Positions 1 through 36,572 of a stretch of DNA of 36,572 bases are shown here, one piece after another (position 1 is the stretch's first letter; every line of letters starts with the position of its first letter). The stretch comes from Anaerolineae bacterium (GTDB lineage Bacteria > Chloroflexota > Anaerolineae > Aggregatilineales > UBA2796): positions 21,440-58,011 of the forward strand of contig JANWYI010000020.1 in the NCBI GenBank assembly GCA_025055255.1. The letters run 5' to 3'. A program made the translations under genes and the position numbers. The notes under the pieces were generated by a model, which searched no databases, had not been told where the DNA came from, and saw only the letters and a list, made by a program, of their open reading frames with translations.

Positions 1-1193
1 GCTGCGATCACGGCGCCTGGCACGGCGTAGCCAAGCGTAGCAAGCCGCGCGACCACTCGCCCAAAGCGTCCGCCGCTCAGCCGCACGCCGTTGGCGATCA
101 GCAGCGCTAGAAAGACCGTGATGGTCGCCGCGAGCGCCGCCAGACCAAATGTGTTCAGCACGTACTGACCGTAGACAGCCCGCCAGCCGCCAAGGCTCGT
201 CTGGATGTACCTGAGCGTCCACGCAATCAGTTGACCAACAGGCAAGACGAACGCCGCGCTCAACAGCAACACATTGATACCGACTGCGGCAATTGCCGCC
301 ATGCCGCGCAGCTGCGCGCGTGGTGGACGCCTGCTCGCACCGTCGCTCTGATAGTAGCGCGCCTTGCCGCGCAACGTTCGCTCAAGCACAATCAGGCAGA
401 CCGCCACGCCTAACAGCAAGAGCGAAAGCTCAATCGCGCCCGCTCGATCTTGGCGCCCTTCCCACAGACGCACAATGCCTTCGCTGACCGTTGGGACGCT
501 GAAAAAGCGCACTGTGGCGAAGTCGGTCATCGCTTCCATCATGGCGAGCGCCGCGCCTGCAACCAGTGACGGACGCGCCATCGGCACGACAAGACGGAAG
601 AAGGTCTGCGCGCGTGAGTAGCCCATAGTGCGCGCTGCTTCAAAGGTCGTGGCTGCTTGCTCGCGGAACGCTGCACGCGCTAACAAATACACATACGGAT
701 ACAGCACAAGGCTCATCACCAAGACGGCGCCCCAGATGCTGCGGATATCAGGTGGACGAAAACTCTGCCCAAACCATGCCCTTAACGTCGTCTGAACAGG
801 TCCAGCGAAGTCAAAGGTCGCCATGTAGACGAAGCCCATCACGAACGTCGGCACTGCCAGTGGCAAGAGCAGCGCGCGCTCGAAGAAGGCGCGCAACGGA
901 AAGTTGTACGCCGTCACCAGCCACGCCATGCCCGTGCCGATGATCAGCGTCAACGTGCCTACGCCGCCTAAGAGCAAGAGCGTATTGCCTAACATGCGCG
1001 GCAAGATAGTTGCCCACAGCCGCTCCCACATCTCAAACGACGGATTGAGCAGCGCCGAGAGCAAGTTCAAAATCGGTAAGACCACCATGCCTGCCACGAT
1101 CAACGGTAAAAGCAAGCGACCGCGCAGGCGTCCTGTGCGGCGTGCAGGCGTCTCTCGTACAGTTTGCGTTTGAGTCAGCGTCGTCTGTGCCAA
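1..1193 (-). CDS. Iron(III) ABC transporter permease, FbpB-type (partial, C-terminus off the left edge)
   Basis: Inner-membrane permease of a ferric-iron importer. About 397 codons are visible with no stop, and the frame runs off the left edge. The start is a TTG at 1191-1193, five bases after a GAGGAG ribosome binding site; there is no better ATG. Several hydrophobic segments are present. A permease EAA loop lies near 575-645 (read EAARTMGYSRAQTF, then VPMARP), the contact site for the ATPase. A second permease half begins near 1-250 and ends in GYAVPGAVIA, a motif typical of the FbpB/ThiP family, in which two permease domains are fused in about 550 residues. The upstream gene on the same strand encodes the matching binding protein. 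The ATPase is not in the window. Thiamine or sulfate specificity is less likely given the binding protein. Confidence 0.88.
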   Translation of the reverse strand, partial: MAQTTLTQTQTVRETPARRTGRLRGRLLLPLIVAGMVVLPILNLLSALLNPSFEMWERLWATILPRMLGNTLLLLGGVGTLTLIIGTGMAWLVTAYNFPLRAFFERALLLPLAVPTFVMGFVYMATFDFAGPVQTTLRAWFGQSFRPPDIRSIWGAVLVMSLVLYPYVYLLARAAFREQAATTFEAARTMGYSRAQTFFRLVVPMARPSLVAGAALAMMEAMTDFATVRFFSVPTVSEGIVRLWEGRQDRAGAIELSLLLLGVAVCLIVLERTLRGKARYYQSDGASRRPPRAQLRGMAAIAAVGINVLLLSAAFVLPVGQLIAWTLRYIQTSLGGWRAVYGQYVLNTFGLAALAATITVFLALLIANGVRLSGGRFGRVVARLATLGYAVPGAVIA

Positions 1194-1214
1194 AGTCTCT
1201 CCTCAAAACAACGG

Positions 1215-1261
1215 ATGAGCCAGTGGATGAGTGGGTGGGACTCATCCACTGGTCGGCTCAT
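1215..1261 (-). repeat. Intergenic hairpin between the iron-binding protein and permease genes
   Basis: A long inverted repeat: CCAGTGGATGAGT pairs with ACTCATCCACTGG around a 7-base loop. An outer ATGAG/CTCAT pair extends the stem beyond a small bulge. No T-tract follows, so full termination is not obvious. Its place between a binding-protein gene and a permease gene fits an mRNA-stabilising or attenuating hairpin that keeps binding protein in excess, as is common in ABC importer operons. That role is inferred. Confidence 0.7.
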
Positions 1262-1286
1262 GGGAAGTTAGGGGAACGCACGCGCT

Positions 1287-2315
1287 TTAGTAGCCTGCAC
1301 GTCCGAGCAAGTCAATCGCTGCCTTCTGATTCTTGCCCAGCTCAGCCAGCGGCAACGGATCAATCTTAGGCGTGCCGAAACCTGCGATGATCTCGTTCAG
1401 CTTCGCCTTAGCGTTCACTGGGAACTCAAAGTTGCCGCCCGGCAGACCTGTCACGTCGCCTGCCTGACCTTTCTCAGCGTCGCTGAGCCACTCCAGCAGC
1501 TTGATCGCGTTTTCACGATTGGCGGCGTTCGCAGTCACGCCGGCGCCGGAGATGTTGCGATGCACGCCGCGATCCGCCTGATTCGCCCAGAAAATCTTGA
1601 CGCTGGCGTTCGGGTCTTGGCTGTAGATACGTCCAACATAGTAGTGGTTAGTGATGCCGACATCGCAGCCGCCGGCAATGATCGTCTCTAGGATGCGCGT
1701 GTCGCTATCAATCAGCTGCGGCTTGTTAGCCACCCAGCCCTTGACCACTTCCTCTGTCTTCTGTTCGCCGAGCGCAGCGATCATGCTGGCGACGAGCGAG
1801 ATAGTGTAGATGTGCGTGGCAGGACGCAAACACAGGCGACCATTCCACTTCGGATCGGCGAGCGCCTCATAGGTCGAGAGCTCGCTCGGATCAACTTTCT
1901 GCGGATTGTAAACAATCGTGCGCAGGCGCTGGCTCAAGCCGAACCACCGATTCTCAGGATCGCGCAGCTCCTCTGGCACGTTGGCGCGCAGCACCTCAGA
2001 GTCAATGGACTGTAGCAAGCCTTTCTCAGCCGCCAGGACGAGCGTGCCTGCATCAATGGTGAAAAAGACATCCGCAGGTGTTTGCTTGCCTTCCTGCTCC
2101 AAGCGCGTCAACAGCGCCTGTGCCGAGCCTTGTGAGAGCCGCACCTCAATGCCTGTCTCTTGCGTAAACTCGGCAAACATCTGCTCCAGCGCGCCATAGT
2201 GACGCGACGAATAGACATTCACAAATTGGCGACCTTGCGCGGTAGCTGCATTGACGCCTGCGAAGATCAACGCCAGCAAAAGCGCCAGCACAACAAAACG
2301 ACGTAGCATAGGCAT
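1287..2315 (-). CDS. Iron(III) ABC transporter substrate-binding protein (FbpA/FutA family)
   Basis: Exported binding protein that captures ferric iron for the permease encoded downstream. The 342-residue product starts with a Sec signal peptide (RR, then a hydrophobic run to about residue 22, cleavage likely near residue 27). The mature protein begins with the family motif NVYSSRHY (33-40). It carries the paired tyrosines in NHYYVGRI (Y225, Y226), which in FbpA-type proteins bind Fe3+ through phenolate groups, and YNP at Y136. Length is normal for the family. The ATG at 2315 follows GGAG with six bases of spacing. No Cys lipobox is seen, so it may be free or held by another means. Specificity for iron is inferred from the tyrosine pattern. 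Confidence 0.92.
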   Translation of the reverse strand: MPMLRRFVVLALLLALIFAGVNAATAQGRQFVNVYSSRHYGALEQMFAEFTQETGIEVRLSQGSAQALLTRLEQEGKQTPADVFFTIDAGTLVLAAEKGLLQSIDSEVLRANVPEELRDPENRWFGLSQRLRTIVYNPQKVDPSELSTYEALADPKWNGRLCLRPATHIYTISLVASMIAALGEQKTEEVVKGWVANKPQLIDSDTRILETIIAGGCDVGITNHYYVGRIYSQDPNASVKIFWANQADRGVHRNISGAGVTANAANRENAIKLLEWLSDAEKGQAGDVTGLPGGNFEFPVNAKAKLNEIIAGFGTPKIDPLPLAELGKNQKAAIDLLGRAGY

Positions 2316-2342
2316 GGTTCACTCCGTTCGATCAGATCGTCT

Positions 2343-2373
2343 TTTGAACGCCTTTCTTTCAGCGTTTGAACGC
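2343..2373. repeat. Two 9-bp direct repeats, possible operator
   Basis: TTTGAACGC occurs at 2343-2351 and again at 2365-2373, 22 bp start to start, about two helical turns. The pair spans the expected transcription start of the iron-binding-protein gene, where a repressor dimer could act. No canonical Fur box is recognisable. Confidence 0.35.
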
Positions 2374-2374
2374 A

Positions 2375-2403
2375 ATCATAAAGGCAGCTCAAAGGTGCCA
2401 CAA
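2375..2403 (-). promoter_or_regulatory. Probable promoter of the iron-uptake genes
   Basis: On the minus strand, TTGTGG (2403-2398) is followed after 17 bases by TATGAT (2380-2375). Transcription would start near 2368, giving a leader of about 50 bases that includes the GGAG site. The -35 match is weak and the -10 match is good. Confidence 0.45.
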
Positions 2404-2570
2404 GGCGTGCGGCTTAAAGCAAAGTTTCATGGACATAAAACGTGATTTTTTGCACAAGTGAAGGTCGCCATAAAGTTTGTTTATGCGGCAAGCTCAGCGC
2501 GCTATCGCTCTGAGGCAGAATGGGCTACACTTGTGCGACATAGTAAAACGGTTTTTGAGGACGTGACGCT

Positions 2571-4607
2571 ATGCTCAGCACCTTTGAAAAGATCGCTTTC
2601 ATCCTGCTCGCCATAGGCTCTGTGGCGCTCGCTGTGCGCGGCTTCCGCCATATGTGGCTAGTGGTGCGGCGCGGCAGCGACAAGCTCTACCTAGAGCGCT
2701 TGCCGCAACGCGCTTGGCGCGCGCTGCGCATTTATCTCTCACAACAGACGACGCTCAAGACACGCCGTTTGGTCAGCCTGCTGCACTTGGGCGTGGTCTG
2801 GGGCTTCACTTTTTACTTTTTGGTCAACTTGGGCGACGTGCTGGAAGGCTTCATCGCTGACTTTAAGTTTCTGGGCAAAGAAGGGCTGATTGCCGGAGCT
2901 TACCGCCTGCTGGGCGACGTGCTGAGCCTTGCCGTGTTGATCGGCGTGACGTATTTCTTGCTGCGGCGCTTTGTCTTCGGCGATAGGGCGCTGACCTTCC
3001 GCGAGAACGTGCTGGTGCATCCGAATGTGGCAAAAGGTCACATTCGCCGCGACTCGCTGATCGTCGGCGTGTTTATTTTGGCGCATGTCGGCGCGCGCTT
3101 TCTGGGTCAATCCGTGCAGATCGCCATGGGCGAAGGCGTGCAGCCGCAGCCATTTGCAGGGATCGTGGCAGGCTTGTGGTCGGGCATGAGCGCTGACTTG
3201 CTCCTGTTCCTCGATCACGCCTTTTGGTGGATTGCACTGGGCGGAATCCTGCTCTTTTTGCCGTATTTTCCTTACAGCAAGCACGCACACTTGTTCATGG
3301 CGCCGCTCAACTATCTGACCAAGCCGCCGCGCACGTCGCTCGGCGAGTTGGCGCCTGAAAACTTTGAAGACGAGTCGCGGGAGCAGTTTGGCGTCGGCAA
3401 GCTGGAACACTTGCCGCAGACGCACTTGATGGACGCCTTCGCCTGCATCATGTGCAATCGCTGTCAGGACGTCTGTCCAGCGTACGTGACAGGCAAGGAA
3501 CTCTCGCCATCTGCCTATGAGATCAACAAGCGTTTCCTGATCAAGGAGCGCATGGCGGCACTTGCCAATGGCGCTGAGACCGAGTCGCCGCTTGTTGGCA
3601 CGGCGATCAGCGAGTCGGCGCTGTGGGCATGTACGGCGTGTGGCGCGTGCGTGGACATCTGTCCTGTCGGCAATGAGCCAATGTTGGACATCCTCTACAT
3701 CCGCCGCGACCAAGTCCTTGTGCAGGCGAGCTTCCCAGCTGAGCTGAAAGGCGCCTTTAACGGCATGGAGCGGCAAGGCAATCCATGGCAAATTAACGAG
3801 AGTCGGCTGAAATGGGCAGAAGGCTTGGACGTGCCGACTGTGGAGAGCAATCCTGACTTTGAGATTCTGTACTGGGTCGGCTGCGCAGCCAGCTTTGAGC
3901 CGCGCGCTCAGCAGACGGCGCGCGCTTTTGTCCAGATTCTGCGCAGAGCAGGCGTCAACTTTGCCGTGCTTGGCGAGCAGGAGTCGTGCACAGGCGATGT
4001 GGCGCGGCGTGGCGGCAACGAATTCCTATACAGCGAAATGGCGAAGGCAAATGTCGAGACGCTCAACGCGGTCAAGCCTAAGCGGATTGTGACCACCTGT
4101 CCGCACTGCCTGCACAACTTGGGCAAGGAATATCACCAGTTTGGCGGCAACTACACGGTCATCCATCACACAGAGCTGATCGCAGAGCTAATCGCAGCGG
4201 GCAAATTGCCTGCAAGCGCACATCCGAATCGGCAGCCGAACGTCACCTTCCACGATCCGTGCTATCTGGGACGGCAAAACGGCGTGATCAAGGCGCCGCG
4301 CGCAGCGCTCCAGAGCGGCGCAGGCGTCAACTTGGTGGAAATGGCGCGGCATGGCAGGCAGTCGTTCTGCTGCGGCGCAGGCGGCGCACAGTTCTGGAAA
4401 GAAGAGGAACACGGCGCGGCGCGCGTCAATTTGACGCGCTACAAAGAGGCGCAGGCAACCGGCGCCAGCACGCTCGCCGTCGGCTGTCCGTTCTGTATGC
4501 GCATGTTCAGCGACGCGCGCGGCGAGCTAGGTGACAACATGCAGATCAAGGACGTAGCCGAGATCATTGCGGAGACTCTGCAACCTGTGGCTGCCGCAGC
4601 TGATTGA
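2571..4607 (+). CDS. Membrane-anchored heterodisulfide-reductase-like Fe-S oxidoreductase (FadF-like)
   Basis: Probable electron-transfer protein that passes electrons between a soluble flavoprotein and membrane quinone. Residues 1-245 form a NarI/cytochrome-b-like domain with about five membrane segments and intramembrane histidines (H72, H172, H216) that could bind heme. Two [4Fe-4S] sites follow: C292/C295/C298/C302 and C354/C357/C360/C364, each ending in CP. The C-terminal half has two CCG domains of the HdrB/GlpC type: C438, C473, C510/C513, and C564, C600-C601, C639/C642. The first CCG domain has a single Cys at 473 where the classic motif has a Cys pair. At 678 residues it matches Fe-S oxidoreductases paired with EtfAB in fatty-acid oxidation, though no etf genes are nearby. 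The partner is inferred. Confidence 0.88.
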   Translation: MLSTFEKIAFILLAIGSVALAVRGFRHMWLVVRRGSDKLYLERLPQRAWRALRIYLSQQTTLKTRRLVSLLHLGVVWGFTFYFLVNLGDVLEGFIADFKFLGKEGLIAGAYRLLGDVLSLAVLIGVTYFLLRRFVFGDRALTFRENVLVHPNVAKGHIRRDSLIVGVFILAHVGARFLGQSVQIAMGEGVQPQPFAGIVAGLWSGMSADLLLFLDHAFWWIALGGILLFLPYFPYSKHAHLFMAPLNYLTKPPRTSLGELAPENFEDESREQFGVGKLEHLPQTHLMDAFACIMCNRCQDVCPAYVTGKELSPSAYEINKRFLIKERMAALANGAETESPLVGTAISESALWACTACGACVDICPVGNEPMLDILYIRRDQVLVQASFPAELKGAFNGMERQGNPWQINESRLKWAEGLDVPTVESNPDFEILYWVGCAASFEPRAQQTARAFVQILRRAGVNFAVLGEQESCTGDVARRGGNEFLYSEMAKANVETLNAVKPKRIVTTCPHCLHNLGKEYHQFGGNYTVIHHTELIAELIAAGKLPASAHPNRQPNVTFHDPCYLGRQNGVIKAPRAALQSGAGVNLVEMARHGRQSFCCGAGGAQFWKEEEHGAARVNLTRYKEAQATGASTLAVGCPFCMRMFSDARGELGDNMQIKDVAEIIAETLQPVAAAAD

Positions 4608-4622
4608 CCGTTCAACGCATTG

Positions 4623-4654
4623 GACAGACGGTCAGGACTGCCTGACTGTCTGTC
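4623..4654 (+). terminator. Hairpin terminator after the Fe-S oxidoreductase gene
   Basis: A 14-bp stem (GACAGACGGTCAGG against CCTGACTGTCTGTC, one G-T pair) with a 4-base loop, followed by TTCT. It starts 15 bp after the stop codon and sits upstream of the next promoter, so it probably separates two transcription units. The downstream T-run is short. Confidence 0.6.
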
Positions 4655-4693
4655 TTCTGCACGCTGACTCAGAGCACTCCCTGCGTCCTGTTG

Positions 4694-4702
4694 TGCTATA
4701 CT
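4694..4702 (+). promoter_or_regulatory. Extended -10 promoter of deoC
   Basis: TGCTATACT is an extended -10 (TGn plus TATACT). No good -35 lies 16-18 bp upstream, as expected for extended -10 promoters. Transcription would start near 4709, with AAGGAG at 4722-4727 in the short leader. Confidence 0.5.
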
Positions 4703-4731
4703 TGTGACAACTTCGCTGCTTAAGGAGACTG

Positions 4732-5733
4732 TTGCCTGCCATGACTGACCATTTGCTGCGCACAGCGTCTGTTGCCCATACCGATTTGCCGCGCAATAAC
4801 GGCATTCCGCTCGACATGGGCTGGATCGAGAGCGTCCGTGTGAATAGGAGCGCTGTTGAACGGCGCGCGGCTACGTTAGTCACACGGCGCACTGTCAAGC
4901 AGATTTGGCAGGCGGCATGGCTGTTGCGCGCCATCACCTTCCTCGACCTGACCACGCTTAGCGGCGATGACACGCCGAGCAATGTCCAGCGCTTGTGCGC
5001 TAAGGCGCGCCAGCCTGTGCGCGCTGACCTGCTGGCTGCGCTTGGCGCCTCAGACTTGCCTGTGCGCGTTGGCGCTGTGTGCGTCTACCACAACCTGATC
5101 GAGACAGCTGTGGAAGCCTTGCGCGGCACGTCCATTCCTGTAGCAGCCGTTTCCACAGGCTTTCCAGCTGCTCAGACGCCGCTGCGCTTGAAGCTAGAAG
5201 AGATACGCGAGTCAGTTGCGGCAGGCGCCGCTGAAATTGACGTGGTCATCTCGCGCGCGCACGTCCTGCGCGGCGACTGGTGCGCGCTCTATGACGAAGT
5301 GCGCGCTTTCCGCGCAGCGTGCGGCACAGCGCACATGAAAGTCATCCTAGCTGTTGGCGAGCTAGGCACCTTGCGGCACGTTGCGCAGGCGAGTTTGGTC
5401 GCCATGATGGCAGGCGCTGACTTCATCAAAACGTCCACAGGCAAAGAGGCAGTCAATGCGACGTTGCCGTTCGGCTTGGTGATGGTGCGCGCAATCCGCG
5501 AGTACTATGAGCGCACAGGCTACCGCGTCGGCTTTAAGCCTGCAGGCGGCATTCGTACGGCAAAGCAGGCATTGGACTGGCTGATCTTGATGAAAGAAGA
5601 ACTCGGTGACGCTTGGTTGACGCCTGCGCTGTTCCGCATTGGCGCCAGCGCCCTGCTGACCGATATCGAGCGGCAGCTCTCACATTACGCTACAGGACGT
5701 TACTCAGCCGCGCATCGGCATCCAATGCCTTAA
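4732..5733 (+). CDS. deoC: Deoxyribose-phosphate aldolase
   Basis: Class I aldolase that splits 2-deoxyribose-5-phosphate into glyceraldehyde-3-phosphate and acetaldehyde in deoxynucleoside catabolism. All catalytic landmarks are visible: DLTTL at D72, AVCVY with C117, EIDVV at D170, the Schiff-base lysine K233 in FIKTSTGK, and the second lysine K269 in GFKPAGG. At about 330 residues it belongs to the longer DeoC group, with roughly 70 extra N-terminal residues. The start is uncertain: TTG at 4732 is 4 bases from AAGGAG, while ATG at 4741 is 13 bases away, so TTG is slightly favoured. It stands alone, with no phosphorylase or deoB gene adjoining. Its stop codon overlaps the stop of the converging gene by 4 bp. 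Confidence 0.95.
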   Translation: MPAMTDHLLRTASVAHTDLPRNNGIPLDMGWIESVRVNRSAVERRAATLVTRRTVKQIWQAAWLLRAITFLDLTTLSGDDTPSNVQRLCAKARQPVRADLLAALGASDLPVRVGAVCVYHNLIETAVEALRGTSIPVAAVSTGFPAAQTPLRLKLEEIRESVAAGAAEIDVVISRAHVLRGDWCALYDEVRAFRAACGTAHMKVILAVGELGTLRHVAQASLVAMMAGADFIKTSTGKEAVNATLPFGLVMVRAIREYYERTGYRVGFKPAGGIRTAKQALDWLILMKEELGDAWLTPALFRIGASALLTDIERQLSHYATGRYSAAHRHPMP

Positions 5734-7046
5734 AGCGCTCTTTGGACAAGCGCCGCAACGTCGCGTCCGATCATCACGGCGTAGTTCGTGCCGCGATCCC
5801 AAGGATAGACTTGGCTCATGTTTGCCATGTAGACGCCTTTGAGCGGCGTCTGCAATGGCGGAATGTTTTGCGAGTGGTTGACAAATGGAATTGGCTGTGC
5901 GTAAGGCGTCCGAAAGACCCAGCGTTTGCGAATCCACGCAGGCGTGAAGCGCGCGTTGAACGTCTTGAGCGTCCGCATGAACAAGTCGGCGAGCTCGTCT
6001 TCAGGCATGTGCAGATAGGCGTGATCAGGCTGCACATATTCGCCGCAGTAGACCAAGTGGTCGCCGTTGTAATGCGCGCGGCTGACAAAATTGGTGTGTT
6101 CGCATAGTGCTACAAACGGAAATTCACTCTGCGCTTTGTCAGGACTGCTGGCAGGCAAGTTCAGCCAATACGTGCCATCGGTCAGCAGCTGGTGGCGCAG
6201 CGCGAAGATCACGACAGCGGCGCCCATGTGCCGCAGAGCGCGCAGCTTGCGTGCGTACTCAGGATCAGCTGTCTCCAGCTGCGGAATCAGCTTGAGCGTA
6301 GCCTGCGGCGACGTTGTGCTGATCAGCGCGTCATAGCGCGCTGTAGCGCCGCTCGCCGTGACGTGAATGCCGTCGGCGTCCTGTTGCACAGCTTGAATTG
6401 GCGCCTTGAGCGCAATTTGGACGCCGCGCGCGCACAGCTTCTGAGCAAATGTATCCAAGAACGCCTGAAAGCCGCCGATGTACGTGCCGAGCCGCACTGT
6501 CCGTGTGTGGATGCGCGCCCAGAACCACGCCATAGTCACTTGGTCGTAGAGCGCGCCAAACTTGCCGATCAGCATCGGACGCCATATGTCACAGTAGGCG
6601 CGCCTGCCCATTGTCCGCTGCAGCCATTGGTCAGCTGTGTAGCGCTCTAGCGCGCGCCAATTTTTGCTCAGCCGCAAGTATAAGCCGACTAAGCCAAAGC
6701 GCAGCTTGGGAATCAGCGGCAAGTGCGGAAAGAACAGCATTGAGCGCGGATTATCGAACAAGTACGGCTTGCCGTGTGACCATAATGAAGTCTTTGGGCG
6801 CGGAAAGATGACCTGATCGCGCACGCCCAGCTCTTCCATCAGCCTCAGAATGGCTGTATCGGACTGAAACCAGTGATGGTAGAACTTTTCGAGCGACCAT
6901 GCCCAACCTTCATCGCGGAAGCCGCCTGCCAAGCCGCCAACGCGATCTGCTGCCTCATAAATCGTGACTGCATAGCCTGCCTTCGCCAAGTCCCATGCAG
7001 CAGCCAGACCTGTTGCACCTGCGCCGATGATCGCTACTTGTTTCAT
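5730..7046 (-). CDS. FAD-dependent amine-oxidase/protoporphyrinogen-oxidase-like protein
   Basis: Flavoprotein of the NAD(P)-binding Rossmann / amine-oxidase superfamily, 438 residues. The N-terminus is the dinucleotide-binding fold IGAGATGLAAAWDLAKAGY (7-25), then an acidic residue at the end of the second strand (YEAADRVGGLAGG), the classic FAD signature. The C-terminal part contains GVYMANMSQVYPWDRGTNYA, resembling the second FAD-contact region of this superfamily. The substrate cannot be read from sequence; relatives include phytoene desaturases, protoporphyrinogen oxidases and UDP-galactopyranose-mutase-like enzymes. It overlaps the upstream flippase-fold gene by 4 bp (ATGA), so the two are translationally coupled and may act on one lipid or glycolipid. 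The stop shares TTAA with deoC. Confidence 0.82.
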   Translation of the reverse strand: MKQVAIIGAGATGLAAAWDLAKAGYAVTIYEAADRVGGLAGGFRDEGWAWSLEKFYHHWFQSDTAILRLMEELGVRDQVIFPRPKTSLWSHGKPYLFDNPRSMLFFPHLPLIPKLRFGLVGLYLRLSKNWRALERYTADQWLQRTMGRRAYCDIWRPMLIGKFGALYDQVTMAWFWARIHTRTVRLGTYIGGFQAFLDTFAQKLCARGVQIALKAPIQAVQQDADGIHVTASGATARYDALISTTSPQATLKLIPQLETADPEYARKLRALRHMGAAVVIFALRHQLLTDGTYWLNLPASSPDKAQSEFPFVALCEHTNFVSRAHYNGDHLVYCGEYVQPDHAYLHMPEDELADLFMRTLKTFNARFTPAWIRKRWVFRTPYAQPIPFVNHSQNIPPLQTPLKGVYMANMSQVYPWDRGTNYAVMIGRDVAALVQRAL

Positions 7047-8092
7047 ACGCGCACCTCGCCCGTCTCAGCTGTCTGCGGCGATTCAGCGCCGTGTTTAGCC
7101 TGCTCAGCTGCTTTGGTCGCCTCTTCAAATGAGCGCCATGACAGTCCTTCGCGGATCAGGTAGACAAAGCCGAGCAAAGTAATCGGCAGCCATAGCGCCG
7201 CGTGCAACACAATCGTGTAGCTGGCAGCGACCTCACTATTGACGCGAAACGTCTCCAGCACCAGAATGCCCGGTGTATGGAACGTGCCGATGTAGCCCGG
7301 CGCTGCCGGCAGGGTCGTGGCGAGGTTGACCACAGCCGTCATCAGCATCAGGACGAAAAAGCTGACCTCAAAATGGAAAGCATGCATTACGAACCAGTAC
7401 TTGGTCGTCTCGGTCAACCAGATGAAGATCGAGGTAAGCAGCGTCATCAGCAGGTCGCGCGGACTGCGCAGGCTTTTTAAGCCGTCTAGGAAGTGATCGA
7501 GCAGGCGCAGCAGCGGCGCGCTCAGCTTGGCAGGCAGCAGACGCACAGCTGCGCTGTGCGCAAGGCGTTGCGTTTGCGTTGGACGCGCTGCTAATCCCAG
7601 AAAAATCGCCAAAGCGCCGAAAAAGAACAGCGTGCCGAAAATGACCACAGTCCGCAGCCAGTCCGCCTCAATCGGCGCGAACGGCAAGGCTGCGAAGACG
7701 AAGATCAGCATGACCAAGCCGTCAAAAATGCGCTCAACCACAATCGTGGCAAGGCTGCCCGTCAGGCTGACCTGTTCGTTGCGCTTCAGCACGTAGGCGC
7801 GGATGACCTCGCCAGCGCGGAACGGATAGACGTTGTTGCCCATGTAGCCGATGACAACGATTGGAAAGAGCGCGCGCAGCGGGACACATTTCATCGGACG
7901 CAGCAAGTAGTGCCAGCGCCACGTCCTGCCCCAGACCGCTAAAAAGTAAATTGCCACGCTCGGCACAAGCCAGATCAAGTCCGCGCCGCCGATCCGCTGT
8001 GCTACTTCGTCCAGCTGGACGCCTTGCAAGCCGAAGTACAAAAAAACTGCGCTCACTGCGATGCCGAGCGCTAGTACCATCCAACGCCGCAT
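7043..8092 (-). CDS. Flippase-like integral membrane protein (lysylphosphatidylglycerol synthase TM-region / UPF0104 family)
   Basis: Polytopic inner-membrane protein of 349 residues with about eight hydrophobic segments. The motifs NNVYPFRAGEVIRAYVL and TIVVERIFDGL are hallmarks of the UPF0104/AglD family, the membrane domain also fused to MprF. Members are thought to move lipid-linked substrates or work beside glycosyltransferases. I chose the ATG at 8092, which has GGAG five bases upstream. The in-frame TTG at 8122 lies right at the predicted transcription start and has no ribosome binding site. The next gene, an FAD enzyme, overlaps by ATGA. The substrate is unknown. Confidence 0.82.
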   Translation of the reverse strand: MRRWMVLALGIAVSAVFLYFGLQGVQLDEVAQRIGGADLIWLVPSVAIYFLAVWGRTWRWHYLLRPMKCVPLRALFPIVVIGYMGNNVYPFRAGEVIRAYVLKRNEQVSLTGSLATIVVERIFDGLVMLIFVFAALPFAPIEADWLRTVVIFGTLFFFGALAIFLGLAARPTQTQRLAHSAAVRLLPAKLSAPLLRLLDHFLDGLKSLRSPRDLLMTLLTSIFIWLTETTKYWFVMHAFHFEVSFFVLMLMTAVVNLATTLPAAPGYIGTFHTPGILVLETFRVNSEVAASYTIVLHAALWLPITLLGFVYLIREGLSWRSFEEATKAAEQAKHGAESPQTAETGEVRV

Positions 8093-8114
8093 GAAAGCTC
8101 CGCTATCCGTCTTG

Positions 8115-8159
8115 ACTGGCAATTCTGCCAGTATACTCGCTTTGTGCTATTTGCATCAA
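8115..8159 (-). promoter_or_regulatory. Promoter of the flippase-FAD operon with palindromic -10 and adjacent inverted repeat
   Basis: On the minus strand TTGATG (8159-8154) and TATACT (8135-8130) are 18 bp apart, placing the start near 8123. AGTATACT at 8130-8137 is a perfect palindrome, so a -10 also exists on the plus strand. The inverted repeat ACTGGCA / TGCCAGT (8115-8121 and 8126-8132) covers the start point and could be an operator. Confidence 0.45.
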
Positions 8160-8288
8160 GGACAACTCTCCGACAAGAACTTATACACTGCTGCACATTT
8201 TTTGGCTCATCAGGTAGTTTTGCTAGGCAAATCGGCACTTTGTAGCTACACTGAGGCAACCTGCGCTCAAGGAAAAGGAGAGTGCGCA

Positions 8289-8915
8289 ATGGACGTCTCG
8301 CTTGTGATGGATCAGTTGCTGGAAAACACAACGCTGTTCGCCAATATGGGCGACGCTGAGGCGAATTATCTGCTCAGCTGGACGCGCCGCATTCTGCCCA
8401 GTCTGGTCGGCGAGATCGCTGATGAGACGCTCGGCTGGCAGAAAGTTGAGGCGCTCAAAGAGACGCTGCGCGCCGCTAATGCGCTGATCGCGCGCTTTCG
8501 CACTGCCTCACAGCCAACTCTGCTAGAGCTGCTGCGCAACTTTCTGAGGCAATATGCTAACACTTTTGAGCGTCCCGATGCTTCTGAGCATCCCGTTGTG
8601 CCTGAGCTGGCTGAGATCATGCGCGCACAGCCTGATAACGTCTCTGCCTTGCGCGCGCTGCTTGACTTCGCTGAGCACGTTCGTCCGCCAACTGCCCAAG
8701 ACGCGCCGCTGACTTCCGCGCAGAGCGAGACGATTCAAAATGTGCGCGAGTCGCTGAACTTGCTGCGCAGCACGCTTGGCGAACTTGCCGACTCGCTCAG
8801 CGCTTTCCTGCCTGATGACCAGCTCGCACAGCTGCGCAGCCGTTTAGAAGCACTCAATACAGACATTGAATCTAACCTGCCCGACAATCAGCAAGGACAA
8901 ACTGATGAAAGCTAA
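8289..8915 (+). CDS. Hypothetical all-helical acidic protein
   Basis: I do not recognise this 208-residue protein. It has no signal peptide, membrane segment or cysteine. It appears to be built from amphipathic helices, with a Leu- and Glu-rich C-terminal half (about 140-195) that could form a coiled coil, and ends in a polar tail. The frame is open further upstream, but the ATG at 8289 is chosen because AAGGAGA sits 7-8 bases before it and the codons upstream look non-coding. A possible -10 (TACACT) lies at 8247-8252. It overlaps the next gene, a secreted phospholipase D-like protein, by 11 bp, so the two are likely co-translated. A structural or regulatory role is possible but cannot be assigned. 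Confidence 0.7.
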   Translation: MDVSLVMDQLLENTTLFANMGDAEANYLLSWTRRILPSLVGEIADETLGWQKVEALKETLRAANALIARFRTASQPTLLELLRNFLRQYANTFERPDASEHPVVPELAEIMRAQPDNVSALRALLDFAEHVRPPTAQDAPLTSAQSETIQNVRESLNLLRSTLGELADSLSAFLPDDQLAQLRSRLEALNTDIESNLPDNQQGQTDES

Positions 8916-10281
8916 TCCATTTGCAGCGGCGCCGCGCCTCGCAGCGCTGCTCACGTTCTTCCTCTTCATCTTCGTTGTCAGCGCGTGCGGCGACGTCGCT
9001 GCACCACAGCCGACCGTTCCACCACAGGTCGCCACGCCTGCTGCGGCGCGCCCAACTGCGACGACGCCTGTTACAGCAGTCGCTGAAGGCTTGCCGCTAG
9101 ATCAAGGCAACGTGCTACCGTGGCTCTCGGTCTATTTCACCAACCCTGACCCGCCTGACCAGGTCAACAGCGGCGTAGACCGCCAAATTGTGCCGCTGAT
9201 CAACGCGGCGCGCCGCCGCATTGACGCCGCCTTTTTTGACTTTAACTTGCCGAGCGTCGTCAACGCCTTGATCGGCGCACATCGGCGCGGCGTGCAAGTG
9301 CGCCTTGTGCTGGACGTTCAAAATGGCTCTCAGGACGTGCCTGCTGCGCGCGGACGCGATCCATTTGACGCGCTTGCCGCGCTCAAAGCCGCCAAGTTGC
9401 CGTTTGTAGACGGCGGACGCTCTAACGGCTTGATGCACGAGAAGCTACTGATCATTGACGGCGCTGTGCTGTTTGTCGGCTCGTGGAATGCCTCATGGAA
9501 CGACACTTTTCGCAACAATAACAACATCTTGCGCATCACTGATCAGCGCCTGATCGCTAACTATCAGCGCGTCTTCAATAATATGTACGAATCGCAGCTT
9601 TTCGGCAGACGTCGTCCTGAAGGCGCGCAGACGCCGCGTCTGACCATTGACGGCGTGGCTGTGGAAAACTACTTCGCACCGCCTGATGGCGTCATGGCGC
9701 GCATCATTGCAGAAGTGCGCGCCGCGCGCCGCTCTGTGCGCTTCATGACCTTCACGTTCACGCATCCTGAGCTCGCTGCAGCGTTGCTAGAGCGCCGTGC
9801 TGCAGGCGTGAGTGTGGAAGGCGTCTTTGAGAATCGCGGCGCCTCGCAAGGCGCTTTCCCGACGCTCTTCTGCGCAGGCGCGCGCGTCAAAGTGGACGGC
9901 AATCCGTATACGATGCATCACAAGGTCTTCATCATTGATGATCGAACGGTCATCACAGGCTCGTTCAATCACACGCGCTCTGCCGACACGGTCAATGATG
10001 AGAGCATCCTGATCATCCGCAGTCCACAAGTCGCGGCGCTCTACAGACAAGAATTTGATCGGCTTTTCCGCATTGGGCGCGACTCAGACAACGTGACGTG
10101 CAGCGTCTCGCCTGAGGTTGCTACGCCGACGCCTAATCCGAACGAATGTCCAGACCTGACCTTCACCTGCGCACAGTTGACGTCGTGTGAGCAGGCAGTG
10201 GCGTGCCTGCGCGAAGGCAACACGCGCCTTGACCGCGACGGCAACGGCATTCCGTGCGAGGCGCTGTGTCGTCCGCGTTGA
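8905..10281 (+). CDS. Secreted phospholipase D-family lipoprotein with C-terminal Excalibur domain
   Basis: Predicted lipoprotein: hydrophobic signal followed by the lipobox VSAC, lipid-modified Cys at 28, then a Pro/Thr-rich linker to about residue 65. Two HKD motifs of the PLD superfamily follow: HEKLLIIDG...GSWN (H178) and HHKVFIIDD...GSFN (H338). Together they form one active site for phosphodiester cleavage, on DNA or phospholipid. The last ~35 residues (DRDGNGIPCEALC, with nearby Cys) match the Excalibur calcium-binding domain, typical of extracellular nucleases and surface proteins. The 458-residue start at 8905 follows AAGGA at a 7-base gap and gives a proper signal peptide. A role as an extracellular nuclease is favoured; phospholipase activity remains possible. 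Confidence 0.9.
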   Translation: MKANPFAAAPRLAALLTFFLFIFVVSACGDVAAPQPTVPPQVATPAAARPTATTPVTAVAEGLPLDQGNVLPWLSVYFTNPDPPDQVNSGVDRQIVPLINAARRRIDAAFFDFNLPSVVNALIGAHRRGVQVRLVLDVQNGSQDVPAARGRDPFDALAALKAAKLPFVDGGRSNGLMHEKLLIIDGAVLFVGSWNASWNDTFRNNNNILRITDQRLIANYQRVFNNMYESQLFGRRRPEGAQTPRLTIDGVAVENYFAPPDGVMARIIAEVRAARRSVRFMTFTFTHPELAAALLERRAAGVSVEGVFENRGASQGAFPTLFCAGARVKVDGNPYTMHHKVFIIDDRTVITGSFNHTRSADTVNDESILIIRSPQVAALYRQEFDRLFRIGRDSDNVTCSVSPEVATPTPNPNECPDLTFTCAQLTSCEQAVACLREGNTRLDRDGNGIPCEALCRPR

Positions 10282-10287
10282 GCGCGT

Positions 10288-11016
10288 CTACGTCTTGCTC
10301 AGGCGCGCCAACAGGTAGAGCTTGAAGTGCCGCAAGCGCGGCGAGTCGGTCAGGCGCTCATAGAGCAGGGCGATCCGAAAGAGCGGCACGGCAAACGCCA
10401 TGTAAAACGGATTGCCGATGTACTCAACCTGAGCCAGATGCAAGCCTGAGCGCTCAGCGAGGCGGCTGAGCGCTCTGCGCGTGTTGGCGCGGTAAAAAAC
10501 AGGGTGCGATTCGTGAGCAGGTCGGCGCAGCAGCCGCTTGAGCGCAAAGTGCCGCACGGCGCTCGGCACAATGCGGCTAAGCAGCGGTATGTAGTTGCGT
10601 GCGTTCGTTGTCAGCACGATCAACGTGCCGTTCGGACGCAGGACGCGCGCAATTTCTCGGAAAGCGCGCTCAGGCTGCGCAAAGTGTTCCACTACCCATT
10701 GCAAGGCAACCACATCGAAACTCTCGGCGCGGAACGGCAGCTGATAGGCTGTGGCTAGAATTGGCAGCTGCACAACGCGATTGTGGCGCAGATCGTCTGC
10801 CACAAGGTCTATGCCGAAGCTGCGCTTGGCGCGCCGAATTGCCTCAGCAGCCAATGAGTCGCGTCCGCAGCCGACGTCCAACAGCGTCGCCTCTGGTCTG
10901 AGCGCCGCGGCTAACCACTCAGCGTAGCGCTCGCCGGCGTTCACAAAGTTCGGATAGCGCTGATCGAAGAGCGCTTGGCAACGGCGATAGCGCGGACTTT
11001 CCGTGTAGGCGCTCAT
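10288..11016 (-). CDS. SAM-dependent methyltransferase (class I, Methyltransf_11 type)
   Basis: 242-residue Rossmann methyltransferase. Motif I is LLDVGCGRDSLA (about 45-56), followed by an acidic end of strand 2 (SFGIDLV). Motif IV is FDVVALQWVVEHF, where the usual histidine-rich ubiE-like pattern is recognisable, and the post-motif is RVLRPNGTLIVLT. The C-terminal third has hydrophobic stretches (FYMAFAVPLFRIALL) that could touch membrane. It lies 7 bp after the ftsI-like gene on the same strand and is probably the last gene of that unit. The substrate is unknown; a lipid, quinone or sugar is plausible. Confidence 0.85.
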   Translation of the reverse strand: MSAYTESPRYRRCQALFDQRYPNFVNAGERYAEWLAAALRPEATLLDVGCGRDSLAAEAIRRAKRSFGIDLVADDLRHNRVVQLPILATAYQLPFRAESFDVVALQWVVEHFAQPERAFREIARVLRPNGTLIVLTTNARNYIPLLSRIVPSAVRHFALKRLLRRPAHESHPVFYRANTRRALSRLAERSGLHLAQVEYIGNPFYMAFAVPLFRIALLYERLTDSPRLRHFKLYLLARLSKT

Positions 11017-11023
11017 CTCAGCT

Positions 11024-12385
11024 CTAACGCTTGACGATCAAGCTCGTGTTGCCGCCTTGTGCGCGCAGCTCAGCGCGTTGTGCATCAGTTGGAATGTTCA
11101 TCAGGACAACGAGGCGCTTGACGAGCTTGGCAAAAGCAGGCGCTGCAGTTTCGCTGGCGTAGCGCCCAACTTTGTCCAGTTTGACCAAGATGCTCACGCG
11201 CGGCTCATCCGCAGGCAAAAAGCCGACAAACGTCGCCATGCTCAGCTCAGGATCGTATAGACCGGGACAAGTAGCGCAGTAGATTTGCGCTGTGCCAGTC
11301 TTGCCAGCAATTGTGTAGCCCGGCACGCGCGCTTCCTTGCCTTCGCCGACGTTAACTACCTGCACCATGATGTCAGTGATGCGCCGTGCCACGTCAGCTG
11401 AAATTGGAGTGCGAACGGCAGCTGGCACAGCGTAATACTCGCGGTCGCCGTCAACGGTCTTCAGGCGCACATGCGGCTGCATCATCTGACCGCCGTTGGC
11501 AATGGCGTTGACAAACGAGAGCATCTGAAGCGGCGTGACGGTTAAGCCTTGACCGAAACTGTTCGTGGCAAGGTCAGAGTCGCTCCAATACAGATCATTG
11601 GGCAGGCGCAGAATGCCTGCAGCCTCGCCTTCAAGGTCAATACCTGTCGGCTGACCGACGCCGAAGCGCCGCAAGCCTTCGTAAAACTCAGTCGGACCAA
11701 GCACGTCCACAGCTAACCACGTCGTGCCGAGATTCCATGAGCGCACGAGGATGTCCACAAAGCTCTGTGAGCCGTGTGCAGCGCGATCCCAGTTGTAAAC
11801 GCGCCTGCCGCCAACGACGCGGAAAGGACTACCTTCGTAATACGTTGAGTCCTCTGAGACCTTGCCCGATTGCAGAGCTAGTGCGGCTGTGACAACTTTA
11901 AAGACCGAGCCTGGCTCATAAGTGTCGCTAATGGCAGGATTGCGAATGGTTTCCTTGTCGGCGCGGAAGTAGACGTTCGGATCGAAAGTCGGGTAGGAAG
12001 CCATTGCCAGCACTTCGCCTGTGCGCGGATCCATAATGATGATCGTGCCACCAGTGGCGCCGTAGCGATTGATCGCGTCATATAGCTCGCTCTCGGCAAG
12101 GTGCTGGATGCTGCGATCAATGGTCAGGTAGATATCGCGTCCGGGCGGCGGCGCCTCGCTCAGAATAGCGTCAAAAGGAATGCGGCTACGCTCCATGACA
12201 CGGCTCTGACCTGCCAGATCGTCGTTGTAGCCGCCTTCCACGCCGACGTAGCCGCGCCGTAAGTTACCTTCCCAGCCGACAAAGCCGATCACGTGCGCCG
12301 CAAGGCTATTGTGCGGATAAATGCGCTTCGGCTCTGGATCAATCGTGACTGCTAATAAGTTCAAACGCGCCACTTTCTGCGCCAC
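11024..12385 (-). CDS. ftsI: Penicillin-binding protein transpeptidase, catalytic part (C-terminal fragment of a frameshifted ftsI-like gene)
   Basis: Catalytic half of a class B penicillin-binding protein that cross-links septal peptidoglycan. All three active-site motifs are present: SVFK with the nucleophile Ser160, SWN at 216-218, and KTGT at 362 (numbering from the GTG at 12385). The dimerisation-domain end (EPKRIYPHNSLAAHVIGFVG) precedes them. The natural N-terminus is encoded in a different frame immediately upstream (12361-12768). This frame is open from about 12420, so the two join by a one-base slip between roughly 12361 and 12420. The gene is either a true frameshift mutant or a sequence error. 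The joined product would be about 580-590 residues, normal for FtsI. Confidence 0.9.
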   Translation of the reverse strand: MAQKVARLNLLAVTIDPEPKRIYPHNSLAAHVIGFVGWEGNLRRGYVGVEGGYNDDLAGQSRVMERSRIPFDAILSEAPPPGRDIYLTIDRSIQHLAESELYDAINRYGATGGTIIIMDPRTGEVLAMASYPTFDPNVYFRADKETIRNPAISDTYEPGSVFKVVTAALALQSGKVSEDSTYYEGSPFRVVGGRRVYNWDRAAHGSQSFVDILVRSWNLGTTWLAVDVLGPTEFYEGLRRFGVGQPTGIDLEGEAAGILRLPNDLYWSDSDLATNSFGQGLTVTPLQMLSFVNAIANGGQMMQPHVRLKTVDGDREYYAVPAAVRTPISADVARRITDIMVQVVNVGEGKEARVPGYTIAGKTGTAQIYCATCPGLYDPELSMATFVGFLPADEPRVSILVKLDKVGRYASETAAPAFAKLVKRLVVLMNIPTDAQRAELRAQGGNTSLIVKR

Positions 12386-12768
12386 CTCAGCGCCGACAGG
12401 CTGCCGTGCGTGACCAACTCATAAGGTGCGCGGCTGTTGGCAAGCCGCAAAATGCGCTCCTCATCCTCACCGAGTGCCTCTGCCAGTTGGCGAGCAAAGC
12501 GCGCCTTGTCTGTGACGTAAACAGGGCTGATTCCAATCCGATACTCTGTCATGTTGGCAGCCAACAGCTCGCCGTTGCGGTCGTAGATGCGCCCACGCTC
12601 TGGGAAACGGTCTTTGATGACGCGATAGTTGCTGCTAGCAAGGCGCTGCAGATAGGCGGCTACGTCCAACTGGAATTGAAATGAGGCAAGGCGCGCAAAA
12701 AGCAGCACGCCCGTGATGATAATCACGAAGGTGAGCAGTGAAAGACGGCGATTGAAGCTAGTTCGCAC
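12361..12768 (-). CDS. ftsI: Penicillin-binding protein, N-terminal fragment (frameshifted ftsI-like gene)
   Basis: Encodes the cytoplasmic tail, a single membrane anchor (VIIITGVLLFARLASFQF, about 14-31) and the start of the PBP dimer domain, including the conserved RGRIYDRNGELLA motif (about 58-70). After ELVTHG the frame runs into unrelated residues (LRWRRKWRV) and stops, while the expected sequence AEVAQKVARLNL continues in the overlapping frame. A GTG start at 12768 lies 3 bp after the stop of the FtsL-like gene, with AGGAG inside that gene, so the two are translationally coupled. The fragment cannot work alone because it lacks the transpeptidase site. Confidence 0.85.
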   Translation of the reverse strand: MRTSFNRRLSLLTFVIIITGVLLFARLASFQFQLDVAAYLQRLASSNYRVIKDRFPERGRIYDRNGELLAANMTEYRIGISPVYVTDKARFARQLAEALGEDEERILRLANSRAPYELVTHGSLSALRWRRKWRV

Positions 12769-12771
12769 AGT

Positions 12772-13266
12772 TTAACGCTCCTGCGGCGCATCGCCGCCGT
12801 TCATCCATTGCTCAAATTGGCGCAGCAGCGTATCCCACTGTTGACGCACCCAGCCTTCAAAGGTCTCATCGTAGACCAGCGTCGGCGTCGGCACGAGAGC
12901 AGGCGTCGGCGTGGCGCGGACAGGCGAGTACCCTTCGACCACGATGTACTCAAGGTCTTGAGCATTAGCAGGCATAAAACCGAGCTGCTGAGCGCGTCCG
13001 CGCAAGGTGTTGATGTTGCGCTGCTGCGCGATTTGCGCTTGCATGTCGCTGATGGCGCGTTGCAAGAACTCGCGTGTACGCTGTAGCTCCAACAGGTTGC
13101 TGCCGGTCGTGGCAGTGACGGTCGCCTGTGCCAAGTAGAGCGCGCCGATCAAGACTGCCACAATCACGATCAGGACGATGATCGCCACTGCTTGCGTGGG
13201 CGACCGCCATGGCACTTGTGGCACAGCTTGCCGAATTGGCGTAGAGGACTCACGTCGGTCTAGCAT
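12772..13266 (-). CDS. FtsL/DivIC-like septum protein
   Basis: Small bitopic division protein, 164 residues. A short cytoplasmic tail leads to one membrane helix (AVAIIVLIVIVAVLIGALYL). A coiled coil follows (about 60-100, ELQRTREFLQRAISDMQAQI), then RGRAQQLGFMPA, the pattern shared by FtsL and DivIC proteins. A Pro/Thr linker and an acidic, Trp-containing tail come last. It directly precedes the ftsI-like gene, which is the normal ftsL-ftsI order, and this supports the call more than sequence similarity does. The ATG at 13266 is chosen because the predicted -10 (13275-13280) overlaps the alternative TTG at 13284. The transcript would then have almost no 5' leader. Confidence 0.72.
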   Translation of the reverse strand: MLDRRESSTPIRQAVPQVPWRSPTQAVAIIVLIVIVAVLIGALYLAQATVTATTGSNLLELQRTREFLQRAISDMQAQIAQQRNINTLRGRAQQLGFMPANAQDLEYIVVEGYSPVRATPTPALVPTPTLVYDETFEGWVRQQWDTLLRQFEQWMNGGDAPQER

Positions 13267-13274
13267 AGCGCCGC

Positions 13275-13283
13275 AGTATACCA
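13275..13283 (-). promoter_or_regulatory. Extended -10 promoter of the division genes, probably leaderless
   Basis: The minus strand reads TGGTATACT, with only 8 bases between the -10 and the ATG at 13266. Transcription should start at or within a base or two of the start codon. No ribosome binding site can fit in that space. Confidence 0.5.
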
Positions 13284-13308
13284 AAACTTGGCGAAATTTG
13301 CCCTAACT

Positions 13309-15255
13309 TCAGCCTGTCTCGGTCAGCTCAGTTGCGCTGCTCTGTGAGCGACCGGGCATTTTATGAATGGTGTGAATGGCGAGCGCTGCAATCAGGTAGG
13401 CAAGACGGCGCACTGTCAATGGACGTTCCTGCCAGCTCAACGCGCGCAGCGCCATCAGAGCAAGTGGGATGAAGTACTCTGCCCAGTGATTCGCCCTCAA
13501 CAAGCCTGCGGCAATGCGGCGCAACTCCATGATCGGAGCGAGCGCGCTGTTATACGGCGGATCAGCGCTGAATGGATCGTCGCTGAGAACGTCAGATGCT
13601 GCGACGCAGGCGCAATTCAGCCGATCCAAGCGCGCAATCGCCTGCCAGACCGAATCCCACGAGTCGGCGAGATACGGCGCGAGCAGCTCAAAGAGCAAGC
13701 TGATCTCAAGCGTTGCCCAGTCGAAGAGCGTGTGACCGTCGCGCGCCCATTCGAAGTCAATCAGCCATGCCTCGTTATTGCGCCCGATCAGGACGTTGCC
13801 GACGTGCAGGTCGCCGTGCATCGGGCAGAACGTGCCGTCTACAGGCGTTTCTAGCAGCGCATGGTAGTGATAGAGCGGATTAGGCAGGCGCTCTGGATAG
13901 CTTGCGTGTGGCGGCAGCGGATCGCTGATGAAATCGAAGTCAGGCGCCAGCGCCAGCACCCGTTCTTGCAGGATGTCATCGCGCGTGCGCAGGACTCTGC
14001 CAGCAACTCGCTCTAAGACGACACCGCGATACAGCGTCGGATGTGCCGCGTGATTGAAGTTCCTCACTGTTACTCGTGAGGCAAGGTTGATCGCCTCAGC
14101 GCCGGCACCTGCCACGAGTTGAACTGTGTTGTTCTGTGCAGGCTTGACCTTTAGGACTGTGAAGTTGTCTAGGACGACTAGGTCATCGGCGTGAAATGCG
14201 CCTCTGGCGCGCAGCGCTTGATGCATTGGCTGAAGTCTGTGCGCGTCCGACGGTGCTTCGGGCAATGCTTCTAGCTCTAAGGCAGGCGGCAGCAGCAAGT
14301 CATATTCCTGCCAGACCGTGAACTTGTACGGCGTGCGCTGATCCCACCATGTGTGCCTGAAAGCATCGTAGAGCTGCTCGCGCAGGAAGCGCGCCACAGC
14401 CTGTGCAGGCTGACTGCGCACAAAGTCTTTCAAGCTCGTTGTGCGCGCGTCTAGGGCGCCTTGAACGTACGAATATTTCAAGCCGCCAATCGGACTGTCT
14501 TCAGGCAGGGCGTCCACTACGAGGTAGGATGTATTAGCAGGCAACTTATCGCGCACATGCTCGTTATAGCGCATTTTTTCCCACCAAATGGCGCGCTGCT
14601 CATGCAGCTTGACCACTGAAGGCGCCAGCGAACGCCCTTGGGCATCGTAGGCGCGCACTAGAAGCACACGCGCGCCGCTGTACGAGTTACCTTCTGAAGA
14701 AAGTGCTCTTTCAATGGTCACTCGTGTACAAGTGCGGAAAATTTGCTGGAGGATTGCCAGCTCTTCAGGCAAAGGCACATAGCGCGGATCGTTGCTCAAG
14801 ACCTGTGGCAGCGGCAAGGTCATCCCAGCAGCGCTAGGTCGCCACTCATTCAAAGCCTCAAGCAACTGCTCACGCGCAACGCCCAGACTGCTCAGTACAC
14901 GGCTGATGATCAGACTATCGCGCTCTTCCAGCAAGGCGCGCAGCAGCGCACGCTCATCAGGCTGCACGCCCTGCTGGATGTAGCTCCGTGCTTTGGCGAA
15001 CACTCGGCTGGCGCGCGGCGTGAGCAGTCCGAGATAACCTGATGCTTCAGAACCTTTGTAGCTCTGAACGACGAACTCTATGTAGTTGCTGGACGAGTTT
15101 TGTTGAGCAAGGAGGTGCGCCGCAATGCCGCTCTCGACACGCAGCAGCGCCAGAAGCAAGTGCTCCACGCCGACATAGTAGTTCTTCAGCTGCGCCGACT
15201 CGTGGCGCGCTTGAGCAAGCAGCTCATCTAATGAAGCAAAACTTGACCGAGACAC
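13309..15255 (-). CDS. Clp-N domain fused to an aminoglycoside-phosphotransferase-like kinase
   Basis: 648-residue fusion. Residues about 5-140 are a double Clp repeat (LDELLAQARHES, VGVEHLLLALL, then a second repeat ERALLRALLEERDSLIISRVL), the substrate-binding domain normally found on ClpA/ClpC, but no AAA ATPase follows. From about 175 there is a kinase-like fold: SYSGARVLLVRA with a later VVK (K216), RFLREQLYDAFRHTWWD in the N-lobe, and the catalytic loop HGDLHVGN (H480, D482, N487) followed by LIDFEWA (D500), as in APH/choline kinases. The N-lobe resembles, from memory, kinase-like ternary-complex-associated domains described in bacterial conflict systems. The start is GTG at 15255, 27 bp after the winged-helix gene, with only weak purine-rich sequence upstream. 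The target is unknown. Confidence 0.75.
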   Translation of the reverse strand: MSRSSFASLDELLAQARHESAQLKNYYVGVEHLLLALLRVESGIAAHLLAQQNSSSNYIEFVVQSYKGSEASGYLGLLTPRASRVFAKARSYIQQGVQPDERALLRALLEERDSLIISRVLSSLGVAREQLLEALNEWRPSAAGMTLPLPQVLSNDPRYVPLPEELAILQQIFRTCTRVTIERALSSEGNSYSGARVLLVRAYDAQGRSLAPSVVKLHEQRAIWWEKMRYNEHVRDKLPANTSYLVVDALPEDSPIGGLKYSYVQGALDARTTSLKDFVRSQPAQAVARFLREQLYDAFRHTWWDQRTPYKFTVWQEYDLLLPPALELEALPEAPSDAHRLQPMHQALRARGAFHADDLVVLDNFTVLKVKPAQNNTVQLVAGAGAEAINLASRVTVRNFNHAAHPTLYRGVVLERVAGRVLRTRDDILQERVLALAPDFDFISDPLPPHASYPERLPNPLYHYHALLETPVDGTFCPMHGDLHVGNVLIGRNNEAWLIDFEWARDGHTLFDWATLEISLLFELLAPYLADSWDSVWQAIARLDRLNCACVAASDVLSDDPFSADPPYNSALAPIMELRRIAAGLLRANHWAEYFIPLALMALRALSWQERPLTVRRLAYLIAALAIHTIHKMPGRSQSSATELTETG

Positions 15256-15282
15256 GCCAATGCAATCTCTTGCCGATAGGCA

Positions 15283-15831
15283 CTATTTGTCTTGATCTGA
15301 GTCTGTCTCTGGTAGCTCAGCAGAGAGTTCCTCGAAGAGCTTGCCGACGACTCTAGGGCGTGGCGGCTCAGACGGACTTTCTTCAGCAGGTGAGGCGAAC
15401 TCAGCTGCTAAGCCGCTGCGAATGTTCACTTTAGGACGACTGGGCTGCTCAGTTGCTGTCTCGTCCACAGCTTTCCAGAAATTGCTCAGGCGTTCACGTC
15501 CACTGCTGTGCCGCGAGGCAGACTTTGTGATCGGTGCGCTTGAGTGAGAGGATGGCTCAGGTGCTTGCTTGGCAGTGTTCGCACGACTAAGCTCGCCGAG
15601 CCTGAAAGTCACTTGGGCAAGCGACTCTTCACGCACCAACCAGCCTTGTGTCACCAGTTCACGCAGATTGACGTCTATTTCAAGGCGGCTCAGGTGTTCC
15701 TCCACAGACTGCGTCGCCAGCTCTACCAGCAGGTCGCCGTAGAGTATCTCGCGTCGGCGTAACATCAGACGCATAATTCGCCGCTGCACTAAAGGCAGAT
15801 CGAGCATATCCGCTGGACTCCATTCAGACAT
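15283..15831 (-). CDS. Winged-helix protein with disordered C-terminal region
   Basis: 182 residues, not assigned to a named family. Residues about 8-80 look like a winged helix-turn-helix: helical DLPLVQRRIMRLMLRR, a second helical block, then LRELVTQGWLVREE and a beta-like VTFRLGE. This could bind DNA or mediate protein contact. Residues 85-160 are Ser/Pro/Glu-rich and probably disordered. A short helix near the end (VGKLFEELSAEL) could be a docking motif. The ATG at 15831 is preceded by AGGAG at eight bases; the open frame extends upstream but without a ribosome site. It lies between the ParA-like ATPase and Clp-N/kinase genes and probably links them functionally. Confidence 0.68.
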   Translation of the reverse strand: MSEWSPADMLDLPLVQRRIMRLMLRRREILYGDLLVELATQSVEEHLSRLEIDVNLRELVTQGWLVREESLAQVTFRLGELSRANTAKQAPEPSSHSSAPITKSASRHSSGRERLSNFWKAVDETATEQPSRPKVNIRSGLAAEFASPAEESPSEPPRPRVVGKLFEELSAELPETDSDQDK

Positions 15832-15973
15832 CTCACACGCTCCTAACAGCACACTGACCAACCAAGCGCAGCCCAACGGTCTAGCTCGCCTGCGCTTGTC
15901 ACAAGTTGGATAAGTCAGGCTCAGATGTGACGTTCGCCAAGCGCTACTGCGCTCAAGGCGGCTAGGAGCGTTT

Positions 15974-16732
15974 TCAGTCTGCAAGCAGAGCGCGCGCTAC
16001 TTGCCGCAACTGTACAGCAATGGCATGGTCAGGGTACTTGGTGACAAAAACGCCTTCACTAGCGAGCGCCATCATCTCATCACTGTGCGGCAACACGGCA
16101 CCGACCTGTGTGGCATAGGTTTGTTCTACCTTGCGCTTAACACTCTCAGCGTTGAAGCTAGTGGGCGTCTTGTTGACCACAAGCATCATGCGCGGCACGT
16201 CCAGTTTGCGCGCCACTTCGACCGTCACGCTAGTGCCTTGAAAATCTTGCTGATCAGGGCGCATGACAATCACCAGAGCATCTGAAATGGCAATCGAAAG
16301 TAGCGTCTCATCGTTTAAGCCGGGATGCGTATCTACCATCAGCACGTCCAGCTGCAGGTCTTCAATCAGACGCTGAAAGCCGTCATTGAGCAAACCGACG
16401 TCGTAGTGTTCGCGCAAAATGCGCGCAATGTCGCTCACTTTGATGCTAGAAGGCACCAAGTAGAGCTTGCCTTGCACTGGCACGCCCAAGTTCGCTGTGA
16501 CGTCGTAAGCCGCCGCTCTGATCTCACAGCGTCCCCACAAGTAGTCGTTCAAAGTGTGCGACATCTGCTCTTCTTCTAACCCAAGCAGCACATGGATGCC
16601 TGGCGACTGAATGTCTGTATCTACCACGCCCACGCGCTTGCCTTCAGCAGCAATCAGTGCAGCGAGGTTCGCTGTTGTGTTAGACTTGCCTGTGCCGCCG
16701 CGAAACGAGTGAATGGAGATAATCTTTGACAT
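15974..16732 (-). CDS. ParA/MinD-like ATPase with variant Walker A (FRGGTGKS)
   Basis: 252-residue deviant-Walker ATPase of the SIMIBI class. The P-loop SFRGGTGKSN (9-18) keeps the phosphate-binding K16, but the signature lysine of KGGVGKT is Arg11. The A' region is VGVVDTDIQSPGIHVLLG, and Walker B with switch II is LDVLMVDTHPGLND. The tail AIAVQLRQVARALL is amphipathic and could touch membrane as in MinD. The ATG at 16732 has GGGAG seven bases upstream. No ParB-like gene or parS site is visible, so chromosome partition is unlikely. It heads a three-gene set with a winged-helix protein and a Clp-N/kinase fusion, behind an extended -10 promoter. A regulatory or positioning switch is inferred. 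Confidence 0.85.
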   Translation of the reverse strand: MSKIISIHSFRGGTGKSNTTANLAALIAAEGKRVGVVDTDIQSPGIHVLLGLEEEQMSHTLNDYLWGRCEIRAAAYDVTANLGVPVQGKLYLVPSSIKVSDIARILREHYDVGLLNDGFQRLIEDLQLDVLMVDTHPGLNDETLLSIAISDALVIVMRPDQQDFQGTSVTVEVARKLDVPRMMLVVNKTPTSFNAESVKRKVEQTYATQVGAVLPHSDEMMALASEGVFVTKYPDHAIAVQLRQVARALLAD

Positions 16733-16794
16733 AATTGCGCTCCCTTTGAAAGCGCGTATTTGATGCTCAAGCTGCATCTCAGTTGCCACGGCTA

Positions 16795-16803
16795 AGTATA
16801 CCA
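16795..16803 (-). promoter_or_regulatory. Extended -10 promoter of the ParA/winged-helix/kinase cassette
   Basis: The minus strand reads TGGTATACT; the transcription start would be near 16788, about 56 bases before the ATG. It lies roughly 90 bp from the divergent liv promoter. Confidence 0.5.
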
Positions 16804-16888
16804 CAGAAGTGCACCATGAACGCGCTCGAAAGGGTGTGCGCTTTTTGCCCTGCCACAAGGCGCTTTTGTGCTGTTTGCCCAAAGGCTT

Positions 16889-16916
16889 TTGACACACTTT
16901 GACACACCAGTATAAT
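16889..16916 (+). promoter_or_regulatory. Near-consensus sigma-70 promoter of the liv operon
   Basis: TTGACA (16889-16894), a 16-bp spacer and TATAAT (16911-16916) match the consensus exactly. The decamer TTTGACACAC is repeated in tandem at 16888-16897 and 16898-16907, so a second TTGACA sits inside the spacer; this may be an operator. It is the strongest promoter in the window. The leader to the ATG is about 90 bases. Confidence 0.75.
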
Positions 16917-17010
16917 TTCTGTTCAGGTAGGCAAGGCTGAGACGAGCAAAAATGACTCAGCCTGCTGCCTGAACTTTGTTTTCACACGAAGCGAAAGAGG
17001 AAAATTTCAC

Positions 17011-18225
17011 ATGAAGACACTCAAGCTGTTCGCTATTTTGGCTATCGTGGCGTTGATCGCCCAAGTCTTCGCAGCGGCGCCCATCAGCGCGCAAGAGAGG
17101 GTCATCAAGATCGCCTCGCAGAGCCCGCTCTCTGGCGGTCAGTCAACGCTTGGCACGGCAATCCGCAACGGCACTGAGCTGGCTATCATCCAGCTGGGCA
17201 AGCAAGTTGAGGAACTCGGCTTCAAGCTGGAGTACGTGCCGTTTGACGATCAGGCGACGCCGGATGTGGGCGTTTCGAATGCGCAGAACATCGTGAACGA
17301 CGCAGCAATTTTGGCAGTGATCGGTCACCTGAACAGTGGCGTGGCGCTGCCGTCCTCAGAAATCTACAACCGCGAAAATCTGGTGATGATCTCGCCTGCT
17401 AATACGAATGTCAACATTACGGATCGCGGCTATCCGACGGTCAACCGTGTCTGCGGTCGTGACGATGCTCAGGGTGCTGCAGGCGCCAAGTTTGCGGTCG
17501 AGGAGCTGAAGATCAAGACGGCGTACGTGCTGCATGACAAGACTGCCTACGGCGAAGGCGTGGCGAATTTCTTTGCGCAGGCGCTTGAGCAGGCAGGTGT
17601 GGAAGTGCTGGGCTTCGAAGGCACAGAGGAGAAGGCAAACTTTGACGCTGTGATCACGCCGATCCTTGCCCAAGAGCCAGACTTGGTCTACTTTGGCGGC
17701 ATTTACAACCAAGCAGCCGTTTTCTTCCGTCAAGCGCGCGAGAAGGGCTTGAAGTCCCAGTTCATGGGTCCAGACGGCATGGACAGCTCTGACTTGGTCA
17801 AGATCGGCGGCGAGGCAGTCGTGGACATGATCTACACCACCACAGCTGGTCCAGCTGCGCTCTATCCTGCTGCTGCGCAGTTCATCGAGGACTACAAGAA
17901 GCAGTTCAACGACGATCCTGAGCCATACGCCGCTGAGGCATACGCCGCCACACAGATCGTCATCAACGCTCTGGTAAAGGCGATCAAGGAGAACAATGGT
18001 CAGATGCCGACGCGCGCTCAGGTGGCGAAAGCAGTCCGTGAGACGCAGGATTTCGAGACCATCATTGGCAAGATCAGCTTTGACGCCAATGGCGACCCGA
18101 AGTTCGCAACTTACTATATCTTGCGCGTCGCCAGCGCTGATCCTGAGAAATGGGGTCAAAATCCGCTGATCGCCAGCATTGAGGCGCCTTCACCGCTCAC
18201 TGCCAAGGAACAGGCAGGCAAGTAA
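17011..18225 (+). CDS. livK: Branched-chain amino acid (or amide) ABC transporter substrate-binding protein
   Basis: Exported receptor of a HAAT-type importer, 404 residues. A signal peptide (MKTLKLFAILAIVALIAQVFAA) ends near residue 27, with no lipobox Cys. The mature domain follows the LivJ/LivK pattern: IKIASQSPLSGGQSTLG, GVSNAQNIVNDAAILAVIGHLNSG, VMISPANTN and KTAYVLHDKTAYGEG, then FMGPDGMDSS. The ligand cannot be fixed from sequence; leucine/isoleucine/valine is usual, but amides and urea are used by relatives. It is the first gene of a five-gene operon, has GAGG before the ATG, and a hairpin follows it. Confidence 0.92.
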   Translation: MKTLKLFAILAIVALIAQVFAAAPISAQERVIKIASQSPLSGGQSTLGTAIRNGTELAIIQLGKQVEELGFKLEYVPFDDQATPDVGVSNAQNIVNDAAILAVIGHLNSGVALPSSEIYNRENLVMISPANTNVNITDRGYPTVNRVCGRDDAQGAAGAKFAVEELKIKTAYVLHDKTAYGEGVANFFAQALEQAGVEVLGFEGTEEKANFDAVITPILAQEPDLVYFGGIYNQAAVFFRQAREKGLKSQFMGPDGMDSSDLVKIGGEAVVDMIYTTTAGPAALYPAAAQFIEDYKKQFNDDPEPYAAEAYAATQIVINALVKAIKENNGQMPTRAQVAKAVRETQDFETIIGKISFDANGDPKFATYYILRVASADPEKWGQNPLIASIEAPSPLTAKEQAGK

Positions 18226-18263
18226 CTGCCGAGTTGCCGCGTCTACCATGAGCGGCTACCAGC

Positions 18264-18288
18264 AAGGGAGGCAATTCGCGCCTCCCTT
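18264..18288 (+). terminator. Attenuating hairpin between livK and livH
   Basis: AAGGGAGGC pairs perfectly with GCCTCCCTT around a 7-base loop, followed by GTTTGC rather than a clean T-run. It ends 35 bp before livH. A partial terminator or 3' stabiliser that leaves livK in excess over the permeases is the likely role. Confidence 0.65.
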
Positions 18289-18323
18289 GTTTGCATCAGA
18301 CAAATTTTTGGAGCACCTCGTAT

Positions 18324-19511
18324 ATGACCGCTATCCTAAGACCAGAAGACATCACTGCAAATAAGTTGATCAGCAGTGCAGCTGAGTGGACACTTCAGTA
18401 CGTCCTTAAGCCGATTGGACAAATTCTTTTGTTTGTGTTCATAGCAGGCGGTAGTATCTCACTATTAGCGCTTGTGGTCGGCTTTGTGCTGCAGACCGAC
18501 TGGCACGGCATAGATATCCTGCGCGTGCCTGCGCGCATTAACTTATTTGAACAAGTCCTGCGCCAGCTGCCGAATATGCTCTTGGACGGCATCACAATTG
18601 GCTTTGTGTACGCCGTGATCGCGCTCGGCTACACCATGGTCTACGGCGTGCTGAAATTCATCAACTTTGCGCACAGCGAAATCTTCATGCTCGGCGCTGT
18701 GGTCGGCTACGAAGTGATGATGCGCCTGAATGAAGCAGAGCTGCTGAGCAGCTTGCCACCTTTGTTAGTCGTTGTGCTGATGATAGTCATGGCAATGGTG
18801 GTCTGTGGTGGCACTGCAGTGATCGTTGAGCGCGTCGCCTATAAGCCGCTGCGCGGCGCGCCGCGCCTTGTGCCGCTGATCTCAGCCATTGGCGTCTCGT
18901 TCTTCCTGACCGACTTTGTGCGTGCTTTCCAAGCGCTCAATCGCAACGTCTTCAACATGCCGTATCTGACTGACCGTGTGCCGTTCTTTAACGAACGGAT
19001 TGTTTTTGCACAAGGCGTCTCAACTACCTACACAACGGTCATCATTATCGTTAGTGCGATCATCATGCTAGTCGGCTTGAATTACTTTGTGAATGCCACA
19101 AAAATCGGCAAAGGCATTCGCGCTGTCTCGCAAGATCAGGCGACTGCCAGCTTGATGGGCATTAACGTCAACCAGATGATCACGATCACGTTTTTGGTCG
19201 GCGGCGCGCTTGGCGGCGCTGCAGGTGTGCTGTTTGGCTTGAAAACGACCAACATCACGCCTTATGTGGGCTTCATTCCGGGCTTGAAGGCGTTCACGGC
19301 TGCTGTGCTAGGCGGTATTGGCAACATCACGGGCGCCATGCTAGGCGGCTTGCTGCTGGGCATGTTGGAGGCATTTTTCTCGGCGCTCTTGCCGTACTTC
19401 CCAGCCTTAGGCTTGGGCTATAGCGATATTTTCGCTTTCGCCGTGCTGATCCTTGTGCTGCTGTTCCGTCCAACTGGTCTGCTCGGCAAGAAAGTGGATG
19501 AGAAGGTCTGA
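18324..19511 (+). CDS. livH: Branched-chain amino acid ABC transporter permease LivH
   Basis: Integral membrane subunit, 395 residues. The family core starts near residue 80 (LLDGITIGFVYAVIALGYTMVYGVLKFINFAHSEIFMLG split across the first two helices). It contains the cytoplasmic GIRAVSQDQATASLMGIN loop that contacts the ATPases, and ends in FRPTGLLG. Usual LivH proteins are about 290-310 residues; here some 80 extra N-terminal residues include an additional membrane helix (ILLFVFIAGGSISLLALVVGF). The ATG at 18324 has GGAG 10 bases upstream, a little far. It is followed 3 bp later by livM. Confidence 0.92.
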   Translation: MTAILRPEDITANKLISSAAEWTLQYVLKPIGQILLFVFIAGGSISLLALVVGFVLQTDWHGIDILRVPARINLFEQVLRQLPNMLLDGITIGFVYAVIALGYTMVYGVLKFINFAHSEIFMLGAVVGYEVMMRLNEAELLSSLPPLLVVVLMIVMAMVVCGGTAVIVERVAYKPLRGAPRLVPLISAIGVSFFLTDFVRAFQALNRNVFNMPYLTDRVPFFNERIVFAQGVSTTYTTVIIIVSAIIMLVGLNYFVNATKIGKGIRAVSQDQATASLMGINVNQMITITFLVGGALGGAAGVLFGLKTTNITPYVGFIPGLKAFTAAVLGGIGNITGAMLGGLLLGMLEAFFSALLPYFPALGLGYSDIFAFAVLILVLLFRPTGLLGKKVDEKV

Positions 19512-19514
19512 GCG

Positions 19515-20984
19515 ATGACAATGCGCGTATTTTCTTCCAAAAATTCGAATCAGTCTGTTCAAATGTCAAGTTGGCGCGATGCGTTGCCAGTCATTTTTGG
19601 AATAGCCTATGTGCTAATAGTCTTTTTGCTGCTGCGCAACCTGAGTCGTGCCGATCTGTGGTTTCCAACTTATTCGTCAATTCTCTTCTCACTGTTTGTC
19701 TTCTCGCCGTTCATCATTTTTGCCCTGAAGATTCCGCTAGAGCTGCGCATCGTGCTGATTGCCATCATCGGCTTAGTGCTGATGCCGATTCTAGGTATGC
19801 AGGACTCGTTCTACCTAGAGCTGATCACACAGATCGCCATTTTCGCAGCTATGGCAATCGGGCTGAACATCGTAGTCGGCTTTGCGGGCTTGCTGAACCT
19901 AGGCTATGTGGCATTCTTTGCAGTCGGCGCGTATTTGTGGGGCATCTTCACTTCGAACGCCAACACGATTGTGCGCGTCACAGGTGCGCAGGCGGCGCCA
20001 GAGCTGTTCTGGCTGTTCATCTTCATCGGCATGATCTTGGCAGCTTTCACGGGCATTTTGCTTGGCTTCCCAGTGCTGCGCCTGCGCGGCGACTACCTCG
20101 CCATTGTCACGCTCGGCTTTGGCGAGATTATCCGCATTCTGGTCAGCAACCTGAGCAACATCTCGTCTAATCGGCGCAATCCGATCAACATCACTAATGG
20201 CGCACAAGGCTTGCCGGGCATTGTCAGTCCGCCGTTGCCTGACTTTGCCTTCCAGCTTGTGGAAAGTCTGACCAATGGCTTGGGCTTGCCTGTTAACAAT
20301 CCACGCGCTTTCACCTATCAGCTGTTTTATTACGGCTTGGTGCTGGTCGTCTGTGCGATTGTGGCGCTGCTGGCGGCACGGCTGGACAACTCGCCAATTG
20401 GACGCGCTTGGACGGCAATCCGTGAGGATGAAGTGGCGGCGCAAGCTATGGGCGTACCAATCGTCAAGATGAAGCTGCTCGCCTTTGCGCTCGGCGCGTC
20501 GTTTGCAGGCGCCATGGGCGTGATTTGGTCGGCGCGCAACACTTTCGTCAGCCCAGAGAGCTTCAGCTTCATTCAGTCCATCTTCATCTTGGCAATCGTG
20601 ATTGTCGGCGGCATGGGCAGCATTCGCGGCGCGATCTTGGGCGCAGCGATTGTGACTTTGCTCAACCTGCTGGTGCTGAAGAATTTCTCACTCCAGATCA
20701 ACGCGCTCAGGAACATTGACTGGGTCGTGCCGATCATTGACTTCCCGATCCGCAATTGGCCTCAGCAGCTTGAGCCAGCGCGCTATGAGCGCTTCGTCTT
20801 CGGTCTGCTGCTGATTCTCATGATGATCTTCCGTCCATCGGGCATTTTGCCTGCCAAGCGCCGTCAAATGGAACTGCAGCGCGAGGAAGAAATTTCTGAG
20901 CAAGAGATTGCAGCGGATGCAGCCACTCTCAAGCCCGAAGACCTGCTCGGCGCACAGCCGCAACAGGCAAAGGAGAAGCCTTAA
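19515..20984 (+). CDS. livM: Branched-chain amino acid ABC transporter permease LivM
   Basis: Second membrane subunit, 489 residues. Several N-terminal helices precede the family core, which includes GLNIVVGFAGLLNLGYVAFFAVGAY and FPVLRLRGDYLAIVTLGFGEIIRI. The coupling loop reads GRAWTAIREDEVAAQAMGV, and the last helices have GGMGSIRGAILGA and FRPSGILP. A charged cytoplasmic tail of about 45 residues (Glu/Gln-rich after AKRRQ) is longer than usual. The ATG lies 3 bp after the livH stop. The transport path is formed together with LivH and powered by LivG and LivF. Confidence 0.92.
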   Translation: MTMRVFSSKNSNQSVQMSSWRDALPVIFGIAYVLIVFLLLRNLSRADLWFPTYSSILFSLFVFSPFIIFALKIPLELRIVLIAIIGLVLMPILGMQDSFYLELITQIAIFAAMAIGLNIVVGFAGLLNLGYVAFFAVGAYLWGIFTSNANTIVRVTGAQAAPELFWLFIFIGMILAAFTGILLGFPVLRLRGDYLAIVTLGFGEIIRILVSNLSNISSNRRNPINITNGAQGLPGIVSPPLPDFAFQLVESLTNGLGLPVNNPRAFTYQLFYYGLVLVVCAIVALLAARLDNSPIGRAWTAIREDEVAAQAMGVPIVKMKLLAFALGASFAGAMGVIWSARNTFVSPESFSFIQSIFILAIVIVGGMGSIRGAILGAAIVTLLNLLVLKNFSLQINALRNIDWVVPIIDFPIRNWPQQLEPARYERFVFGLLLILMMIFRPSGILPAKRRQMELQREEEISEQEIAADAATLKPEDLLGAQPQQAKEKP

Positions 20985-20987
20985 GCT

Positions 20988-21767
20988 ATGCCGCTCTTGG
21001 AAGCACAAGGCGTTTTGAAGCGCTTTGGCGGCTTGATCGCCGTTCACAAAGTAGACTACTACATCGAGCCACACACCATCAATGCCATCATCGGACCAAA
21101 TGGCGCAGGCAAGACTACTTTCTTCAACCTGATGACGGGCATTTACACGCCTGATGAAGGCAGGATCATCTTTGACGGCAAAGATATCACTGGTCTCAAG
21201 CCGAACCAGATCAATCGCGCAGGCATTGCGCGCACTTTCCAGAACATTCGGCTCTTCGGCGCTATGACCGTCATTGAGAACTGCCTCGTCGGCATGCATC
21301 GTCGCTTGCACGTTGACCTTGCCCAGACCATGTTGCGCTTGCCCGCCTTTGGCAGGCAGGAACGCGAGGCGCAGCGCCGCGTTGAAGAGTTGCTGGAATT
21401 CGTCGGCTTGCGCGACAAGGCAAACGAAGTCGCCAAAAATTTGCCCTACGGCGATCAACGGCGTCTTGAAATCGCCCGCGCCTTAGCAAGCGATCCGAAA
21501 CTGCTCCTGCTAGACGAGCCAACAGCGGGTATGAATCCGCAGGAGACCATTGCCGCGATGCAGCTCTTCCGCGCTGTGCGCGACGAATTCGGTATCACTG
21601 TGCTGCTGATCGAGCATGACATGCGCGTGGTCATGGGCATCTCAGAGCGCATCACTGTGCTGGACTACGGGCAGAAGATCGCTGAGGGCACGCCTGATGA
21701 GGTGCGGCGCAATCCGCGCGTGATCGAGGCATATCTAGGGCGCGGCAGCGCAACGAGTCAGAACTGA
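20988..21767 (+). CDS. livG: Branched-chain amino acid ABC transporter ATPase LivG
   Basis: Cytoplasmic ABC ATPase, 259 residues. Walker A is GPNGAGKT (36-43) and Walker B is [13 protein letters not shown]. The H-loop histidine is in LLIEHDM. The ABC signature is degenerate, [15 protein letters not shown], which is normal for LivG. The C-terminus shows the LivG-specific [18 protein letters not shown]. It begins 3 bp after livM and is followed by livF. Confidence 0.95.
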
Positions 21768-21780
21768 GAGGCGTCACACA

Positions 21781-22491
21781 ATGGCACTGCTAGAGCTAGA
21801 GAACGTTCACACTTACTACGGGCACATCCACGCCTTGAAGGGCATCTCGCTGAAGGTCAACGAAGGCGAGGTGGTGACACTGATCGGCGCTAACGGCGCA
21901 GGCAAAAGCACCACGCTGCGCACCATCAGCGGCTTGGCGCGTCCGCGCATGGGCAAGATTATGCTTGAGGGCGTGCTGCTGAACAACGTGCCGCCGCACA
22001 AGATCACGCGCATGGGCGTCGGTCACGTGCCGGAGGGACGACGCATCTTCCCAGAGCTGACCGTGCGCGAGAACCTTGAGATGGGCGGCTTTTCCGTGCC
22101 GCGCCAGCAGCTGCAAGAGCGCATGGAGTACGTCTTCCAGCTCTTTCCGCGTATCAAAGAACGCCTGAATCAGTTAGGTGGCACACTGAGCGGCGGCGAG
22201 CAACAGATGCTGGCAATGGCGCGCGGTCTGCTGCTCAATCCGCGCATTTTGCTGCTGGATGAGCCTTCAATGGGCTTGGCGCCTGTGCTGGTTGACCAAG
22301 TCTTCGATGTCATCCACCAGTTGCATGCCAAAGGCACGACCATTTTGTTAGTGGAGCAGAACGCGCGCATGGCGTTACAGGTGGCAGATCGCGGCTACAT
22401 CCTGCAGTCAGGGCAGATCGTGATGGCGGATAGCGCCAAAGCGCTGCAGAACAGCGAAGTCGTGCGCAAAGCCTACCTTGGCGAGGAATAG
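21781..22491 (+). CDS. livF: Branched-chain amino acid ABC transporter ATPase LivF
   Basis: Partner ATPase of LivG, 236 residues. Walker A is GANGAGKS (36-43), the signature is LSGGEQQMLAMARGL and Walker B is ILLLDEPSMGLAP. The H-loop position holds a glutamine-containing VEQNARMAL, standard for LivF. It starts 13 bp after livG and ends the operon. The converging murJ gene ends 5 bp away, with no obvious terminator between them. Confidence 0.95.
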   Translation: MALLELENVHTYYGHIHALKGISLKVNEGEVVTLIGANGAGKSTTLRTISGLARPRMGKIMLEGVLLNNVPPHKITRMGVGHVPEGRRIFPELTVRENLEMGGFSVPRQQLQERMEYVFQLFPRIKERLNQLGGTLSGGEQQMLAMARGLLLNPRILLLDEPSMGLAPVLVDQVFDVIHQLHAKGTTILLVEQNARMALQVADRGYILQSGQIVMADSAKALQNSEVVRKAYLGEE

Positions 22492-22496
22492 TCAGC

Positions 22497-24191
22497 TCAG
22501 GTGCGCCGCAGACGGCGCGTCAAGGCGCGCACAAACAGCGTGAACTCGTTCAGCTGCAAGCGCGCCGCTACAAAAAAGTAGAATACAACGCCTGCTGCAC
22601 TTGGCACAAAGACCAGCAGCAGGCGTTCTTGTAGTCCCTGTGGCGGAAACAGCTCAAAAATGGCGCGTGCTGTGACGTAGGCAAGCACACCCATCACAGC
22701 CGCCGCGCCGCTCACTTTTAGCGCTGTGCTGACCAAGCGCTGACTGCCTAAGCCGTTCAGCCGTCGCCGCAGTAACATGAACGAGACGCTCATGTGGATG
22801 AAATGCTTGGCTGAGTCGGCAACCATCAAGCTCAAGAAACCGAGATACGGCAACAAAAGCAGCGTGATAGCGATGTAACAACCTAGACTGAATAGACCAA
22901 CTAACGCCGGAGTGAGCGAGTCGCGCTGCGCATAGAAAGCGTTGATTAGCAGCAGGTCAATGGCAGCAAATGGAATGCCCAGCAAGTACAAGCGCAGCAC
23001 CACAGCCATATTGAAAGTGTCCTGCGCTGTGAACTGACCGTGCTCAAAAAGCAAGCCGATCAGCGGACCTGCTAGCACGAACATGCCGATTGCCGCTGGA
23101 ATGATCAAAGTTAATGCCAATCGAATGCCTTGTCCGAGCGTTTGGCGAAAGGCTGCGCGTTGCCCAAGATCGAGCGCTTGGCGTGCCAAGGTCGGCAAAA
23201 TGGCGATTGAAATTGCCGTGCCGACCAAGCCCATTGGAAATTCGCGCAAGTTTGTCGCCCAGTGCATGTAGGCAATGTTGCCTTCACCTGTCTGCGATGC
23301 AATTGTGTAGCTGAAAGGACGGTTGATCAGCACGTCAATCACCAGTGTGAACAGCACAGGCAGGTACAACACGCCAATGCGCCGCAAGCCGCGATGGCGC
23401 AACATTCGCGGCAGCGACCAGAGCATCAGCCGCAGAGGCACGCCGCGCATTCCCAAAAACTGCAAGCTCATCTGCGCTACCGCACCGAGAATCCAGCCAA
23501 TTGCCACGCCTTGAATGCCAATGCGCGGCGCCAGCGCCAAAGTGCCTAGCACAATCATCAGGTTAAAGAGTGCCGCGCCAAAGGCAGGATAGGTGAAGCG
23601 CCGCAGCGCGTAGAGCATCCCTGCCAACACAGAAAATGCACTCATAAAGAGCAGCGAAGGCGCTGTCAGGCGCAGTAGCTCAGCTGAGAGCGTGAAGGCA
23701 GACATGCTCATGCCGCTATTGCGAAGCAGCGCAGGCTGAAGCACAAACGGCGACTCTAAAAGTGTGAGCGCAGGCGCGCCGCGATAAAAGCTGATGACCT
23801 GTGGCGCAAAAAGAGTCAGACACAGCGCTAGAATGCCGCTGACAAGCAGAACAAGGCTGAGGAGCGCGCTGACCAAGCGCCACAGCTCGCGTTTGTCGTC
23901 CTGTGCGGCATATTCGCTCAGCACAGGCACAATTGCCGAGTTGGTATGTCCAAAGATCGCCAAATCGTAGAGGTCGCGCGGAATGGTGATAGCGATCTGG
24001 AAAGCGTCCACAGCACGGCTGGCGCCGAACAGGTTTGAGAGCAGGATTTCCTTAGCAAAGCCGAGCACACGGCTGGCGACGTTGCCAATGGCGAGGATCG
24101 TCGTAGCGCGTGCCAGTCCAGTGGCGACTGCCTCTGGAGCGTGTTCATCTTCGATTGGCACGGCAGGCGCGGAAGGAATTGGTTCGCTCAT
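22497..24191 (-). CDS. murJ: Lipid II flippase MurJ
   Basis: Polytopic MATE/MOP-superfamily protein that flips lipid II across the inner membrane for cell-wall synthesis, 564 residues and about 14 helices. N-terminal landmarks are LAIGNVASRVLGFAKEILLSNLFGASRAVDAF and PRDLYDLAIFGHTNSAIVPVLSEY, corresponding to the MviN signature region. Later there are GVAIGWILGAVAQM and LREFPMGLVGTAISIAILP, the latter highly typical of MurJ. The charged cytoplasmic start is followed directly by helix 1. It lies 16 bp after the heptose adenylyltransferase gene, with only a weak ribosome site, so the two are probably co-transcribed. Confidence 0.93.
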   Translation of the reverse strand: MSEPIPSAPAVPIEDEHAPEAVATGLARATTILAIGNVASRVLGFAKEILLSNLFGASRAVDAFQIAITIPRDLYDLAIFGHTNSAIVPVLSEYAAQDDKRELWRLVSALLSLVLLVSGILALCLTLFAPQVISFYRGAPALTLLESPFVLQPALLRNSGMSMSAFTLSAELLRLTAPSLLFMSAFSVLAGMLYALRRFTYPAFGAALFNLMIVLGTLALAPRIGIQGVAIGWILGAVAQMSLQFLGMRGVPLRLMLWSLPRMLRHRGLRRIGVLYLPVLFTLVIDVLINRPFSYTIASQTGEGNIAYMHWATNLREFPMGLVGTAISIAILPTLARQALDLGQRAAFRQTLGQGIRLALTLIIPAAIGMFVLAGPLIGLLFEHGQFTAQDTFNMAVVLRLYLLGIPFAAIDLLLINAFYAQRDSLTPALVGLFSLGCYIAITLLLLPYLGFLSLMVADSAKHFIHMSVSFMLLRRRLNGLGSQRLVSTALKVSGAAAVMGVLAYVTARAIFELFPPQGLQERLLLVFVPSAAGVVFYFFVAARLQLNEFTLFVRALTRRLRRT

Positions 24192-24207
24192 TCAGAGAGT
24201 CGCCCAG

Positions 24208-24708
24208 CTAAGAGTCGGTAGGGAGCGCACGAATGCGCGCGATCAGCGCTGATGTGCTGTGATCGGGCAAGAGATCGATCAAGACGACTTTTCCGCCATA
24301 AGCGGCGACTGCGTCACGCTCTGGCAACGGCTTATGCCGATAGTCACTGCCTTTAACATAAATCTCAGGCTGCAGCACGCTGATCAGCGCGTTCGCCGTC
24401 TCGCCTTGAAAGACCAAAGCGGCTGTCACGCAATGCAGCGCAGCGACCAGTCGCGCGCGCTCAGCCGCAGGCACGATTGGTCGCCCGCGTCCTTTGAGCG
24501 CGCGCGTGCTTGCATCATCGTTCACAGCGACCAGCAGTGCGCCGCCAAGCGCGCGCGCTTTCTCAAGATAGTCCAAGTGACCGACGTGCAACAGGTCAAA
24601 ATGACCATTGGTGAAGACCAAAGGGATGTTCTCCGTGCGCAGCTGAGCGCGCAAGGCAAGTGCCTCAGGCAAACTAAGGACGCAATGGTGCGGAAAAGTG
24701 TGTACCAT
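24208..24708 (-). CDS. rfaE2: D-glycero-beta-D-manno-heptose 1-phosphate adenylyltransferase (RfaE/HldE C-terminal domain type)
   Basis: Nucleotidyltransferase of the cytidylyltransferase-like fold, 166 residues, making ADP-heptose or a related nucleotide sugar. The ATP site is TNGHFDLLHVGHLDYL, with the HxGH motif. Later motifs are VAVNDDASTRALKGRGRP (the usual NSD with ND here), ERARLVAAL, and PEIYVKGSDYRHKPLPE, all typical of RfaE2. It is a stand-alone domain without the sugar kinase. The ATG at 24708 is chosen: a -10-like TACAAT ends 7 bases upstream, suggesting a leaderless mRNA; a GTG at 24732 is the alternative. A GT9 glycosyltransferase in the window fits use of ADP-heptose. murJ follows 16 bp later. 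Confidence 0.87.
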   Translation of the reverse strand: MVHTFPHHCVLSLPEALALRAQLRTENIPLVFTNGHFDLLHVGHLDYLEKARALGGALLVAVNDDASTRALKGRGRPIVPAAERARLVAALHCVTAALVFQGETANALISVLQPEIYVKGSDYRHKPLPERDAVAAYGGKVVLIDLLPDHSTSALIARIRALPTDS

Positions 24709-24715
24709 TGGCGGA

Positions 24716-24721
24716 ATTGTA
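24716..24721 (-). promoter_or_regulatory. -10 element giving a probable leaderless rfaE2 transcript
   Basis: The minus strand reads TACAAT, with 7 bases to the ATG at 24708. No ribosome binding site is present. No clear -35 can be named. Confidence 0.35.
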
Positions 24722-24764
24722 GCGCGCCTCACAGCGCAACGCTAGAGCAACTCGGTGCGCTGCG

Positions 24765-25055
24765 CTAAATGCGGTCGCGTTTGCGCTTGACCCTAATGCG
24801 GCGATCAGGCTGCTTGCGCACCCAAGCGAGGTAGCGCTGAATGTCAGGGTCTTGCTGGAGCGCCTCGATGGTGTACTTGTGACGTGCTAGAGTCCGATTG
24901 GTGAAGAACTTGTGCAGTGTGGCGTGGCACGGACTGCACAAACCGACGGTCTCAGTGCCACCTTCAGACTTCGGCACCAGATGATGACGGCTCAGATGGC
25001 TGACCTGCCTGCCACACAGCGCGCAGACTAGGATAGGTGTGCGTTCTTTGGACAT
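24765..25055 (-). CDS. Small HNH endonuclease-like protein
   Basis: 96 residues with the HNH zinc/metal fold: C11xxC14, then RHHLVPKSEGGTETVG (H24/H25), then C40xxC43-H44...H48. The two CxxC pairs should hold a structural zinc and the histidines form the nuclease site. The basic tail (RIRVKRKRDR) suits nucleic-acid binding. The protein is a bare HNH domain with no restriction-modification or phage gene nearby, so its role (repair, defence or host-gene nicking) is open. The ATG at 25055 follows GGAG at eight bases. Its stop lies about 57 bp upstream of the rfaE2 start, on the same strand. Confidence 0.82.
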   Translation of the reverse strand: MSKERTPILVCALCGRQVSHLSRHHLVPKSEGGTETVGLCSPCHATLHKFFTNRTLARHKYTIEALQQDPDIQRYLAWVRKQPDRRIRVKRKRDRI

Positions 25056-25152
25056 GATGTTCGCTCCGCGCTCAATTTTAGCAGATCACATGCCACATTT
25101 TCGCAGTTTTGTAACGATTTACCGCTCACCTTATCCGATACTATGACGCTTG

Positions 25153-25161
25153 TGCTAAGAT
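25153..25161 (+). promoter_or_regulatory. Extended -10 promoter of the cpaF-like gene
   Basis: TGCTAAGAT (TGn plus a -10 hexamer), with no evident -35. Transcription would begin near 25168, giving a leader of about 95 bases that includes GAGGAG before the ATG. Confidence 0.42.
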
Positions 25162-25263
25162 GAAAGCGTCCATGTGCAATCGAACCAGTAACGTCAATTT
25201 TCTGAGGCACAGCCTGCCTCAAGGGACTTATCGCACGTCAAGGAATGCCACAGAGGAGCTATC

Positions 25264-26718
25264 ATGGGATCACCTTTATTACGCCGTCCGAACAAGCCTG
25301 CTGAGGAAGCGCGCAAACCTGCGCCTGAGGTGCGTCCGAGCGATGCGCCGCCGCCTACTGTTGAGAAACCTGTTGAGTCGCCGCAAGGCTACATTCCGCC
25401 ACCAAAGCGCCGCACAACGCCGCGCGTAGCCGAGTTACGCCGTCAACTGCGCCCTAAGCTGTTGGCGGCGCCGAACGAGGCAGATGAATGGCGGCGCGAC
25501 AATCCTGAGCATCAGAAGATCATCGTAGATCGGTTGAACTTGTTTTTGCAGCGCGCTAACTTACAATTGCCCAAGCCTGAGTACGACGAGCTGCGTGAGG
25601 CGCTTTTGGACGATATCCTCGGCTGGGGCGCCATTGATCCGCTCGTGCGCGACCGCTCCTACAGCGAGATAATGGTCAACGGACCGGACATCATCTTTGC
25701 TGAGCGGAAAGGCAAGCTGATTGAGACTGAGTACGTCTTCGACGACGAAGAACACGCAGACTGGGTCGCCCAGAAAATCGTGCGCCGCCTGATGCGCCGC
25801 TTTGACCGCGAGCATCCAATGACCGATGCACGCCTGCCTGACGGCTCGCGCGTCCATTTGATCCGCCGACCGTCTGCCCTGCAGGGCATCACCATGACCA
25901 TTCGCAAGTTCCCTGAGAAAGTGTTGACCGTGCAGGACTTGATCCGCTTCGGCTCGCTCACGCAAGAAGTGGCAGAGTTCCTACAGGCTTGCATCGTGGC
26001 GCGTCTGAACATCGTTGTGGCAGGCGGCACAGGTAGCGGCAAGACGACGTTGCTCAACGTGCTATCTTCGTTCATCCCAGAAGACGAGCGTATCGTGACC
26101 ATTGAGGACGCCGCTGAGCTGCAGCTGACTCAACGGCACGTCGTGCGCCTTGAGACAGCGCCGCCTGTGCCGGGCGCTAAAGATGGCACAGGACAGCTCG
26201 TCATCCGCGACTTGGTGCGAGGCAGTCTGCGCATGCGTCCAGATCGAATTGTGATCGGCGAGTGCCGCGGCGGCGAGGCGCTGGACATGCTCCAAGCCAT
26301 GAACACTGGTCATGACGGCTCACTGACAACTGTTCACGCCAACTCGCCGCGCGACGCCATCGCGCGCCTTGAGACGCTCACGCTAATGGCAGGTGTTGAC
26401 TTGCCCGTTAATGTGGTGCGCCGCCAAATTGCCAGCGCAGTCCAGCTGATCATTCAGCAGGCACGCCTGAAAGACGGCAGCCGCAAGGTCGTCCAAATCT
26501 CTGAAATTCAGGGCATGGAAGGCGATAGCATCGTCATGCAGGACTTGTTCATCTACAGGACGCCTGATCACAAAGGGCCCGGACCGAGTTATGTAGGCGG
26601 CGGCACGCTGCAGCCGACAGGCTATCGCACCAAGTTCGGCGAACGTCTGGAGCAGGCAGGTTTCAAGCTCTCAGGCAAAATTTTCGGTGGCGGTGTGCCG
26701 AGCAGTAACAAAGCCTAG
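25264..26718 (+). CDS. cpaF: CpaF/TadA-type secretion ATPase
   Basis: Hexameric ATPase of the type II/IV secretion superfamily that powers Flp/tight-adherence pili, 484 residues. Residues 1-60 are Pro/Arg-rich and probably disordered. Then come the N-terminal helical domain ([24 protein letters not shown]), Walker A GGTGSGKT (254-261), the Asp-box [14 protein letters not shown], Walker B-like [15 protein letters not shown], and the His-box [10 protein letters not shown], as in CpaF. The ATG at 25264 follows GAGGAG at five bases. No tadB, tadC, prepilin or peptidase gene adjoins it, so it is an orphan here, unlike most tad loci. It may drive pili encoded elsewhere. Confidence 0.9.
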
Positions 26719-26755
26719 CTCGTAGCGCTCAGTTTCAGTGCCAAAAGACAGTGTT

Positions 26756-26789
26756 GCGCGCTGAGGCATGTCGCCTGTGCTCAGCGCGC
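26756..26789 (+). terminator. Long GC-rich hairpin after cpaF
   Basis: GCGCGCTGAG and CTCAGCGCGC form a perfect 10-bp stem around 14 bases, starting 37 bp after the cpaF stop. There is no T-run after it. It lies just before the next promoter and probably ends or stabilises the cpaF transcript. Confidence 0.5.
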
Positions 26790-26808
26790 CGCGCATAGCG
26801 CCAAGTTA

Positions 26809-26817
26809 TGCTAAAAT
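26809..26817 (+). promoter_or_regulatory. Extended -10 promoter of the EamA transporter gene
   Basis: TGCTAAAAT; the start would be near 26824, about 20 bases before the ATG at 26844. No ribosome binding site is visible in the short leader. Confidence 0.45.
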
Positions 26818-26843
26818 AGGCGCGTGACAGTCGCCCAACTTTG

Positions 26844-27872
26844 ATGAGTACCACAATGACCAAACGCTCTCGCACAACACTGTCTCAGCGTTCTCGTGGA
26901 CGCACGCGCGAACGCTGGCTGGCAGGCGGCGCTCTGTTGAGCGTCGCTGCTATCTGGGGATCAACTTTTTTCATGGTCAAAGACGCCACGCAGAGCTTTC
27001 CCGTGTTCGCATTCCTGACTCTGCGGTTCGTCATTGCTGCACTGGTTTTGTTGCCATTTGTGCTGCGTGAGATACAGCGGCGTGGCACACTGCCTGCACG
27101 TCGTGACTGGGCGTGGGGCATTGGCGCAGGCGTTTTGTTCGCCGCAGGCTACATCTTCCAGACCTTTGCGCTGCGCACTGTGGACGCCGGACGGGCAGGT
27201 TTCATCACAGGCTTGTACGCAATCTTTGTGCCATTTTTGGGCTTAGTGGTGCTGCGGCGACCAATTGAGCGGCGCGTGCTGATCGGCGGCGCCCTAGCGT
27301 TTGTCGGCATGGTGCTGCTCGGCTATGCGCCGGGCGGCACTTTGCTAGGCGACCTTTTAGCGCTGCTCTGCGCTCTAGCATATGCAGGTCACATTTTGGC
27401 AATTGGCGAGATGCCGCGCAGCTCAGATTGGCGCTTTCTTGCCCTAGCGCAATCGTTGACCGTTGCTGTTCTGTGCGGCGTCCTCTTGCCGATCATGGCG
27501 GCTGTGCGCGCCTGCGATTTGGACGCCTGCGCAGCGTTGGCGCCGTTCGCTGACGCACTGCCTGCGAACTTGCCGTCAAACGTCCTGTTCGTTGCAGCCT
27601 TCACAGGCGTCCTCGCCACAGCTTTCGGCTTGATGGTGCAGGTCTGGGCACAACGGATTTTGCCTGCCAGCGATGCTGCGCTGATCTTCGCGCTTGAGGC
27701 ACCGTTTGCCGTTCTCTTCGGCGTGATCTTCCTGAATGAAGTGCTGACTCTCGTCGGCTTAGCAGGTTGTGTGCTGATCTTCAGCGGCACGCTCGTAGTG
27801 ACCGTTGGCGCGCCACAGACACTTGCCACTGATCAGAGTCTTGAGACTGTGCCAAGCGAAGCAGCGGACTAG
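26844..27872 (+). CDS. EamA/DMT-family drug/metabolite transporter
   Basis: Integral membrane exporter-type protein, 342 residues with ten predicted helices in two EamA repeats. Repeat 1 shows WGSTFFMVKDATQSFPVFAFLTLRF, the classic DMT start, and TGLYAIFVPFLGLVVLRRP at its end. Repeat 2 ends with SDAALIFALEAPFAVLFGVIFLNEVLT. A basic N-terminal tail of about 25 residues precedes helix 1. Substrates in this family are diverse (amino acids, nucleosides, drugs), so none is assigned. An in-frame TTG at 26841 directly precedes the chosen ATG. The stop codon shares CTAG with the converging DnaD-domain gene. Confidence 0.9.
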   Translation: MSTTMTKRSRTTLSQRSRGRTRERWLAGGALLSVAAIWGSTFFMVKDATQSFPVFAFLTLRFVIAALVLLPFVLREIQRRGTLPARRDWAWGIGAGVLFAAGYIFQTFALRTVDAGRAGFITGLYAIFVPFLGLVVLRRPIERRVLIGGALAFVGMVLLGYAPGGTLLGDLLALLCALAYAGHILAIGEMPRSSDWRFLALAQSLTVAVLCGVLLPIMAAVRACDLDACAALAPFADALPANLPSNVLFVAAFTGVLATAFGLMVQVWAQRILPASDAALIFALEAPFAVLFGVIFLNEVLTLVGLAGCVLIFSGTLVVTVGAPQTLATDQSLETVPSEAAD

Positions 27873-28582
27873 TCTGTCTCGCTGCGCTCAAAGTAGCTAC
27901 CGCGCAAGTATGGATCAACTTCAGGCTCAGCTGAGCGCGCAGGACGTGCGCTCGGCTTGCCTTCGGTCGCCCAGCGCCTCAAGATGGCATCCACGTAGCG
28001 CCATGTGCGGCGATTGTTCTCAACAGCAGCGCGAATGGCTTCCACGATCCAATCGTAAGGATAAGTGCGCTCAGCGTCAGCCAATAGCTCAGCGATCATC
28101 GGCGTAATGGCGCCGATGTTCTCTTCATAGAGCGTAAAGATGTTCGGTCGCTCTGGCACAAGGCGAATGGGATAGTCAGCGCTCTCAGGCTGCCAATCGC
28201 CGCGCTGCAGCGCTTCAATGGCGCGCCGTCCGCGCTCAGTATTCATGAAGTAGAGCGTCTCAACGCCGTTTGCTGTTGGCACCTCAGCAGCCAGCAGAGT
28301 CTCACGAGTCAGCGCGCGCGCCAATGCTGCGCGGACAGCGCGCTCTGCTTCAGCGGCGTCGTTGCCCATGCCTGCCATGAAAGTCGGATCGTCCAAGAAG
28401 TCGCGCAGACGCAGATAGCGGTAAGCGCTCTCGCGCTGCTGCAATGCCCAGAAGCAGTAGAGCGTCAACTTCAGCTCGGCTAGGTCATCAATGTAAGGCA
28501 GGAGATCGCTGAAGAAGCGCGTCGGCACGAGCGTTGTGTCGCGCTCACCTTTGGGAAAGCCGCTGAAGCGATGTCCGTTCAT
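27869..28582 (-). CDS. DnaD-domain replication protein
   Basis: 237 residues. The C-terminal part (about 145-205) matches the DnaD/DnaB_2 domain: IFTLYEENIGAITPMIAELLADAERTYP broken across two helices, then WIVEAIRAAVENNRRTWRYVDAILRRW, including the family W-Y-I/V-x-x-I-L pattern. This domain binds DNA and in Firmicutes helps load the replicative helicase. The N-terminal 120 residues look like a winged-helix region. The ATG at 28582 lies 8 bp after the dnaB stop, and its AGGAG overlaps that stop codon, so helicase and DnaD-like protein are translationally coupled. A helicase-loader role is inferred from this pairing. Confidence 0.83.
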   Translation of the reverse strand: MNGHRFSGFPKGERDTTLVPTRFFSDLLPYIDDLAELKLTLYCFWALQQRESAYRYLRLRDFLDDPTFMAGMGNDAAEAERAVRAALARALTRETLLAAEVPTANGVETLYFMNTERGRRAIEALQRGDWQPESADYPIRLVPERPNIFTLYEENIGAITPMIAELLADAERTYPYDWIVEAIRAAVENNRRTWRYVDAILRRWATEGKPSARPARSAEPEVDPYLRGSYFERSETD

Positions 28583-28590
28583 AAGCACTC

Positions 28591-29994
28591 CTAAATATCC
28601 GCGACGTTGCCGTGCTTCACTTCAAGGTCAACGAACTGAGTCAAGTCTTTGCGGAAATACAGCGAAAGTTTGCCTGTCGGTCCGTTGCGATGCTTGGCGA
28701 CGATCACTTCAGCTTGGTTAGGATACTCTGTATTCGGATTATACAACTCATCTCGATATAAAAATATTACTACGTCGCTATCCTGCTCAATGCTGCCCGA
28801 TTCGCGCAGGTCGGAGAGCTGCGGACGCTTGTCAGCGCGCTGCTCAACGGCGCGCGAGAGCTGCGCTGCGGCAAGGACTGGCACTTTCAGCTCGCGCGCC
28901 ATCTCTTTCAGGCTGCGCGAGATGTAGCTGATCTCTTGGACGCGGTTGATGTCAGCGCGCGTTGTGCCACTTGAGAGCAGCTGCAGGTAGTCTATGACAA
29001 CTAGATCGAGACCGCCTTCTTTCTTCAGGCGGCGGCAGCGCGCGCGCACTTGCTGCACGCTGATGCCTGGTGTATCGTCAATGAAGATTGGCAGCCGATT
29101 CAGCCGACTGGTTGCCTCAACAAAGCGCTCCCACTCGCGCTCCTCTAACTTGCCGTCGCGCAGGCGCTGTAAGTTAATGCCTGTCTCAATGCTGTAGAGT
29201 CGCTGCGTTATCTGTTCGTGTCCCATCTCTAGGCTGAACAAGGCAGTGCGTGCATTGGCAGAGCGCGCCGCGTTCAGCACTACGCTGAGCAAAAAGCTCG
29301 TCTTGCCGACGCCCGGTCGTGCCGCTACGATGATTAGGTCTGACTTTTGCAAGCCGCCTAAGAGCTTGTCAAGGTCGCTGAAGCGCGTCGGCAAGCCGAT
29401 GATCTCGCGCTGATTGAGATAGAGTTCCTCTAAGCGTCTGTAGAAGCTGTGAACGGCTTGCTCAAGTGGAATAATCTCTTGGCGCAAGCTCTCATCAGTG
29501 ACCGAGAAAAGCGTCACTTCCGCAGCGCTGAGCGCCTCTTGCAGATCGCGCGACTCGTCACGGGCAAAATCGGCAATTCTGCCCGCTGCTTCCATCAGAC
29601 GGCGCCGAACGGCGGCACGCCGCACAACTTGCGCATAAGTCTCGGCATACAGATAAGTGGGCGTGTTATTCGCCAGCTGCGCAATGTAGACAGCGCCGCC
29701 GACGTCGTCCAGCTTGTTGCGCCGCCGCAATTCCTCAGTCACTGTGAGCAAGTCCACAGCATCGTCACGCTCAGCCAGCGCCAGCATAGCTTCCCAAATC
29801 CAGCGATGCTTCAGCTCGTAAAAGTCATCAGGCTGCAGGATGCTGGTCAGCTCAAGCAGAATTTCGGGGTAGATCAAGACGGCGCCAAGCACAGCTTCCT
29901 CCGCCTCTAGCGAGTGCGGACCGAGCTTTACCGCAGGCGCCTTGGGCGACCGCTCTTGCGCAGGCTGTGCGCTTGTATCAGTTGGACTGCTCAT
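28591..29994 (-). CDS. dnaB: Replicative DNA helicase DnaB
   Basis: Hexameric helicase that unwinds DNA ahead of the replisome. About 467 residues from the ATG at 29994. The N-terminal helical domain starts with PHSLEAEEAVLGAVL. The RecA-like core has Walker A ARPGVGKT (about 225-232), FSLEMGHEQITQRL, Walker B DLVVIDYLQLL, and PVLAAAQLSRAVEQR with DLRESGSIEQDSDVV, all textbook DnaB motifs. No intein interrupts the gene. The start is uncertain: no clear ribosome site precedes 29994, and an in-frame GTG lies at 30048. It follows the DUF151 nuclease gene by 75 bp and is coupled to the DnaD-like gene. Confidence 0.96.
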   Translation of the reverse strand: MSSPTDTSAQPAQERSPKAPAVKLGPHSLEAEEAVLGAVLIYPEILLELTSILQPDDFYELKHRWIWEAMLALAERDDAVDLLTVTEELRRRNKLDDVGGAVYIAQLANNTPTYLYAETYAQVVRRAAVRRRLMEAAGRIADFARDESRDLQEALSAAEVTLFSVTDESLRQEIIPLEQAVHSFYRRLEELYLNQREIIGLPTRFSDLDKLLGGLQKSDLIIVAARPGVGKTSFLLSVVLNAARSANARTALFSLEMGHEQITQRLYSIETGINLQRLRDGKLEEREWERFVEATSRLNRLPIFIDDTPGISVQQVRARCRRLKKEGGLDLVVIDYLQLLSSGTTRADINRVQEISYISRSLKEMARELKVPVLAAAQLSRAVEQRADKRPQLSDLRESGSIEQDSDVVIFLYRDELYNPNTEYPNQAEVIVAKHRNGPTGKLSLYFRKDLTQFVDLEVKHGNVADI

Positions 29995-30069
29995 GGGCAA
30001 GGCGCAGACAAAAACAGAGCAAGGCAGCCTGAGCCGCCTGCCCTGCACGGCTTCAGCTGATGTGCCTGC

Positions 30070-30603
30070 TCACTCTTTCTCAGGCTCATCATCGTCGAAG
30101 AGCGTCTCTACGAAGTCCTTGAAAATGCTCAGCTTGTCGTCGTCTTCTTTGGTCTCAGGCGGCGGCGCGCTCGGATCGCTCTCGATCTCTTGATCGGGCA
30201 GAATTGCCGCGCGATCCATGACTGCCTCGTGGACGTAAATCGGGACGCGCACGCGCACTGCCAGCGCAATAGCATCGCTCGGACGCGAGTCCACGTCAAT
30301 TGTGCGTCCATTCACGTCCATCACGATGCGCGCATAATAGACATCATCGCGCAGATCATTGATGAAAATGTACTGCACGCGCGCGCCTAGCGTGCTGATG
30401 AGCGATTTGAGCAAGTCGTGCGTCAGCGGGCGCGGTGAGCCCTGTCCTTGCAGCTCTGCCGTGATAGCATCCGACTCGCACGGACCGATCCAGATCGTCA
30501 GGTAGCGCTCTTGCGCGGTATCCTTGAGGACGACCAGCCGATGCGGCGACATCAGGCTGACACGAATACTGTCAATTATCACCTCGACCATATTGTCATT
30601 CAT
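30070..30603 (-). CDS. Bifunctional nuclease family protein (DUF151)
   Basis: 177 residues with the DUF151 core: [43 protein letters not shown] and [20 protein letters not shown]. Members in plants and bacteria show DNase/RNase activity in vitro and have been tied to stress responses; the biological target here is unknown. The last ~40 residues are very acidic ([14 protein letters not shown]) and probably disordered. The ATG at 30603 has GAGG six bases upstream. An extended -10 promoter at 30675-30683 would start the transcript about 65 bases before it, and dnaB and the DnaD-like gene follow, possibly in one operon. Confidence 0.9.
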
Positions 30604-30674
30604 GCGCCACCTCAAATCCAGTCCTGCTTGCGCACAGGCTACAGGATAAGCATAATCTTTTGAGCGATACTATC

Positions 30675-30683
30675 AGTATAGCA
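30675..30683 (-). promoter_or_regulatory. Extended -10 promoter upstream of the DUF151-dnaB genes
   Basis: The minus strand reads TGCTATACT, identical to the deoC -10 at 4694-4702. The start would be near 30668. Confidence 0.5.
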
Positions 30684-30848
30684 CATCTTGCCGCAATAGG
30701 AAACCACAAGGCTTATCTGTGCAACTGCACACCTTGTTCAGCGTGCTAGAGCAAGAGTGCCAGACGCTGCTTGACAAAATTACAGCGCGCTGTTGAATCC
30801 TGCAAGTGTGCGTCTGTTTGACCGAAAAGACTTTTGGGATAGATACCT

Positions 30849-32459
30849 GTGGACATCATTGAATCGACGATAGAGACACATTCAGAGACGTTCCGCGCCA
30901 ACGCAGCACACAACCGCGATCTTGCACAAGAGCTGCGCGCGCGCCTAGCTGCTGTGCGGCAAGGCGGCGGCGAACGCGCGCGCAAGCGCCACGCTGAGCA
31001 AGGTAAGCTCTTCGTGCGCGAGCGAATTGATCGCCTGCTGGACGAAGGCAGTCCGTTCCTAGAGCTTTCGCCATTGGCGGCATGGGATATGTACGATAAC
31101 GAGGCGCCATGCGCAGGCATTGTCACAGGCATCGGGCGCGTGGCAGGGCGTGAGTGCATGATCATCGCCAATGACGCGACTGTCAAAGGCGGCACGTACT
31201 ACCCGATGACGGTCAAGAAGCACCTGCGCGCGCAGCAGATCGCTGAAGAAAATCGTCTGCCATGCCTGTACTTAGTGGATAGCGGCGGCGCTTTCTTGCC
31301 GCTGCAGGATGAAGTTTTCCCAGACGCGAATCACTTCGGGCGCATTTTTTACAACCAGGCGCGCATGAGCGCCATGGGCATCCCGCAGATTGCTGTGGTC
31401 ATGGGCAGTTGCACAGCAGGCGGCGCTTACATCCCTGCCATGAGCGATGAGACAATCATCGTCAAAGGCACAGGCACAATTTTTCTAGGCGGTCCGCCGC
31501 TAGTGAAAGCAGCCACAGGCGTGGACATCTCAGCTGAGGAGCTAGGCGGCGCCGATGTCCATACGCAGCGCTCAGGCGTAGCCGATCACTATGCACTGGA
31601 CGACCAAGACGCGCTGATCCAGTGCCGCAACATCGTGGCGACGCTCAACACGCGCAAGCAAATCGCGCTTGACGTGGCGCCGCCGCAGCCGCCGCGCTAC
31701 GATCCTGAGGAAATCTACGGCATTTTGCCGCGCACTTTCCGCGAGACCTACGACGTGCGCGAGCTGATCGCGCGCATTGTAGATGGCAGCCAATTCCGCG
31801 AGTTCAAAGCGCGCTATGGTGAGACTTTAGTCTGCGGCTTCGCGCGGATCGAAGGCTATCTGGTCGGGATTGTGGCGAATAACGGCGTGCTGTTCAGCGA
31901 GTCGGCGCTGAAAGGCACGCATTTTATTGAGCTGTGCGCAGCGCGCGGCATTCCACTGCTCTTCCTGCAGAACATCACAGGCTTCATGGTCGGTCAGGAG
32001 TATGAGGCAGGCGGCATTGCCAAAGATGGCGCCAAGATGGTGAACGCAGTTGCCAATGCGCGCGTGCCGAAGATCACAGTCATTGTAGGTGGCTCGTTCG
32101 GCGCAGGCAACTACGCCATGTGCGGACGCGCCTACGCGCCGCGCTTTTTGTTCACCTATCCGAATGCGCGCATCAGCGTGATGGGCGGCGAACAAGCGGC
32201 GAACGTGCTGCTGACCATCAAACTCGATCAGCTGGCGCGCAGCGGCGAGCCGCCGCTCACGCCTGAGCAGCAAGCCGCCTTCAAAGCGCCGATCCTTGAA
32301 AAGTATGAGCGCGAAGGCAATCCGTACTACGCTACAGCGCGCCTGTGGGATGATGGAATCATTGATCCGCCGCAGACGCGCCGAGTCGTCGGCTTGGCGC
32401 TCTCAGCCTGCCTGAACGCGCCAATTGAGCCAACTGCATATGGCGTCTTCCGCATGTAA
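30849..32459 (+). CDS. Acyl-CoA carboxylase, carboxyltransferase (beta) subunit, methylcrotonyl-CoA type
   Basis: Carboxyltransferase half of a biotin-dependent acyl-CoA carboxylase, 536 residues. It has the crotonase-fold landmarks of the MCC group: [70 protein letters not shown] and [13 protein letters not shown], then [15 protein letters not shown] in the C-terminal half. These favour 3-methylcrotonyl-CoA (leucine breakdown) over propionyl-CoA, though closely related enzymes exist. The start is a GTG at 30849 with a weak purine stretch. The biotin carboxylase subunit is not in the window. The last ~60 codons were copied into the tandem duplication downstream. The adjacent liv-type importer is too distant to infer coupling. 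Confidence 0.88.
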
Positions 32460-32467
32460 TTGGTACT

Positions 32468-32773
32468 ATGTTCATCGGTATCTGCCTTATCGAGCTTCAC
32501 TTGCCAGGTGTCACGTCGCTCAAGGAAAAACGCGGCATCTTGAAAGCTATCCTAGCGCGGTTACATCGAGAGTTCAATGTGAGCGCAGCTGAGGTCGCTC
32601 TACATGACGTCTGGCAATCTGCCAGCATTGGCATAGCGACGGTCAGCACGAGTGCGGCGCATGCGAACAACTTGCTGGAAAACGCGCTAAGCTGGCTAGA
32701 GCACAATCGCCCTGATCTGGACATGGTGGCGCACAGCATCGAGATTGTGCCGTTCGGCACAGTGGCAGAGTAG
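32468..32773 (+). CDS. DUF503 domain protein
   Basis: 101 residues covering a complete DUF503 domain: MFIGICLIELHLPGVTSLKEKR, ILKAILARLHREFNVSAAEVALHD, SIGIATVSTSAAHANNLLENALSWLE. Members (YlxP-like) are often near ribosome-maturation genes, but their function is not established. It starts 8 bp after the carboxylase stop, with no strong ribosome site, so it may be translated by coupling. A second, broken copy lies at 33301-33598 as part of a tandem duplication, so this is the functional one. Confidence 0.88.
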   Translation: MFIGICLIELHLPGVTSLKEKRGILKAILARLHREFNVSAAEVALHDVWQSASIGIATVSTSAAHANNLLENALSWLEHNRPDLDMVAHSIEIVPFGTVAE

Positions 32774-32822
32774 CATGACGTGAGGCATGGCAAGTTGGCT
32801 CACAAACTCATGGAGCGGACTT

Positions 32823-33203
32823 ATGCCTGTGACACAGGTGTTAGAAGCTGATGGACGCATTTTGCGCCTCACTCTTGCCGATCCATGGTCGGTTGAAGAA
32901 ATGATAGCAGCCTTCAAGGAGTCCGAGCGCTACCTCAATGCGGCTACCAAGCCAATCCATCTGCTCGCAGACCTGACTCGGACTGCTCGTCCGCCTCAAG
33001 GTGTGATGCGCGCCCGCGAGGCGCCGAACTTGCGCCATCCAATGGGCGGCGAGATTGCTATCTTCGGCGTGAACCTTACCGGGCGCATCATGGCAGAGAC
33101 TGTGCTACGCTTGGCGCGCTTCAAGCGTGCGCACTTCTTCGAGAGCGAGGCAGAAGCGCTCGCCTATCTCAACAACTTGATCGCGCAAGAGACCACTGCT
33201 TAG
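32823..33203 (+). CDS. SpoIIAA-like (STAS/SEC14-fold) protein, copy 1
   Basis: 126-residue cytosolic protein. The pattern LEADGRILRL.LADPWSVEEM, KPIHLLADLTR, HPMGGEIAIFGVN and FKRAHFFESEAEALAYL is that of SpoIIAA-like proteins (fold related to STAS domains), whose biochemical role is largely unknown. The ATG at 32823 follows GGAG at seven bases; upstream codons are not conserved in the paralogue. It is about three quarters identical by hand count to the protein at 33641-34021. Both have the same length and an identical last 19 residues. Differences cluster in the central helices, suggesting both are under constraint but diverging. Confidence 0.8.
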   Translation: MPVTQVLEADGRILRLTLADPWSVEEMIAAFKESERYLNAATKPIHLLADLTRTARPPQGVMRAREAPNLRHPMGGEIAIFGVNLTGRIMAETVLRLARFKRAHFFESEAEALAYLNNLIAQETTA

Positions 33204-33300
33204 CACAGCTGGCAGGCAACGACAAACACCTTGCTACGATAGCGCGCCTGTAGGACAGCGGATTCGTTGATCCGCCACAGACGCGCCAACTGAGATCACT

Positions 33301-33598
33301 TCGTTTATCAGTATTTGTCTCATTGAGCTTCACGTGCCGAGTGTCACACAAAAATGCAGCATGTCCAAAAGCTATCTTGGCGCATCTGCACTGAGAGTTC
33401 AGCGCGAGTGCAGCTGAGGTAACATTGCATGACATCTAGCGATCTGCTAGTATCGGTCTGGCAACAGTCAGCATGAGCGCGGCGCAGGCAGACAACTTGA
33501 CGGAAAACGCGCTGAGTTGGCTCAAGAAAAACTGTTCTGACCTAGACATAGTGGCACACTGTATTGAGGTCGCGCTGTTCACTACTATTGGAGAATAG
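33301..33598 (+). pseudogene. Decayed second copy of the DUF503 gene
   Basis: Aligns over its whole length with 32468-32773. The ATG has become TCG at 33301-33303. The beginning still reads FISICLIELHVPSVT in frame, but small deletions then shift the frame and in-frame stops appear (for example TGA in the stretch after CAT GAC ATC). The end again matches (AACTTGACGGAAAACGCGCT against AACTTGCTGGAAAACGCGCT) and stops with TAG at 33596-33598. No ribosome site or start survives. Confidence 0.85.
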
Positions 33599-33640
33599 TA
33601 TGACGCGGCAAGTCAACCTGCAAACTCATGGAGCAGACTT

Positions 33641-34021
33641 ATGCCTGTGACACTGACGTTAGAAGCTGATGGACGCATTTTGCGCGTCGTGTATGCTGAC
33701 CCATGGTCAATTGAAGAGATGTTGGCCGCCTTTGAAGACACTGGGCGCTACCTTGACGCAGCGACTAAGCCGATTCACTTGCTCGTAGACGTGACTCGCG
33801 TCGTTCGCCCAACACTTGGTGCGCTGCGCGCGCGTGAGGCACCGATTTTGCACCATCCAATGGGCGGCGACATCGCTGTTTTCGGCGCGAACTCCCTAGC
33901 GCGCGCTATAGCGGAGACTGTAATGCGCTTAGCGCGCTTCAAGCGTGCGCACTTCTTTGCGAGCGAGGCAGAGGCGCTCGCCTATCTCAACAACTTGATC
34001 GCACAAGAGACCACTGCTTAG
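33641..34021 (+). CDS. SpoIIAA-like (STAS/SEC14-fold) protein, copy 2
   Basis: 126 residues, paralogue of the protein at 32823-33203, created by the tandem duplication. The same motifs are present (LEADGRILRVVYADPWSIEEM, KPIHLLVDVTR, HPMGGDIAVFGAN, FKRAHFFASEAEALAYL). The ATG and GGAG leader are conserved with copy 1 (TCATGGAGC...ACTTATG). Unlike its neighbouring DUF503 copy it has stayed open and intact, which argues for function. Its stop TAG overlaps the stop of the converging glycosyltransferase by 4 bp. Confidence 0.8.
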   Translation: MPVTLTLEADGRILRVVYADPWSIEEMLAAFEDTGRYLDAATKPIHLLVDVTRVVRPTLGALRAREAPILHHPMGGDIAVFGANSLARAIAETVMRLARFKRAHFFASEAEALAYLNNLIAQETTA

Positions 34022-35052
34022 CACAGCTGGCAGGCGACGGCGAACGCCTCGTCCACGCTCACGCCGTCGCGCGACCAGTTGAAATTGCGCGGCGCGCCGC
34101 TTGCTACGCCGCCTGCAGGCAAGTCCACAGGTCGCCAAGCGTAACGCGCCTGCTCAGACGGCACGAACGGCGCGTAGCGGCGCGGATCGCTCGGTCCAAA
34201 GATCATCAGCACTTTGGCGCCTGCCGCTGCCGCCAAGTGTCCAACTCCGTTATCGTTGCCGATGTAGAGCGCTGCGCGCATGGCAAGTGCCGCTGTCTCT
34301 GCCAGAGAAAAGCGCTCTGACCAATCCCGACAAGGCACTTTGAGCGCCGCTTTGAAGCGCGCGACAGGCTCGCGGTCGCTGGCTGCGCCGATCACGGCGA
34401 TTTGCGCGCCTAGCCGCTCAGCCAGTCGCTCGGCAAGCGCTGCAAAGTTCTCAGCAGCCCAGCGTTTCTCGATCATGCGCATTCCCACGTTCACGCCGCC
34501 ACCTGGATGCACCATCAAATAGCTGCCGTGTGCCAAACGCGCCTGATGTAGGACGCGCTCAGCTTGCGCTGATGCCGCTACGCTTGGTGGCACAAATGCC
34601 CACAGACCGTCAGTCAGTATGCCCAGAATGCGCGCAAGGTCGAGGTAAATCTCTGCCTCATGACGTATGACCTCAGGCTTGATGGTTGCTTTGTGTGTGT
34701 AGGTGAAGCCGCGTCCGCCGCTGTTCAAACCGACGCGCATTGGAATGCCTGCCAGGCGCGTCGCAACTGCATACCAGAGCGACCGATCTGGCACAAAAAC
34801 TGCCTCAGCGCGCAGACGGCGAATGCGGCGCACAAAGCCGAGCAAGCGGCGCGGCGCCGCTGGGTTAGCCGTCTCGCCGACCTCAAGCACAGCGTTCAAA
34901 TGTGGATGTTCCTGTAGGACAGGCGCAATGGATGTGTTGACTGCCCATGTAATATGTGCATTCGGATAGGCGCGCCGTAGCGCCGCCAGCAGAGGCGTGG
35001 CGAAGACAACATCGCCGATGCAGCAAGGTTTGATCAGCAAGATACGTTTCAT
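34018..35052 (-). CDS. Glycosyltransferase family 9 protein (heptosyltransferase-like)
   Basis: GT-B glycosyltransferase of 344 residues, related to WaaC/WaaF heptosyltransferases. The start KRILLIKPCCIGDVVFATPLL holds the catalytic-type Asp after IG. The C-terminal nucleotide-sugar site is YLMVHPGGG, then YIGNDNGVGHLAAAAGAKVL and IFGPSDPRRYAP. It should transfer heptose or a similar sugar to a cell-envelope glycan or lipid; the acceptor is unknown. The heptose adenylyltransferase at 24208 could supply its donor. It overlaps the KARI-fold gene by ATGA, so the two are translationally coupled. Its last ~30 bases are also found as a relic at 33204-33232. Confidence 0.88.
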   Translation of the reverse strand: MKRILLIKPCCIGDVVFATPLLAALRRAYPNAHITWAVNTSIAPVLQEHPHLNAVLEVGETANPAAPRRLLGFVRRIRRLRAEAVFVPDRSLWYAVATRLAGIPMRVGLNSGGRGFTYTHKATIKPEVIRHEAEIYLDLARILGILTDGLWAFVPPSVAASAQAERVLHQARLAHGSYLMVHPGGGVNVGMRMIEKRWAAENFAALAERLAERLGAQIAVIGAASDREPVARFKAALKVPCRDWSERFSLAETAALAMRAALYIGNDNGVGHLAAAAGAKVLMIFGPSDPRRYAPFVPSEQARYAWRPVDLPAGGVASGAPRNFNWSRDGVSVDEAFAVACQLC

Positions 35053-36050
35053 CCGTCGCCGTGCGTCGCCGAGTCGCGCATTTGGCGTGTCCGCGTCTCA
35101 TGGCGCCACAAGGCAAGTGTAGCACGTTTTGCGCGCAATGCAGCAAGGCGTGGCGCGCCGTTCGCATACTCAGAGAGCCACTCCTGAGCAAATTTGCCCT
35201 GCCGAATCTCGTCCAAAGCGTTTTCCAGTAAACGCGATAGCTTCACATCAGTGAAGCGCTCTAAGCGTGAGAGCACGCCATACTGCGCCGTCTGAGCCAT
35301 GCGCTCTAGCGCGCCTGACAAGCCATGCTGCGCACTCTCGCTCAACAGACGCGCTAGTTCGCCTGAGAGGTACAGCTCTAGCAGACTCGCCTCAGGCGGA
35401 TAGCCTTCGCGGATGAGCAGCTCAGCGGCTGCGACCAGCAAATAGTGCAGAGCAGGCAACAGCGTCTGCTGAGCGAACAGGCGCAGCTCTGCCTCTTGCT
35501 GAGCGGTCACTTCTAGAGCGCCGCCGCGCAAGGCGCCCAGAGCGCGCGCCAATGCCAAAGCGCGTTGCCATGCCTTGCCGCTTGAGTCCTGTTCAACAGC
35601 GATGAAGCATGGCGCATGTGCGCCGACTTGGCGAGCCCGCCTCAAAGCATCGCTGTTGCCGCGCGGCGCGATCAGCACAGTGTCTACGAAAGGCGGCGGC
35701 TCAATGTAGCCGAAGGCGAGGCAGTAGCCTGAGAGGAAGACAAGCGTATCGCCGACGTGCAAACCGGGCGCCACTTGCTCAAAGTAGACCGAAGGTAGGC
35801 GCTCGTCAGGCTCGGCAAGCACAATGATTGGGCTGCGCACGGCTGCGTCAGCCGCGGACGTCGCTTCAAAGCCTGCCATGCGCGCAGCATCGGCTTGGTA
35901 GGTGTCATCTGTGCCGATGATGACCGTCAAGCCGCTCTCGCGCAGGTTATATGCAGCAGCGCTGCCTAGCTCGCCATAGCCAAGCAGCGCCACTGCTAGA
36001 CCTGCCAAAGCACTCGGATCGGCGTCGGCTTCAGTGAAAAAGGCAGGCAC
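35049..36050 (-). CDS. Ketol-acid-reductoisomerase-fold protein lacking catalytic residues
   Basis: 333 residues that align along the whole length of class I IlvC: FFTEADADPSALAGLAVALLGYGELGS (N-terminal strand and GxGxxG split over 4-30), VDTVLIAPRGNSDALRR, the knotted C-terminal domain with REGYPPEASLLELYLSGEL, and the last helix GKFAQEWLSEYANGAPRLAALR. However, the active site is changed: His107 is Ser107, Asp190 is Arg190, Glu194 is Gln194, the Glu230 equivalent is Ser229 and the Ser251 equivalent is Ala252; only the Glu226 equivalent (E225) remains. Both magnesium sites are therefore lost, so valine/isoleucine synthesis is unlikely. The second strand ends in TDD, which hints at NAD rather than NADP. 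A GTG start at 36050 fits the family N-terminus. It is coupled to the GT9 gene. Confidence 0.8.
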   Translation of the reverse strand: MPAFFTEADADPSALAGLAVALLGYGELGSAAAYNLRESGLTVIIGTDDTYQADAARMAGFEATSAADAAVRSPIIVLAEPDERLPSVYFEQVAPGLHVGDTLVFLSGYCLAFGYIEPPPFVDTVLIAPRGNSDALRRARQVGAHAPCFIAVEQDSSGKAWQRALALARALGALRGGALEVTAQQEAELRLFAQQTLLPALHYLLVAAAELLIREGYPPEASLLELYLSGELARLLSESAQHGLSGALERMAQTAQYGVLSRLERFTDVKLSRLLENALDEIRQGKFAQEWLSEYANGAPRLAALRAKRATLALWRHETRTRQMRDSATHGDG

Positions 36051-36059
36051 GGTCTGAGA

Positions 36060-36572
36060 CTAACGATGTTCAACTAAGGCTAACGTCCCTGGCTCGGTCA
36101 GCCATGCGCACTGAAAGCGCGGACGCCCTGTGTTCGGCGCAAGCACGGCGTCTGTGAACTTGCGCGGACGCCCTTGCACACTGCCAAACAGCAGCCGTCC
36201 ATTCCCGCGCAGACAGACGCGCAACGGCGTGTAGAAACTGCCCTTGTAGGTCTGACCTTTGAAGAAGACGAAGACATCAGCGGCGCGGATGTAGGGGATG
36301 TTGATGATGTCACGGTTGCCGAGGTAAGTTGGGCGCAACGGGCGCGCAAATGCCTGCCCTTCACGGATCACGCCGTCAGTATCCTTGATCAGGACAACTG
36401 TATCTATGACCAAGTCACCTTCCTCAGAGCTTGTAGGCGGATCGAGCGGCTCGCCTTGTTCACAGACAGTGACACTTGTACTAAAAACAAGAATTGTTCC
36501 AGAGAAAACTTCTACCAGATATGTGCCAGTGGTTGGCATAGTCGCCGAGACACTTTTCAGATTTGGCCAGCT
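36060..36572 (-). CDS. Unknown protein, C-terminal part (N-terminus off the right edge)
   Basis: The frame is open from the right edge to the TAG at 36060-36062 (170 codons visible); the ATG at 36539 is unlikely to be the true start because the reading frame continues upstream. The first visible residues (SATMPTTGTYLVEVFSG) resemble the last strands of a pre-peptidase C-terminal or similar beta-sandwich domain. Next come an acidic linker, a segment starting DTVVLIKDTDGVIREGQAF, and a Lys/Arg- and aromatic-rich end. It may be an extracellular or surface protein, but I do not recognise it. The KARI-fold gene starts 9 bp after its stop. Confidence 0.55.
   Translation of the reverse strand, partial: SWPNLKSVSATMPTTGTYLVEVFSGTILVFSTSVTVCEQGEPLDPPTSSEEGDLVIDTVVLIKDTDGVIREGQAFARPLRPTYLGNRDIINIPYIRAADVFVFFKGQTYKGSFYTPLRVCLRGNGRLLFGSVQGRPRKFTDAVLAPNTGRPRFQCAWLTEPGTLALVEHR

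Follow-up and report, generated by a model that had tools for sequence, protein, structure and literature searches.

A likely recent junction of two older signaling modules, an ATPase-winged-helix pair and a Clp_N-TCAD9 kinase, in an Anaerolineae genome

A stretch of 36,572 nucleotides from the genome of an Anaerolineae bacterium (Chloroflexota; GenBank assembly GCA_025055255.1, contig JANWYI010000020.1, positions 21,440 to 58,011; hereafter, the window) contains three adjacent genes that encode a MinD/ParA-type (A/D) ATPase, a winged-helix (WH) protein, and a fusion of a double Clp_N domain with a TCAD9 kinase domain. With some reserve, we favor the interpretation that two signaling modules, both older than the locus and inherited separately, were recently joined here. 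A new three-gene system is not shown by the comparison of loci; rather, two recurrent pairs emerge, namely, the ATPase with WH and Clp_N-TCAD9 with a small FHA protein. Both pairs are apparently undescribed: neither the ATPase-WH nor the Clp_N-TCAD9/FHA module turned up in literature searches. The features of the locus are the following (window coordinates):

16795..16800 (-): TATACT upstream of the ATPase gene, candidate -10 element by our own reading (a consensus scan did not report it)
15974..16732 (-): MinD/ParA-type (A/D) ATPase, 252 aa, ATG start, P-loop SFRGGTGKS
15832..15973 (-): gap of 142 bp between the ATPase and WH genes; occupied by a PknB-type kinase gene in genomes G398, G404, G270 and G400
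15283..15831 (-): WH protein, candidate partner of the ATPase, 182 aa counted from the ATG at 15831
13309..15255 (-): Clp_N-TCAD9 fusion protein, 648 aa, GTG start
14824..15240 (-): double Clp_N domain with the ClpC N-domain fold, residues about 6-144
13438..14679 (-): TCAD9 domain, APH-fold kinase, residues 193-606
13756..13818 (-): catalytic segment H480-D482-N487 plus D500 (HGDLHVGN...DFE), from a comparison of 22 orthologues

An earlier, sequence-only reading had placed three co-oriented genes at 13309-16732; all three are indeed there, intact and on the minus strand, with a gap of 27 bp between the WH and kinase genes, and the domain calls made in that reading (an ATPase, a winged helix with a disordered tail, a Clp repeat fused to a kinase) are borne out by profile matches and predicted structures. 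The open frame of WH runs on upstream to 15984; the ATG at 15831 is the most likely start. A gene set for a Liv-type branched-chain amino acid ABC transporter (17011-22491, plus strand) diverges from the ATPase gene.

The same reading took the three genes for a single signaling or conflict cassette, a proposal that did not survive comparison. Of the 109 fetched loci with the ATPase and the 68 with TCAD9, none but the window (retrieved under several ids) belongs to both sets, so that the triplet was rejected as a conserved module. Thus, the homologues lack a shared neighborhood, the outcome that the reading had named as counting against it, as far as the triplet is concerned, but not within the ATPase-WH and FHA-Clp_N-TCAD9 pairs. 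In another genome of the same genus (G398), an ATPase 89% identical and a Clp_N-TCAD9 protein 65% identical to those of the window are encoded on different contigs. A further genome of the genus (G399) carries, at the edge of a contig and next to the start of an intact Clp_N-TCAD9 gene, one in-frame ORF (L004:2-262 = L172) in which residues 20-73 of the ATPase are joined to the C-terminal tail of WH, through either a deletion or a misassembly. Because this remnant lies beside the kinase gene, the adjacency is not an accident of one assembly, and the neighborhood seems to predate the split of the two genomes.

The ATPase matches the AAA_31/ParA (3e-19) and minD_arch (1.6e-27) profiles, which places it in the A/D family; its nearest solved structures by sequence are archaeal MinD and FleN/FlhG, with Soj also close. 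The signature lysine of the deviant Walker A motif (KGGxxK[S/T]) is replaced by arginine in the window protein. This arginine of SFRGGTGKS is conserved across most of the homologues, and the P-loop of BcsQ, RGGVGTT, shows the same change (PMC9178275). The WH domain (about residues 6-80; pLDDT 88-96 for residues 11-80 in the AlphaFold2 model, with a tail of low confidence) adopts a winged-helix fold that matches MarR/ArsR/BlaI-type proteins by both PDB profiles and fold comparison; the disordered tail carries a helix with a conserved W119 (FWxxVD). Of the 115 ATPase genes, 75 have a co-oriented WH gene within 3 kb, a count inflated by the training of the WH profile on hits in the vicinity of ATPase genes; by comparison, there were 3 distant WH hits, and the TCAD9 loci (402 kb) gave none. 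Judging from gene order, the ATPase and WH form a conserved pair. A/D ATPases dimerize upon ATP binding and work via very diverse partner proteins (PMC10241942), and WH is the obvious candidate for this role.

The family is found well beyond the window: homologues with E < 1e-60 are present in about 78 of the 396 genomes of the class (hand count), and relatives at 54-67% reside on plasmids of Deinococcus, Nostoc, Pseudanabaena, Kovacikia and Rhizobium, with more matches in Streptomyces. The companions of the ATPase and WH are exchangeable and include a PknB kinase, a cNMP-binding protein or nucleotide cyclase, sigma factor genes, and GlgX or anti-sigma genes. ATPase-associated WH domains also occur in fusions with nucleotide cyclase-AAA_16, cNMP-binding and HD domains (L097:4365-7937, L109:9994-13632, L133:7222-9027, L103:6886-8916). 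The annotated plasmid relatives adjoin SpoIIE/STAS, CHAT, AAA_35 and RiPP genes; GlgX and STAS/anti-sigma factor antagonist genes are next to the ATPase in L153 (a Deinococcus plasmid) and L157 (a Nostoc plasmid), thus outside Chloroflexota in two phyla, and SpoIIE in Deinococcus. A plasmid-partition origin was rejected: ATPase homologues are present on 13 plasmid records, and the annotated ones are located beside signaling or biosynthesis genes. A defense-system label was dropped as well, the PADLOC matches to the ATPase being distant only.

In the ATPase tree, the window protein is the sister of that from G398, followed by those from G270, G404 and G400 (clade support 100/95), and all four relatives have the gene order ATPase-PknB kinase-WH. 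Hence the gene order and the tree, taken together, indicate that a PknB-type kinase gene was lost from the ATPase-WH cluster of the window; no remnant of it was detected in the 142-bp gap. Among the kinases encoded elsewhere in the same genome, the best matches are at 47-53%, apart from one at 61% that is truncated at a contig edge.

The third protein combines a Clp_N match (7.9e-12) with a kinase region that the sequence-only reading had likened to ternary-complex-associated domains; that likeness was well seen, given that the region is the already catalogued Pfam domain TCAD9 (PF19974; E 7.5e-38, 131.2 bits vs the curated cut-off of 40 bits), and by sequence it belongs to no resistance or metabolic kinase family. 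In comparisons of the AlphaFold model, the Clp_N part resembles ClpC N-domains (Z about 16) and the kinase part resembles enzymes of the APH/methylthioribose/choline-kinase fold (Z about 15). The kinase is probably active because the catalytic Lys, the HxD motif, the Asn and the metal-binding Asp are invariant in 22 orthologues (K216, E226, H480, D482, N487 and D500). The pocket of the ClpC phosphoarginine receptor includes two glutamates, E32 and E106 (PMC12583610); in Clp_N-TCAD9, the equivalent of E32 is an invariant Glu, and the position of E106 is mostly occupied by Arg, with a Glu one column earlier, so the complete receptor pair is not present. No match to Clp_N-TCAD9 was found in phages, and a phage origin was accordingly discarded.

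Clp_N-TCAD9 is present in 24 of the 41 genomes sampled from the order, and in 10 of 11 genomes of the family. A small FHA gene (PF00498) is located directly upstream of it in 22 of 34 genomes, with a distribution that follows families (18/18 in f2-f4, 2/4 in f5, 2/10 in f1, 0/2 in f62), and from this arrangement, FHA and Clp_N-TCAD9 appear to be a conserved pair. The FHA neighbor is gone from the genus of the window, where the branch of the Clp_N domain is long; therefore, the function of Clp_N-TCAD9 may have shifted in this genus. A Thr-rich C-terminal tail is present in many of the orthologues and could, at a guess, be an FHA ligand. Other TCAD9 architectures (L011, L013, L014, L015, L025) include AAA_16-TCAD9, STK-TCAD9 with SH3, CBM, WD40 or TPR, and TCAD9-EAD7.

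APH-fold kinases act mostly on small molecules. Nevertheless, the active TCAD9 kinase would most likely phosphorylate itself or a client on Thr, a guess that draws on the FHA neighbor and the Thr-rich tail. The FHA protein would then read the Thr mark made by Clp_N-TCAD9, and the Clp_N domain would recruit clients or touch a Clp machine. The combination of an active kinase, an FHA neighbor and a Clp-type recognition domain suggests that this module is a phospho-dependent recruitment step. In the other module, the A/D ATPase would probably be an ATP-dependent dimer switch that WH links to variable signaling input. Coupling of both modules, with the TCAD9 kinase standing in for the lost PknB kinase, is possible in the lineage of the window, but the comparison of loci does not support it.

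The absence of an AAA unfoldase, as claimed in the sequence-only reading, holds for the window region but not for the genome, which encodes a dedicated ClpC paralogue in a co-oriented cluster with an STK-TPR kinase and an FHA gene (L185:4876-11178, G000:C66). The ClpC-kinase pair is conserved through much of the order (L188-L227), and a related FHA gene follows ClpC paralogue-STK-TPR in several genomes with enough sequence read. Across the 41 genomes, the presence of the ClpC paralogue is correlated with that of Clp_N-TCAD9: 22 have both, 6 and 2 have one only, and 11 have neither (Fisher p 3e-4, in a test that ignores the shared ancestry of the genomes). Derivation of the TCAD9-linked Clp_N from this paralogue was considered and not retained: the mean identity is 30% vs 23% to housekeeping Clp, the unrooted tree is non-deciding, and the copy in the window has no preference (26 vs 25%). 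In a bolder and unlikely scenario, Clp_N-TCAD9 would write, and FHA would read, a phosphorylation mark by which clients are delivered to the dedicated ClpC paralogue with its own kinase-FHA operon; for phosphothreonine, this would be the equivalent of the phosphoarginine (McsB)-ClpC route.

Directly downstream of Clp_N-TCAD9, the window contains cell-division genes:

13275..13280 (-): TATACT just upstream of ftsL, by our own reading; the same element precedes ftsL in L004 and L005
12772..13284 (-): FtsL-like gene, conserved in the genus, with an ATG at 13267
11024..12768 (-): ftsI/PBP2-type transpeptidase gene with one frameshift near 12361-12385

The ftsI gene is normally essential, so the frameshift is probably a sequencing or assembly fault; intact ftsI genes (580 aa) are found in L005 and L010. 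Clp_N-TCAD9 heads the order ftsL-ftsI-methyltransferase in the window, L004, L005 and L010, and could on this account be taken for a cell-division regulator that acts on ftsL-ftsI. We deem this very unlikely: the linkage is limited to the genus of the window, leucine/isoleucine biosynthesis genes often adjoin Clp_N-TCAD9 in other loci, and, because of the TATACT element shared with L004 and L005, ftsL may be transcribed from a promoter of its own. Less probable still is the idea that the locus belongs to, or is left over from, a conflict system of the vWA-MoxR-VMAP type. TCAD9 has been described as vWA-MoxR-VMAP-associated (PMC10910872), and EAD7, STK or AAA_16 domains occur in other TCAD9 proteins; however, the Clp_N-TCAD9 gene is widespread in the order and not a variable effector, and a scan of the cassette, the genes downstream of it and ten other proteins of the window found no MoxR or vWA domain.

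Among the rival readings, the least improbable, albeit still unlikely, is a single three-gene switch in which assembly is under the control of the ATPase, WH serves as adaptor, and TCAD9 replaced the PknB kinase of the relatives. The short gaps and co-orientation would fit co-transcription and a genuine new coupling, the relatives have a kinase within the ATPase-WH cluster that the window lost, and VMAP ternary-system effectors tend to couple S/T/Y kinase domains to MinD/ParA or wHTH (PMC7159879). Against this, the arrangement is confined to the window and the G399 remnant, in which the ATPase and WH are apparently broken beside an intact kinase gene, and the genome encodes many other kinases, among them the truncated one at 61%. 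Somewhat less plausible is a partition or positioning system in which WH binds a centromere or cargo, as in pNOB8 ParA-AspA, a possibility raised by the affinity of the ATPase to archaeal MinD, FleN/FlhG and Soj, by the diversity of A/D partners (PMC10241942), and by the occurrence of AspA among the fold matches of WH. AspA was not accepted as a specific relative, being one of many generic winged-helix matches and no better than many MarR/ArsR/BlaI proteins; furthermore, the neighbors of the ATPase are signaling rather than segregation genes, and no ParB match was found among the cassette and the scanned neighbors, in agreement with the sequence-only reading. A recent junction of two modules is the reading that we prefer over these.

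What the analysis offers is a distinction between a recent juxtaposition and two recurrent modules. In one of them, an A/D ATPase, of a family that extends over five phyla, is consistently partnered by WH in Chloroflexota; the other pairs the Clp_N-kinase with FHA, and the order in which it occurs has in addition a dedicated ClpC-kinase-FHA operon. The two modules supply partners that can be tested directly, for orphan ATPases as well as in phospho-regulated proteolysis.

Compared with known systems, the ATPase shares the fold family, the P-loop and a small adjacent partner protein with archaeal MinD, FleN/FlhG and McdA-McdB, and differs in the Arg at the signature-Lys position, the WH partner and the signaling neighbors. 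With pNOB8 ParA-AspA-ParB, the window has in common a ParA-type ATPase and a winged-helix protein, but no partition context was found and the resemblance to AspA is unspecific. The kinase region matches TCAD9 (PF19974) in sequence over residues 193-606 and in its APH-type fold, whereas the window protein stands apart in the Clp_N fusion, the ancestral FHA neighbor, and a locus that has no vWA-MoxR partner. Finally, the double Clp_N fold and the conserved E32 equivalent are shared with the Bacillus subtilis ClpC N-domain (5hbn) and the stand-alone plant ClpT1, in contrast to which Clp_N-TCAD9 has no AAA+ modules and mostly Arg at the E106 position.
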